From: Kappaphycus alvarezii
Taxonomy: Eukaryota; Rhodophyta; Florideophyceae; Gigartinales; Solieriaceae
Length of the DNA stretch: 64,000 bases
NCBI GenBank assembly: GCA_002205965.3
Contig: NADL03000091.1
Coordinates: 248,001 to 312,000 of the forward strand
Direction: 5' to 3'
Part shown: positions 1 to 64,000 of the stretch, in pieces
How positions within the stretch are numbered: position 1 is the first letter of the stretch
Layout: each line of letters opens with the position of its first letter
The notes under the pieces: generated by a model
Told to the model about the DNA's origin: nothing
Seen by the model: the letters and a program-made list of their open reading frames with translations, nothing else
Databases searched by the model: none
Position numbers and translations under genes: made by a program

Positions 1-695
1 ACTACTTTTACAGCTCCACATTCCCAAATTGTATCTACACCGCTTGGTATTGAGAAAAAAGTGGAGGAAGAGGAGTTCTTGGATGAATCTTGCGATGACG
101 AGGAGAAAGGGGGCTGGGGAAGGATGATGGTGTAGTTTAGGGTCGGATTTTTGTCCCGTTTACGAGAACTCTGTGTGGTACGTGGAGCAGACTGCCATGG
201 AGAAATTTTCCGCTGCAGTTGTATTACGGACTTGTGTCTGTTCCAAAGTCTACCAGCTTCGTGTTGGTGAATGGAGGAACGTGCTTGAGATAAAAGTTGC
301 ATGACCCGCTGAATTATTGAGCCCAAAGCTACTGCACAAGTCCTGGGATAAATTTTAGGACCCTGTGGTGCGCCGTGACACTCATGTCTAATGTTTATGG
401 TTTTACATGACTCTTTGGGAGCACCAGGCACAAGTACACGAAAAAAGTATGTCTATGGTAGAATTAAGTTAACTTTTAGATGCTATGATTTTTTAGAGAA
501 ACAATGCCATTTAGGTTGGGCCAATCGTTCCACACCTACAGTGTACGTCGGATACGTGGGATTGGGGACCAGTCATATGCTGCTCAGAATCCTACTGTTT
601 CATTGGCACAGTAAACTTGTTTTGTAACCAGTAATGAACACGAAGTTGATTGCTGCCGTATTTATATTTGCTTTCGGAAGTTACATACAGTAGGG
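1..695. other. Left flank, no gene recognised
   Basis: I see no domain, RNA gene or repeat partner in this stretch. Short open frames exist on both strands but have no recognisable features. It ends at the CTTTT target duplication of the adjacent retrotransposon. Confidence 0.4.
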
Positions 696-700
696 CTTTT

Positions 701-1024
701 TGATAGGGGGAAAAAAGGGATTGTAGGGAAGAAGACAGGATAGAGTAGGTTTTAGGTGTAGGGAGGGGTCGATAGGTCGACGCTGCCCCCTCAGAGTTGC
801 GCAACCGACTCGGGTGCTACCTATATAACAGACACCCGAGCGGCTATGGCTGAGATTTGTCCGTACAGTAGTGTACTTACTGTACACTACTGTACTGGAC
901 CCTTAAAATGATTAAAAATAGTAGGTAAAAAGATAGAAAGTACAGTACATCAGTCACCCTGGAAAGTTGTCATAGATAGTACTAAAAACGCATAAAAATC
1001 ACCTTCCAGCCACTGCCATCAACA
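701..1024 (-). repeat. 3' LTR of gypsy-1
   Basis: This 324-bp repeat matches 7664-7982. On the plus strand it begins TGATAGGG and ends ATCAACA, so the element-sense LTR runs TG to CA. A CTATATAA box lies inside, next to inverted TACTGTAC-type motifs. The sequence just inside (minus sense GAGGACGGGGTGG) is purine-rich and could be the polypurine tract. Confidence 0.88.
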
Positions 1025-1476
1025 CCACCCCGTCCTCAAACTGCAACCCGGGTGCAGTATACAGTGAGCTCGGCCAGCTCAGGATAGAGATCGGCCGACC
1101 CTTGCACAACACCCCCCCGACACACGTACACACCCCCGTGCACGGCCTTCAACAAAGCACCTAGCCAGAGGTCTTTCTCTCTCATAAGCCTTCATCACCC
1201 CCTGTGCACCGCCTTCGCCTTGAAGCTCAGTGTCGATTCAGGTCAGACAAAGCCTCCGCGACTGGCCCGTCTACTGAGCGTGTAGAGGCGAATGAATCCG
1301 GTGGTATCGTCGTCCCAAAATCCCTCGTGGATTAGTAGGATGGCGCATACAAAAAAAAACGCCCACAGGTCAACCGGCGGGAGGGCTCCCGGCTGGAACT
1401 CGCCTGTAAGGCGGCCAGGAAGAGACCGTCCCAATTACCGATTACTACCCCACAGCCCCGACGCTACCTCAAGACC

Positions 1477-2845
1477 ATGGTATACATGTCGCTAGACCAA
1501 GGTCGACGCGGAACAAACAAGAGTAGGTTCGCTCGTCTCGCCGGTCGTCCGGATGTAACCAAGATTACAAGGTCTCGCAAGGTAGGCGACAATCTAGATG
1601 ATCTCTTCTTTCGGGTTTCATTTGGGGGTTACGAGAAGGAGAAGGCCACTTCGGTTGAACTGTCTTATTATGAAGCCACCCTCTTATTCGGAAAAAAACG
1701 GTCAACATTGACGCTTCTAGAGAGCTGACGAATAGTATTGACAGGGAGCTAGATTTAAGATTGAGCTTAACCGAGTTATAGATTCTGAAGGCCACGCGGA
1801 GTACCCGGAATTTCCTGATTGGACTAACAACTCCGTGGTTTGGAAGATACCGGAAGCCGTTCACGATTTTTTTATGGGGCAGTACTTTGCCGTCGACGTG
1901 GACACAGAGGAGGAGCACCCCATCGACTTGTACACCTTTTCATTCCACGAGGCGCCCCCCGGAGCCGGTCTTCATAATCCTCCTCACAGAAACGTGAAGC
2001 AGGAGCAAAAGACGGGATCGTCGTCAATAAGTTGTTCGGAAGGAAGTTAGCTTCCCGTGTTGGAGCCATCATGATGATCGATTCCTGGTGCCAGAGGCAC
2101 CCCAACAGTTATTACAGGGTATTGTTCCCGATGTAGAGGGTTGCTTCGCCTTTGGCGCTCCCATTCCTAGACAAGAGTTTTCCCGTTCCTTTTCGAGATT
2201 TCGAAGGCCTGCATGCAGGTGTCCGCAGCGACGGCGCTCTATCTCGTCTTTGGAAAGCAAATGGCAGAATATTATTGGTCTCATGATTACGAGAACGATT
2301 GCAAGACCTTGGATCAGTTGGGTTACCGTCCTCGTTGCACTTCTTTTGCTGACGTTCTGAAGGGGTTGAACCGCGTTCGTCCTAGCCCCATGGTTCTGAA
2401 TCATCTTAGAGTTGAAGCAACTCCGCGCGGCCGCTTCAAGAGTAGTCTCCGACAGCGGGATAGGAAGGATCTTGACATCAACTGGATCCGCGGTTTGCCA
2501 AATTCTCCCTCAAGCGGAATTTACTTGGCGGCGGTCATAGGACGCCACGGAGCCCAGCATGCCGTATTCCTGGACGCAAGGGAAGAGCCCGTACTCATAT
2601 ATGATTGTGCGGAATAGTATGGGATGCGGTTCTGTGAGGCCTCTCTTAAGATTTGCTGCGGGGAAGAAGACCCGGAAGACCTTCTGAAGATCTCCGATGT
2701 ACGGAAGGTTACGTTGGCAAGTAGGCAAGATATCCCTTCCCGAGGTCATAATCCCGACCGCCTCGTCGGGTTCGGGGAAGAAGAAGAGGAGACGCCATGG
2801 TCCCAAACCGTCCGCAGGTTCTTCTTCATCGCAAAAGAGGGATAG
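1477..2845 (+). pseudogene. Antisense coding region in gypsy-1, possible papain-like/Ulp1-like protease
   Basis: A plus-strand coding region, antisense to the host element, can be followed through successive frames: 1477-1728, about 1775-2050, 2213-2617 and 2624-2845. The last two share a frame and are split by a single TAG. The text is protein-like, with few rare residues, an acidic stretch and PPGAG near 1960. Near the end, residues read GRHGAQHAVFLDAREEPVLI followed by YDC. Such an H-[AV]-V-x2-D plus [IL]YD[SC] arrangement is the His/Asp half of papain-fold cysteine proteases (Ulp1, OTU and similar). A candidate Cys lies upstream in PRCTSFADVL near 2335. Assignment to a protease fold is inference from short motifs; coding origin is better supported. 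It could be a captured host gene or an element gene for processing or host interaction. Confidence 0.5.
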
Positions 2846-3074
2846 AGGAGACCAAGGAAGTCTTCAGTGATTTCCATGTCCCACATCGTATTCAAGAAGT
2901 ATTGATTTGTGCGTGAGACGTAGTACTATTAAAGCTACATCATCGGGTAACAGAGGGTGTTTATGCAATTTTTCTCGGTTTCAAATGCGAAATGATCCGG
3001 CTTATTACTCAACAAATAACAGACAAAGACATAAAAGCATTAAAGAAATGGACGAAGCGATAGCTATCATGGCT

Positions 3075-4303
3075 CAATCAAGTGCTCCTAGGCCTTCAAG
3101 TGGCTCGAGCGCAAGACAGAAGGAACTAGTCTCCTCGCGTGGATGGCGCGGCGGGAATGGCGACCCCGTATGACATGAGCCAGTATCGGATATGAGCAAC
3201 TTTCCAAACGCTACAAGGCCCGTAACAGTGAGAACGGAGGGCAGGCCACTTGGCGGCCGAAGGTAACGCCTGGCCATGTGCCACTAGAACCCAATCCCCA
3301 CGTTGAACATGTGAGGCTCTGTAGAGGTTGAAATACCCATTTATGCATCTGTTCTTCTCGACGCTGAGCTCGAAGGGCAGAGGAGGACAGAAGTTCCAGC
3401 TTGCGATGTGTATCGGCAGCGCAGTCCATCAACGCAATGGGTCAGATGGACTCATGCGCGTAACTACTCCGAACATCAGTTCGAACGGCGGAGCTCCAGT
3501 AGAAAGGCGACGACGTCGGTATCCGTACAAGACCCGGGGCAAACACTCTCCCAATCTATACTTTGGCCGACAACCATCTTCTTCACGGCTGTCTTGAGGG
3601 TTCTTACCATCCTTTCGGCTCTACCATTAGATATGGGAGCATACGCGAGAACAGTGGTCCAGTTAATTCCATGCTTCTTCATGAAATCAGCGACGTTCGC
3701 AGCTGTGAAGCACCAAACGTTGTCGCTGATAATGGTCTTCGGGGACCAAAAGGGTGCATAACTTCACTCTCGATGAACTGGGAGACGATTGCAGCCGAAG
3801 ATTCTGTGGTGGCAACTGCGATTGGCCAACCTGTCAAATGCTCGACGGCGATAAGCAGATACTTCTTTCCGGTGTTTGATATCGGCAGAGGTCCCGCGAA
3901 ATCGATCGAATAAGTTTCGAAGATATTCGTCACTGGGATATTCAAAGTCGAACGGTACGGCGGAAGGAGCCTCGTCTTCCGGCACACCTCACAACTTTTC
4001 ACGTAGTTGGTCTATGACAAATTTCTTCGTCTTCTCCTTATCCCAATGTCCGATGTCGTCGTGAAAGGTCTTCAATATCGCCACCCTGTCCTTCATAAAC
4101 GGTACAGACTTCAGCCCGTTTCTGGTTCGTCTAAGAAGCTTTCCTTCCCACATCACGAAATTTTTAGCCATACACTTGACCGAACGACGTTTCTCTTCGT
4201 CGTCAACTCGGATCTTCAAACCTTGCAAATGTCGTGCGACCTCAAGGAGGAAAGGTTTGATTAGGGGATTCTCTTCGGTAGCGGCAGAATCCAGCGCCGC
4301 CAC
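3075..4303 (-). pseudogene. gypsy-1 integrase
   Basis: This is the C-terminal part of pol, broken by frameshifts. An H2C2 zinc finger is spread over two frames: HDDIGHWDKEKTKKF near 4060 and CEVC near 3995. The catalytic core follows: SIDFAGPL (first Asp) near 3910, then SDN in a shifted frame near 3730 and SNGRAERMV (Glu) near 3620. After the core a GDWVLVAHGQALP-like segment near 3220 resembles the post-core region of gypsy-4a, so the two elements are related. The reading fades near 3075. The enzyme would insert element cDNA into the chromosome in the nucleus; this copy cannot make it intact. Confidence 0.85.
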
Positions 4304-5700
4304 TAAGTCTCCTTCATCAGGTCCAGAGGCAGGGACGGCCCGGCAGGTACCACATGCGAGAGGAAATTAGCTGCTCCGTTTCCCGCACCTGGCCTGTATT
4401 GGACCTCGGATTCATACTCCGCAAGGAAGAAGTCCATCCATCGCGCCAGCCTTCCGTGAATGTCGTTTTTCTTGAAGGCATAACAAAGGGCTTGATGGTC
4501 TGTAATGAGCTTGAAGGGCTCCGTCGATAACAGATACACCCTGAATTTCCTTAAAGCGACAATAACGGCGAGGGCCTCCCTCTCGCAGGCGGAATAGTTA
4601 CGCTCTGCTGAGTTCATCGTCCGGCTTGCGTACTGCACGGGATGAATCTTGCCATCTTTCCTTTTCTGGGCCAGGACTGCCCCAACGGCGACATTAGAAG
4701 CGTCGGTTTCCACGATGAATGGTGACTCGAAGTCCGGAAAGGCTAGCACCGGCGGAGAAGTAAGCTTCTCCCTAAGTGTTTCCAAGGCGGCAGTCATCTC
4801 CTCAGTCCATTCGAACTTCCTATTACCCGAAGTTGCTGCGTGAAGGGCAGAGGATATTCCGGCAAAGTCCTTAATGAAGCGACGATAATAACCGGCGAGG
4901 CCAAGAAAGCTACGCAACTCCGTTGAGTTGGTAGAAACGGGGGCCCTTTTGATGGCACCAATCTTGTCGTCGTCGACGCGGACTCCACGCTTGTCTACGA
5001 AGTGACCAAGCAGCTTTACGCTTGGCATAGCAAACGCGCATTTTGTAATCTTAAGTTTAAGTCCTGCGTCCCGACTGCCTTGAAAACGACAAACAAGTGA
5101 TCACCATCCTCTCCATAGAGTCGGAGAAGATCACGACATCATCAAGATGGACACGGGCGAAGGGAATTTCCTTCAGTACATAATCCATCATGCGCTGAAA
5201 TGTGGACGGCGCGTTCATGAGACCAAATTGCATCACCTCGAACTTCAAGGTACCAAAACGACTGACGAAGTGGTCATCTCCTTAAACTCTTCGGCCATGC
5301 GGATTTGCCAGTACCCCGCAAACAAATCAAGGGTGGTGAATATGGAGCTACCCTTTAGGTCGTCGAAGATCTCTTCTATCTTAGGTACTGGCCAACTATC
5401 CGACTTCATCTTGCGGTTCAGAGTGCGATAATCCACACAGAAACGAGGACTACTGTCCTTTTCGTCACGATAACCACTGGGAACGACCACGCCGACGACG
5501 CTGGGGTGATGATCCCAGTAGCTAACAATTTTGTCGGTTTCTCGACGGGCGATTTCGTTGTGTCGAGGCGACATTCGGCGAGCCCTGTGATAGATCGGGG
5601 TAGGGTCCTATTTCGAAGGAATGCTTCGTCAGCACGGCCGCAGGACGTAGCTCGTCTATAGTCCAGGCGACGATTCCCGTGTCGCGAACAAACCATTTAT
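4303..5700 (-). pseudogene. gypsy-1 reverse transcriptase and RNase H
   Basis: Frames 5245-5574, 5057-5248 and 4303-5028 together cover the polymerase and RNase H. Visible marks are FCVDYRTLNRKM near 5440 (finger/palm), FTTLDLFAGYWQIRM near 5330 (first catalytic Asp), FGLMNAPSTFQRMMDYV near 5200, and VHLDDVVIFS near 5140, which is the YxDD box with histidine-leucine in the variable positions. The connection domain FLGLAGYYRRFIKDFAG lies near 4880 and RNase H shows VETDASNVAVGAVLAQ near 4700, YSACEREALAVI near 4590 and ITDHQAL near 4495. Two or three frameshifts separate the parts. It would copy element RNA into DNA in cytoplasmic particles. Confidence 0.93.
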
Positions 5701-5890
5701 CTCTCTTTGCGTTCCTTCTTCCAAATGAGCCAGTCGAGCTCTCAGAGCATCCCGCATTTCTTCCTTCTTCTCTGTGGTGCTTACCTATGGGACCTTCGCT
5801 CGATCCGGTGAAATTGTCCTCGCGGATGGCTAGGACTAGCTCTTCTTCCGAAAATCCAAGGACTCCGGACCGGCGTTCGAGTCAGAAGTA

Positions 5891-6480
5891 AAATCTTCAC
5901 TGGGAGTCCCTATCTCTTCGCCTCGACCAGTTTCTTCTCGGTAGACTTAGTATCAGGCTCGAGCGGGAGCACAACTTCTTCGGAACCAATGGTTAAACGG
6001 ACGCTCTGTACCCGAAATCCATATTCTGACGCATAGCTGTGAGCGTAGGGAGGCCTATTATTAGGTCTAAAGGAGACCTCTCGATTACAAGGAAGTCTAG
6101 TTTCACGGCTTTGTCCCAAACGTCGTCGGGACCTTGACCAGCGAACCTACACAGGAAGAGCTGTCACCGTTCGCAACAGTTATCCTTTTAGACGTTTAGT
6201 TCGATGAGAGGTAAAGACGTCTAGACAAATCAGCTGACACGACGTCCGGTACGGCTATGGAGTCTAGTCGAGCCAGACCTCGGTACCTTAAACTTTGAGT
6301 TGAATCAACCGTAATAAACGAGAGCCCAAATTAGAAACGACTGCGTTACGTGAAATAGGCTGTTTTCCCGGCAAACGGCGCATGACTTTGGTAGCTCCTT
6401 CAGCATCTTCTCGGAGAAGCTGACTGAATGTCAAACCGCAATTTTCGTTTGCAAGCTCGGAACAACGTCGTATTTCCTTA
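5891..6480 (-). pseudogene. gypsy-1 retropepsin remnant
   Basis: The minus strand near 6030-6100 reads FLVIERSPLDLIIGLPTLTA, the C-terminal retropepsin signature ([DA]-x-I-[IL]-G-[LM]-P-x-L). The catalytic DSG triad, expected upstream at about 6250-6350, is not legible because of frameshifts. Position between Gag and RT fits a Ty3/gypsy protease, which would cleave the polyprotein. Confidence 0.6.
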
Positions 6481-7663
6481 CATATTCCTGCAGCTTATTA
6501 GAATTCTTCTTCCCGCGGCTCGATTTCTTCGCTTTCTTTTTACGGTAATGATTCGAAACTCTTCCGGGTGTAGGGCTGGGCCCGGCTGCATAACGCGAGC
6601 GTGGGGGCCAGTTAAGAGGCGAGAGATCGGGATGCCTCCATGATTTTCCTGACTGGGCTGTTTGGGAAGTGCCTCTCCGTCGGCGTTTCTTTTCGGGTCA
6701 TTTACTCCTTCGTCTTGTGGTGAGTCGGTTTCGGACGAGTCTTCTCGGAGGACGTTCACTTGGTCACTTCCTTCCTCGTCTTCTTTCTTCTCGGCGGAGG
6801 CTTCTTCTCGAATCGCTGCCTTCTTCCACCGGACCAGCACGTAGCGTCTGAGTGAGCCATCTTTCAGCGAAGGGAACATCGGGTGTTACGATGCGGGTTA
6901 TTCTCGCAATCATTGCGTTATGGCCAAATCGTTGCAGTAAGAGCATTGGCGGACCTTATTATTTTTATTTGGGGCTGAAGATGGTCCAGCCTCGTCATAT
7001 CCCTTAGTCTTCTTCAGGAAAAGATTCAACTTCGAGAGGTCTTCGGCTAGAGCATCCACCTTGTTTTCGATGTTCCAAGACATCGCATCCGGGCGAACCA
7101 GCAACCTTCCGGCGGAACTTCAGCGGTGCGGCTAGAAAGACCAGCAAACGCCACACGATTGGAGTGAAAGTCCTCAGCCACTTGACGATTCCCGGATAAT
7201 CCATGGGTACCCTAAATGCCAAGAACTGCTGCATTCCTTGTGTCTACAGGCGGCGGTGCGAAGGAGTTCGAGCCTGGCGATGTTGTCGAACCCCGCCTTC
7301 TCATAGAGGCGTTCAATTTCCTTCAAAGAACCAAGAATTTCTTCTAGATCAAGCCCAACTTCTAGAGCTTGGCGTATGATGTCCTCCTGGTCTTCATCCT
7401 TCGCGAAATGGTCTAGAAACTTCTGTTTAGCCTCGGCGTAGTTTTTCGCTTCAGGTACGAGCTCACCATTTGACGCAGACGTATCGTAATAGAAGTCGAA
7501 CGCTGCGCCTTCTAGGTGTGCGAGGAGGGTAGGAGCTTTCTTCTCGTCGGGTTTGGATGCCATCGCGACATTCTCAAAGAAAAAGAAGAATTTCCGCACG
7601 TCGTTCGTGCCGTCGAACACGACCGCGCTGGCGCTGGGAGTATCGGCCTTGCGCAAGAGTACA
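6480..7663 (-). pseudogene. gypsy-1 Gag, broken
   Basis: The Gag frame starts just inside the 5' LTR. The segment 7260-7660 is capsid-like: helical, charged, with FFFFFENVAMASKPDEKKA and LEEILGSLKEIERLYEKAGF. The latter matches the gypsy-4a Gag segment LCDLYEKAGFNAQAKYGML, so the two elements share a Gag type. A zinc knuckle is partly visible near 6930 (CSYC, then, after a frameshift, a GHNAMIAR segment without the last Cys). A basic and acidic tail (6478-6879) may be the Gag C-terminus or the start of pol. Gag would form the cytoplasmic particle and bind element RNA. Confidence 0.75.
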
Positions 7664-7982
7664 TGATAGGGGAGAAAAGGGGATTGCAGGGAAGAAGACA
7701 TGATAGAGTAGGTTTTTGGTGTAGGGAGAGGTCGATAGGTCGACACTGCACCCTCAGAGTTGCGCAACCGACTCGGGTGCTACCTATATAGCAGACACCC
7801 GAGCGGCTATGGCTGAGATTTGTCCGTACAGTAGTGTACTTACTGTACACTACTGTTCTCGACCTTAACAAATGATAAAAACTAGTAGGTAAAAGATAGA
7901 AAGTACAGTACATCACCCTAAAAGTCGTCATAGGTAGTACTAAAAACGCATAAAAATCACCTTCCGGTCACAGCCATCAACA
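7664..7982 (-). repeat. 5' LTR of gypsy-1
   Basis: This 319-bp partner of the LTR at 701-1024 has the same terminal TG/CA dinucleotides. The copia LTR begins only about 20 bp beyond its right end. Just inside the element the minus strand reads TGTACTCTTGCGCAAGG, a degraded version of the primer-binding site seen in gypsy-4a. Confidence 0.88.
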
Positions 7983-8002
7983 CTTTTCAGCTACATAATA
8001 TG

Positions 8003-8369
8003 TGTAGTAAGCGCGGTGTAAGCAAGGGGGGGCGGGAAAGGAAGGCACAGTGAACGGGTACAAGGTCCCCGGGATGCCGTTGCAGTCCCGTATTTGATCG
8101 TTTAGTAGATAGGGTCACTAGAACGGTCGGTATTTCTCTCTGACCCCAAAACTCCGCCCTCTCCTCACACCCGATCGGGCAGTGAGGGCTTCCTTATATA
8201 GCCGTTAGATAGCTATAGAATAGCAGATACATTAGACGATAGCCACTGTATTACCGGGAGCACAGTACAGTAGTACTGCCACTTGGCTGTTTAGGGGACA
8301 AATCATTGGATCTGCCAAGTCAGACCTGTCGTGGCCTGTGATTGGCCGAGACCGTTCGTACAGTATACA
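8003..8369 (-). repeat. 3' LTR of the copia element
   Basis: About 367 bp, aligning along its length to 13878-14243 with scattered substitutions and 1-2 bp indels. It begins TGTAGTA. The minus strand holds a CTATATAAGG box, and TACAGTAGTACTG-type inverted motifs lie in the U3 part. Confidence 0.9.
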
Positions 8370-8450
8370 CTGTAAACCATACCCCCGCTTGGGTCGATAC
8401 AGTCCTTATATAGTAAAAGGCCCAAAAAAGGTTCTTCGAGCGCGAGCGAC

Positions 8451-8905
8451 ATGTCACCCAAACCGTCACCTCCTACTGACAGCGTGTCGTCTACGGAATC
8501 AGCGAAGACACCTGGCACTGACTATCCCCGGCACTGGTTGGTAGATGATGAGGCGGTAGAGGCAGATTTGGCGAAGAAGACTGTACACCCCAAACAGTGG
8601 ACACGTGTTCAACATGTGGATCTCCTTGGGACAGAAGAGTGAGAAGGAAATTAGAATTCGATTAATTCCAATTAAAATAAAGGATGGCCAATTGGTTGGA
8701 GTGGTTCCAAATATCCCGCGTGTCCAATTATCCGAATCGAGGAAGAGGGTACATATTGCACAGGTTCTCGTATACAGTGCATTATTCGAAGTCGGCACCA
8801 GTTAATGGTTATTTCAAGAAACGTGGCACATGTAATCAAGCTTGCAAACCTGTAACGAAGAAATCCAAGATTATTGAACGGAAACGCAAGTCCATAATCA
8901 AGTAG
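8451..8905 (+). other. Plus-strand open frames inside the copia 3' region, unresolved
   Basis: Between the 3' LTR and the RNase H end lie about 600 bp that the copia frames do not explain. Two plus-strand frames read like protein: 8451-8642 (MSPKPSPPTDSVSSTESAKT start, then acidic) and 8605-8805, containing LIPIKIKDGQLVGVVPNIP. They overlap in different frames and match no family I know. They may be a decayed antisense gene, as in gypsy-1, or chance. Confidence 0.25.
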
Positions 8906-8977
8906 TGTATCAAGGTTATGGTATTAAGCGGCCATCAGGATGGCACACAATCGTAAAATGGTTGTGGCCTCAATGAA

Positions 8978-10530
8978 TCACTGGATATCCGTTTCGATTT
9001 CCTCTTTTGGTTTGACTCTCTCGGCTTCATGAAGAATATCAGAGTCCAAGAGTCCAAGCGCACAGGTTTGATTGAGTTTGCGGAAGGTGCCCAAGTTCCT
9101 CTTTGTCAGGGCATCAGCGATGTTGTTGGCGCCCTTTATCCATTGCATAACAGCGATTTCTCCTGACTCAAAGGAGTCTCTCAACCTTTCGACTGTTGGT
9201 CGCAGCCTGTAATCGCGACCTTCGTGAAGAGTGGTGATGGTCGAGTAGAGTCCATGTGAGTCAACCGTCAAGACAAGGGCAGGGAACGATCAGCCGTACA
9301 TCTTCGACAAGCAGTATGCCATGAGTCCAGCCCGATCGGCTGACTCTGCGGCTGCTAGTATCTCCGCCCCATGGACGAAAACGAGACTCGAGCCTGCTTA
9401 GAGCTGTGCCAGTCGATGGCATGGAATATCTTAGAGTTCGGAAAGAAGATTCCGAGAAGTAACCTGTTTGGCCGTAGGACGATTTGCCTTGGCTCGCGTC
9501 AGAGAAGGCTAAGTAAGCCGTATTGTTGCTACTAACTTCATGATTAGAAGGCACTCGATACGTGAGGACCGGCGAGAGCTGTCGAATTTCATGGAGAGCG
9601 CGATTGGCTTCACTCAAGTGGTGCACTCTCAGATCGGAGGTCCATTGCTGCAAAGTACTCGATACAAAGGCAGCAGGGCTGAGAACTCCATGCCAAGCCA
9701 ATTAAGCTGTCCAGCAAGTGCTTGGAATGACTTAATCTCATCCGGAGCATTTAGCTTCTTGGTCTTTCCTCCTAATACGGTCTAATGGGATTTTGTCAAT
9801 GGTGTCCATGTATTCCTTCATCGAGACAGTGATTTTGAGATCAGTCTCTTGAAGAATATGGAGTCTATTGAAGACCAGGTTCGACTGAGAAACGAATCTG
9901 CCGACTTTGAATCGGTTAGAAATCGCATCATGGAAATCTTGGATCTGTTGAGCGTGACCGGCAAGTAGGAAATCGTCCACAACTTTGGCGACAATGAGAA
10001 GCAAATTTCCAGATGGATCCCGTTTCAAAATAGTTGCGGCATTCCAGGAACGCATTCAAGCCCACTGCTGAACATCCATTCTTCAACTGCGAGTTGCCAC
10101 AGCCGGCCTGATTCCACAAGACCGTAGGCGGGACGAGCAGCTTCCACACGAAGAAGCTGTTCTTTGTCCATCCTTTCGGCAAGCGGACGTATACGTTTCG
10201 ATTCAACGGTCCGGATTGGAGGAAAGCGCCAGAAATGTCTATCGTCGCCAAGGAAAACCGAAGTATCGCTGCAGCAGAAAGAAGAGCCCGTATTACAGGA
10301 AACTGAGCCGTTGCTGAGTCCTTACGGATGAAATTCTTCTCCTTATCCCTGTTACCGTGTGGAACCAATCTGCACTTCAATTTCAATTTGTCTGATTCTC
10401 CATCAATTTTGACTTGGAAGAAACAATGCGAGGATATTAGATTTGCATCTCTTGGTAGGCTTCTAATATTGACTTCCTCGTACGCGTTTTTCCTGGTAAT
10501 TAGACTTTTCCTTCTGGATGGATTCGTCAA
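8978..10530 (-). pseudogene. copia reverse transcriptase and RNase H
   Basis: The RT starts near 10530 with a weak finger region (LKLKCRLVPHGNRDKEKNF) and continues with LATIDISGAFLQSGPLNRNV near 10230, the copia motif carrying the first catalytic Asp. The YxDD box reads VVDDFLLAGH near 9975. RNase H follows in frames 9261-9701 and 8978-9271 and ends with the copia signature NNIADALTKRN near 9110. At least three frameshifts interrupt the reading. Confidence 0.92.
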
Positions 10531-10629
10531 TAAGCCACCTTGGCGCCATTGAAACGATCTTACTTTCCGTCACAGGCTCATAACCAATTGCATTTCGAAT
10601 TTGCCGAAGTATGGTTTGCTTCTGTGATT

Positions 10630-12500
10630 TCAACTCTTGCGGAACTTCGTACTATCCGCGAGAGTTCCAACATCTTTGTCCGGTCGACTGGTTGGAGTAT
10701 TCTGAGTTATGTCAAATTCGACATCCTTGAACGTAGCCTGATTGGCATTATTCTTAGTCACAAGGAACGAAGACGACTGCGGAACGATTATCCGATTTTT
10801 CTGGATGTCATCGATACGACTCGAGAACAATGAAGAACGATGTTCGTCATTGACCGCTTGGCTTCGAGATTGTTCAGTCTCTGGTATTGGTCTTGGTATA
10901 GAAGCAGACAGGATAGGTGCAGCGGCAACAGATGCACCTTCTTCATCCAACGGGATCTGATTGCCCTGTCCTTGTTCTGAATCCTCGATACTGTCCAACT
11001 CTTGCAAAAGGGATGAAGATGGGTATAGCCGTATGTCCTCGTATGCGACTTTCAGCCGTTTCCCGGTTCCGTATTTGCTCCGTGTGAGCTCGACGAAATG
11101 TTCTTTTGCGTTTTGGACGTAACCCAAATTCCAAACACCATGTTTTGTTTGCTTCTCAAAGAAGTACACTGGAGTTCCTCTCGTCAAAATATTTGACGGA
11201 ACAGTGTTAGGCGATCGAGATTCCAACATCTTTGAGAGCGTGCGGCGTGCAACTTGCTCATAATGTGCGTCAATTAACTCGGAGTCCACTGGCATCTGTG
11301 GCAGACCAAGAATAGATGGTTGTATCCTCTTGCAAGTTCAAAGGCACTGACACGATTATTTCCACGAGAAGATTCGTTGCAAGTACGGCTCTTGAGACGA
11401 TTTCTGAACCGTGAACGAAGTACCACGTGTGTTTCGTTCGTGCATTGCATCCTTGAGAATACGCAGTGACATCTGACGTAGGGTGAAGTTTGCACTTTCT
11501 ACTGAACCGATTTTGCTATGTCTCCTCGCAGGACGAGGCTTCGGTTTGATGCCATGTTTTTGCAACGTCTTGCAAAAATCATCATTGTCGAATTCCTGAT
11601 CAAACGATATTGATTCAGGGGCTCCATTCACTGCGATCCAGTGAGTTTCAAAGATTCTTCCAGCTTCTTCCATATCTCTGGTCGACACAACAACCGCATT
11701 GCAGAAGCGTGAAGCCAGGTCTTTCATATGGAGTATTGGGTACTTCGTCAATTCAACCACGTACATGAAATCGATTTGCACGTCCTCGTTAAATGTTCGA
11801 AGTGGCCTTTTCAAGGATATCTTGCGCACATTAGCGGACGTCCAGTCGTCTTGCAGCTGGAGCACTTTTCCACGACAGCTTCGAGGGCTTGCTCTAAGAG
11901 TGGAGAAAGAACTCCGCCCCGTTTGCAGAGATCCTTCATGTCCTTTAGAGGCAAATGCGAGTACAGGTGAAGTTTTGAAGCGAACTCTTTCGCAGATTTT
12001 CCCATGAACCGCGATTGTTTGCTACCTTCGTCTGCCGAGTCTCCATTGGTTCCAAGCAAAGCCCGCTGGGTCGCAAGGTAGCTTTGGAACTTGGATATTT
12101 GGCTCATAACAACATGAAGATGAGTTCGAGTTTCTCTACCTTCAGTAACATAGATCGGAAGCACGATTTTGCTATCCGATCCTTCTATTACACCTGGAGG
12201 TATAATAAGAACACGATGTATGCGAATTGAGCACATCCGATTTGCTCAATACACAATTTCCAAGTAGAAGAGGACCATCGCCTTTCGTGATATAGAACGG
12301 AATAACGATTTTATTCCCTTTCAAATCTTCAAGAGGTAGTCTCCATATGCCGAATGTGAGCTCTGCATCACTGCAGTTCTGTCCATAACCATGGTAGAAT
12401 GGCTCACAATCTAAGGACTCCAACTTGAATTCGATGCCCATCGCTAAAGACAGCGCTACTGCTGACTTAATTCCTCCGACGGATCGGGGCAACCCTCGTC
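10630..12500 (-). pseudogene. copia protease and integrase
   Basis: The protease start is visible near 12500 as ILDEGCP, followed after a frameshift by PRSVGGIKSA. Copia proteases normally read D-[ST]-G-C-x-x-[ST]-V, so Glu replaces the active-site Ser/Thr here. Integrase begins near 12000 with an HHCC finger: HLYSHLPL near 11960 and CSSC near 11860. The core shows VQIDFMYVV near 11780 (Asp), SFDQEFDN near 11600 (Asp) and KIGSVESAN near 11510 (Glu). Frame 10630-11295 is the long integrase C-terminal tail, with VYFFEKQTKHGVWNLGYV near 11150. Confidence 0.88.
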
Positions 12501-12568
12501 CAAAATAGGATTCGGGTCGTTATGCATATCAGATCAGACTTGGTAGGGATTCCGCTTACCAGGCTCCT

Positions 12569-13925
12569 TTGCCCTTGGAATGCTTGGAGCCCGGACGAAA
12601 ATACCCATTGAAGTTTTCAGGTATTCTGTTTCTTTCGGAATCTTTCATGGCGATCTTTTGCTTCTCGAATCTTCAAAGTGGCATAGCTCGGACGCTGGCA
12701 CTTCAAATCACCTCGAGCGTGGTCCTTCCTTCCACAGTCCATGCAGGCTTCTCCGACGAGTTCCGCCAGCATTTTTGACTTCTTCCTCTTGCCATTCCGA
12801 TCGGATTTGTAATTATCGCCGTCGTTGCCGTAAGTCTTCCGCTTCTTTCCGTTGAAAGCGCGATGATTTGACTGGTTTCTGATCCTTGACTCTCGTTGAC
12901 CATTCTCTTGACTTCCAAAGAAACTTCTAACTCTATGGTCAACTGCAGACTCAATTTGAGCCTTTGTTACCGAGGCTTCAGTTCTGTTGGTAGTTTGAGC
13001 AAGAGAGCGGAGTAATCCACCGCGTCATCCAGACTTAAGGTGCAACGACGACCAGAGGAAGCAATGGATTTGGCTATATCTCGAGTACCATTTAGTTTCT
13101 TATATTATCGAAGATGGGCTTGGCATCTCGACACATATCATTGAACCGTCCGTCACTTTCCTGATGGAGAGTTTGCCCGTACGGCTGGAACTCCCAGAGG
13201 CTCTTGCAATCGAAACAGCAAGCCTTCTGGTACTCAAAGATATCTTCTGTGCCTCATCCAAAGTCAACGTGAACTTTTTCTCAGCGCGTATCGTTCCCTT
13301 GCTTCGTTCCTCCGCCATTCCAATAAGTCTGAGCTTGGCATTGGTAAGGGACGCTTCTGAGAGAGAGGCGTTATTGAGCAGGGTTATTGCCAGTACTTCT
13401 CCGATTTGAGATTGACTGGTTGAGCCTGCTTTCATTAGGTGCTCTGCGGCGAGTCCGCGAAACCTAGACACATAACGGTTCAATTCCTCATTATTCTTGC
13501 GCTTGCAAGAAGTCACCTTATTGAAGGAATCAATGAGGCGAGTAACCACGGAGATGGGAGGATCTTGGGCAATCAAGTCCACGATCTCTTGCACAGCCTT
13601 AACTTGGTCGTCCTGCTTGTAGTCGATCTTTCCTTGCTCTTGCGCTTCATCTACAAGACTTTGCTGAGCTTGGCGAAGACCTCGATCGTACAGTTGACGT
13701 CCAAGTGTGTGGAATACCGTTTTGTAGAATTTGTTCTCCCTTCTCGGCTGCGGTTACGATTAAGTCAACCCAACTTGCAACTTTCTTTCTCCACGATAGG
13801 AGGTCTTGGTCCGGCTCGAATACCGGAGGGTTCATCATGCCAAAACCTTTCTCGAAGTCCTTCCCTGGGCCCATAACTGTAGTATGCGCAGTGTAAGCGA
13901 GGGGGAGCGGGAAAGGAAGGCACAT
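12569..13925 (-). pseudogene. copia Gag
   Basis: The N-terminal frame (13647-13925) reads PVFEPDQDLLSWRKKVASWV, a copia Gag start (target F-x-G/P-x-n-[FL]-x-x-W). After a frameshift, 13100-13594 continues with LIDSFNKVTSCKRKNNEELN and NRYVSRFRGLAAEHL, a UBN2/capsid-like helical segment. A zinc knuckle with C-x2-C-x4-H-x6-C spacing (CMDCGRKDHARGDLKC) lies near 12700-12760 in a third frame. The product would package element RNA. Confidence 0.85.
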
Positions 13926-14243
13926 TGAACGGGTACAAAGGTCCCCCGGGATGCAGTTGCAGTCCCGTATTTGGTCGTTTAGTAGATAGGGTCACTAGAA
14001 CGGTCGGTATTTCTCTCTGACCCAAAACTCTGCCCTCTCCTCACACCCCGATCGGGCAGTGAGGGCTTCCTTATATAGCCGTTCGATAGCTATAGAATAG
14101 CAGATACATTAGACGATAGCCACTGTATTACCGGAGCACAGTACAGTAGTACTGCCACTGGCTGTTTAGGGACAAATCATTGGATCTGCCAAGTCAGACC
14201 TGTCGTGGCCTGTGATTGGCCGAGACCGTTCGTACAGTATACT
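13878..14243 (-). repeat. 5' LTR of the copia element
   Basis: Partner of 8003-8369. Just inside it the minus strand reads GTTATGGGCCCAGGGAAGG. This runs straight into a Gag-like frame and also contains a TGG that could start a primer-binding site; I cannot name the primer tRNA. Confidence 0.9.
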
Positions 14244-14637
14244 GTACAACAATATAACCTGTTTACAGTTTGCGCAAACAAATTGTACTGTTTCATAGTA
14301 ATGCAGGCATTTCCCGCACCTCCCTGTAGTTGGTGTTTGGAAATCTTCACAAGAATGAAAGCCCCGAAACCAAGGGTTGGGGGAGGTTAGATAGGATACA
14401 AGTCTTCGCATGTGCCAAGTCAGCCCTGTCGAGGTCCGTGATTGGCCGCGACAGTTTTGTACTGTACACACATTGAACCCAAAATGTTCCCCACTGTACA
14501 ACAAGCGCAGCTCATTACAGAAACAACATCCACTATGTAATGTCCAACAACCCGGTGTATCGTCCAACACCCACACATTACCCCATCCCGCCCACCCAGC
14601 CGCATCACACCTCGTACACAGCGTGCAAGCGCACACC

Positions 14638-15351
14638 ATGACACCCCCCGCACCGCCGCCTGGCTCTCACTGCTCACGGCGTCGTTGCGAAAAGAGTCGC
14701 CACGCCTGTATCGCATTTCATGACGCTAGCGACGCTGTCTGCGTCTGCTGCGCCGACGTGTCGGACGGTTGTGTTCCGTGGATGGTTCGAGCCGGAGGAG
14801 GGGACCGGTTGAGGCATGCGGTGCAAATGGGGACTGATTTGCGGTCGGCAAGGTGGAGGGTTGAGACGGTATCCCTGGGGGAGATTTGTTGGTATTTGCA
14901 GGTTGTTTTTGTTTTTTTGTTGGCGTTTGGGTATGTTGTGGGTGGGAGGGTGGGGACTGACGGACTATTGTGGATGGATGGATCGTTTGTTTGTTTGGTT
15001 GGGTATGCGTGGTGAGGTAGGAGACGAGGCAGCAGTACCGGTTGACTGGGGGATGCATGTGGTGGATGGGCGTGTGGGGACGCGGTTTGCGTGGGCGCGG
15101 GAGGCGGTTTGGCGGGAATGTCGGAGCATGGGAGGGAGCAGTTTTTGGGGGGGAGGCCTGGGGTGGCGGTTGGGGAGGGGAAAGTGGAACGGAGGCTCAG
15201 GGCGGATGGCGGAGTGGAGGAGTGTTTTGGGTTGTTGATGATGGAGGTCGGGTGCGTAGATGTGATGGATTTGAGGGAGGGCTGGAGGCGCCGGTATGAG
15301 AAACGGACGGGGGAGGACGATGTTTGGGTCATGACGGAAGTGAACCCATGA
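14638..15351 (+). CDS. Possible host gene, unknown product, exon structure unresolved
   Basis: This is the only stretch outside recognised mobile DNA that reads like an ordinary protein. Around 14780-14880 the frame reads GGDRLRHAVQMGTDLRSARW. The same frame returns from about 15150 and ends with EECFGLLMMEVGCVDVMDL and EKRTGEDDVWVMTEVNP before TGA at 15349-15351. In-frame stops at 15013 and 15043 separate the halves, so an intron or decay must be assumed. A short GTATCC...TTTGCAG segment (about 14869-14901) and a GTAGGAG near 15017 are possible splice sites. The coding strand is very G/T rich. I do not recognise the product. Confidence 0.35.
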
Positions 15352-16396
15352 CTGGAAATCTGGCTTACAGTAACAGACAGTAAAAACTGTAATTTACAGC
15401 ATTGAGATGGTTTACAGTATAGTACTGTAGTATACCGTACCCGTTTTACTTATATAGTCGTGCTCACCCGAGACGGGGAGTCCCCGTAATGGGCTGCTGC
15501 CGTCGGGGCTTATGGATCGGAGCGAGAAAACTGGTGCAACGTATGACAAGACATGTGAATTCCCAACAGCACAGTGACAATGGGCAAAACGCCGCGAACC
15601 CAGTATCCGCCCTGATAACATTGTACAGCACCATGCTGCCGTACACCATCCGGGGCGCCCCTGGTTTACCAGTATGGAATCTCCACAGAGCACCCAAAAC
15701 TAGCCACCCATTGTCCCTCTCTTTCTCCATCGCCGCTCTCCAGTGTGCAACCAACCACCACACGCCCCCCTACCGCACTATCCACCAGTACCCCAACACC
15801 CGCCACCACCGCCACCATCCCACCGCGTTCTCCCTCCACTAAGCGCGCAACGCCATCGCCCCATCTTCACAATGCGTCTCATCCTACCGTGACGGCCAGC
15901 CGTGCAAGCCTTGCTGTAAAGTTCCAGCTGCTGTAAGGTTGCGCATATGTGAACGCCGCTCCTTCGTCGCCTGGGGTATGTCGTTTGTGTGTCGCGGGGA
16001 TGTGTATGGTGTAGTTGTAACGCTTGTGTTTTTGACACCGTGTCGCTGCGGGAAAAAGTACTGTACGGCGATGGGGGCCTGGATGCACCTGCACTTTTTC
16101 TCGCAGTGGCATGCATCCTGTATCGGGTAGAAGGGCAAATACTACGATTTTACCTCGTTTTCTGGCTTTCCGGTGCAGTAGATCCCGAGGCTCTGTTCCA
16201 TGCCCTGTACCGTTGCGTGATGCCCTGCACCGACACATTTTACTACGACTGCGCCGTTGCACATCCATACACCAGTGATAAAACAAATGCAAGTACCAAG
16301 ACCTCTTTCCCGTTGTGGCCTTTGCGTAACAAGGCTTGCAAAGTAAATTGTACGAAATGGAGAGAGTAACGAAGATAACAAAGGATTCACGCGAAC
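15352..16396. other. Unique spacer, no gene recognised
   Basis: Open frames on both strands here are proline- or threonine-rich artefacts of C-rich sequence (15,700-15,850) and show no domain. Around 15,370-15,450 there are several TACAGTA/TACTGTA motifs. The spacer ends at a tRNA gene. Confidence 0.4.
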
Positions 16397-16469
16397 CACC
16401 TCCCGCGGGGCTCGAACCCGCGACCAACAGATTAAGAGTCTGTCGCTCTACCGACTGAGCTAGGGAGGC
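16397..16469 (-). tRNA. tRNA-Lys (anticodon CTT)
   Basis: 73 nt with no encoded CCA. The acceptor arm pairs GCCTCCC with GGGAGGT (one G-U), discriminator G. The D arm is AGCTCAGTCGGTAGAGC, the anticodon loop CTCTTAA on a 5-bp ACAGA/TCTGT stem, and the T arm GCGGG-TTCGAGC-CCCGC. There is no intron. The internal A box (TAGCTCAGTCGG) and B box (GGTTCGAGCCC) are intact, so RNA polymerase III transcription is expected. A LINE begins just upstream of its 5' end. Confidence 0.97.
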
Positions 16470-16696
16470 CGATCTCACTTGTCACTGATAAATGTTGCAA
16501 CTAGTATTTAAAGTAATACTACGATAACACGTGGCTACCCGTTCGCCCGCCTGCCCCGACCTCCTCCACGTTGGATTCGCCCCGTCTCCTACGTCCGCCT
16601 TCCATCCTTCGACACAGCCCACCGCCAGCTCTGCTTGGCCGCCGCCTTGCCAAGACCAACCTGCCCCCTTCGTCCTAGTCCCGCTCGTTCGGGAAA

Positions 16697-17483
16697 TTGT
16701 TCTACCTATATTTTCCCGCCCCGGCCCGCCCTGACGTTTTCAACGTCCTCGCTCACCTCCGTCTGACGTACCCGGACCTGTACGTTTCGCCTCTCACGCT
16801 CACGCAACACTGCGCCACGGTGGATATCTCTGCCGCCCACGGTGTGGCCACCCGCCTCCAACGTGAAGCGGCTCGCCTGGTGAGCCCCAAACTGCGTTCG
16901 TGGGTTGCCCCTCACGTCCGCAACGCCATGGCGATAGCCCTCCGTCACGATGCCCGCCTCATTGCTGAGGCGCGCCGCCCGACCCGCGGGAATCCCGCCC
17001 GCACGCCCGCTCAAACACCGACCGAACATCCCGCCAAACCCACCGCCCCGGCCCCGACCAAAACCGTCGCGGCCTCACCCGGCCCCGCACAAGCCCCCAA
17101 ACGCCCCAACGGGGCACACCCTCCTCCCCCCTGCCGCTCCCCGCCCCGCCGCTGGACACACTCCGGACCTCACACTCCGCTCCCCGGGCTCTTCCCCGTC
17201 GGCGTCAAAACGCCGATGCCCCGCAACTGAAGAAGCCCAGGCATCGGAGTTCCTCATGGTGCCCAACGCAACACCGGCGCCCAGGGCCGCTCTCCCTCCC
17301 ACCGTCGCCTCCGCGGCAACGATGGGTAACGAGTCCGCACCGGTCGTTTCCATGAAGCCAATGATGGCTGCCGTACAAGGTGCGCAGGGCCCAACCATCA
17401 GTCAACAGGCCAGTCGGCCTAACTCCGCTCCTCCCCACCATGGATTCGGTCCACCCCATGGAATCGGACCCCACGCCGCATGA
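16697..17483 (+). pseudogene. LINE-A N-terminal region
   Basis: Two overlapping frames (16697-17230 and 16950-17483) cover a region whose first half looks globular (HGVATRLQREAARLVSPKL near 16850) and whose second half is a long Pro/Ala/Thr-rich linker. No zinc finger or Myb motif of the R2 kind is visible. It probably led into the RT frame that starts by 17380; one or two frameshifts separate them. Confidence 0.6.
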
Positions 17484-20292
17484 TACATCGGCGTCATTCC
17501 CCTTGCCCACTCCCCTGGAAATCCTCTCAACACCCTACCGCGACAGGGATATCTTCCAAGATATTCCCGCCCCCTGCCTCTCGCAATTTATCCTCCTGTT
17601 TATCAAGTTGGTGAAAGCTGCGGCGAACGCTCGTGGGGAAGACGCCACTCAACGAGCATTCCTTCACCTCCACATGCTGCCCACGGCTGTCCTCCGTCGC
17701 TGTCTTCGAGGAGAGCGCGGATGGCGGGACCCCAAGAGCCAACGGATCGCCCTCCGAGAGCGCCTCCGTCGTGCGCACACGGGCTCACAGTGGGGAGCAC
17801 TATGGGCCGAAGCTCTCGCAGCACACCAAGCACGGCTTGAATGGTGGGAACGAAACACGCTGTATGCCCCAACGGTCCCCGGCGACATCGGGCGCGCCCG
17901 TCGTGCAGAGGCCCTTTGCGCTGATGCGCGATACGGTAAGGCCATGCGCGCCCTCCACAATGGCCCGCTCGCCGACGTCAACGACCCGGCGACGATTCAG
18001 CGGCTCAGGGATCTGCACCCGACCCCGCCGCGCCCTGTCTCGCCGCTCCCGGAAGGACGACTCCCGCCGCCCCCGTGCATCACTGAGGCCGCTGTGGAAC
18101 ACGCGGTCCGCGGCGTCCCGCGGGACACCACCGCCGGACCCGAACGAACGCCGTCCCGCTGGTTCCACCTCTTGGTTAAGACTCGCGTCAGTCCTGAGGC
18201 CGGCGTGACTGGTCTGCGTGTCCTGACACAGCTCGTTTCCCGGCTCGCACGGGGGAACTCCCGGACGCTGTGCTTCCCCTCGTGGCAGCGGCGACGCTCC
18301 TCCCGCTGCAGCCGACTCCCGACAAGGTCCGCCCGATCGCCATCGGGTCTGTGCTTCGCAGGATAGTGACGAAGGCACTGCTCCCCGCCGCAATAGCCGA
18401 TTCACACTCGGTTCTGTCGCCGCATCAGACGGCCAATGGTGTTAAAGCCGGGTTGGACTCTATTGTCCACGACACCCGCACGACACTACGCCGCTTCTCC
18501 GCCACCCCGAACGTCGCCACGGTCCTCATAGACGCAACAACGCCTTTAACCGCGTTGATCGGCAGTCTATGCTGGACCACCTACCAATGCTCGCCCCCTC
18601 GCTAGCCCGCTTCGCAAACATGATCTATGGCCGAATGCAACCGCCATTGCTTGTCCCGAACCGGGATCGCACCGTCATACCAAGTGCCCAGGGCACCCAA
18701 CAGGGTGACCCGGCCAGCATGTTGTTGTTCTCGCTAACGATTCAACCCCTCATCCGTCGGGTTGCTGAGATCCCCAACATTGCTCTCTGCCAATGGTACG
18801 CCGATGACGGCACGATCGTCGGGAACCTTGGCGCCATCCGTCAGGCGCTCCGGCTCCTTGCCCGAGATGGTCCCACGGTTGGGTTCCACGTCAACCAACG
18901 GAAGACACGCATACATTGGCCTCACGTCATGCCGCCGGATCGAGCAGCCCTCTTAGCGGAATTCCCTCTCGCGAATGCTCGCGGGACGGCTTTCCGCTTC
19001 TAGGGGCCCCCATTGGGAACAAAACGTTCACGGAGAGTTTTCTCCGGTCTAAGATTGCTCAGTGCCGCCGTACCCTGGACCGCCTCCTGCTGGTCCGCGA
19101 CGCCCGCGCCCGGTTCCACATGCACCGGATCTGTGCCTCTGCATGCCTCCTATCGCATGCATTCAAGCTCTCAGATCCGCGCTTAGCAGAGTCCGCCGCT
19201 GAAGAATTTGATGATCTACAACGGTCATCATATGAAAAGTTACACGGCATAGCTCTCACGGACCGAGCCTGGGACCAAGTGTGCCTCCCCATGCACCTCG
19301 GAGGCCAGGGCTTCGAAAGCATCGCCTCGTGCCTCCACGGCGCTGCCGCCGCCAGCATCATTGATGCTGCGCCCGCACGGCAGCGAACTTCCGCATACGC
19401 CACGCCGCGTGCTTGTGCACTAGCTTCTGGCCGCTACCGCGGCGACCGGTCCTTCCTCCTCCGTCAGGCTGGGCCTTCTCTCCGCCGTTTCGCCCTCTCC
19501 ATCCCCGGAATAGTCGACCTTTCCACCCTTGACCCTCCAACTCTAGCTGCTTCACCCACCAACACACTAACCCTTCTCAAACGGGTGCAGCAAGAGGCGC
19601 GGGCAAGAGTACATTGGCACGACGACTCCTGGGAGAATGCCCCAAACCCGACCGCCCATAGCGACGCCGACATTCGACATCGCATCCGTGGCCTAGCGTT
19701 CCGCCGCAGCCCCGCTGCGGCGTTTCTCTTCGCTCATCCCACGGCAGCTACGAAGGTCCACACTACACACTGGCAGACCATGCTCCGCCGTCACCTCGGA
19801 CTGCCAGTGTATGATGACTCCATGGCCCTCAACTGCCACCACTGTGACCACCCCTTGGACACCCTCGGGGATCACGCCGCCGACCTCTGCTGCCCTGGTT
19901 TCGGCCGTCGTCACCGCCACAACTCGCTATGTAATGCGATTGCGACGCACGTTACCCGCGCCGCGGGTCTGGATACTCGGCAAGAGGTTCCGTTCCTCGT
20001 CCCGGGCACTGAGCTCCGCCCCGCCGATATCCTTGTACAACCACCACCAACCCCGGAAGGCACAACGTTGCGCCCCATTGCCTGTGACATCACCGTCGTT
20101 TCACCGTTCAAGGCCGCAGTTCGCACCAAGGCGACCCAGGTTGCCGGAGGCGCTGCTGAACTGGCGGCCCGCGACAAGGTTACAACCCTGGAACGCAACA
20201 TCGCCCGACGACTCCCGCTCCATCGACTGGCCCATCTTCTGCGCCTTACACGCCGAACTTCACGTTTCGACCTCTGGCGTTTGATTCCCTAG
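17380..20292 (+). pseudogene. LINE-A reverse transcriptase and REL endonuclease
   Basis: Frames 17380-18366, 18270-18605, 18569-19003 and 18916-20292 together read as one protein of about 950 residues. A pre-RT domain has QRAFLHLHMLPTAVLRRCLR near 17660. RT motifs are VRPIAIGSVLRRIV near 18330, AQGTQQGDPASMLL near 18700 and the catalytic box QWYADDGTIVG near 18800. After a long thumb and linker, a CHHC...GDHAADLC finger lies near 19840-19890. The endonuclease core follows: RRHRHNSL near 19910, RPADILV near 20025 and CDITVV near 20090, the PD-(D/E)xK pattern of REL LINEs. It would nick the target and prime reverse transcription from that nick. Confidence 0.93.
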
Positions 20293-20545
20293 GTGCCCCT
20301 TCCCCTGGAACTATTGCATTTATCGAGGAGTTAGTTCCGCGGATCGCGTCCAAGTGTCACTCGACAGTTGGCATTGTCCGCCGCCGTATCTACCAGCGAC
20401 TGAGTTGCACCCTGTGGTCCTCCATCGCCGAAGCTATCCTGTCCCGAGCACCGATGCGCACGGACGACGAAGTACATCCGGTTAGATCTTAACCGTATAG
20501 TTAGGACGTGCGCAGTCCACAGTAGATACTGAACGCATTAAACTT

Positions 20546-21403
20546 CCTCCTTAACGTGGCCATCATCACCGCCAAGACTCGCCCTGTTTTGCGTTTGCAG
20601 TACACGGCTGACACGGAGGTGTCCGCGGTGCACTGGAAAATAATGCTTCGCCGATATTTGGGACTGCCCGTTTATGATGACTCGCTTCCTCGGAACTGCG
20701 AGCATTGTAAACGCCAAACGGACATATTAGGCGATCACGCTGTAGACTTGTGCCCGTCTGGCTTTGGTCGCAAACACCGGCATAACTCACTGCGCAACGT
20801 CATCGCTGGTCGTATCGCCCGTGCCGCCGGCCTGGATTGCCAGCTCGAGGTCCCACTCCTCGTGCCCGGCACCGAGCTGCGACCCGCTGACATACTGGTT
20901 CACCCACCAGCAGCCCCGGAAGGCACTGTGGCCCGCCCGATCGCCTGCGACGTTACCATAGTCTCGCCATTCAAGGACGATGTCAGAACGAGAGCTACAA
21001 GGGAAGTGGGCGGTGCAGCTGCAATTGCACACCGCAACAAGGAGACGGACCTGGAGAGAAAATTGTCGCGTCGACTCCCCCCGCCCTCCGATAACCCCAC
21101 ACAGGCCCCCGATTTCGAATTTCAACCGCTGGCCTTTGATTCCTTGGGTTCCCCTTCCCCGAAACCGTCCGCTTCATAGAGGGACTGGTGCCTCGCATTG
21201 CTGACAAATTCCACACGTCGACAGGAGTTATCCGCAATCGGATTTATAGGCGCATTAGTAGCACAATCTGGTCGTCGAGCGCACAATCTATTGAATCGCG
21301 TATGTCGCTGCACGTGGCCGACGTGGACCACCCGGTTAGCACTTAGCTAGCAGTATAGTCGGATCCTGCAGCGGACACCCGTTCTACTGATGCCATAAAG
21401 TTA
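20546..21403 (+). mobile_element. 5'-truncated LINE family B, REL endonuclease part
   Basis: Frame 20556-21179 starts within the linker and keeps the C-x2-C...H...C finger (CEHCKRQTDILGDHAVDLC near 20700), RPADILV near 20885 and CDVTIV near 20950. It then continues in other frames to MSLHVADVDHPV near 21305. The 3' tail is GTATAGTCGGATCCTGCAGC, then ACACCCG, ending GATGCCATAAAGTTA at 21403. This terminus recurs many times in the window. It lies head-to-tail behind LINE-A. Confidence 0.88.
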
Positions 21404-22010
21404 TCACACGTTATACGCTTCGCGTGTCTGGATATTCGGTACGAGAATCCGCACCTCGTCCCGGGTACTGAGCTCCCCCCCCCGATAGTCTTGTACAGCG
21501 TCCCCCAATCGCGGGAGGCACACCCTTGCGCTCCATTGCGTGTGACATCACTGTCGTCTCGCCCTTCAAGGCCGCAGTTCGCACCAAGGCGACCCAGGTT
21601 GCCGGTGGCGCTGCTGAACTGGCGGCCGGCGACAAGGTTACAACTCTGGAACGCAACCTCGCCCGACGCCTCCCCGCTCCCTCAACTGACGCATCTTCTG
21701 CTCCAGGCACGCCAAATTTCACGTTTCGACCTCTGGCGTTGAATTCCCTGGGTGCCCCTTCCCCTGGTACCATTGCGTCTATCGAGGAGTTAGTTCCGCG
21801 GATCGCCTCAAAGTGTCACTCGACACCTGGTGTTATCCGCCGCCGTATCTACCAGCGACTGAGTTGCACCCTCTGGTCATCCAACGCTCCAGCTATTGTG
21901 TCTCGAGCCCCGATGCGCATGGACGACGAGATACATCCGGTTAGGGCTTGCCGTAAAGTTAGGACGCGTGCAGTACCCCATAGATACTGAATGCATTAAA
22001 CTTGTTGTAT
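21404..22010 (+). mobile_element. 5'-truncated LINE family A, C-terminal part
   Basis: It holds RSIACDITVVSPFKAAVRTK near 21550 and VAGGAAELAAGDKVTTLERN near 21620, almost identical to the full LINE-A copy, then RRRIYQRLSCTLWSS near 21850 and a family-A 3' tail (GATACTGAATGCATTAAACT near 21995). It is the third unit of the same head-to-tail stack. Confidence 0.88.
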
Positions 22011-22011
22011 A

Positions 22012-22135
22012 GCACCGAAATGCGACTGGACGTGAGGGACATGGATCCAGGCCGTAACGTTATAGTTGGGCATTACTTCCTTATAGTTGAACCTTCAGCG
22101 ACCACGATAGATACACATTAAAGCAAAGTTTCTCA
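22012..22135 (+). repeat. LINE 3' end, diverged family
   Basis: The sequence encodes EMRLDVRDMDPGR, comparable with the family-B ending MSLHVADVDHPV, and then carries a tail resembling family A (GTATAGTTGG-like, then GATAGATACACATTAAAGC). It is the fourth LINE terminus in a row and the shortest. Confidence 0.6.
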
Positions 22136-22490
22136 CCACCCTGAACTTTATGAATTTAGAACCAGATCGGACCTGGGAACTGGAATGCCACCATTCTTTA
22201 CTCGAAATCAGAATCACATCGGACACGGGGTAGTCACCTCTTGCTGGATTACTTAAAAAGGGTAAGACCTGGACCACTCCGTTACTTGGAAGCGTGCAGT
22301 ATAGTATATTACTGTACTGTATTGTACTACAGCAGACCCGCTCCAGGTTGACCGTCATCGGGTCCGCTGTTGCTAAGGCGACAATTGCTCGCGCATCATT
22401 GCACGCGACTGAGGGACTGACTACATTGGACATGGATTTACATTTGTGAATCCACTACACAAAGCATAAATCAATAATCATCACGAAAGG
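22136..22490. other. Spacer, no gene recognised
   Basis: No domain or RNA gene is visible. A run of TATTACTGTACTGTATTGTA near 22,308 is part of the TACTGTA motif class that recurs across the window. Confidence 0.35.
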
Positions 22491-22725
22491 GAAGGGTTTG
22501 GGTGTTTTACTCTTGGAAGATATATCCGATCTATCCGATGGTTTTCCAGACATCACGATAGCCACGTCTCTACTGATCCCAGCGCCAAGATCCACTCCAG
22601 GAGGGTTGCCACCCCGATGCACTCGCGATGCTCACAGACAGTTGGCCAGGCAGGAGACATGGGGATTTTCGGGTGGGTGCGATCCGTCCTCATGCAGACA
22701 GATCTGCCGTTTCTCCCTGTCTCGT
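22491..22725. repeat. LINE-2 tail (minus) and degraded LINE-2 C-terminal piece (plus)
   Basis: At 22,495-22,560 the plus strand holds GTTTTACTCTTGGAAGATAT and GATGGTTTTCCAGAC, which is the LINE-2 3' tail in minus orientation. At about 22,650-22,715 the plus strand reads FGWVRSVLMQT, matching the LINE-2 C-terminal segment ETFGRVRSVLMER seen near 44,720. Confidence 0.7.
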
Positions 22726-22839
22726 GAGGTAGCGTGTTTGCAATTCCAATCCGTAACGCTCCTCAACTCCCGCCACCCTGTTGTCATTGTCAGCGTTGAC
22801 TATCCAGCCTGCTCATTACTGTAAGCTAGAACCCGTTCA

Positions 22840-23211
22840 CGACCTGATAAACTGAAAAAACACATTAAGGTGTACAGTTACTGTATACTGTACTAGAGAG
22901 AAATGGAGACCTTCAATTTGATTTTTAGTGGGCCTGCTAAACAGACTCAACCCAGCACCGGCTAAACCGATGCCCACGCCAACAGAAGGGAAGGAAGAAA
23001 ATTCCACCACCGACACACCTGCGGGCCAAGGCGGTGGTAGCTTGAAAAACTCCATGTGTAAGCGCGATGCTTACAGAGAGCGGCGACGACGTACGGAACG
23101 AGAGTCCGGCGCCCGCGCCCATAGCAGCGCGGGCGCCGAGAGTGGCGGGATGAAGGTTGGAGAAAGTTCAGTGAAGCGGAGAGTGAGAACAGGGAGATCA
23201 AGTACTTCAGG
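22840..23211. other. Spacer with a strong GC hairpin
   Basis: No recognised gene. An open frame from 22,928 is basic and Arg/Glu-rich but featureless. A perfect 11-bp inverted repeat (GGCGCCCGCGC at 23,108-23,118 and GCGCGGGCGCC at 23,127-23,137) encloses an 8-nt loop. Confidence 0.5.
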
Positions 23212-23263
23212 TGTATAGTTAGGACGTGCGCAGTCCCCAGTAGATACTGAACGCCATTAAACT
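23212..23263 (+). repeat. Isolated LINE-A 3' tail, about 52 bp
   Basis: The sequence TATAGTTAGGACGTGCGCAG, then TAGATACTGAACGCCATTAAACTTC, matches the last about 50 bp of LINE-A at 20,497-20,545. No LINE coding sequence precedes it. Confidence 0.85.
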
Positions 23264-23334
23264 TCTTCTCTCATGTACTGTACAGTATCAGTGAGCATGA
23301 CGGTGCAACTTTGTAAAGGAAAAATTGGGGTGTT

Positions 23335-23655
23335 TTAATGATTGAAAAATAGGTTAGCCTACGTTCCAAAATGCATCAAATAATTGGTACAAGTGGTCGG
23401 CATGAGGGAACCAAGAAAACGGAGTTAATCCGGGTCAAAGTCGCTAGAAGGCCGCCGCGAGACCAGCCAGCAGGCAGGCCGCGTTGGACGTGGCAGCGGC
23501 CGCAGCGTGCCTCTGCATGAATATCCCGCGAACCTTCCCGTATGATTCCATGGTTCTGACTGCAATGCTTCTTGCCACCTCGATTATGACGGCGTAAGCG
23601 TCTGGGTGCCAACCGTATTCTTGGACCATTCTTCTAGTACCATGAACAACTGTAT
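23335..23655 (-). repeat. LINE-2 C-terminal and 3' fragment
   Basis: The minus strand encodes HPDAYAVIIEVARSIAVRTM and SYGKVRGIFMQRHAAAAATS, the C-terminus of LINE-2, then a 3' region shared with 26,055-26,375 (CGTTTTCTTGGTTCCC, GACCACTTGTACCAATTATT). It is joined head-to-head to an RT fragment on the plus strand: both start at the same ACAGTTGTTCATGGTA sequence. Confidence 0.8.
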
Positions 23656-23664
23656 CCACCCCTG

Positions 23665-23931
23665 ATGAAGAGAGTATCTTTGAAGGCCGCCAATTACCTC
23701 CAACCGCTTCAAGTAGGGATCGCTACCCGGTCAGGTGCGGACACAGTTGTTCATGGTATTAAAAGAATGGTCCAAGAATACGGGAGTAGCTCAGACTATG
23801 GAATGCTAGCCGTAGACTTGAGGAATCCGTTCAATCTGTGCAGCCGCTCCGCATTTCTCCAGGCGGTTATCCGCATCTTTCTGGAACTTCTGCCTAGGGT
23901 CTCCTACTGCTATGCAAACAAGCCTTTGTAA
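23665..23931 (+). pseudogene. LINE-2 reverse transcriptase fragment
   Basis: It reads ANYLQPLQVGIATRSGADTV, VVHGIKRMVQEYG and GMLAVDLRNPFNLCSRSAFL, the finger and motif A (first catalytic Asp in VDLRN) of the LINE-2 RT. It stops before the YxDD box. It matches the longer copy at 26,660-26,940. Confidence 0.85.
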
Positions 23932-24039
23932 AGTTATGCACTGATTTGAATAAAAAGTTGTTTCAGTACAGCGCAGTATTACCTGCGGCATGGTACCCTT
24001 ACAGTACAGAACATTACAGTATTTCAGCGAACACAGGTA

Positions 24040-24305
24040 CAATGACGAGTCGACTCCACCCAGACGACCCCACACAGGCCCCTAATTTCGAGTTTCAACC
24101 GCCGGCCTTTGATTCCCTGGGTTTGCCATCCCCCGCCATCATCCTCTTCGTAGAGGTCTCTTGCCGCGCATGGCGAACAAGTTCAACACACCCGCTGTAT
24201 TTATCTGCACGCGCACCTGTCGGCGCATTGCATATTCCGGTCGTCGATCGTGCAATCTGTTGAACAACTAGCAGTGTAGTCAGGTCGTGCAGCGGACACC
24301 CGACA
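24040..24305 (+). repeat. LINE family B 3' fragment
   Basis: It encodes PNFEFQPPAFDSLGLPSP, comparable with PDFEFQPLAFDSLGSPSP of the copy at 21,120, and ends with GTAGTCAGGTCGTGCAGCGG and ACACCCGACATAATAGTGCC. Several frameshifts are present. Confidence 0.8.
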
Positions 24306-25822
24306 TAATAGTGCCGAAACACTAGGATCAGTGCAGAAGAAATTTCGTTCATGTCGTCAGGGAAGCGCCGTAAGAGGTGCGACAAGTGTCGGATCGGGAG
24401 GGAATCGGTCCCCGCTGCTCGAGTGGGTCGGCGCAATCCCGAGTCGGGGTGGCGCTGGGATTCCCGGACTTTACTGTGCTCGTTATTCAATCTTGCCATT
24501 GACCACTACTAGACCACTTGGCCAAAACTGAGTGGCCCAAGTGGCTTTCGCCAAATTGCCACTCTATGCGCCATAAAGTACTGTACTGTGCTGTACAGTA
24601 CACTACTTGGCCAGAGGCACTGTAACGCGAAATGATTTAGACGACAGCTTTTTTGTGGATAAAACGCAAGTATGTTAATACATGGAAAAGTCAACTTGGA
24701 GGTGGTTTTTTGAGTTATGAATGTGCTGATTGATGATGTCCTGATCGATCTTTGTCCTAGCTTAAGAGTGGTTCTTATGTATTGATTTTCTGGACTAGCT
24801 ATTGTAACCCTTAAGCCGCTTGAGTCAGGCATGACTCTTCAGAGGCTTTGATCCGACGGACCGGTTGGTAACACTATAAAGAGCAGGCCCTGATAGAGGA
24901 TACTGTAGACGCTTTGGCCCTGTAGATCTACGCTATTCTACTCGAGAAGAAAAGCCTTGGATGTCAAGGTCAGGAGCATCGGAGTTGCTTCTTCACATTT
25001 TCCAGTACTTTAGCATATACTGTAGTACTGTACACTACTGTACTGTACTCATGTCCAACGCGGCATGTCTGCTCGCTGGCATTGAGCCTCCCCTGTAAGC
25101 AAGGTCATTTACTGTAATGTTACCCATTAGCGATGACTTATCCCGCATAACGTATTAGCCGCGTGGATATAATTGACCACATCTTCCATGCATTAAAATA
25201 AAATAACCAAAAATTCCCCCTGTACTGCAAATGGGTGCACAATTTGACCCCAAATTCGGTACTTCACCCTTGCGTTGAGTCTCCAAGTAATGCAGGCTCG
25301 TCAGGTTTCCACCCGCCGCCTGCATTCGTACTTAAATTCTGAATTCCCTCCGCAAGCTTCTGTGCCATGTCGTACAACTCGTTAAAGATCTACTACTGTA
25401 TCACGTACTGACTATAACCTTGCCATTACGCCTGAGAATTGATAAAATTCGTGCCACGTCATGAAGATCCAGTCACATTTGTCTCATCCGAATATGATTC
25501 AATCCGAACTGAAATGTACAGTCTAAATTGATTACAGTACAATCTGTTGTAGTTCGTTGCCACTAACTTAACTTATATTACAGTTTGTACATTACAGTAC
25601 TTTCACGTGACTACAGGAAGAAATTTTACACAGTTGTCCTGTCGAATGTACAGTACCGTGCACCGACTGACTACATGTACCCCCTTCAAAATGAACGGAG
25701 TTTCGATACGCCACCTATAGAATCCTCATATCCTTCTGCCTATTCGCCGATGCAGATGAGGTGCAATCTTTAAGCAAGGCTGTCGGGCAAAAACCAAAAC
25801 TTAAATCCACACTTTTCTCTGT
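24306..25822. other. Spacer, no gene recognised
   Basis: About 1.5 kb without a convincing frame or repeat partner. It holds dense TACTGTAC-type palindromes (24,585-24,605 and 25,015-25,045) and several shorter ones at 25,500-25,660. Confidence 0.4.
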
Positions 25823-25892
25823 TACGCCGGCCGGAATTGAACCCGGATCTCGCCCGTGGCAGGGGCGTATGCTACCACTATACCACCGGCGT
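25823..25892 (-). tRNA. tRNA-Gly (anticodon GCC), T arm one base short
   Basis: The acceptor arm pairs ACGCCGG with CCGGCGT, discriminator A. After TGGTATAGTGGTAGCA comes the anticodon stem CGCCC/GGGCG with loop CTGCCAC, then CCGGG-TTCAATT. The 3' half of the T stem reads CCGG instead of the usual CCCGG, so one C is missing and the gene is 70 nt. A and B boxes are otherwise intact. It may be functional with a weakened T stem or be a recent pseudogene. Confidence 0.88.
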
Positions 25893-25984
25893 GTGTTGCG
25901 CTGGTCGAAATTGGAATATACGTTGTATTTAAAATCACATTTTGCTAAATATACACGTGTGCCACGTAACCCCCGTGGACTACC

Positions 25985-26043
25985 TGGATAGCCAGGGTCA
26001 GCTAGCAAGGTGGGTTCCTGCAGCCGACACCCGCAAGTAATGT
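25985..26043 (+). repeat. Short LINE tail upstream of tRNA-Gly
   Basis: The stretch AGCTAGCAAGGTGGGTTCCT, then GCAGCCGACACCCGC, resembles the shared LINE tail (CTAGCAGTATAGTCGGATCC, TGCAGCGGACACCCG). It is diverged and lacks coding sequence. It begins 93 bp upstream of the 5' end of tRNA-Gly and points away from it. Confidence 0.6.
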
Positions 26044-26054
26044 ACAGGGAAACA

Positions 26055-26375
26055 GAAAAAATGGGGTGTTTTAATCATTGAAAAATAGGTTAGCCTGTGT
26101 TTGTGTGCTGCTTGCATGGGTTGCAGGCGCGTCAAGTTCTTACCAGATGCATCTCCGGTTAGTTTCTCTCTCATCCCCCTTCGCATGTTAGTTTCTCTGT
26201 AATCCCCTCAGCATGTTCTCCACATGCTTTTTCCACATCCCGTAAAGATTACACACACAGCCTATTTCCAAAACGCCATCAATAATTGGTACAAGTGGTC
26301 GGCATAGGGGAAACCAAGAAAACGGAGTTAATCCGGGTCAAAGTCGCTGGAAGGCTGCCGCGAGACCAGCCACTT
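26055..26375 (-). repeat. LINE-2 3' fragment with a foreign insert
   Basis: Both flanks match 23,335-23,470 (GGGGTGTTTTAAT, AAAAATAGGTTAGCCT, then AATTGGTACAAGTGGTCGGC). Between them, at about 26,101-26,267, lie about 165 bp absent from the other copy. The insert contains a diverged duplication beginning GTTAGTTTCTCT and ending in CGCATG or AGCATG. Confidence 0.8.
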
Positions 26376-26649
26376 TATATAAAGTTTGCCGAGGTGGACC
26401 ATCTACTTTGATCGCTTAGTCGTTGGTCTGCACTGATAATGATTGGTTCTTTAATTTTTGAAAAGTGCTGTTCGGCTATCCCCCGGTGTATGCTAGACAT
26501 GCTCAGGATAATGGGTAATGTGACTCATGTGCCTAAATGGCTGTCTCGAAGCCTGTCAGCAGGCATGATGCATTGGACATCACTGCTGCTGCCGCATGCC
26601 TCTGGGTTAAAACCGCTCGTCTGCACTGTGCTGTACTGCGCAGGTTGGT

Positions 26650-27311
26650 CGTTAGTTGCTTAATGAAGCCAGTGTCCGAGAAGGCGGCAGACTACCTCCA
26701 ACCTCTCCAAATGGGTATCGCCACAAAGTCGGGTACCGACGCAGTCGTGCACGGAATCCGACGAGTCGTTCAGGAGTACGGAGTGACCCAGCATATGGGT
26801 TATTGACTGTCGATCTCAAGAACGCTTTTAATATGTGCAGCAGACCCGCTTTTCTGACCGCGGTGAGACAGCTTTCCCAGAGTTACAGCCTTGGGTCTCA
26901 TATTGCTATGCAAACGAGCCCGCATTCCTGTGGATAGGTAGTCACACAATAAGAAGCGTCTGCGGGGGAGACCCAACAGGGAGAGTACACATCTTGGAGG
27001 CCTCCTCTTCGACCTGGTGCTGCACCCTATTATCCTCAAAATACAAGAACTCTTCAGTTCAGAGGAAGGGGAGAACAGGATTGGCAAAGTTGTTACTTCA
27101 ACTGTGGTACCACGATGACGGGTACATTATCGGGCGCCACGACCAACTCGTCAAAGCCATCGAAGTGCTTCGCTCCGTGGATGCTGAAAGCCGAGGACTG
27201 CACTTGTCGCTGCCGAAGCACCGTCTGGTGGCCTACAGCCCCTCCATAGTCAGTACAGAGTCTCTACCCAGACGATTAAGCAAGAGTACAGCGAGGGTAC
27301 TTCCGTCCTGA
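26650..27311 (+). pseudogene. LINE-2 reverse transcriptase
   Basis: Across three frames: KAADYLQPLQMGIATKSG (26,690), motif A in LTVDLKNAFNMCSR (26,805), YANEPAFLWIGSHTIRS (26,910), GDP near 26,970 and the catalytic box QLWYHDDGYIIGRHDQLV (27,100-27,150). The box is YHDD rather than the common YADD or FADD. The following segment GLHLSLPKHRLVAYSPS is the thumb-side motif. At least three frameshifts. Confidence 0.88.
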
Positions 27312-27357
27312 ACGCCCCGTCGGTACTAAGGAATACACCACACGTCCTTTACGAACC

Positions 27358-27716
27358 ATGTCTCATCTCCCAGACCATTCCTCGAGACCATTGCTGACCT
27401 TGAGAATAGGCAAGTGGCATTCCAGTTACTGCGTACGTTACTGCGTAACTGTTTGGCGTTTGCAAAGTAGGCTATTTGTTGCGGGTAGTGCCCCCGTCTT
27501 GCACCGGAGAAGGAGCGGAAGAGTTCGACAGGATGATGGAGGACTGTGTTCGAAAAGGGCAGGGGGAGTACTGGATTCGGAAGTATTCCGAGAACTCCAG
27601 CTGCCGGTCACACCCAAGGACAAGAAAAAACTCTCTTGGGATCGGGCTCACCTCCGCGAAGAATATCGCGGCTGCGACGTTCTTGGCTTAGCTCATCATC
27701 TAGGGTCTATACGACC
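27358..27716 (+). pseudogene. LINE-2 thumb/linker region
   Basis: Charged sequence between the RT and the insertion; KDKKKLSWDRAHLREEYR and LGLAHHLGSIRP end at the insertion point. The segment continues after it with SKLCKTMLSTPIKELETYEA from about 28,145. No independent domain is recognised. Confidence 0.6.
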
Positions 27717-27719
27717 ATG

Positions 27720-28128
27720 CTCTGTCCTCATATGAGGCACACTTTGTCCTCATATGAGGACAGTTTCCGTTACATTTTGGAAAGGTAAATGTTTTGGAAG
27801 GCCGAAATTTTTACTGGAAAAAAGGTTTTCCATTTTAAGTTACAGTACAGTAATTTTTACTGTACGTGCGCCCTCGTTTCTGAAACCCCCCACGATAATA
27901 CGAACTATTTTCCCTTCCAAAATGTAGTCGTTTTCACAACTTCTTGCGAAGAGGCGAAGCTGGTGAGGGAAAATTGCTCTAGGCTTAACCGAGGTCAACA
28001 ATCTTGAAAAGTTTGTTTTGATCGGCCATCTACACTTATGAACTAATGCGGAGGGACAAGAAATGCGCTGAGGTGAAAAAGATTGTATTGAAAAAAAAGG
28101 GCTAAAAGTTGTCCTCATATGAGGACAA
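27720..28128. mobile_element. Palindrome-ended insertion in LINE-2
   Basis: The 18-bp perfect palindrome TGTCCTCATATGAGGACA stands at both ends (27,745-27,762 and 28,110-28,127). A further near-copy lies at 27,723-27,737 (GTCCTCATATGAGG). The about 400 bp between are A/T-rich, have no coding signature and interrupt LINE-2. Flanking bases do not show a clear duplication. It could be a small MITE-like element or a foldback. Confidence 0.6.
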
Positions 28129-28144
28129 CGGTCCAATAGACACT

Positions 28145-29080
28145 AGCAAGCTTTGCAAGACCATGCTCTCAACTCCTATTAAGGAGCTGGAAACATACGA
28201 AGCAGCTGCAGACGCCCATCGGAGGTGGTCGCCCTCTTGCCTGCCGTCTAGGATTATCCCGTTCAGTGTAATTTGCTCGCAAAAACACGCAAAAGACGCT
28301 GACGGACGCAATCCAGGAAGCAGTGCAAGAACGAATTCCTCTTGGGGATTCGAGAAGGCAGGCGCTTCGCACGTCTAAGGCCCTCCGGGAGCTAAGGAAT
28401 GAGTGTATTTTCCCCTATGCCCCGGACTACAGACAAGCATTGACCCTCGAGAATTCTCGGTGTGGCTTCAATACTACTGTCAAGTCCCACTTTTTCACCC
28501 TGGCACGCCATGCCCGAGAAGGAATTGCCCAGACACACTCGATGCACACGGCGATCATCTCATGCACTGCTTGCATGGAGCCCACAGGATCAACCGACAT
28601 GATCGCCAAGTAAACCTTCTCGCGAAAGACATGGAAAGAGCTGCTCGTCATCCTGTTGTAGAGCCACGCCATTGTCTCCACCGCACGAGACCAGACATCC
28701 AGGCAATGGGAAGCAGCAGAGGGACCGACTTTTTTGATGTTACCTTCGTAAATCCCTCGCTCCCTCCAACAGAAATGTGAGGGCCTTCAACCCAACGTCC
28801 TCTCTCAATGCGGCGCGAAATGCAAAGCAGAGAAGATATCAATCCTTTATCGCGACCTCCACCAGAGGTAGGCTCGTGCCTGTGCCAGTCTCAACTCTTG
28901 GAGGGTGGCACCCAGATCCATGTGCAGTGCAAATGAAGTGGCAAGGAACGTGGCTGTGAGGGCACTGGAGACGTACGGAAAGGTTCGGGGGGTTTGATGC
29001 AAAGGAACGCTGCAGCAGCCGTCATGTCCAATGCTGCCTGCTTGATGGCTGACCTGAAGGTAGCATTTTAGGGAGCGTAG
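28145..29080 (+). pseudogene. LINE-2 REL endonuclease and C-terminus
   Basis: The finger reads CPRRNCPDTLDAHGDHLMHC near 28,510. RHDRQVNLLAKDMERAA near 28,600, TRPDIQAMGSSRGTDFFDVT near 28,690 and the start of TFVNPSLPP follow, giving the RPD...D pattern of REL endonucleases. In another frame RAFNPTSSLNAARNAKQRRY and ATSTRGRLVPVPVSTLGGWH continue to about 28,910, and a degraded ALETYGKVRG segment lies near 28,970. Confidence 0.85.
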
Positions 29081-29224
29081 TTCCTTCCCCATTACTGTAC
29101 CGGTATACCCTTTTTGAGTCGATTGTGGTCGTCTGGAAAACCATGGGATACATCGGATATATCTTCCAAGAGTAAAACTCCTAAACACCCCCTGTACTGT
29201 AATGTGAAATGTTCCTTTAGCGCA

Positions 29225-29385
29225 AGCTCTCGAAGAACTTAAAGGCATTAGTATAACGGTTTTCCGCTGCAGGATCCGACTATGTATATTGCTAGCTAAG
29301 AACTTGCGGCATTCTGCGTTAATGGTTAACTTTACTGTATTAATATCGAGGGTCCAGTGCAGGAACCGACTATTAAGCTAGCTTA
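29225..29385 (-). repeat. Two short LINE tails in minus orientation
   Basis: 29,230-29,300 carries the family-B terminus (AACTTAAAGGCATTAGTATA, CCGCTGCAGGATCCGACTAT). 29,330-29,385 carries a third tail type, family C (AACTTTACTGTATTAATATC, then GAGGGTCCAGTGCAGGAACC). Neither has coding sequence. Confidence 0.85.
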
Positions 29386-29389
29386 GGGG

Positions 29390-29435
29390 GGAAAGTTTTT
29401 GGTGTCTGACTGTTGGAAGATATACTCGATCTAGC
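29390..29435 (-). repeat. LINE-2 tail remnant
   Basis: GGTGTCTGACTGTTGGAAGA followed by TATACTCGATCTA matches the LINE-2 3' terminus in minus orientation. The match is short. Confidence 0.65.
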
Positions 29436-29559
29436 CATGTGCTAACCGGGCGGTTTGAACGCGGCATCTCTGCCGACAGGGCTCACAGCTACAATTTAGT
29501 CGCCATTCCATAGCGCGTCCATTCTCCCCAGTGTTTTCTCCGCCGCCGCCATATTGCAC

Positions 29560-30390
29560 AGTGTACTGGGAATTTCACTCTATGTTCCACTCGCAATGAA
29601 CCAACCAAAACAACCAAATTTAACCAAAACAACCCAAACATTCTCAGGGTGCCTGCTTGCATCACGGACCGAAAGTATGTTCAACCCTTTCGACTTTGCA
29701 CTCAACCCCCGTTATCAGGAAAATTGGGTAAACCACCCATTTAACCAAAACATCCAAGTAAACGGGGGGATGATGGGGTAGTTTACTTCGTCGTGTGACA
29801 CTTCTAGCAGGGGGGAATCTAAACGGAGTTTGGAGAGAAGGAAAGGAGAAAACAGAAACGGGTCTGCACAGAAGTGTTCAAGTAAACCAACCCATTTACT
29901 CAAACATTGATAAAAACCTAAACCTTGTGTGTGAGTAATCTTAATGGATTTGGAGAAAGCATGTAGGAGAACATGCGAAGGGCTGTAACAGAGAAACTAA
30001 TCAGAAAAGCGTCTGGTAAGTACATGACGCGCTTGTAACCCTTACAAGCAGAGAACAAAGTGCGAAATGAGGAGTTGTAGCTCCCACTGATAAGTGGTGC
30101 CTCGACGGACAGCAGCGAACGTTGCAAGACGGCCTGTAACGACAAGTCGGATCTCTACGGCGCACGTGCACACCGTAATTCATTGCTGGGATACAGTAGT
30201 ACCTCCCACATTCATTGTTGTGGTACAGTACACGATGCTACTGTACATTACAGTTTGAAATGGTAATTAGCGTAATTAGTAATTGGAATTACTTTACCGG
30301 TTCTCGGTTCCCCAATTTTAAGGGACGACGACGTTGAAGTAAACACCCGTGGATCTTTCTCCTTTGAGAGAAATCCAAAAACTTCATCAC
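29560..30390. other. Spacer with an A/C-rich tract and a dispersed repeat
   Basis: 29,595-29,640 and 29,735-29,910 are rich in AACCA repeats without a fixed unit. 29,779-29,829 (TTTACTTCGTCGTGTGACAC, then GGGGGGAATCTAAAC) recurs at 44,928-44,978. TACAGTAC motifs cluster at 30,195-30,260. No gene is recognised. Confidence 0.5.
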
Positions 30391-30462
30391 AGTGATCACT
30401 CCCCGAAGTAACGGTTTCTTCATTCAAGAATTTCGATCAACTATTCTTCACCGACAACCGGA

Positions 30463-31376
30463 AATGAACGAACAACACAGCTCTTCTACGCACACGTTTG
30501 CGCCTACCGTTTCATCATCGGCGATTCATCCACGATTGGTTCGCACGGATGCCGAATCTATACAGATCTTTCTCCGCTTGTACGATAAGTACACGCGCGA
30601 GATTACTTCCCGAGCCAGCAACTTACGCTGCCCAAAGTACCACGACGGAAGCTATCCGTCCGGTCAACCTCAGGTTTTGTGTTGACTCGGAAACTATTGA
30701 GTCCGCGTTGGCTCTGGATTCATCGAAGGTTTTTCCGATTATGACGGATGAACAGACCCCGCGCTGAGGGCTTACCTCGAAAAAGAAAGCCGAAGAATCC
30801 CAGGATGCTGTCAAACTTTCCACCTGAACAGTATCGTCCGTAATGATTTACGGATGGATATGACCGACAAGAATACGAGATCGCGCATGGAATCTTTCTT
30901 CTTGTCGTATCACAAGATTCTCCGACGTAACGGTTTAGCATGATTACTCAAGTCTAAGCAGAAGGTTTCAGTATATCATGCACTGTCTGCCGTCAAGCGA
31001 AGACGTTACAAGACCGGTTAGAATCGGATTTGGATTTTGCACATCATGACTGTAGGAAAGATTTCCGAAGTTCATGCAACATGCAATCCGTGTATCGGAA
31101 GCGTTTCAGCTCTTGGACAAAGGTCCAACGCAGAAGCGGGAAGATTCTCGCAACAACAAGCCAAAAAGTAGCGGAACAACGACAAGGACAAGCCCAATCC
31201 ACTGGTTCGGTTTCAGGAAATCCGAAGAATCGGACAGGGAAGTCTTCCGTCAACCACCATTTTGCCCATGGTCCATGCAAGGCCAAGGCCCCTCATTGGG
31301 TCCGCGATTGTCCCGATTCGACGGATGAGGAGAAAGCAAAATTGATCTCCGAACCTTGCGGCTGCGAAGGCCCGTG
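30463..31376 (+). pseudogene. gypsy-3 Gag
   Basis: The start ATG at 30,463 opens MNEQHSSSTHTFAPT; a capsid-like segment LVRTDAESIQIFLRLYDKYT follows. A degraded knuckle CKAKAPHWVRDCP near 31,280 with PDSTDEEKAKL after it parallels CTGFHRLKDCPIISSEKKKE of gypsy-3b. Several frameshifts. Confidence 0.7.
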
Positions 31377-31559
31377 ATGGCCCTTCCCATTCTACTTGCA
31401 GCCAAACATCCGACAAGCGGTCCGGCACAACCGGTGATCAAGGCAGGGCTACGACAGGCCGCATGAGCAAACAGTTGTCGGAATACAGTACCCGAAGAAT
31501 CGGATTCACCGTCTTGTCCGGTTGAAGTCTCAGACGGTCGTGCAAAATCTCCGCGACCG

Positions 31560-32100
31560 GCCGGTGTGATGATGAAGTGACGACAGTCTCGTTTCCAAGA
31601 CTATCGTTGAGCAAGCAGCAATCCGAGGTAACGGAATATCGCGCCATCGACCCAGTGCAGATTCAGGTTGCCCTGAAGACCGGAGACGATGCGCAATCCT
31701 TCCTTTTTACAGATCATGGACGGTTCCGAGGACGGTCTTACAGTTGGCGTCTGGGCAGATGGCCCTCGCCAATGTGTCCTTCCTCGTTGCGGACGATGAA
31801 ATCGCCTGCGAGGACCAGATCATCGGACTTCCGGTATTCCGGCATTTCCAGGTGGACACGTGTAACCTCCTGGAGAATAATCGCTCCGTACTCGATGGAT
31901 CTGACTGCTCCCATGTAGGGAATCCGACAATCAGGAATCGCGGCGGTACGATCAGCCGCATGATGTTTGCGAGACTGAACCGCATCAAGACCGACAATTT
32001 GGCAAACAACCCCGACAGTTCGGAAAAGACAGAAGCTCCGATGAATCGAAACAAAGAAGAACCGCGTAACGGAATATCGGCCGCGCGTTAACTTCTACAC
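31560..32100 (+). pseudogene. gypsy-3 protease region
   Basis: SFLVADDEIACEDQIIGLPV near 31,780 is a retropepsin C-terminal segment ([IL]-I-G-[LM]-P-x-x). The DSG/DTG triad is not legible. The region then passes to a linker before RT. Confidence 0.6.
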
Positions 32101-32219
32101 CGCCAGGACGAAGAAGATCCGTTTCCGGATGCATCGCTGTTAGACCCGATCGATTTGGAGCAGCATGAGAATATTCTCTCCGAAGTTCGGAATCTAAAAC
32201 AAACTGCCCGAGAAAACGG

Positions 32220-33005
32220 ATTACCCGAAGCGGAAGCCGGGACTCGAGAAACTCGTCGACGAGCACGTGGACGCGTTCCGCATTTTGTTTTCATCCGGTC
32301 CACCGGCTAAGCTCCGACCTCTTCGGATCGAGCTGACCCCTGATGACCAAGCCCATTAAGGTCCGACTTTAGAACTACTCTCAAGAACAGAGAGATTTCC
32401 TTGCCGATATGACAGATAAACTGGTGCGCCACGGCCTGGCGTACCCGAATCAAACATCCCCTTGGGCATGGCGGCCCTTGTTGGTTCCGAAACCCGGTCC
32501 TGCGAAATTCCGATTCACGGTTGACCTACGCCCGGTCAATAAGTTTACTATGAAACACCAGTTTCTCATGCCCAACATTGAGCACGAACTTGGGAAAATT
32601 TCCAGCTCTCGGTATTTCGCGGCATTCACCTGTCGCATGGCAACTGGCAGCTCGAACTGGACCTGGCTTCCCGGACTTTTCAATCCTTCATTACCCCGGA
32701 GGGTATTTTTTTCGCCGACCCGAGTGCTGCACGGTACAACGAATGCCGTGGCGTATATGCACTCTGCAATTGCAGAGGTCATTCCACCGAGTCTTCGGAA
32801 TAAGTTACTTGCATGGCTGGATGACGTCCTTCTCCATGACAAGACCGTGTCTGGTATTATCGGTACTGCACGTGAGATGCTTCGACTTTGCGCGGCTTGC
32901 ATCATCAAGTTGCAACGGGCAAAGTGCATCTTGTTTGCAAAAGAAATCCGATGGTGCGGTCGTCATAATCCGAAGACGGAATTCGCCACGATCCTTGCCG
33001 TCTAG
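32220..33005 (+). pseudogene. gypsy-3 reverse transcriptase
   Basis: AWRPLLVPKPGPAKFRFTVD and LRPVNKFTMKHQFLMPNIE (32,470-32,580) are the finger region, ISSSRYFAAF marks motif A, which is damaged, and LLAWLDDVLLHDKTVSG near 32,810 is the YxDD box with WLDD. RAKCILFAKEIRWCGR near 32,930 is the segment after motif D. It is more intact than its flanks. Confidence 0.88.
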
Positions 33006-33479
33006 ACGGATTACTCAAGATGGAACCTCTGAAAACCGGTGCTCACCTTCAGCAGCTCATCTGCGCCTAACGTGGGTTAAGAATGGTATTCCGAAGTTTA
33101 CGGAGCTAATTGCACCTCTCCACGAGTTTACTCAAACGGTCTATCACCGAGTCGGCAAGCGGACAAAAGTTTCCGTTTCCCGGTTCAGGCTTTCCGCCTT
33201 GGTTAGGGCGACGAACATTTGGCCGCGTTCGAAACATGCATGAATGCCTTGGCCAACCAGGTCACTTTGTCACATCGCGACGTGACAAAGCGCCTTTGCA
33301 TGTACAACGACGCTTCGGATTCCGTTTGGTCGGGTATTGCAACGCAGGTCCCGCTAAGGACCTAAAAATACCGCACAAGGAAAAGCGTCAAGATCCCCTT
33401 GCTTTCCTATCTGGAAGCTTTAATCCGACACAATTCGGTTGGTCTACCCTCTAGAAGGAATCCTTTCCCATACTGGCTA

Positions 33480-33715
33480 CCGTAGATCGGATGCATTGGA
33501 TTGCCGCTACTCCAGAAAGTTTTGATCTGTACACTAATCATAACAAATTTATCATTCTATTTGATCCACTTTCTGTTGTACCTGATTTGTCCCAGACTAC
33601 CGTACGTAAGGTACTTCGATGGGCGGTAAGGCTAAGTCTTTACAATTACACATGCTTCCTTATTAAGGGAAGTGATAACGTGTGAGCCGACCTTCTCGGA
33701 CGACGGTCTGCACCC
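33480..33715 (+). pseudogene. gypsy-3 RNase H C-terminal part
   Basis: The frame 33491-33685 reads WIAATPESFDLYTNHNKFII, FDPLSVVPDLSQTTVRKVLR and YNYTCFLIKGSDNV, the tether/RNase H end in which ITDHxAL is replaced by LYTNHNKFI. The same region in gypsy-3b is FTYHPNLIYLFDP. Confidence 0.75.
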
Positions 33716-34967
33716 TCGACTTTACGGAGACTCATCCGGATTCCGGAACTTCCATCTTCTTCTGCAGAAGATTTTGCATGACCTTCAGCTACCGAGATTT
33801 CGGATGCGCAATCAACCGCCGAGTCGGAACGCCCGCCACAATTGGCCATGGAAGATGGCTTGTGGCGCGACCCAAACGGTGCCGTTTGGATTCCCGACAG
33901 TTGTTCGTATTTACAATTGAGCCTGTGCATCATTGCAACCGTCATGCCGGTCACCGAGGTCGGGATTCAACCGAAAGAGTGCTACGCAAGCACTACTTTT
34001 AGTCTACGATGACATCCGATATCCGGTCCTCGTCCGCGCTTGTATCCATTGTCTATCGACAATTGAAGGGGGAAGGTACCGCATCCGTTCGGTCCGGCTG
34101 TTCACGGTACAGGTCCAAATGACCTTCTCCAATTCGATTATATCAAGCTTGGTCCGAGTTCGGATAGTGCGAAGTACGTCCTCATGTTGAGAGACGACCA
34201 TTCCGACTACAAATGGATTTTCTAATTTCTGATACATCAGCTGAGAACACGGCGGTAGTCATCATTGACTGGTGTGCCGCGTTCGGAGTCCCAAATGGAC
34301 TCTTGTCGGATGGCCCGACACATTTCCGAAATGATACGGTAAGGCATATCACGAAAGTCCTCAAGGTACCATTTCACGCTGCCATATAGTCCGTGAGTAA
34401 CGTTGCTGTCGAAAGGCTCGGCAAGGAATTGCTTCGAGTCTTCCGTTCCGTCATTTCGGAGTTGAAACTGAAGTTTTCCGAGTGGCCGGACATTTTGCCG
34501 CTCGTGCAGAGCGCACTGAACAATGCTCCTTCACCGTCATGCGGAAATATTTCACCGATAACCGGATTCACCGGTCGCGAACCTACTGCACCTATTGCTA
34601 CTTTTCTCCGAAGTTCGGTTGTGAAGCCCGTCACTGTAGACGAGGCAAAGATGGAACGTTTACTTAACGTTTCCACACTGAAGGACCGCGTCGCGGAATT
34701 TCATCCGATTATTCGGGATACTGTATGCGGGAACCGCGAAAGGTCTCGCAAGTCCGCTCAGTTCGGAACATTACCGAACTTTACGGAAGGAGACTTTGTT
34801 CTTGTCGCCAGGGACGAGTTCTTCGCCGGGGAGAAACTTGCTCTCCGTTGGCGCGGCCCTAGCCGCGTAGTCAAGGCGATCAACGACTACGTCTACGAGG
34901 TTGAAGAGCTACGAACCGGAAAATCGGACAGCATTCATGGTAGCAGACTGAAGTTCTTTAAATGGTA
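33715..34967 (+). pseudogene. gypsy-3 integrase with chromodomain-type C-terminus
   Basis: The core is split by frameshifts: MLRDDHSDYKWIF-like sequence near 34,185, SAENTAVVIIDWCAAFGVPN near 34,240 and SDGPTHFRND near 34,310 (second Asp). A long clean frame 34,393-34,967 follows: SNVAVERLGKELLRVFRSVI (with the Glu), SALNNAPSP, TGFTGREPTAPIATFLRSS, then GDFVLVARDEFFAGEKLALR and WRGPSRVVKAINDYVYEVEE ending HGSRLKFFK. The last is the RWRGP..V tail that precedes chromodomains in chromovirus-like integrases. Confidence 0.88.
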
Positions 34968-34968
34968 T

Positions 34969-35095
34969 ACCGGCACAGTAATGGGGAAGGAACTACGCTC
35001 CCTGAAATGCTACCTTCAGGCCAGCCATCAAGCAGGCTGCATTGGAAATGACGGCTGCTGCGGCGTACCTTTGCATCAAAGATCTCTCCGGCTTC
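34969..35095 (-). repeat. LINE-2 tail inserted into gypsy-3
   Basis: GTATACCGGCACAGTAATGG and GGAAGGAACTACGCTCCCTG through TTTGCATCAAAG match LINE-2 3' sequence in minus orientation. The integrase frame runs through it without a stop, giving a chimeric reading frame to 35,364. Confidence 0.9.
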
Positions 35096-36720
35096 AAAAT
35101 TACACAAGTGGGGATGCACCACACTTATGGATTAGTACAATAACCACACGCTATGCCATGCCTACAGACCTACCCTCTTCAAGACCCTCAAACTTAGTTC
35201 CAACAACAGCAGAGTGCGAAACTACGATTGAACCCTCAATCCCACCTCTTTATTCCTCAGCAACACCTCCACGGTTGTATATCAGCGCCTCCAATGGTCC
35301 ACCCCGTTCTCCTTATCTCCAGAACCCTACATTTTCATGTGGGGTAAAATATCGCTGGCGGTAATTTGTAGAGGAATCACCGAAAGCGTAGTTAGCGCAG
35401 GTTCGCTAACCGTAAATACCGAAGTATGACCGGGCTCAACAGAGGGAACGCAGGGGAAAAGGAAGGAAGGCACAAAATAGGGTAGCGGTGAATCCGTCTT
35501 AGACGCGCGACAGAGCGATAAAAAGTGGGAACGACCGAAAACAGGAGCGACGAGAGGGAAACCTATGAGTGAACGACGGTTAACTGCGGCCGTTTCACCA
35601 TTAAGTAACGATTCACAGGTAAAAGAGCCTTTCCTTTACTTTTGACAAGCAGGGTCGACTATTGAATTATGTACAGGCCGAACCTGGAATTTTGGGCCCC
35701 AGATAATTATCTTCAGTAAGCTAATAAATATCTACTCAATTACGGTTAGCTAAATTTCACTGTCAACTATACTAGTTAGTGTTTACCGGCAATGAGGATT
35801 ACACCTAGCTAAATCACAATCCCATAACCGAGAACGGCCATCATACTCTGCCATCTCCGCAAAAACCACATTCCGCTCATTCTCTGTCGGATATTCTGCC
35901 TATTTTGTCACCTATTTCTCCTTTTTCATCTATTTAATGCAGAAATTTAATGTGAAAACACTATAGAACGTGTTCGCGGTCCATTTTTCAACAGCAATTT
36001 TTACATTCAGTCGTTTGATTTGAAATAAAAGCCATGTAGATGATGGTACTGCATGATATGACCTGTTTGGCGATTTTGGGAGGCGGGCGGGGTTGTTCAT
36101 GTTGGGGACAATGTTATTGAGCCTTTGGTGGAGTGATTATTGGCAGGACTGTGACTTCAACGGCGTTGCTGTCGAACTTCAAATAGGGTGATGTCCTCGA
36201 AAAGTTTCACGTTCATTGAAGCTATATCAAAAGCAAATCAATGCTGGGCGGTCATTTTGCATGCATTACAGGCAATAATAAGAAACCGCTTGATAAAATT
36301 CTGGCTTGATGAATTATCGGAACTAAATTTGGAGCACGACGCGGATCAAAGTCGAAAGATTTCTAGTCGAAAAAGGGACACTAAATTTGCAACAAAAAAA
36401 AGAGAATAGGGTCGTACAGTGAAGTTTAATTCATAGAGAAAAAGGAATCTAGGATTACCTTTTGTTAAAAGAAAAGGTACGATGATTGGTTTGGAAAATG
36501 GGAGGTCAAGAAAGGATAATGGGATGAAGGCTCTCTTCAGTAATGGGCGTCATAGGACGCGGGGCACGGGGTGTAAGTCACGCACCGCTTGGCTGATTTG
36601 TGGGTAGTTCGCATCAGCCAGTGGAGCGTTATGCCGGGTCGCATGGTCTTGCTGTAACGGGCACCTGCACATAGGGCTTCAGAGCGACGGGCGCGCCTCG
36701 TGTCGCTGGAGCCAGAGGTA
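35096..36720. other. Spacer, no gene recognised
   Basis: The integrase-derived frame continues to 35,364 as Pro/Ser/Thr-rich sequence of no recognisable kind. 35,600-36,200 is A/T-rich. A frame at 36,188-36,409 (MMSSKSFTFIEAISKANQ start) is featureless and may be a Gag relic of gypsy-3b. Confidence 0.35.
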
Positions 36721-36724
36721 ACTA

Positions 36725-36985
36725 GCGCGGTGCTCTTGGATTAACTCAGAACGGGCTTCTTTGGTGCGTAAGGCTTCCAACCACATGTAATTCCACTCTG
36801 CTCCAGTGTTGGTGCGCCGGGTTTGGGAGCCAAGCGCAGCCTGCTAACCTTTGCTATAATGCCAGCCATCATCTCCACAGAGACTGCGGTAGAGCAAAGC
36901 GGTAGGCACCATGTGTATGTGCAGAAAGGCGCGAGAGGTGGCTTCATCAAACTTTGCATTGCTGGCGGCTTGGAAAAGCTTAATG
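36725..36985 (-). repeat. Pre-RT fragment of another REL-LINE lineage
   Basis: The minus strand reads AASNAKFDEATSRAFLHIHM, VPTALLYRSLCGDDGW and then EWNYMWLEALRTKEAR. This aligns with LINE-A residues ANARGEDATQRAFLHLHMLP, TAVLRRCLRGERGW and QWGALWAEALAAHQAR (17,610-17,850). Divergence is high, so it is a distinct family. Confidence 0.75.
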
Positions 36986-37384
36986 AAAAGCAGTGTGAAA
37001 GGCTTGAGACATAGGAAGAGGAATCCTAGAAGATGTCCACTTCTCTGTATGGGGTCCGGAGTATGTTTTACGGGCTTGGCAAAGAAGAAGCAGCAGACAG
37101 AGGAGGAGGGGAGAGGTGGAGATGTACATTATGAGTGTGACTAGGAGGAGAAGGCCTCAACCGACCGCACTCCTTCCATTGCGGACTCCCCAAAAGATGA
37201 AAGAAGATTGCAGCAGGGTCTTGCGAGGATCACTGGGCGGGCGGTGGAGCATCTTGCATACCGGAGGTCAACGGAGACATAGGAACGGGCGTGGTGGACT
37301 CACGACCCTGTGTATCTGAGGAAGCGAAGGTATGGAGAGCACGACCGTGGGCGCTGGGGTTGTAGTAGACAGCTTGAGGAACTC

Positions 37385-37450
37385 AGAGAAACTTTACTGC
37401 GTTAACATTGAGGGTCCAGTTCAAGAACCGACTATCCTGCTAACTCAGAC
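37385..37450 (-). repeat. LINE family C tail
   Basis: AAACTTTACTGCGTTAACAT, TGAGGGTCCAGTTCAAGAAC and CGACTATCCTGCTAACTC match the family C tail at 29,330-29,385. Confidence 0.85.
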
Positions 37451-37499
37451 GAAAACTTACTCACCTGTCATTTCTTGGGTACACTGCCGACGGCCTATT

Positions 37500-38575
37500 A
37501 AAATTAAGATGTAATAGGATAATCTACATCGGTCACGTCCAGTGGAGCGTGCGAAATGATGGCTATCGCTGCCGACGACCACATAATGCAACTTAGGCGT
37601 TGATCTATGCGGTGAAAAAGATGATGGGAGAGATGTGACGTTTCTTCGCAGCTCTGTCAATAACACGTTCAAGGAACGGGATGGTATCAGAGCATGCAGC
37701 TCTAAGGGAGTCAAAAGCGAGGGGCTGAAACTGGAAACCAACATCGCGTATGCCATCTCCGCACGGGTAGGGATACAGGGAAGGGGGATCATTCTCCTGG
37801 ACAGCTCGTATTCCGAACCCTGAATACTCCAGCGATATTCTTTTGCAGCGGCACTGCCAGCGACTCGCGTCGCAATTCCAGTGGCGTCCGACGTGAACTG
37901 CGATGTAGTGACAACGTCAAGGGCAAAGAATTTCTCGCAGGCGTGAGCGGAGGAAACGGCAGGATGTGAAAATTGAAAAACTAATTTTCCAGTATTGCAA
38001 AACTATCTAATTTGTCTTCAATATCGACTACAAAGATGAATAATTGTGGAACAATATTTTCATCAGAGACCGACAATTTTAATTTATTGCGAATCATCGA
38101 AAATATTTTATCCATCTTCACTGGCCCATTTTTATAATTAATTACACGTGATGTAATTTTTATGTCTGTCAGCTGGTTTTGAAACTCTACAGTTGTAATT
38201 AATGGAATTATATTGCAGCAAATTATTATTTATATTAATGCTCACCCAGACAAATACTCTATAGTTAATAATAAGCATGAATTTAGTCTACAAAAATTAT
38301 TATACTGGTGGAATCTTCTTTGTGGCTTGTCTACTATGCTCTACAATATAGAAAGTCTTAAGTTGTTAGAAAATTTAGCAAGCCTCGGGCCAGCGAACTA
38401 CCCTTTCAATCTATAAATATTGGTGTCTTTTTCTAATTATTATCAGTTCTATTCCGGTAATTTTACATTCACTTAATTGGAATATATATTTTTGGATCTC
38501 CGTATTTCATTTAATTTTTACACCGGATGTATAAAGATTTCTCCGGGCCGAAGTTTGGAACAAGGGTTAAAGTCA
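37500..38575. other. Spacer, A/T-rich, no gene recognised
   Basis: 38,000-38,540 is strongly A/T-rich and has no repeat partner in the window. Frames near 37,635 are short and featureless. Confidence 0.35.
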
Positions 38576-38616
38576 GGAATCTCTAGCTGTGTGTCCAAAA
38601 CAGCGATGCGGAAGAG

Positions 38617-39300
38617 GTGATAGACGAGGGCGTCTCGGAAGGAGTCATGCCGGTGTCAACTGCTAAAATCGGAGATGCAGATGTCAGCAGCGTGATCACT
38701 ATAGACATTCAGCGGATGTTGGAAGTTGTGAAAACCAGAGGCATCGATTCTGTGTATACTAGAAGACCGAGGTGGCAGCGTAACATTATGCTCCAGTGGG
38801 CGGCGAAAATTTTTATGGCAGCCGTCAGGTGCGCTTGAAGGGATCACCGACACCACTGTGGCGAAGAACTAGGCTTAGAATCAGGCGAAGGCTCCTGTAA
38901 GCATGGTTATTTTTCGGCACGGTACATTCCTCCAGAGATCATCCTTTCAGAACTCCGTTGCCCTAGCCTCATGTCTTGCCCTACTTAAAACTGGATGAAT
39001 GTTTTAGGGCTTATCAGCAAGGGCGGTAGGGTCGAAGGGGCCGAGATCAGTGACGAATAATGAGAAGAGGGTGGAAGAAAGAACAACTTGCAAGTATCAA
39101 ATTATTCAGGGATGAGGTTTCCAACATAGCACGTGATTTGCTCTCACGGAAAACGCTCGTGCACGTGTTAATCCACGCAAAATTCGCAATGCTCGTGAAC
39201 GAGACGGGGCAACCCAAGAGGCTTTTGGGGCAGCGAGAGAGAGGTAAATTCCTAGTACAAATCCCACAATGCCAACAATCGGCCACCTAAGCGCAAAGAC
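38617..39300 (+). pseudogene. gypsy-3b Gag remnant
   Basis: 38,617-38,838 (SVITIDIQRMLEVVKTRGID) and 39,060-39,290 (LFRDEVSNIARDLLSRKTLV) read as helical, charged sequence in the position of Gag, ahead of a zinc knuckle. Assignment rests on position. Confidence 0.4.
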
Positions 39301-39309
39301 TCAGAGTGG

Positions 39310-39840
39310 AAAAAAGAGTGTCTTAATGGAGGCTGTACTGGTTTCCATCGTCTCAAGGATTGTCCCATCATCTCCTCCGAGAAGAAAAAGGAACTCTTTG
39401 AGAAGCATTATGGCAGAAAGAAGAGCAGGAAGGCTAAGAAAGTGAAAGAAATCTCCAATTTAACAAGTGGGACACCGACCGAAAGTGAAGATAGATTCCG
39501 AGTAGAATTGGAGGAGTCTGTGTTCAAAACTGTTCCTGGAGATTCTGGAGCAAATTTCAGCGCGGTAGATGCGAGGGCCTTTAAGATGGTACAGGTCACT
39601 GTACCAGATATCATTGTCAAGACTTTATCTGTCTCTCTCTTCCGCGAAGGTGCCTTTAAGGCAAAGGGCACGCCTACCGCCACCGCCTCCAGGACAGCAA
39701 TTATTACCGTACCATCTACCTACTAGGCTCTAACATTCCATTACAAGTCAGAGTTATCGAGTTATTAGTTGTTGAGCGACATAGACGAGATATTGCTTGG
39801 TTTAACTTTCCTCAATTCCATCGGGTTCAACCTCAGGACC
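39310..39840 (+). pseudogene. gypsy-3b zinc knuckle and retropepsin
   Basis: A knuckle CLNGGCTGFHRLKDC (C-x4-C-x3-H-x4-C) lies near 39,330. In the same frame a basic linker is followed by TVPGDSGANFSAVDARAF near 39,530, which holds the DSGA active-site motif. After a frameshift DIDEILLGLTFLNSIGFNL near 39,785 gives the protease C-terminal segment. Confidence 0.8.
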
Positions 39841-39854
39841 ATTTGGCCCATATA

Positions 39855-40220
39855 AGTGCCAAAATGTACGACAACCATGTGTTCGACATCAATGCAACGA
39901 TACGCAATCGAAGAAGCTATGTGTCGATTAGACTACCGCGTTCTCGGACACGAAGTAACCATTTTCACCTATCACCCGAATCTAATTTATCTTTTCGACC
40001 CTACGGGCGCAACCGAATTGAGAGAAACACAGCAAGCAAGGTAATGCACCAGGCAATCAAACTTAGCGCTTTCAGATACGTTATCGAGCATTTACCTGGG
40101 GAAAGAAACGTTTGGGCCGATATCTTAACCCGCTGGGCCGTGAGTCCAATTTTCAGTACGAGCAGAAAATTTACCTCGCGCTATGGCACTCATGTCCGCC
40201 CCGGTCAATCCCAGGAGTAG
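39855..40220 (+). pseudogene. gypsy-3b RNase H C-terminal part
   Basis: RYAIEEAMCRLDYRVLGHEV, TIFTYHPNLIYLFDPTG and then, in another frame, IKLSAFRYVIEHLPGERNVW and ADILTRW form the end of the RNase H/connection region. One frameshift separates the halves. Confidence 0.85.
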
Positions 40221-40229
40221 ACTCCAAAT

Positions 40230-41260
40230 TTGACTGGCAGACGACGGGATATTAGACAGGCACAAGAACGCACAACAGAGTTGCCTCCAATTGGGTTCAA
40301 GGCTACCAGTGAGGGTTTCCAGAACAAAAAGCTACTGTTTTGGATTCCGAATGATGAAGGTTTACTCAATCTACGAATTGTCATTGCAGCAAATACTAGT
40401 CATGGTCGTCATAGAGCTTTCAATGTGACTATCACAGCGATCAAGGCATACTTCTATTGGAAGGACATGGACAAGGACGTCAAGACGTTCGTCACCTCCT
40501 GTCTGTATTGCCTTTGCACAAAATCTGGGAAGATCATACCACGTTGCTTAGGTCACGCTTTACATGCCATGTCAATTAACCTGATAAGCTTCCACTTCAA
40601 TTTATGTTATATTTACCGCTTAAGATGGTTTTATATGTGCTAGTGCTCAAGGACGACCACAGCGGGTATGTTTGGTTCATACCAACCTCTGAGACCACAG
40701 CTGAAGTCCTCGCAAACTCAATGATTCAATGATTTACAGAATTTGGAGTAGTGCACAAGTGGTATCTGATAGAGGTTCGCACTTCAAGAATGAAGTTATC
40801 AAACTTCTGCAAGAGATGAAGAAGTCGTCTCACCGTTTCACCCTTGCGTATTGTCCATGGTCGAATTGAACACTAGAAGTTGTTGTGTCAAGAGCTGCTG
40901 AGAAAGTATCGTGCATTGCATTCTGAATGTTAGCTACCTCAAACTTGCCACCCTAGTGTTCTACCGGTTGATCAGTCCGCGCTCAACCATTCTGCTCTAT
41001 CTAGCCTAGGAAACAGTTGCCCAATGACAGTTTCACTGGTCACAAACAGGACTCTCCGATGACTTCCACTACTATGAAGGTCGGAAGGAAGACGGAGACG
41101 CATACTGCTGCTGAAGTTCTACGATCCCAGAAGGGAGAATTTGAATCTATGCAGTCTGCACTCAGTGAAATTCATAAGGATATAGCACTTCTATCTGGAA
41201 AGAAACGCAAACATGCGGTCGGTTATCACAACCGCAAAGACAAATATACGCCCAATTAAT
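40230..41260 (+). pseudogene. gypsy-3b integrase
   Basis: The zinc finger region has SHGRHRAFNVTITAIKAYFY and FVTSCLYCLCTKSG (HH-CC) near 40,400-40,520. The core shows VLKDDHSGYVWFIPTSETTA near 40,650 (first Asp region) and VSDRGSHFKNEVIKLLQEM near 40,770 (second Asp). The Glu helix is damaged near 40,870. A coiled segment QKGEFESMQSALSEIHKDIA near 41,130 follows, as expected after the core. Confidence 0.8.
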
Positions 41261-41459
41261 TTAACAGAGAGATACTTCGCTCTCTGCGGGTTTAGGAACG
41301 TGATCACACCCTTAAGCCGTCCTGAAGTGTTCTGGGACCGTGCTACGTCACAGAATGTCGAAATGGCCACATATTTGTTATTAAATCTCTCCTGGATGGA
41401 TCAAAGATGGAAGGACATGGTTTTCGACTAAAACTATTCCGTAACAATGACTTTAAAGT

Positions 41460-41690
41460 AACGGAAGAGCTCTTTGAAAATCTTGTCTATCATCAAGGAG
41501 AGTTTCTTGCGACCGACCGCTTCTTGGATATCAGGAGAAAGGACGGGGTGACAAAATTGCTTGTGCAATGGCGCTGATTTGCCCTTGAGTTCACCGACTT
41601 GGTGTTATTGGAATCACTTCAACAAGACGTACCAAATATAGTAGAGGATTACATGGTGGATATATTCGCCAACGGTACGCTTCGTCAACG
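41460..41690 (+). pseudogene. gypsy-3b C-terminal chromodomain
   Basis: YHQGEFLATDRFLDIRRKDG, VTKLLVQWR, a TGA in place of the expected Gly codon, then FALEFTDLVLLESLQQDVPN and IVEDYM. The order [LV]-x-x-W-x-G-F ... W-E-[LP]-x-x-x-L ... D-[VI]-P-x-[IL]-[VL]-x-x-[YF] is that of chromodomains carried by gypsy integrases. They are thought to guide insertion to certain chromatin. Confidence 0.75.
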
Positions 41691-41699
41691 CACCATCAC

Positions 41700-42955
41700 T
41701 GACAATCTCTGAGTGATCGCTTTTGGTTTTCACCTCAAAAATTACGGGGCGCTGTTGTATTTTACCGTCTTAATGGCGCATTTTCATCATGATGTCGTGC
41801 ATATGCGCGACGTCGATATAGTTTGCGAAAATGCCTGCGGCACGAAGATATTGCTTATAATGCATTGTAGTACTGGTCGTGTGACAGATATTGACAACGG
41901 TATACTGTGCAAGAAGTATTCTACGTCAGGTTGCGCACGCAATCTCTTTGCCGAGTCAGCTGCCAACTGACACGGCAAGGGTGCTTATAAGACCAATCCG
42001 ATTTCTCGGGTGGCCACGCACAAGAGAAGAAACTCTCAGTGAGTGTACCCATCGCCGTCATTTCTTTCTACTCTTTCGCACTCTTTGTATTACATTTCCA
42101 GCTATCTTTCCCAGTGTTCCTGATCTTTACTTCAGTCTATCGTTGAGTACTGCGCCAACACTGAACAAAAGAGCGACGTCATGAAATGAATCTTAGGCGG
42201 AGCGCTACAGGGAGTCGAATTCAGCTGCAAGGTCATGGGCGTCTTCTGCGTCGGCACGTTTGAATGCTTGCTCTACGGGCATGCCGATGCTCAGAGTTTG
42301 TGCATATGGAAACGAGCCCGTGGGTCCCGGATGTGCTCGAGAAGATTCAGGGTGCGTCGAAACGCATCAAATTTGTTGTAACAAGGTCTCTGTTACACCA
42401 CTGTGTAATAGAGACTTGCTTGCTGTCGCTGTTCTAATTCTTTATTACACCGCGTATAACAGAGAGAAACTTCATCACCCTTGAAAGAATTCAGAAAGCG
42501 TGTGTAGCCGGGTAGCGGTTCTATCGCCGAATATTTACTTTCTCTAAAGTTTTTTTATATGACGTGGAGTCCCACGTCATCGACATGTTTATATTTTAGA
42601 TAGTACTATTAATTTGTTACAGCTCTTCTTTCTAGTTACAGCTCTACTGTCATGTGCTTTTTACTGAGCTGGCACAACTTTGAGAGTTGTTTAGAAGAGC
42701 TGCCGTAGTGTCTATAAAATGGGGGCTTATCTGGATTCTTGTGGGAATCCAGGTACACCCCATACACCATTTACCCCCAACTCTTTGAAATCAACTACAA
42801 TCGTCTCTACTGTTCCTTTAGCAGCGCCCAGGCTGCATCCCTCTCTGTTTCATTTGTCCCGAAGGAACGCCTTGGTAAATGTACAGTTTCCAATTGGGCC
42901 CGAGAAGACCGAAGCCGTCATCAGCGCACTTGAAAAGAGGAAAATTTGCTAGGAA
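41700..42955. other. Spacer with small hairpins, possible LTR remains
   Basis: No gene recognised. TGACGTGGAGTCCCACGTCA (42,559-42,579) is an 8-bp-arm hairpin. Further on CTATAAAAT at 42,714 is followed by CTGGATTCTTGTGGGAATCC (42,730-42,752), an 8-bp stem. A TATA box with a stem-loop just downstream would suit an LTR R region, but no partner copy is in the window. Confidence 0.4.
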
Positions 42956-42959
42956 AGCT

Positions 42960-43035
42960 GGAAACTTCTTGGATTGTTGGAAGATATATTTGATCTATTC
43001 TAAAGTTTACGAGACAGCCAAAATCGACTCAAAAA
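42960..43035 (-). repeat. LINE-2 tail
   Basis: TGGATTGTTGGAAGATATAT, TTGATCTATTCTAAAG and AGCCAAAATCGACTCAAAA match the LINE-2 terminus in minus orientation. Confidence 0.8.
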
Positions 43036-43044
43036 CTGCTCTTT

Positions 43045-43416
43045 CCAAGGGCGTGATGTGCGGCCAAGAAATGCGGGTCTTCTGGTGATTGGCGAATATG
43101 CCAAAAGCCAAGCCGTGTCAGGGGAGTGACCGCAGAACTCTTTAGAGCCCGTCAAGTGACCCAATGACGTCCCGTCATGAATGTAGTACTGATTAAGGAA
43201 AATGCAGTTCTTTACGGCTATCCGGTGGGTTAGTGGCTGAATAGCGAGATAGGAAAGCAGCATGCTAACAAGGTCACCCTGCTGCGCGCCCTGCGCACTA
43301 GATAGGATCGTTCGGTCATGGTTCGGAATGATTCAAGGCTGGTTGGTCCGGCAATAAATCATGTTAACGAACCGTGCGATGGACGGGGCACAAGATTGGA
43401 AGACGTCTAACATGGT
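43045..43416 (-). pseudogene. REL-LINE reverse transcriptase fragment
   Basis: The minus strand reads MLDVFQSCAPSIARFVNMIY, AQGAQQGDLVSMLLSYLAIQ and FLNQYYIHDGTSLGHLTG. These align with LINE-A MLDHLPMLAPSLARFANMIY, AQGTQQGDPASMLLFSLTIQ and CQWYADDGTIVG. The catalytic box has degenerated (YIHDG). Confidence 0.88.
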
Positions 43417-43439
43417 TTGAATATCACCGCAATTGAGGC

Positions 43440-43486
43440 GTTGCGGGAAGAACTTTACGGCATTAGTATAACGGGTGTCCGCTGCG
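43440..43486 (-). repeat. LINE family B tail upstream of tRNA-Ser
   Basis: GAACTTTACGGCATTAGTAT, AACGGGTGTCCGCTGCGGAC is the last about 45 bp of family B, in minus orientation. It ends 113 bp before the tRNA-Ser gene and points away from it. Confidence 0.88.
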
Positions 43487-43598
43487 GACCGCGAACATTT
43501 CGTTTGCAGAGTATAAGTAACTTAAACTGTCGCCTGTTTGGCACCGGAGAGCTCAAGTGGGGGATCAGTAAATTTCCTGGGCTCCCCAAGGCATCAGG

Positions 43599-43699
43599 GA
43601 TGATATGGCAGAGCGGTCTAATGCGTGTGACTGTAACTTTATGGCATCACTAGAAATCACATCCCCTCGCGGGCCCACGTTCGAATCCTGGTATCATCG
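43599..43699 (+). tRNA. tRNA-Ser (anticodon AGA) with a 19-bp insert in the anticodon arm
   Basis: The acceptor arm pairs GATGATA with TATCATC, discriminator G (as in eukaryotic tRNA-Ser). The D stem GCA/TGC is compensated, a long variable arm (CCCCTCGCGGG) is present, and the T arm CCACG-TTCGAAT-CCTGG has one mismatch. Removing 19 bp (TGTAACTTTATGGCATCAC, 43,632-43,650) restores stem TGTGA/TCACA with loop CTAGAAA, anticodon AGA. The insert lies 5' of the anticodon, at 32/33 or the equivalent 31/32, not at the canonical intron site 37/38. It shares 17 bp with LINE family B termini. A and B boxes remain, so transcription is plausible; whether the insert can be removed is unknown. Confidence 0.85.
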
Positions 43700-43822
43700 G
43701 CCCTTTCTTTTGCTTTGCCCATCACAGTCGTCAAGTACCAGATTAGCAACTCAATTTGTTACTACGTAATTGTGATCCCGACACAGCCTTCATTGCCGAG
43801 ATTGTATGATGTCAATGGCTGC

Positions 43823-43982
43823 GCAATCGATTGTTAGAGATAACCTCAGACGGATACCGACGTATTCGCCGACGGATATTGACGGATACTTCTAACGATC
43901 CGGTACAAATTTACTGGGTACCAACCCACATATCTACCACATTAAATTTACCCCACATTTACCCCTTCTAACAATCGATTGC
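43823..43982. mobile_element. MITE-like element, 160 bp, 16-bp perfect terminal inverted repeats
   Basis: GCAATCGATTGTTAGA (43,823-43,838) and its reverse complement TCTAACAATCGATTGC (43,967-43,982) bound non-coding sequence. Flanks show no clear duplication. There is no second copy in the window, so mobility is inferred from structure only. Confidence 0.6.
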
Positions 43983-43999
43983 CTTACATTATTCTGTGC

Positions 44000-44636
44000 T
44001 ATATCATGCGGTGCGTTACGGCTGCTAGAATTCCCTTGCCCCGTCATTGAGCGAGCCACTTAGGCACACGAGTGACATTAACCATTATCCTGAACATGTC
44101 TAGCATACAGCGCGGGATAGCCGAACCGCATTTTTCAAACATTAAAGAACCAAATCGATTTGTTGATTGCGCTGTATGCCCATCGAGTGCAAATAATTAC
44201 GCTTTACTACAACTCTGGTTTGGCTGCAAATCACCACATTCTTCCCATTGCAAAATATCCCAAATTGGGGCGATTATAAACCATTGTGTGACTTCAGCTT
44301 ACCTTTGGACAATAAACTTATTTTTGCAAAGTTCTTAATATTTCATTTCAATTAGACGGACTCAGCGTTTGACTTGCCCGGGCCTCAAGACAAGAATTCC
44401 TCCCGAAGCTCTCTCCGTCTCGTTCTAATAATGTTGCTAGGTACCGCTCTTCGCCTCCAAAAACCCGTGCCCCAGGAGCAACATTCGTCAATCCACTTGC
44501 TCCCTCATACACAGGTACCCGTTGATTCAACCCTTTACATATCCGAACGCCGCGAAAGGGTTAAAGTTCAGGAAGTATCAAGAATTTATCACCACGCGTC
44601 CCAGGTTCCCACTTATCCCAGTACCGATATCCACTC
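44000..44636. other. Spacer, no gene recognised
   Basis: A plus-strand frame at 44,374-44,664 (RSSLRLVLIMLLGTALRLQK) has no recognised domain; its end may belong to the LINE-2 fragment that follows. Confidence 0.3.
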
Positions 44637-44815
44637 TTGGAGGGAAACACATTCGCAGTGCTGACAGACGTGTCTAGGCACGTTGCCGTACCAGCCATGG
44701 AGACCTTCGGGCGGGTGCGATCTGTCCTTATGGAAAGACACGGTGCGGTGACGCTCTCGCCCGACGCAGCATGCCTTACGGCTGGCTGGCCTCACACCAG
44801 CCTTGTGAAATCGTC
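44637..44815 (+). repeat. LINE-2 C-terminal fragment
   Basis: DVSRHVAVPAMETFGRVRSV, LMERHGAVTLSPDAACLTAG corresponds to ARSIAVRTMESYGKVRGIFM, QRHAAAAATSNAACLLAG in the copy near 23,500. The frame is open here, but the sequence is diverged. Confidence 0.75.
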
Positions 44816-44927
44816 CCACCTGATTCTGTATCTTTTTCAGACTCCCTAATACACAGACATATCCCTCTCCAGTCTCGGAAAATAGCCATCCTACATTTCT
44901 AATCAGTAAAGGGGGTACTGCGGGACA

Positions 44928-44985
44928 GTTTTACAGTACTTCGTCGTCTGACACTTTTAGCGGGGGGAATCTAAACACTAAAGCT
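44928..44985. repeat. Dispersed repeat shared with 29,779-29,829
   Basis: TACTTCGTCGTCTGACACTT and AGCGGGGGGAATCTAAAC recur with few changes. Nature unknown. Confidence 0.6.
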
Positions 44986-44999
44986 TCCCAAATTGCCTT

Positions 45000-45180
45000 C
45001 CTCGATGTCACCTTCAACCCCCTAGCCCCCTGGAACAAGAGAGTAAGGACTTTCAACCTATGCAAAGGTCCAACGAGTCTTAACAAAAAGTCATGCCGCA
45101 GCGGCAGCGATGTCCACTGCGGCGTGCCTGTTGGCTGGCTTCCAGCCAGTTTTCTGGCTTTTTGATGGCTTCACGCCAAT
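45000..45180 (+). repeat. LINE-2 endonuclease and C-terminal fragment
   Basis: IAFLDVTFNPLAPWNKRVRT FN near 45,000 matches the endonuclease end FFDVTFVNPSLPPTE of LINE-2; a C-terminal AAAAMSTAACLLAGF-like segment follows near 45,100. The piece between them is deleted. Confidence 0.7.
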
Positions 45181-45479
45181 CCTTTACATTCTAAGCTTTT
45201 ACACACATCACGACATATCTCTGGGAACAGATAATTTTTAAATATCCTCTGATGTGCGCAAAATTCGCACACGAAAAAAATCTAGAAGAGGACCAAATTT
45301 GGATAAAATATCGGAATTTGGAAGATATTTTCACAGTTTCTGAATTTGCACGATAGTTTTAGTTTGGATGAGTGTGGCAAAATCATGGGGTGATTTTTTA
45401 ATTTAAGACACGGCGTCATTATTAGATGACATTACCATACACGTACAAGTTCGCCATACTCTTCGAAGACGTCGCAGTG

Positions 45480-46550
45480 TTTAAAGTTCGAAACAGACGT
45501 CGTTGAGGCAACCACCAGCCATAAACTACCCCATCGGCTCATCCCATCTTTTGGCCCTTAACATGACCAACCTCCACCTTTCTCTCACCATCACCAAGTC
45601 ATCCCGAGTCCGTCGTCCACTCACCGCTTTGGCCCTGATGGCAAATAGTCCAACCGACTACGATGATTTCTGGATAAGGTTGGACCGGGAACGCGTTTGG
45701 AAGTGGGTCAGCCGTAGCTGCTTCGAGCAGGCAGAATAGTTAGAGAAATGGAGGAAGAAGAGGAGGACTGGGAAGACCCGTGGGAGCCACTAGAGTACAC
45801 CAGTGGGAGGGCTCCCATGGAAAACGAAGGGGAGACTGAGGGATTAATTGTGAGCTTTGACTCTTCTGACGAAGATGAAGAGAATAGTGAAGAGGAGGAT
45901 GAGGGGGATGAGGGGAAGGGAGACATGGAAAGTGCTGTAATAGTGGGGAATGGGCCGCAAATATGAACCAGGTCATCCTGACTCTGGAACCGGATGGATT
46001 CATCTTCAGTGGTATAGATATTTCGCAGGAGGCAATGGAGAATTCTAAGCAGTTCGCGGATATTTGTTGGGGGAACCGTTTGGCTCTTGTCTAGAGGAAT
46101 AAGATATTAAGGAAAGAATCTAGATGCTTATCCTGATAGTATTTGCTGTTAGTCTTTCTTGTTCACAGGATTCCATTTGATGAATTTGTGGCTCTTAGTA
46201 TGTTTGTTTGAGACTTTCGGGTTACCTAAAAAGTCTATATAAGCCGAATAAACTACTTCTTCTTGTGGAGGTCAAGCAAGTTGGCAGACAACTTCAAGCC
46301 AAGTCTCGAGTGGTAGGAAGTTGAGAGTCAACTTCAGTCCCAAGAACACGTTTTCCTACGCTGGTCACAGAGCATTAGTGGTGGACCCTGCCCTTCCATA
46401 GTTGCTTGTAGCCCTCTCAACTGTCTTTTCTATCCACTTCTTTTTGTTCGTCCAGCTATACCACGGTAGCACTTTTGTCGCTTGCAACCCCTCCTTCTTT
46501 GGGTAGTTGGTTCTGAGTATCTCTTCTCCGAAGGTTTACCCCTATCACTA
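45480..46550 (+). mobile_element. Element E, copy 1 (small acidic protein plus LTR-like end)
   Basis: A small coding region (45,562-46,100) is followed by sequence with the same order as 52,770-53,211: TATATAAG (46,236-46,243), CAAGCAAGTTGGCAGACAAC, AAGTTGAGAGTCAACTTCAG, AGCATTAGTGGTGGACCCTG and a terminus TTTACCCCTATCA at about 46,549. The terminus matches the ends of the gypsy-4 LTRs. The left end of the element is not defined. Confidence 0.7.
45562..46103 (+). pseudogene. Element E small acidic protein, copy 1 (broken)
   Basis: Three parts in three frames. The N-terminal part (from ATG 45,562) has TNLHLSLTITKSSRVRRPLT and NSPTDYDDFWIRLDRERVW; it aligns with NNLRPSVPISKNRPSRSING and GPTDADDYIRRQTKKQIIE of copy 2. 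An acidic middle (45,748-45,966) has EEEEDWEDPWEPLEYTSG. The C-terminal part from 45,964 reads MNQVILTLEPDGFIFSGIDI, then SQEAMENSKQFADIC. I know no family with this order. The conserved ends with a loose acidic linker suggest a real protein. A role in packaging or in chromatin binding would be guesswork. Confidence 0.55.
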
Positions 46551-46845
46551 GTGTCTGCTGTTTGGCGATGGCTCAGTTTGCCGCCACGAGCTACTCCGCG
46601 ATTGTTTTTTCCTGAGCTCACTACTCTCGCCAGCGCTCTCAGCCCCTACGAGAATGACAATTTCCCCAAGATGCCGTTCTCTATTCTTCCCTTCGCCGTC
46701 GCCTCGATCTCTTCATTGAAGACCCTCAGTTCGTTTCCCGCCCACAGGTATATGATTTGACTGTGATCAGCCCCCATTCCGCGCCCTAAAATCGTTCCGT
46801 AGTCTTCGATACCATCACTATCCTTTCTCAAGCCGGCGAGAAGGT
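46550..46845. other. Short interval, no gene recognised
   Basis: Frames on both strands overlap here without a recognisable domain. It separates element E from the LINE fragments to the right. Confidence 0.3.
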
Positions 46846-46885
46846 TGGTGTTTTACTCTTGGAAGATATACCCGATCTATCCAAT
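46845..46885 (-). repeat. LINE-2 tail
   Basis: TTGGTGTTTTACTCTTGGAA followed by GATATACCCGATCTATCC is the LINE-2 terminus in minus orientation. Confidence 0.85.
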
Positions 46886-47140
46886 CTGTAGCTGTCAAGA
46901 ATGAGAGTTATCGCGCCCTTTGCAATGATCTTGGTATGGATTTCTACCCGATTGGTTTCGATATCGACGGCTCTGTTGGTCCTGGGGCCGAGGCTAGGTT
47001 GCATCGTATTTCCGAGGATATCGCCTCCCGGAAAGTGACGAGTCCTGTTGCCGAACGTCAACGCCTGTTCCTCGTTCTTAGTTCCTTGGTCCAACAACGT
47101 ACTGCCATTGCTATCAATCGCAGGGAGCTACACCGCCCTG
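46880..47140 (+). pseudogene. C-terminal fragment of a fourth REL-LINE lineage (LINE-D)
   Basis: FYPIGFDIDGSVGPGAEARL, HRISEDIASRKVTSPVAERQ and LSSLVQQRTAIAINRR align with the LINE-A end FRPLALNSLGAPSPGTIASI, PRIASKCHSTPGVIRRRIYQ and LSCTLWSSNAPAIVSR. Sequence identity is low, so it is a separate family. It directly abuts a LINE-2 fragment. Confidence 0.6.
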
Positions 47141-47144
47141 ATCG

Positions 47145-47345
47145 GGCGTTTAGATGCAAAGGCACTGTGCAGCAGCCGCCATGTCAAATTCGGCCTGCAT
47201 GGTGGCTGGCCTGAAGGTTGTCTCTTAGGGAGCGTAGTTCCTTCCGCACTACTGTGCCGGCATAACTTTTTGAGTTGATTGTGGTTGTCTGGAAAACCAT
47301 TGAATATATCGGATATATCTTCCAAAAGTAAAAACCCAAACCTTT
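47145..47345 (+). repeat. LINE-2 3' end
   Basis: GGGAGCGTAGTTCCTTCCGC, TGTGCCGGCATAAC, TTGTGGTTGTCTGGAAAACC and ATATATCTTCCAAAAGTAAA match the 29,050-29,195 tail closely. Confidence 0.88.
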
Positions 47346-47589
47346 TCCCTCTCCGACAAAGACAAAGGGGACCAGAAGAATTCGAACATCTAAATCTGAG
47401 ATCAAGACAGCTCGATAAACTTCTTGCGTAAGCATGCTCGTTAACAGACGACGACAACCACAACGAAGAAAACTCCGGACGACGAACTTGGCGACGGACT
47501 GACAGGGCTACACCGACCACAATCCGTTGGAGACTGTACCAAAGACAGTAGGCTGAACAGGAATACAGTATCAACGTACAGGGAAAGGT

Positions 47590-47960
47590 TTGGGTGCTTC
47601 TACTCTTGGAAGATACATTCGATCTATCCTAGAGTTTTCCACGCAACCACAATCGACTCAAAAGGTGTGCCGACACAGTAATTAGGGAGGAACTACGCTC
47701 CATCAAGCAGTCCACATTGGATATGACCACTGCTGCAGCGTTCCTTTGCATCAAAACCCCCCGAACTTTTTCCGTACGTCTTCACTGCCATCACAGCCAC
47801 GTTCCTTGCAACGCCATATAGTGCTGCGCATGCATCTGGTGCCAACCTCTAAGAGTGGAGATTGATACAGGCATGAGCCTATCTCTGGTGGAGGTCGTGA
47901 CAAAGGATTGATGTCTTCTCTGCTTTGCATTTCGCTCCGCATTTAGAGAGGACATCGGGT
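47590..47960 (-). repeat. LINE-2 3' end with part of the C-terminus
   Basis: The tail (GTTTGGGTGCTTCTACTCTT, GTGCCGACACAGTAATTAGG) is followed on the minus strand by C-terminal sequence including MQSREDINPLS, as also encoded near 28,810-28,850. It is diverged and frameshifted. Confidence 0.85.
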
Positions 47961-48650
47961 TGAAGAAACGTACAGTGCTTTACACCGCCATGTTGATCCG
48001 TAGTTATCTGACATGAGAGATCCTCTGTATTTTGACCATTTCAAGTCAAAAGAATGCAAAGTCCACACATCTCCAGTGCTTTTCTCAATATCGACCAGCC
48101 GACAGCACAACTACCCTACCTTGCCACGGATGCGCTAAGCAAGAACAGAAACATCCGTCACTGGATCATCCTTGCGTCTTGAGTCAGCAAATGCCCCCGA
48201 GAACATGCAAGAAGGCAAGCGCAGCGCCTTGGTGTTCAGTTTCAGTACATATACGATTGCACTCCTTCGGAGGATAACTAAAGGAAAAGAAAGTGAAAAA
48301 CTCAACACATGAGCCGAAGAATTGAGGAACAGGAAGGCGAGGGTGATGAGTTAGGTAAAAATAGTGAGGCAGATGTACATAGTAGGTCGGAGAGGCTGAC
48401 GAGGTTGCAGCGTCCAAACACAGGGGTGCAGTCGAGAGCGGGCACAAGGTATATATTCTTAGCGGGCAGAAAAGATGCAGAAAGGGAATATCCCTGGGGA
48501 AACGAAGGCGCAAATCTGAACTGGCGACGCAGGGTGCGCTTGAAACCGATCACTACTAAAAAGGTAACAACGACAGGAGCGCTGCAATTGTGTGTAAGCT
48601 GTTGAAGTGTGTGAGTTTGAAAAGGTGGCGATTAACAAAATCGACAGAAT
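47961..48650. other. Spacer, no gene recognised
   Basis: Open frames on both strands near 48,184-48,605 overlap each other; the plus one (EEQEGEGDELGKNSEADVHS) is charged but has no domain. Confidence 0.3.
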
Positions 48651-49850
48651 AACTTTACGGCGTGATTACTAAGGATCCAGTGCAGGACTAACTATTCTCC
48701 TAGCTGACCTGGTAAGAAATAACTTCATGGCATTTGGACGTTATCTGGAAAATTTTACAGAGGCCGAATACATCTTCCAACAGTAAAAGCATCCAATATA
48801 TTCCGCTGGCATTTGTGTGACGGGTGCCCACCGCAAGATCCGACTATATTGCTAGCTAAGAGCTAACCGGGTGGTACACGTCGCAATAAGTAGTTTATTT
48901 CGGCCATAGTGATAAACGCGCCACGTGCAGGGCCGTTAGGAATACACTAGATGGCTATTGGGAGGCAAACCCTGTGTGTTACGGGGCGAGACAAATTATC
49001 GAAGTGGCACATGTGGACGAAATCGGATGGCTTAATTTCTGGTACAGCGAAATATCACACTCCGGGGGAGCTGCCGCTACGCATCGCGATAATTGCAGCG
49101 TGCTTATCAATGATATTTGATGATGCATGAGATCAGGATCCCAGTGAATCGAACCCTAGGGACACAAATATCCAGCCTAGTCGTGAGCTTCCTAGGAGTG
49201 TCTCTCCGGTGACGGCTGCCACCTCCCTGGCCAGAGTCTATTATGGTTGTCTGGAAAACCATGGGATAGATCGGATATATCTTACAAGAGCGAAACACCC
49301 ATATCCTTCCACCTTTCCTTGCCAGGTCAGTCATTTTCCGTTTTTCTGCTGCTAGGGCTACCGCCGCCGCAGTCTCAGCTCCCACGCGACTAGTTTTCTT
49401 CTGGTTCACGTGGAATCAGACCCTATGGCATTAATATCAAGGGTCAGTGCAGGAACCGACTATTTGCTGGCTCAATGCTGACCCTGTGACCCAGCAATAC
49501 GCATTTATTTCTTTGATGGGTGGTTGTCAAACAAACCGAGTGGTCCAGGGAATCAAAGAAAAACTTTATGGTATTCCTATCTGGCTGTCCACTGCAAGAT
49601 CCGACTATATTTCGAACTTAGAACCACAGTCGGGAAGAACTTTCTGGTATTTTTGTAACGGGTGTCCACTGCAGGATCCGACTATGTTGCTAGCTCAGAG
49701 CTGACCAGTGGCCCACCTCGGCCACGTGCATCGACAGATAGATAAACTTTATGGCATCAGTATAGCGGGTGTCCGCTGCAGGATCAGAAAAGAAAATTTT
49801 ACTTTGCTGCATTAATATCGGGGGTCCAGCGCGGTAGTGCGAAGAATTTT
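48650..49850 (-). repeat. Cluster of short LINE tails
   Basis: At least nine tails, mostly minus-oriented: family C at 48,655-48,710, 49,420-49,480 and 49,793-49,850; family B at 48,820-48,880, 49,565-49,625, 49,635-49,735 and 49,745-49,790. LINE-2 tails in plus orientation lie at 48,745-48,795 and 49,235-49,310. None keeps more than a few codons. Family B pieces share CCGCTGCAGGATCCGACTAT next to AACTTTATGGCATCAGTATA. Confidence 0.85.
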
Positions 49851-49854
49851 AATG

Positions 49855-50223
49855 CATTCAGTATCTATTGGGGACTGCGCGGGTCCTATCTATACGGCTA
49901 AGACCTATCCGGATGTACTTCGTCGTCCGTGCGCATCGGTGCTTGCGACAGGATAGCTTCAGCGATGGAGGACCACAGGGTGCAACTCAGTCGCTGGTAG
50001 ATACGGCGGCGGACAACCCAGGTGTCGAGTGACACTTGGACGCGATCCGCGAAACTAACTCTTCGATAAATGCAATAGTTCCAGGGGAAGGAGCACCTAG
50101 GAATCAAACGCCAGAGGTCGGAACGTGGAGTTTGGCGTGTAAGGCGCAGAAGATGGGCCAGCTGGGGGAGCGGGGAGAGTAACTTTATGGCATCAGTAAA
50201 ACGGGTGTCCGCTGAGGCGTCGG
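49855..50223 (-). repeat. LINE family A 3' end, interrupted by a 36-bp LINE-B tail
   Basis: The minus strand encodes RRRIYQRLSCTLWSSIAEAI near 49,970 and the family A tail at 49,855. At 50,178-50,213 the LINE-A sequence is split: GAGCGGGGAG, then TAACTTTATGGCATCAGTAA and AACGGGTGTCCGCT, then GAGGCGTCGGG. Confidence 0.88.
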
Positions 50224-50632
50224 GTGTAAGAAGTTTAATGCGTTCAGTATCTACTGTGGACTGCGCACGTCCTAACTATACGGTTAAGATCTAACCGGAT
50301 GTACTTCGTCGTCCGTGCGCATCGGTGCTTGCGACAGGATAGCTTCGCGATGGAGGACCACAGGGTGCAACTCAGTCGCTGGTAGATACGGCGGCGGACA
50401 ACGCCAGGTGTCGAGTGACACTTGGACGCGATCCGCGGAACTAACTCCTCGATAAATGCAATAGTTCCAGGGGAAGGGCACCTAGGGAATCAAACTCCAG
50501 AGGTCGAAACGTGAAGTTCGGCGTGTAAGGCGCAGGAGATGTGATAATTTATGGCATCAGTACGGGCCAGTCGATGGAGCGGGGAGGCGTCGGGCGATGT
50601 TGCGCTCCAGGTTGTAACCTTGATGATGATAA
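50224..50632 (-). repeat. LINE family A 3' end, interrupted by a 22-bp LINE-B tail
   Basis: It is nearly identical to the preceding copy over the shared part. At 50,542-50,563 the sequence TGATAATTTATGGCATCAGT AC interrupts GGCGCAGGAGATG / GGCCAGTCGATGGAGC. A longer family B tail follows at 50,632-50,701. Confidence 0.88.
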
Positions 50633-50701
50633 CTTTATGGCATCAGTAGAACGGGTGTCCGCTGCAGGATCCGACTATACTGCTAGCTAAGTGCTAACCG
50701 G
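50632..50701 (-). repeat. LINE family B tail
   Basis: AACTTTATGGCATCAGTAGA, ACGGGTGTCCGCTGCAGGAT, CCGACTATACTGCTAGCTAA: the clearest copy of the family B terminus in minus orientation. Confidence 0.92.
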
Positions 50702-51745
50702 GTGGTCAGGGTGAAACTTTACTTCATTGAGTATCTATCGTGTACACTGCAGGACTGACTATACGGCTAAGAACTAATCGGATGTTCCACGTCAGGCACG
50801 TGCAGTGGGGCTCGCGATAGAATCGCCATTGCAATAGAAGACCACAAGTGCAACTAATGCGCTGATAAATACGTCTGCGGATCACTGCTGTGGTTGTGTT
50901 GAACTTCTCTGCGATGCGCGGGATGAAGTATTCGATGAACAGGATAGAGGCTGGGGATGGGGCACCCAAGGAGTCGAAAGACAGGGCTGAAACTTGAAGT
51001 TCGGTTCCTGGAGGGTGTTGTGCGAAGGGGGCGGGATGCGGCGTACCAGTTTGCGCTCCAGGTCTGTGACTTTGTCTCGGTGGGCAATGTCAGCGGCGCC
51101 GCCGGCCATTTGGGTGGCCCTTGTGCGCACACCTTGTTTGAACGGCGAGACAATGGTTAGGTCGCAGGCTATGGGGCGGACCTGTTGGCCAGTGGGCAGG
51201 GGGGGTATTGTATGAGAATGTCCGCAGGGCGGATATTCGTTCCCGGGACAAGGAGCGGGACTTCGTATTGGCAGTTCAGGCCCGCGGCGCGAGCAACGTG
51301 GTAGGCGAACACGTTGCCAGCGAATTGTGGCGGTGCGGGCGGCCGAAGCCGGCAGGGCAGAGTCAGCCGCGTGGTCCCCGAGTGCGTCCAAAGTTTGATT
51401 GCAGTGCACAGGTGAGCGGGCGGGAGTCGTCGTATACGGGGAGGCCTAGGTGCCGGCGGAGCATGGTCTGTCAGGGGGCGGAGGACCCACCGTAGCGGTT
51501 GTGGGGTGAGCGATGAGAAAAGCGGCGGCGGGGTTGTTCCGGAACGCCAGGCCACGAATCTGATGTCGAACTTCTGGAGTGCTGTGCTGAGCCGGGTTGG
51601 GGTGTGTCAACCATGAGTCGTCGCGCCAGTGGACATTTTCCTGTGCATCCTGCTGCACACCATTTAAGGTTTGGAGGTTGGATGGTTTGGCAGCAAGCAG
51701 GCATGGGTCAAAGGGGCCGAGGTCGACGGAGTACGGGGCCCAGGG
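50702..51745 (-). pseudogene. 5'-truncated REL-LINE, endonuclease part
   Basis: The minus strand reads HCNQTLDALGDHAADSALP near 51,400 (finger), GNEYPPCGHSHTIPP near 51,230 with a shifted RPADILI, RPIACDLTIVSPFKQGVRTR near 51,160 (catalytic Asp), AGGAADIAHRDKVTDLERKL near 51,090, and ends near 50,722 with a tail of family A type. Upstream (51,446-51,704) QQDAQENVHWRDDSWLTHPN matches LINE-A QQEARARVHWHDDSWENAPN. Confidence 0.9.
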
Positions 51746-52173
51746 ATACTGTAATACAAAAAATGGTCCTCCCCTAATTTAATACAGGAAATGGTCCTCC
51801 CTCGTGTAATCCAGCAACCTACAACGATCCCGCCCTAACTTCTCCAACCGTCATTTCCAAATTTACTTCCATTTTATCTAGATATTTTATACTGTATTTA
51901 ACCCTCTGAATCGACCCCGAATCAAGTCCCTTTTCCCTTTTAGCTTACCTCCTCCTCCAAATTCGCCTTTTTTGAGAGAAGGGCGCAAATGTACTACTGC
52001 AAAATCCTTGCAGATTTATTTTACCTATTCCTAATCCATAGGACCTGCCCCGGGAGCCTATTCAAACCCCTTTATTCTAAGTTCCAAATGCCCCCGATCA
52101 TTTTACTCATCACCCCTCTCCCCTACACACCCAAACACCCTACATTGCCTCCCGTTCCTCAACGTCTATCAAA
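51746..52173. other. Spacer with a short direct repeat
   Basis: TAATACAAAAAATGGTCCTC and TAATACAGGAAATGGTCCTC (51,752-51,800) are two copies of one unit. The rest is C/T- and A/T-rich with no gene seen. It precedes the ATG of element E copy 2. Confidence 0.5.
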
Positions 52174-52770
52174 ATGAACAACCTTCGCCCCTCTGTCCCT
52201 ATTTCCAAAAACCGCCCTTCCCGTTCCATCAATGGCCTTCGTCTCGCCGCCTACGGGCCAACCGATGCCGACGACTACATCCGGCGGCAAACAAAGAAGC
52301 AAATCATCGAGTTCGTTCGCCGCCTCTTCATAGAAGAAGAAGCGAGGGAGGTAAGTGGGAGAGGCTGAGAAGGTCGAGGAGGAGAGCGGGGAGTCCTTCG
52401 AGGAATGGTTAGCCCCTGAGCTAGTGTACGAGGCTCAGGAGAAGGAGGAGGAGGAGAGAGGATGAGGAGGAGGAGAGGAGGATGAGGAGGAGGAAGAGGA
52501 GGGGAGAGGAGAAGAGGAGAGAGGAGGAGGAGAGAGGAGGATGAGGCAACAGGGGGCATGGAAAGTGTTGGACTGGTGGGGCCTGGAATAGAGAGTATGG
52601 ATCAAGTTGTGCCCACGATGGAACCGGATGGAGATATCTTTAGTAGTCTAGATATCTCCCAGGGGGAAATAGAGAGTTGTGAGCCATTCGCAGATATTTG
52701 TGGGGACTGCTTGGACAGCATGGATATTTTAGAGGAGTTGTTTGGATCTGATTTAGAGAATGGGAAATAA
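52174..52770 (+). CDS. Element E small acidic protein, copy 2, unknown function
   Basis: The first frame (ATG 52,174 after CAAA) encodes a basic N-domain: NNLRPSVPISKNRPSRSING, then GPTDADDYIRRQTKKQIIEF and VRRLFIEEEAR. AG/GTAAGT at 52,348-52,354 is a perfect donor-like site, after which this frame stops. A second frame has EEESGESFEEWLAPELVYEA followed by a long Glu/Gly/Arg low-complexity tract. The C-terminal domain (from about 52,558, in the first frame) reads ESMDQVVPTMEPDGDIFSSL, then DISQGEIESCEPFADICGDC and LDSMDILEELFGSDLENGK. Total length would be about 150-200 residues. The same C-domain recurs at 45,964, 54,690-54,860 and 61,600-61,700. I know no family for it. An intron would reconcile the frames; this is inference. 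Confidence 0.55.
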
Positions 52771-53211
52771 GAGGACCAAATTAATTGTTAGTTTCTTAAG
52801 TATCTTTTGCTTAGAGTATATTGTCCACACAAAGTATTTTTATGCATTTCTTAGTATCTTCTGTAGTTTTGTTCGGACTTTAGGGGTAGCCAAAAGTCTA
52901 TATAAGCTGAGTAAACTGCTTCCTCATGGAGAGGTCAAGCAAGTTGGCAGACAACTTCAAGCCAAGTCCCGAGTAGTAGGAAGTTGAGAGTCAACTTCAG
53001 ACCCAAGAAAACTTTTTCTTACGCTAGTCGCAGAGCGTCGGTGGTAGACCCTGCCCCTTTTATACTTGCTTGTAGCTTTCTCAACTCTCTTCTATATACA
53101 CTCCCTTTTGTTCGGTTACAATACCACGGTAGCACTTTTGTGGCTAGCAACACCTCTTCTTGGGGTAATTCCTTGTGAGGATCTCTTTCCCAGTCGATTT
53201 ACCCCGATCAG
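52174..53211 (+). mobile_element. Element E, copy 2
   Basis: The coding region (52,174-52,770) is followed by TATATAAG (52,899-52,906), CAAGCAAGTTGGCAGACAAC, GGAAGTTGAGAGTCAACTTC, AGAGCGTCGGTGGTAGACCC and the terminus TTTACCCCGATCA at 53,211. From about 52,578 rightward it corresponds to the gypsy-4a LTR (54,237-54,851, inverted). Beyond 53,211 a LINE begins abruptly. Confidence 0.75.
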
Positions 53212-54236
53212 ATACATTGGAGGAAATCACGGATTCGCGGCAAGGCTTGTCGGACCAGGAACGCCCTGTCACCTCGGTATCGGTGACCAGAGACGGCTGC
53301 AGAACGTTGCGTGGTATACGATGCCGATCTTTCACGTGCCGGAACCGCGTCGATGATACTAGCTGCGACCGAGCCGTGTAGGAACGGAGAGATGAGGGTA
53401 AATCCCTGACCTCCTGGCGGATGGGTAGCGTGACTTGGTCCCATGCAGTGTCTGTGAGGGCGATCCCGTGTAGCTCCGAGTACGACGACCTCTGCAGGGC
53501 GTCAAAGGCTTGTGCAGCGGGGGCCGATGTTGTGGGTCGGCGAGCCGGAACGCGTGGGTGACGAGGCATGCCGACGCGCACAGCCGGTGCATGTGGAAAC
53601 GGGCGCGGGGGTCACGAACGTGGGTCAGCAGTCGGAGGGTGCTGCGGCACCCATCGACCTTGTCCCGTAGGTATGCATCGGTGAAGGCCCGGTTGCCCAT
53701 CGGCGCTCCTAGGAGCTCCAAGCCGTCGCGCGAGCACTCGGACAGATGAAAACCGGAGGAATTCCGTGCGGTCCGGCAGGAGCGTGTTCGGCCAGTAAAT
53801 GCGCGTCTTCCTCGCGTTGACATAGAGGCTCACAGCCGGACCCTCAGCCTGCAGGAGGTGGAGAGCGCGACGCAGACCCTGAAGTGTCCCTATGAGAGTC
53901 CCGTCATCCGCGTACCATTGATTAAGCACGATGTCGCTGTCCTCGGCGATTTTCCGAATTAATGGTTGGATCGTGAGGGAAAACAGCAACATACTGGCCG
54001 GGTCGCCCTGCTGGGTGCCCTGAGCACTCGGGATGACCGTGTTCTGGCGATTCGGTATAGCAACGGTGGCTGAATACGACGTATATCATATTCACGAAGC
54101 GGGCCAGAGAAGGAGCGAATGCAGGAAGATGAGACGGCATTGACTGGCGATCAACGCGGTTGAAAGCGTTGCGCGCGTCAATGAGGACCGTGAAAACATG
54201 CGGAGCACCAGTGAAACGGCGAACCAGGGTGCGGGT
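53212..54236 (-). pseudogene. REL-LINE fragment (RT, family A/B-like)
   Basis: The minus strand reads AFAPSLARFVNMIYVVFSHR near 54,110, MLLFSLTIQPLIRKIAEDSD and NQWYADDGTLIGTLQGLRRA near 53,900-53,990, LELLGAPMGNRAFTDAYLRD near 53,700 and RARFHMHRLCASACLVTHAF near 53,590. It is cut at both sides by LTR-type sequence (element E at left, gypsy-4a at right). Confidence 0.92.
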
Positions 54237-54851
54237 TATAGGGATAAATCAGCAGGGAAGAGATCTTCAGAACCAATTACCCATGAAGGAGGTGTTGCTA
54301 GCGACAAAATTGCTACTTGGTATAGTTGAACGAACAAAAGGAGTGGATAGGGAAGAAAGTTGAATGGGCTACAAGCAAGTATGGAAGGGGCAGGGTCTAC
54401 CACATGCTTAGTGACTAGCGTAAAATAAATTCTTCTTGGGTCTGAAGTTGACTCTCAACTTCCTAGCTATTTGGGACTGGGCTTGAAGTTGTCTGCCAAC
54501 TTGCTTGACCTCTCAAGGAGGAAGCAGTTTACTCAGCTTATATAGACTTTCGGCTACCCCTAAAGTCTCAAAGAAACACACTAATAACCATAAATGCATC
54601 AATTGAAATCGTGTGAACGAGAAAGGTTAACAGCACATACCATCAGGATAAATATCTAGATTCCTTCCTAAATATCTTAGTCGTCTAGATCATAGCCAAA
54701 CACTTCCCCAAAATATCCATTCCACCCAGGCAGTCCACACAAAATCCGCGAACGGCTTGGAATTCTCCATTGCCTCCTGGGAAATATCTAGACCACTGAG
54801 GACGGCCCCATCTGGTTGCAGAGTCGGGATCACCTGATCCATATTTTCCGG
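54237..54851 (-). repeat. 3' LTR of gypsy-4a, element-E type
   Basis: On the plus strand it starts near TATAGGGATAAATCAGCAGG and matches 61,157-61,700. The minus strand has TATATAAG near 54,540. Its U3 part encodes ENMDQVIPTLQPDGAVLSGL and DISQEAMENSKPFADF, the element E C-terminal domain. Right of it the internal sequence starts GCCCGTTATATAGAG. Confidence 0.75.
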
Positions 54852-55179
54852 CCCGTTATATAGAGTTTTCAACCCTCACAATTCGTAGCACCAATACAGT
54901 ACCTATGTGCCCTATTGGCACCGCTACAGTACGGCGCAAAGCCCCATCCAAAAATAATTGAAAATAAAATTGTAAGTGCAGTGACAGCGCAGCAGCTGAG
55001 CATGCAAGCTCAGCCAGCTCAGCATGCCAGCTCAGCCAGCGCAGCGTGCCAAATAATATCCAAAATTTTCATTATATCAGCCCTCTTGCTCAAGACGAAC
55101 GTCCCGACTCGTCTTCATTGTTCTTCTTCTGTTTCCGTCAGTGTTCTCTGCCTTATTGATAAAATATAAGGTCTTTAAA
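54852..55179 (-). repeat. gypsy-4 sequence between accessory region and 3' LTR
   Basis: This non-coding block recurs at 62,046-62,345: TTATATAGAGTTTTCAACCC, repeated GCTCAGCATGC/CCAGCGCAGC units and CAAGACGAACGTCCCGACTC. The CAGC-rich part holds four or five imperfect repeats of about 10-20 bp. It is the 3' untranslated part of gypsy-4. Confidence 0.8.
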
Positions 55180-55565
55180 ACGGGTACGGATGCAACTGAT
55201 TACCAATATGATGCTCTAAAAAGTAGGTTCGCATTACTGGTACCTCACTTTGTAGCATAGCCTCATAAATTGGTTTGATAACATCGAGGTGCGGTTGAAT
55301 AAATTCTTCTTCCGTGACTCTTCCGAATCTTCCAAGAGTGAAAAAATATATGTGATATGCAAACCTTCTGGAAGATGCTGGAGGAATAGATGCCGATAAG
55401 AAAAGAAGACGCGCATCATCAAGATCGAATCTTCGTAAGATAAGTGCGGTCCATGTAGCGCCCTAAAACATTAAATAGATGCTTATCATGAAATAAGAAA
55501 TGACCTGAGCATTGTTCGCGTCTTCGGAGATATTGCGCAACCAAAAAATAATCTTCTTCTACCTG
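55180..55565 (-). pseudogene. gypsy-4a accessory domain, second copy
   Basis: The minus strand, with one in-frame TAG and no frameshift in the second half, reads NISEDANNAQVISYFMISIY, then RRFAYHIYFFTLGRFGRVTE and EEFIQPHLDVIKPIYEAMLQ, ending EHHIGNQLHPYPF. It aligns with the domain at the end of the integrase frame (see 55,738-56,868): IHFYINICLCF, FVEVIYHYSIGRYGMVAAGD, LSQTYLNIIRPIYVFL and MEYRLVPYPL. The TAG is preceded by a T-rich TTTAATGTTTTAG, so it could be a splice acceptor or an upstream gene end. Function unknown. Confidence 0.7.
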
Positions 55566-55737
55566 TATGCTGTGCATGGTTGTGAAGGAGGGCTAGAGAC
55601 GAAGTTTGGCGGGCTGTCGCGATGAATGGCGCGACCAGTTCCTGACGTACTGGGACCTGCACGAGGTCCTTTTAGGGGACGACCAAAATCTCTTCTGGGC
55701 GGGTTGTTGTCTCCCGAAGTTCCTCCTCGAGTCATCA

Positions 55738-56868
55738 TCACTGCTTCGGAGGATCCTCGCCGCCTTCAACGTTCCCAATTTGTGGCGGAGAAACGTAAGG
55801 TTCCCATAGAGGATACGGGACCAGCCTGTATTCCATATCCGGGGGTAAGGCGTAACCTCTCAGTCGCACATCTTGGTTGTTCTTGAGAAATACGTAAATT
55901 GGACGGATAATATTCAGATACGTTTGCGACAAGTCTCCAGCAGCTACCATTCCATATCTTCCTATAGAGTAATGATATATTACCTCCACAAACTCTGGAC
56001 CTGCTTCCGTGAACCTTCCGTTTTGGAATGAAAATAGAACTCTTATTAATAGTCGGAAATCTTCTTCAGGTAGCAATGGTCCGTTCAACGTACGAAAACA
56101 TAGGCATATATTAATGTAGAAATGGATGATTACGTGGAGTTCGTAGTAGTCCCGCGTAACCGAGATGATCCATTCCCAGGCCCTTTTTCCTCCCATAGGA
56201 ATCATTCTATAGTTAAAGATGAGTATGCCCCGTGGTTGCGCATAGTCCTGTGTGAGAAGGAATTCTTCAGGCCTCTGATGGTAAGGGACCAGACGACGTG
56301 CATGGATGGCCCTCCTTGATCTCTTCCCTGAGCTTGAACAGAGCTGATAGTGCGGGTGTCTTTCCTCCGTGACGATGCAAGGGTTCGAGTACTTGGTTTG
56401 GAAGGCCGGCCACTTCACAGCCTGCTGCATTGCTTTTCCATGTACTACAAGTACTTTAGAGCCAACTGAAAAGGTTCTGACTGCAGGTTCTGCATCCTTA
56501 TTTCTTGTCTGTGTTAGCGCGCGGTGTGATCTCCAGCCTTCGGTGGCCAGTAGTTCAACTTCCCTACTCTCTTCATCGATAATATTTGTTTCCATGTCTC
56601 TCTGTAACATTCTAGGAGCCCTTCCGTACATTAGCTCGAATGGTGAGCGTCCATTTCTTCCTCTTCTTCGACGATAGCCGTATAACACTTTTGGTAAGGC
56701 ATCTTCCCACTGGATTTCATTCTCCGACATAGTTTTCGATATTGCTCGTTTGATGGTTCCAACCATCCTCTCCGCTTTCCCGTTGGACATAGGAGCGTAT
56801 GCGAGAACGGTCTTCAGCTGAATCCTTTCTCTTCCAAAAAACGAAGCAGTGAAGTTGCAGTAAAACAA
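55738..56868 (-). CDS. gypsy-4a integrase C-terminal half with accessory domain
   Basis: This 376-residue frame starts inside the integrase core: AYAPMSNGKAERMVGTIKRA holds the catalytic Glu near residue 30. PFELMYGRAPRMLQRDMETN (about 85-105) and FSVGSKVLVVHGKAMQQAVK (about 138-158) are the usual post-core segments, ending HARRLVPYHQRPEEFL near residue 205. After that, about 160 residues have no place in a normal integrase: WEWIISVTRDYYELHVIIHF, FVEVIYHYSIGRYGMVAAGD, LSQTYLNIIRPIYVFLKNNQ and YRLVPYPLWEPYVSPPQIG. This segment is helical and aromatic, not a chromodomain. It is repeated just downstream. It may act as a separate protein or as an integrase tether. Confidence 0.85.
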   Translation of the reverse strand: MFYCNFTASFFGRERIQLKTVLAYAPMSNGKAERMVGTIKRAISKTMSENEIQWEDALPKVLYGYRRRRGRNGRSPFELMYGRAPRMLQRDMETNIIDEESREVELLATEGWRSHRALTQTRNKDAEPAVRTFSVGSKVLVVHGKAMQQAVKWPAFQTKYSNPCIVTEERHPHYQLCSSSGKRSRRAIHARRLVPYHQRPEEFLLTQDYAQPRGILIFNYRMIPMGGKRAWEWIISVTRDYYELHVIIHFYINICLCFRTLNGPLLPEEDFRLLIRVLFSFQNGRFTEAGPEFVEVIYHYSIGRYGMVAAGDLSQTYLNIIRPIYVFLKNNQDVRLRGYALPPDMEYRLVPYPLWEPYVSPPQIGNVEGGEDPPKQ

Positions 56869-57689
56869 AGGGCGTTATCCGAGATGATCCTTTTTGGAAG
56901 ACCAAACGGTTCAATTATTTCTTTTTCGATGAATCTCAGTACCACCTCAGCATTTGCCTCCTCAACTGCAACTGCTATTGGCCATCCAGTAAGATGTTCC
57001 ACCCCTATAAGGAGATATTTGTTTCCGGAAGAAGTTTCCTTGAACGGGCCCGCGAAGTCAATTGAGAAGGTTTCAAAGAGACCGGAAACTGGAAAACTTA
57101 GAGTTGTCTTATACTTCCGTATTGGAGTGAATTTTTGGCAGTTGTCGCAGCTTTTCACGAAATTATAGACGTCCTTATGGATACCGGGCCACCAGAATCT
57201 CTCAGTTACGAATTTTTTGGTTGTTTCGAGATCCCAATGCCCTAGCTCATCATGGAAAGTCCTCAAGATCTTCATTCTTTCTTTCAAAGGGGCCACTAGT
57301 CGGGGACCGGCTTTAGTGTGCCGGAAGAGTTTCCCATTCCACAATGTAAAAGCCTTTTGATTCCTGCGTACCCAATTTCTGTGTTCAAGATCAACCTTTC
57401 TCATTTCTAGTCCATCGAGGAATTTGATCAGTCCGTGAATATTAGCTTCGTACTCGTTATCGTTCGGCAACTGCAACTCGGCGACTCCGACGATGTCCTC
57501 CGAAGCTTTTTCATTTGGAATCAGTGCGTCCCTCAAGCGGGATAGGTAATCGGCAGGCTGATTATTGCGTCCGGGTCTATACACAATTTCAAACCGATAT
57601 TCTGCGAAAATGTCGAGCCATCGGGCCAAGCGGTGATGTACATCCTTCTTTTGGAATGCTGTTTTAAGTGCCTGGTGATCAGTTATCAA
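56814..57689 (-). CDS. gypsy-4a RNase H end and integrase N-terminal half
   Basis: From ITDHQALKTAFQKKDVHHRL (RNase H end), through YRPGRNNQPADYLSRLRDAL, to the integrase finger: HDELGHWDLETTKKFVTERF and CDNCQKFT (H2C2) near 57,180-57,250. The core follows: FETFSIDFAGPFKETSSGNK (first Asp) near 57,070 and PKRIISDNALCFTATSLLRF (second Asp) near 56,880. A frameshift near 56,825, in an A-run, separates it from the Glu-bearing frame. Confidence 0.92.
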   Translation of the reverse strand: MITDHQALKTAFQKKDVHHRLARWLDIFAEYRFEIVYRPGRNNQPADYLSRLRDALIPNEKASEDIVGVAELQLPNDNEYEANIHGLIKFLDGLEMRKVDLEHRNWVRRNQKAFTLWNGKLFRHTKAGPRLVAPLKERMKILRTFHDELGHWDLETTKKFVTERFWWPGIHKDVYNFVKSCDNCQKFTPIRKYKTTLSFPVSGLFETFSIDFAGPFKETSSGNKYLLIGVEHLTGWPIAVAVEEANAEVVLRFIEKEIIEPFGLPKRIISDNALCFTATSLLRFLEEKGFS

Positions 57690-57748
57690 GACAAATTTCT
57701 CGAGTGATAAAAGGTATACGCGAAACTTTTTCAGCGCGAAGACGACAG

Positions 57749-59192
57749 CTAGCGCTTCTTTCTCGCAGACTGAGTATCTCTTTCCGCATCATTCAGAGTT
57801 CGGCTTGCGAATTGAACAGGGTGTAGTCTTCCGTTTTCATCTTTTTGGGACAAAACGGCACCCAAAGACCGTTCTGAGGCATCTGTCTCCACAACGAATG
57901 GTCTCTTGAAATCTGGGTACATGAGAACTGGGGGGACACATAGCTTATCTTTAAGCTCCTGAAATGCAGTTTCCATTTCCTTGTTCCAGTAAAATTTTCC
58001 GTTCTTCGTAGTGCTGGCATGTAACGGTGCTGCAGTCTTGGCGAAATCTTTGATAAATCTTCTGTAATATGAGGCCAGTCCTAAGAAGCTTCGGACCTCC
58101 GTCTTTGAAGCGGGCCTTGGTGCCAACTTTATTTTTTTCGTTTTCTCTGGATCCACTCTAATTCCCTCTTGGTCGACGATGACCGAGTAATTGGATAGAA
58201 GTTTTCGCAAAGAAGCATTTGCTCAACTTAATTTTCAAGCTATACTCCGATATCCTCTCCACAACTGTCTTGACGTGCGAGATGTGCTGATCCAATGTTT
58301 CTGAGAATATGACGACATCATCGATATAGACTCTTGCGAATGGAAGTCCTTTCAAAACCTCGTTCATCATTCTTTGGAATGTAGCTGGTGCATTCATGAG
58401 ACCAAAAGGCATCACTTCGAACCTGAACGTACCGGCTTTGCTGGTAAAGGTTGTTTTTTCCTTACATTTTTCATCCAATGGAATCTGCCAATAGCCAGTG
58501 TAAAGGTCAATTGAGGTGAAATATCTCCCGTCCTTCAGGTCCTCGAGGATCTCCTCCATGTTCGGAATCGGAAATCGATCGGGTATCATTCTCTGGTTCA
58601 GTTGTCGGTAATCGACGCAAAAACGCAGCTTTCCATCCTTCTTTGGTGCGACCACAACTGGAAACGACCATGGGGATGAAACTGGTCGAATAATATCATT
58701 TTTCAGCATACTTGTAACATTTTCTGAGATAAATTGGTCATATTTTGGCGGTTGACGTCTAGGCTTGTGGTAAATCGGTTGAGTGTCGGTAAGTTCGAAC
58801 GAGTGAGTAACCGGTACACTTGCTTGTCTTAAATCTGAAACGCTCCATGCAATTACTTCGGAAGATGTTAACATGTCGGATATTTTCAGTGAGGCGGGGG
58901 CGGGAAGGTGCTGCACTTTTCCTTGGATTTCTGCCATTTGGCGCCCTTTTTCTTCTTGATCCTCAACCTCAATATTTTGAAGGACCTCTTCCGTCGTGCT
59001 CACATCTTCATATATGGAATTCGACGTATTCTTATTTTCTTTGCAAAGGTAATCTTCTTTCATGCTCCGAATTCTGTCCTTTGATTCGATATCATCGCAA
59101 AAAGAAACACATTCGGGTTTCAAACTTATCCTAGAATCCCAGTCGTCATCTGTTTCAAACCCGGAATCATAATCGTCCCATGCCATGTTCAT
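57749..59192 (-). CDS. gypsy-4a reverse transcriptase and RNase H
   Basis: Frame 58,158-59,192 (344 residues) begins with an acidic leader and contains KKDGKLRFCVDYRQLNQRMI near 58,620, YFTSIDLYTGYWQIPLDEKC near 58,510 (first Asp), FGLMNAPATFQRMMNEVLKG near 58,390 and RVYIDDVVIFSETLDQH near 58,320 (YIDD box). Frame 57,749-58,210 continues with EVRSFLGLASYYRRFIKDFA and RPFVVETDASERSLGAVLSQ (RNase H). A frameshift near 58,175 lies in the LLGH...D motif, and a 1-bp loss in a T-run near 57,783 breaks RNase H. Confidence 0.95.
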
Positions 59193-61075
59193 TACCCCCG
59201 AGGGTACCCTTTTCCACTTCCGAAAGTGTTAGTTGGTTCCGAATCTTCGCTGTCATAGCTAGAAGTGAAATCTTCACTGTCCGTTTCTTTTAAATCTTCA
59301 GGATGCGTGCTTTTGTCGAAATCCAGGGGCATCTTCACGGTTCTGCCGTCAATATTAACTGAAACCATTTGGTTGCCCAAGTCAATGCATGTTCCTAGTC
59401 TTTCCATTGTGGGGCAGCCAATGATTGCATCGAAAGGGAGATCCGGCATGACAAGAAAGTCTACATCAACTTTAGAGTCCCCAAAGAACACGGAAACCTT
59501 GTCAACAGTGCCCATGCATTTTGAGACGGTTCCATCCGCTACAGTTATTTTTCGAGTCGTTGGAGTAATTTCGAGACCTAGATCTGTCACCAAAGTTTCT
59601 GAAATGAGGTTTGGAACAGCACCCGAATCGAAGAGAGCTTGGGTTTTCATACCCAATACTTTGACTGGTACCAGCTTAAGACGTCTTGGTGCTGTCGAGG
59701 CCGATTGAAGAAACAGTTTCTTACCCTTAGCGGACTTATTAGACCTGATAATTTTTTTGAGTTCTTTTCTCGCATCCTCTGCGTCGCCCCTCAAAAGTTG
59801 ACCAAACGTTATCCCAGTTGGGGCCGATGCAAGCTCAGCCACCAAATTGTACCTCTTCACATACTCTAGTACGTCCTTAGAGATACTCTTAACTTTCTTA
59901 CTCTTTTTCGTCTTCTTGGCCGGAGTGACTCCCACTCCTGGAACAACTTGATCAGACCTCTTGGTTCGAGGAGGTACAGGTGCTGGGATATGCTCCAGCA
60001 TTCCATACTCTAGCCTAGGTTTCTTCGATAAAATGTTCCCTTCCCCATCCCTTTTTGTCACATTGACTTGACTAATCTCTTCAGCGATGGATACGTTACC
60101 GGCATCCGTCAACCTTTGATCCCTTCTATTTTGTAAGATTTTCACCTCTGGTCCTGACTCACTCCTTGCTTCCGATAAATTTGCTCTTCTGTTGTCTTTA
60201 GACCAGCAGTTACTTTCATGATGCCCATATCGACCGCACTTTGCACAACGAGTGTTTCTATGTGGATTATCAGGACACCTGTTTGCAAAGTGTCCAGGCT
60301 TGTGACAGTAAGAACAGACTTCTGCGGCCTTAGGGGCCCCAGACTGGTTCTTCTTAATGGTAAGAGTAAGGCTTTCCAACTGCGAGGTTATCATGTCAAG
60401 TCGATTATCGAATCGGGTTTCCAACCTTTCTTCCAAGTTTTTGACATCGCTCCTGACAGATTCTAATGCCGCTGCACTAGTAGCCGGCCTTTGATAATTC
60501 TTTTCAGGATGTACGATAGACATCGATGTGCGGGTTTCCCTCGGTACCTCACTCAGTGACTGAAACGTCTCCGAATTTTTGACAAATTCTACTATGGTAC
60601 CCTTCAGTTCATCAAAAGTGTGAGGGCCCTTGATGAGGAGGAAATCGGAGAGCCGCTTATCCCCCATAGCCGCCTTACGCAGCATTCCGTACTTGGCTTG
60701 GGCGTTGAACCCAGCCTTTTCATAAAGATCACACAAGTACACCAATGAGCTTAACAAATCGTCGAAGTTGAGCCGGGCCTCTATGGCGGTACGAATCATC
60801 TCATCTGGTTCTACCTCCTTAGCATACTCTTTCACAAGCCACTCACATACCTCACCGAAGTTACGCCCATTCCCGTTAAGAGACCACCCGTCGATAAACT
60901 TGGACTTATATTTGTGCTTTGCGTCACCATGAAGATAGGCGAAGATACTTGCGGCCTTCTCTTCATCGCCCTTCTCTCACGCATCACAACGTTGACATAT
61001 GTGTAAAGAAACTCCTCAACGTCTTCAGTCTTGCCCCTGTGAACGTTATACGAGCAGCGTTGAGATCCATGATTA
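59192..61075 (-). CDS. gypsy-4a Gag and protease
   Basis: The long frame 59,192-60,835 continues upstream without an ATG to about 60,980, and in shifted frames to about 61,075, where MDLNAARITFTGARLKTL opens. The capsid has LCDLYEKAGFNAQAKYGMLR near 60,700. Two zinc knuckles follow: CSYCHKPGHFANRC (C-x2-C-x4-H-x4-C) and CAKCGRYGHHESNC near 60,200-60,330. A long basic linker leads to the protease: QALFDSGAVPNLISETLVTD near 59,620 (DSGA) and FDAIIGCPTMERLGTC near 59,420. Gag and protease are in one frame; pol follows one nucleotide off, suggesting frameshifting or reinitiation. Confidence 0.93.
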
Positions 61076-61140
61076 CAGAAAGAAATCCCCCGAAGTGTTC
61101 CTTACTACTGCTCAACTCGAATACCTCGGGTGCAACCCCT

Positions 61141-61154
61141 CCACAAGAGTACCA
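61141..61154 (-). other. Primer-binding site of gypsy-4a
   Basis: On the minus strand the LTR ends CCCTATCA, then TT, then TGGTACTCTTGTGG. A site starting TGG two bases after the LTR is the usual position for pairing with a tRNA 3' end, here one ending CAAGAGTACCA. None of the three tRNAs in this window fits. gypsy-1 has TGTACTCTTGCG at the same place. Confidence 0.65.
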
Positions 61155-61156
61155 AA

Positions 61157-61700
61157 TGATAGGGTAAATCGGCGGGGAAGAGATCTTCAGAACCAATTAC
61201 CCCATGAAGGAGGTGTTGCTAGCGACAAAATTGCTACCTGGTATAGTTGAACGAACAAAAAAGGAGTGGAATAGGGAAGAAGTTGAAATGGGCTACAAGC
61301 AAGTATGGAAGGGGCAGGTCTACCACCTATGCTTAGTGACTAGCGTAAAATAAATTTCTTGGGTCTGAAGTTGACTCTCACTTCCTAGCTATTTGGGACT
61401 GGGCTTGAAGTTGTCTGCCAACTTGCTTGACCTCTCAAGGAGGAAGCAGTTTTACTCAGCTTAATAGACTTTCGGCTACCCCTAAAGTCTCAAAGAAACA
61501 CACTAAGAACCATAAATGCATCAATTGAAATCGTGTGAACGAGAAAGGTTAACAGCACATACCATCAGGATAAATATCTAGATTCCTTCCTAAAATATCT
61601 TAGTCGCCTAGATCATAGCCAAACACTTCCCCCAAAATATCCATTCCACCCAGGCAGTCCACACAAATATCCGCGAACGGCTTGGAATTCTCCATTGCCT
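61157..61700 (-). repeat. 5' LTR of gypsy-4a, truncated
   Basis: It matches 54,237-54,770 nearly base for base, including the segment encoding SKPFADICVDCLGGMDILGE. It breaks off at 61,700, where TGATAGGGGTAAATCGGCGG starts a second LTR. Its missing part presumably lies beyond the right edge of the window. Confidence 0.8.
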
Positions 61701-61701
61701 C

Positions 61702-62045
61702 TGATAGGGGTAAATCGGCGGGGAGGAGATCCTCAGAACCAATTACCCTGAGAAGGAGGTGTTGCGAGCGACAAAAGTGCTGCCGTGGTATTGTTGAACG
61801 AATAAAAGGGAGTGTATATAGAAGAGAGTTGAGGAAGCTACAAGCAAGTATAAAAGGGGCAGGGTCTACCACCGACGCTCTGCGACTAGCGTAAGAAAAA
61901 GTTTTTGGGTCTGAAGTTGACTCTCAACTTCCTACTACTCGGGACTTGGCTTGAAGTTGTCTCTGTTAACTTGCTTTATGCTTTGTGTTTGACTTAACTT
62001 GTTGAGCGCCCCGTTCGGGTATGCTGGCTCCCAAGTAGTCCTACC
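61702..62045 (-). repeat. 3' LTR of gypsy-4b
   Basis: 344 bp; element sense begins TGTTTGCATGAAATGG and ends CCCCTATCA (TG...CA). The R/U5 half resembles the gypsy-4a and element E ends (AAGTTGAGAGTCAACTTCAG), but the U3 half is different and lacks the element E coding segment. It abuts the gypsy-4a LTR without a spacer. Confidence 0.75.
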
Positions 62046-62345
62046 ATTTCATGCAAACAGCCCCTTATATAGAGTTTTCAACCCTCACATTCTGTTGCAC
62101 CTATACAGTACCTATGTGCCAAATCTGCACCGCCACAGTACAGTGCAAAGCATCCTCTAAAAATAATTAAAAATATAATTGTAAGTACAGTGACAGCTCA
62201 GCCAGCGCAGCATGCCAACTCGGCCAGCGCAGCATGCCAAGGAATATCTACAATTTTCATTATATCACGCCCCTCGCTCAAGACGAACGTCCCGACTCGT
62301 CATCATTCTTCTTCTGTTTCCATTATTGTAAGTTGCCTTATTTTT

Positions 62346-63207
62346 AAATCATGGGGCCTTTGAAACGAATAGGGATGCAGTTGCTTTCCTATAAAAATAT
62401 TCCAAAAAGTAGGTGCGCGTTTGATAGTTCCAATCATCTTTTCGGCTTTCCCGTTTGACATAAGTGCGTAGTCGAGAACTGTCTTCAGCTGAATTCCTTT
62501 CTCCTTCAAAACTCGAAGCAGTGAAGTTGCAGTAAAACAAAGGGCGTTATCCGAGATTATCCTTTTCGGAAGACCAAACGGTTCAATTGTTTTTTTCGAT
62601 GAATCTCAGGACCACTTCAGCATTGGTATACTCACCTGCAACTGCTATTGGCCATCCGATTAGATGTTTCGCGCCGCTATGAGGAGATATTTGTTTCCGG
62701 AACATGTTTCCTTGAACGGGCCCGTGAAGTCAATTGAGAAGGTTTCAAAGAGACCGGAAACTGGAAAACTTAGAGTGTCTTATACTTCCGTATTGGAGTG
62801 AATTTTTGGCAGTTGTCGCAGCTTTTCACGAAATCATAGACGTCCTTATGGATACCGGGCCACCAGAATCTCTCAGTTACGAATTTTTTGGTTGTTTCGA
62901 GATCCCAATGCCCTAGCTCATCATGGAAAGTCCTCAAGATCTTCATTCTTTCTTTCAAAGGGGCCACTAGTCGGGGACCGGCTTTAGTGTGCCGGAAGAG
63001 TTTCCCATTCCACAATGTAAAAGCCTTTTGATTCCTGCGTACCCAATTTCTGTGTTCAAGATCAACCTTTCTCATTTCTAGTCCATCGAGGAATTTGATC
63101 AGTCCGTGAATATTAGCTTCGTACTCGTTATCGTTCGGCAACTGCAACTCGGCGACTCCGACGATGTCCTCCGAAGCTTTTTCATTTGGAATCAGTGCGT
63201 CCCTCAA
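62346..63207 (-). pseudogene. gypsy-4b integrase, internally deleted
   Basis: The zinc finger frame (62,770-63,207) is open and equals that of gypsy-4a (HDELGHWDLETTKKF, CDNCQKFT). The core is broken near 62,620-62,700 by indels, and after GKAEKMIGTIKRA (62,420) the reading passes into accessory-domain sequence. Confidence 0.88.
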
Positions 63208-64000
63208 GCGGGATAGGTAATCGCAGGCTGATTATTGCGTCCGGGTCTATACACAATTTCAAACCGATATTCTGCGAAAATGTCGAGCCATCGGGCCAAG
63301 CGGTGATGTACATCCTTCTTTTGGAATGCTGTTTTAAGTGCCTGGTGATCAGTTATCAAGACAAATTTCTCGAGTGATAAAAGGTATACGCGAAACTTTT
63401 TCAGCGCGAAGACGACAGCTAGCGCTTCTTTCTCGCAGACTGAGTATCTCTTTTCCGCATCATTCAGAGTTCGGCTTGCGAATTGAACAGGGTGTAGTCT
63501 TCCGTTTTCATCTTTTTGGGACAAAACGGCACCCAAAGACCGTTCTGAGGCATCTGTCTCCACAACGAATGGTCTCTTGAAATCTGGGTACATGAGAACT
63601 GGGGGGACACATAGCTTATCTTTAAGCTCCTGAAATGCAGTTTCCATTTCCTTGTTCCAGTAAAATTTTCCGTTCTTCGTAGTGCTGGCATGTAACGGTG
63701 CTGCAGTCTTGGCGAAATCTTTGATAAATCTTCTGTAATATGAGGCCAGTCCTAAGAAGCTTCGGACCTCCGTCTTTGAAGCGGGCCTTGGTGCCAACTT
63801 GATTTTTTTCATTTTTTTCGTTTTCTCTGGATCCACTCTAATTCCTCTTGGTCGACGATATGACCGAGTAATTGGATAGAAGTTTTCGCAAAGAAGCATT
63901 TGCTCAACTTAATTTCAAGCTATGATATCCTCTCCACAACTGTCTGACGTGAGATGTGCTGATCCAATGTTTTGAGAATATGACGACATCATCGATATAG
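63204..64000 (-). pseudogene. gypsy-4b RT end and RNase H
   Basis: The frame 63,204-63,899 holds EVRSFLGLASYYRRFIKDFA, VVETDASERSLGAVLSQKDE, YSVCEKEALAVVFALKKFRV and ITDHQALKTAF, with RNase H intact where gypsy-4a has a 1-bp loss. A frameshift near 63,860 lies close to the place of the one in gypsy-4a but is a different change. The RT box is beyond the frame break near 63,980. Confidence 0.9.

Follow-up and report, generated by a model that had tools for sequence, protein, structure and literature searches.

The interrupted tRNA-Ser(AGA) gene

The window, the whole stretch of 64,000 nucleotides that was analysed, contains a tRNA-Ser(AGA) gene of which the anticodon arm is interrupted by 19 bp (Table 1). 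The Rfam tRNA model recognizes 43,599–43,699 with a score of 40.0 bits (E = 5.8e-5). The arm reads TGTGA-CT-GTAACTTTATGGCATCA-CT-AGA-AA-TCACA, such that the extra 19 bp consist of 17 bp identical to the 3' end of a LINE and a 2 bp duplication (CT). In the preliminary description the gene was folded as a type II tRNA-Ser with discriminator G once these 19 bp were taken out. Without them, its length and layout are those of ten further tRNA-Ser(AGA) genes of 81–82 nt. Elsewhere in the window, decayed LINEs span 16,536 to 21,404 on the + strand, directly upstream of a tRNA-Lys gene.

Table 1. Features of the window discussed in the text
Feature	Position	Strand	Basis
tRNA-Ser(AGA) gene with 19 bp insert (type II, G73); probable pseudogene	43599..43699	+	Rfam tRNA model and paralogue comparison
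17 bp stub of LINE-B 3' end, GTAACTTTATGGCATCA on +	43633..43649	- (LINE sense)	17/17 bases match
Left CT of 2 bp target-site duplication; ACT if the terminal A is assigned to both sides	43631..43632	.	Ten paralogues found lack the insert
Right CT; anticodon AGA then at 43652-43654	43650..43651	.	Paralogue alignment
T-stem base C, G in 10/10 paralogues; C-C mismatch	43678..43678	+	Alignment and Rfam model
Alternative reading as a 19 nt intron at the canonical site (after position 37); anticodon then GTA, at 43633-43635	43637..43655	+	ARAGORN; pairing check
Older LINE-B 3'-end remnant at -148 to -114 of tRNA-Ser, same orientation	43451..43485	-	BLAST/sequence comparison
tRNA-Lys(CTT), LINEs directly upstream	16397..16469	-	tRNA calls
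LINE-A, ~4.0 kb, decayed frames; RT, CCHC, restriction-like endonuclease; head-to-head with tRNA-Lys	16536..20553	+	Domain and profile searches
GCCACGT, tRNA-proximal target-site duplication of LINE-A; overlaps CACGTG box at -64 of tRNA-Lys	16529..16535	-	Sequence
GCCACGT, distal target-site duplication of LINE-A	20554..20560	-	Sequence
3' part of LINE-B1 with a separate endonuclease-domain frame; ends ...TGATGCCATAAAGTTAT at 21,404 beside ACGTGTG	20561..21404	+	Domain comparison
LINE-A and LINE-B pieces, nested; contain the exact 17-mer (50,179-50,195)	49638..50707	-	Sequence matches

Paralogues and history of the locus

A DNA search of the genome with the tRNA-Ser gene gave 11 places, namely the gene itself and ten others, and all were scored. 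Aligning the tRNA-Ser(AGA) genes of this genome, a check proposed in the preliminary description, shows the insert to be unique to one of the 11 found. It is absent from the others (0/10), all ten of which read CTAGAAA between TGTGA and TCACA. The insert is therefore private to one copy among those found, and the empty site can be placed with single-base precision. The insert is seen in the assembled sequence, where an error at this site is conceivable.

Three of the paralogues (L013, L014 and L019) have flanks in common with the window. With gapped positions set aside, L013 is identical to the tRNA-Ser locus at 114/139 aligned positions in the upstream 150 bp, 31/31 in the 5' half of the gene, 47/51 in the 3' half and 52/58 in the 60 bp downstream. 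The simplest reading of these alignments is that the tRNA-Ser locus is an old duplicate and that the insertion postdates the duplication. An allelic copy was looked for and rejected: among the 40 of 4464 candidates that were scored, none exceeds 92% identity besides the locus itself and one 66 bp piece at 94%, and only diverged duplicates of the locus, on C494, C492 and C548, are seen, with no second allele.

The pair of tRNA-Lys and tRNA-Ser genes (16397–43699) recurs in inverted form on C494 and C492, with a spacing of 37 kb there and 27 kb in the window. Judged by their sequence, these copies with their diverged flanks appear to be a duplicated or homeologous segment.

Match of the insert to the LINE 3' end

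The 17-mer of the insert has an exact second copy at 50,179–50,195, and three more sites in the window match it with one or two mismatches. With up to two mismatches allowed, the window thus holds five matches versus a mean of 0.01 in 100 shuffled windows, and a chance match, already judged unlikely in the preliminary description, is rejected. Genome-wide, the exact 17-mer is present in 340 + 351 = 691 copies (336,021,096 bp, 884 contigs), while its reversed control pattern gives 0 + 0 in the same sequence. Given the 691 copies, the 17-mer came from the LINE, and the tRNA gene was its target. The insert starts at the point where LINE copies begin to diverge on their left side, which is the LINE 3' terminus.

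As a sample of LINE-B ends, we took those exact matches that come first in contig order (71 of 691), which are 71 distinct copies in 68 loci. As the sample was picked by the exact 17-mer, a 17 bp match is given by construction, shorter copies are invisible and it is the flanks that carry information. On the left, the copies diverge immediately or after a short, often GA-rich tail, and several left flanks are themselves other LINE copies. On the right, most of the 71 copies continue as G-TA[A/G/T]AACGGGTGTCCGCTGC... for highly variable lengths. The base that follows the 17-mer in the tRNA-Ser gene is C rather than the G of most sampled copies, and this counts against reading the insert as a LINE stub.

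The LINE match extends over 17–25 bp in 20/71 sampled ends, 26–30 bp in 4, 31–40 bp in 5, 41–60 bp in 12, 61–90 bp in 6 and more than 90 bp in 24, such that 24 of the 71 match the LINE for 30 bp or less. For the 41 copies of at most 60 bp, the target-site-duplication-like matches have a mean of 3.34 versus 2.35 in shuffled pairs, a value of 3.34 being reached in 0/500 shuffles; several single short copies show no duplication longer than 2 bp. Individual examples are an 18 bp stub within a LINE-A copy (L107, duplication GGACTG), a 21 bp stub (L051, ACATAGT) and a 28 bp stub with an 11 bp duplication that lies, however, in an ACAGT-rich stretch (L061). Ultra-short LINE stubs are a real class in this genome, and the tRNA insert fits its lower end.

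Two LINE-B copies ~9 kb apart (L100 and L101 near base 1001, C25) have a common left flank and truncation point and are probably a local duplication.

The LINEs and their protein domains

The C-termini of LINE-A and LINE-B in the window, which hold the endonuclease domain, are 65% identical. In BLAST, LINE matches in L010 and L035 end one base short of the tRNA-proximal duplication of LINE-A. A frame of 497 amino acids in L049, from a close relative of the window LINE, matches RVT_1 (E = 1e-11). Compared with the PDB, its RT scores similarly against L1 ORF2 (E = 1.5e-5) and the R2 proteins 8gh6, 9nl3 and 9dou (E = 2.8e-5 to 4.3e-5). No Pfam family was matched by the LINE C-terminus. A profile built from five C-termini (LINE-A, LINE-B and three relatives) does match R2 proteins, with E values of 4.6e-8 (9nl2), 1.6e-6 (9nl3), 2e-6 (9dou) and 9.8e-4 (8gh6). 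The alignments to 9nl2 and 9nl3 span a CxxC...H...C stretch, an RHN motif and then a D...D stretch, which we take to be the motif pattern of the restriction-like-endonuclease (RLE) class, and we classified the C-terminus on this basis. The AlphaFold model of the C-terminus is poor (pLDDT 53.9) and too weak to use; the top four Foldseek hits obtained with it are R2 proteins, at E = 0.064 or worse, none of them significant. In this LINE group an RT is followed by a CCHC motif and a restriction-like endonuclease, and the group appears to be of the RLE type and R2-like, as judged by the C-terminal profile.

LINE pieces upstream of tRNA genes

The surroundings of tRNA genes were examined in 41 tRNA-centred loci of 3 kb, 30 taken from a tRNA family search and 11 from the tRNA-Ser search. 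With 63 of the 11601 family-search candidates scored, the set is no census and is biased to high-scoring tRNAs. Two multi-tRNA loci (L034 and L036) were omitted before BLAST and eight were set aside as bacterial or organellar, a judgement from length and type, leaving 31 nuclear-type loci. As L039 supplied the query, it is excluded from the LINE match counts, which therefore refer to 30 loci.

BLAST with the window LINE finds matches in the upstream 1.5 kb of 22/30 tRNA loci and downstream in 2/30 (L016 and L047). The upstream pieces are arranged head-to-head only in 20 of the 22 loci, with one mixed (L011) and one opposite (L043). Their nearest edges lie at -60 to -70 in eight loci, at -103 to -121 in six and at -152 to -462 in eight, and some of these edges (L011, L015, L040 and L041) are possibly stretched by the CACGTG that LINE and host have in common. 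The pairs L013/L014, L029/L030, L037/L038 and L040/L041 look like duplicated segments, which brings the number of independent events below 22. The exact 17-mer occurs five times upstream of the 31 nuclear-type tRNA genes (46,491 bp), in one orientation (four at tRNA-Ser and one at tRNA-Lys genes) and with 0.096 expected at genome density; downstream it occurs 0 times in 46,483 bp.

Seen from the side of the LINE, ARAGORN finds a tRNA in only 2/68 of the loci that were fetched for LINE-B ends (71 copies, 2–3 kb each). In both of these, L007 and L107, the LINE end is upstream of the tRNA and head-to-head with it. The preference for the region upstream of tRNA genes is strong in the loci examined and is not exclusive, most LINE-B ends lying elsewhere.

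Three tRNA-Arg(cct) loci differ in this respect, one having no LINE upstream (L047) and two having one (L048 and L049). In L048 the LINE side joins L047-like sequence at GTGATACGTGTAATAAA, which makes a near empty/filled pair. At L015:1242-1432, two 5'-truncated LINE-B copies of ~95 bp stand in tandem, the nearer of which ends at CACGTG, 68 bp upstream of a tRNA-Ser gene.

The CACGTG box at the junctions

One or two CACGTG boxes are found at -110 to -45 in 13/31 nuclear-type tRNA loci, and none in the matching downstream interval (0/31). In the window, such a box lies at 16528–16533. Some of these upstream boxes may be derived from the LINE. A TATA-like box is present at -60 to 0 in 15/31 loci; together, the CACGTG and TATA-like boxes are possibly upstream Pol III elements of the host.

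LINE-B ends with at most two mismatches were classed over all fetched loci and the window (101 ends). Those of the GTAGAA type (14 copies) follow GTG[G/A]T in nine cases and have ACGTG or CACGT within 20 bp in six. The corresponding numbers are two and three for the 46 ends of the GTAAAA type, and one and zero for the remaining 41. The LINE also carries GGCCACGTG near its own 3' end, so that each insertion may itself supply a further target. In the tRNA-Ser gene, the anticodon arm ahead of the insert reads GCGTGTGACT, and CGTGTGA likewise precedes the LINE end at 21,404. The genome contains two exact copies of CGTGTGATAACTTTATGGCATCA and 14 copies that differ from it at a single position. Judging from this one site, the tRNA-Ser gene may have been hit owing to its likeness to the CACGTG box.

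Fate of the interrupted gene

The score of 40.0 bits is the lowest of the 11 genes with the Rfam model, the other ten reaching 52.8–59.4 bits. The change at 43,678 in the interrupted copy is the only T-stem change among the eleven. The variable arm differs from the commonest type, as it does in 6/10 paralogues, and single changes in the acceptor stem or D-loop occur in three of the ten (L017, L018 and L019), so that a gene cannot be taken for dead on the strength of small changes alone. The best predicted fold (-23.1 kcal/mol) departs from the cloverleaf, and shuffled sequences fold just as well (z = 0.29); a hand-drawn cloverleaf with a 26 nt loop gives -13.9 kcal/mol, or -16.5 kcal/mol when imposed as a constraint.

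A T-run downstream and most promoter bases are retained, which makes transcription possible. To that extent the view that the A and B boxes are kept stands, yet position 43,678, presumably the first B-box base, has C for G. In view of the insert, the C-C mismatch of the T-stem and the lowest score, in one disrupted copy among ten intact genes, the interrupted copy is probably a pseudogene. The preliminary description regarded a dead pseudogene among intact paralogues as evidence against its proposal; one disrupted, lowest-scoring copy beside ten intact ones is indeed what we find, but this argues against function and not against a LINE origin.

Origin of the insert

We consider it probable that the 19 bp are an ultra-short, 5'-truncated LINE-B insertion made by target-primed reverse transcription in a redundant gene copy, which probably yields no working tRNA-Ser. 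The LINE endonuclease would have made a nick in the anticodon-loop DNA of the tRNA-Ser(AGA) gene, the 3' end of the LINE-B RNA would have been copied onto the nick for 17 bases only, and the end of the cDNA would have been rejoined to the target, giving a duplication of 2 bp (CT) or 3 bp (ACT). For a LINE group that is over-represented upstream of tRNA genes, falling inside such a gene would be a case of mis-targeting. We infer this mechanism, the mis-targeting and the loss of function from the features of the locus. The extremely truncated LINE envisaged in the preliminary description is supported by the empty sites in 10/10 paralogues, the abundance of the LINE end and the presence elsewhere of equally short stubs with target-site duplications at the group level.

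The duplication at the insert is only CT (2 bp) or ACT (3 bp), too short to prove target priming at this gene, and LINE-templated break repair would look alike. End joining could have closed a break in the tRNA gene with 17 bases of filler DNA copied from LINE DNA or LINE RNA, the LINE endonuclease playing no part. The short duplication fits this, as does a TAGAA microhomology at the right junction between LINE-B1 (CAGTAGAA) and the target (CTAGAA). Such an origin is rather unlikely, the insert beginning exactly at the LINE 3' terminus, which would be rare for filler drawn from anywhere in a ~4 kb LINE. That the sequence travelled the other way, the LINE end being derived from a tRNA-Ser intron, is suggested only by the long common sequence (17 bp) and is largely refuted, to the point of having next to no chance: ten other tRNA-Ser(AGA) genes are without the 17-mer, the LINE end is present 691 times and the 71 sampled LINE ends sit outside tRNA-Ser genes.

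The insert can also be read as an intron. According to PMC4090602, the eukaryotic splicing endonuclease gauges its distance from the body of the tRNA, so that cleavage after position 37 and before position 38 is the natural guess if the RNA is cut at all. Excision of 43637–43655 would leave a serine tRNA body with anticodon GUA, which would place serine at tyrosine codons. ARAGORN, with introns allowed, calls exactly this, a tRNA-Tyr(gta) with intron (37,19), so that the site is ambiguous and the earlier statement that the insert is not at the canonical position does not hold without qualification. By the pairing rules for the anticodon–intron pair and the central helix, C32:G(-3) is possible and three of four central-helix pairs form. 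In position (37/38), in its length of 19 nt, which is within the 6–133 nt range given in PMC4090602, and in the possible C32:G(-3) pair, the insert resembles canonical eukaryotic tRNA introns as described there, the pairing applying to the GTA reading only. Unlike them, it occurs in a single gene among the 11 recovered, being absent from 10/10 paralogues, and it alters the anticodon. The T-stem mismatch, the lowest tRNA score of the 11 and the cost of the cloverleaf with its 26 nt loop relative to the best fold speak against a functional canonical intron, and a serine tRNA with GUA should harm the cell; we regard this reading as quite improbable. It is very improbable that the locus shows a tRNA intron at birth, the 17 nt LINE stub having given a canonical 37/38 intron in one step and turned tRNA-Ser(AGA) into a serine tRNA with GUA. 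Excision of the 19 bp at 31/32 to 33/34 as a non-canonical intron would restore tRNA-Ser(AGA). When four registers were tried with the BHB geometry, none was convincing, and only 31/32 gave 4/4 central-helix pairs, using bases of the anticodon stem. The red alga Cyanidioschyzon merolae is reported to have non-canonical tRNA introns, and such introns are spliced in an algal nucleomorph (PMC4090602). The present genome has light-harvesting protein matches (22 matches to PF00504), which suggest an alga, but tRNA contigs of bacterial type occur in the assembly as well. On the other side, the same source supposes that genes with short insertions in the D- or T-arm, in one of many synonymous genes, are pseudogenes, a logic that applies equally here. 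A non-canonical intron is hardly credible, and for the idea put forward earlier that such an intron has an origin in common with the LINE end there is no support, no such intron being needed.

Comparison with known systems

The dictyostelid LINEs TRE5, NLTR-A and NLTR-B target regions upstream of tRNA genes (PMC5911963, PMC5006619): TRE5 of Dictyostelium lies 40–54 bp upstream and NLTR-B of Polysphondylium 39–64 bp upstream, and the table of PMC5911963 assigns them to the L1 clade. NLTR-A and NLTR-B could not be placed in PMC5006619, which reports an RNase H domain. The present LINEs resemble TRE5 and NLTR-B in lying upstream of tRNA genes in a preferred orientation. They differ from both in the position of their edges, with clusters at -60/-70 and -103/-121 and greater distances in eight loci, and in an endonuclease C-terminus that the profile shows to be R2-like. 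Some edges lie at CACGTG, in a genome with light-harvesting matches, which also sets them apart.

As LINEs of or near the RLE type that insert at tRNA genes, NeSL-1_TV, LIN15_SM and LIN25_SM are comparable with the present group. NeSL-1_TV is an element of Trichomonas. Related to the NeSL clade, these elements are each reported to be specific for one tRNA gene, namely tRNA-Pro (NeSL-1_TV) and, in planaria, tRNA-Arg (LIN15_SM) and tRNA-Glu (LIN25_SM) (PMC4640811). In contrast, the present pieces are mostly upstream of tRNA genes or elsewhere, with one stub inside a gene. The likeness to R2 (9nl2, 9nl3, 9dou and 8gh6) extends to the RT and to the C-terminal CCHC and endonuclease region (best E = 4.6e-8). 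R2 targets 28S rDNA (PMC4640811), which sets it apart from the present LINEs, and their RT scores no better against R2 than against L1 ORF2. The group seems to form an RLE-type lineage concentrated upstream of tRNA genes, and its host genome has light-harvesting matches. The tRNA-associated non-LTR elements taken for comparison from the table of PMC5911963 are from dictyostelids only, and the combination of R2-like endonuclease, upstream placement, CACGTG, ultra-short stubs and an anticodon-loop stub was not found in the open-licence literature searched.

How eukaryotic tRNA genes gain introns is a question asked in PMC4090602, where a reverse-transcribed intermediate is named as a possibility. 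At the tRNA-Ser gene, for which the empty sites are known, reverse transcription most likely put an intron-sized piece into anticodon-loop DNA. It would represent the first step of a path to intron gain, and nothing here shows the second; if the path is real, repeated LINE-stub events would explain intron gain in eukaryotic tRNA genes.

Other elements in the window and assembly

The window also contains pieces of LTR-type retrotransposons (56814–60976, 63204–63908 and 4303–5100) with RT, RNase H, integrase or aspartic protease domains. In the assembly, the tRNA-Ile/Ala and tRNA-Thr/Gly/Tyr/Thr clusters in L020, L034 and L036 (C581 and C556) look bacterial or organellar, and non-nuclear contigs thus seem to be included.
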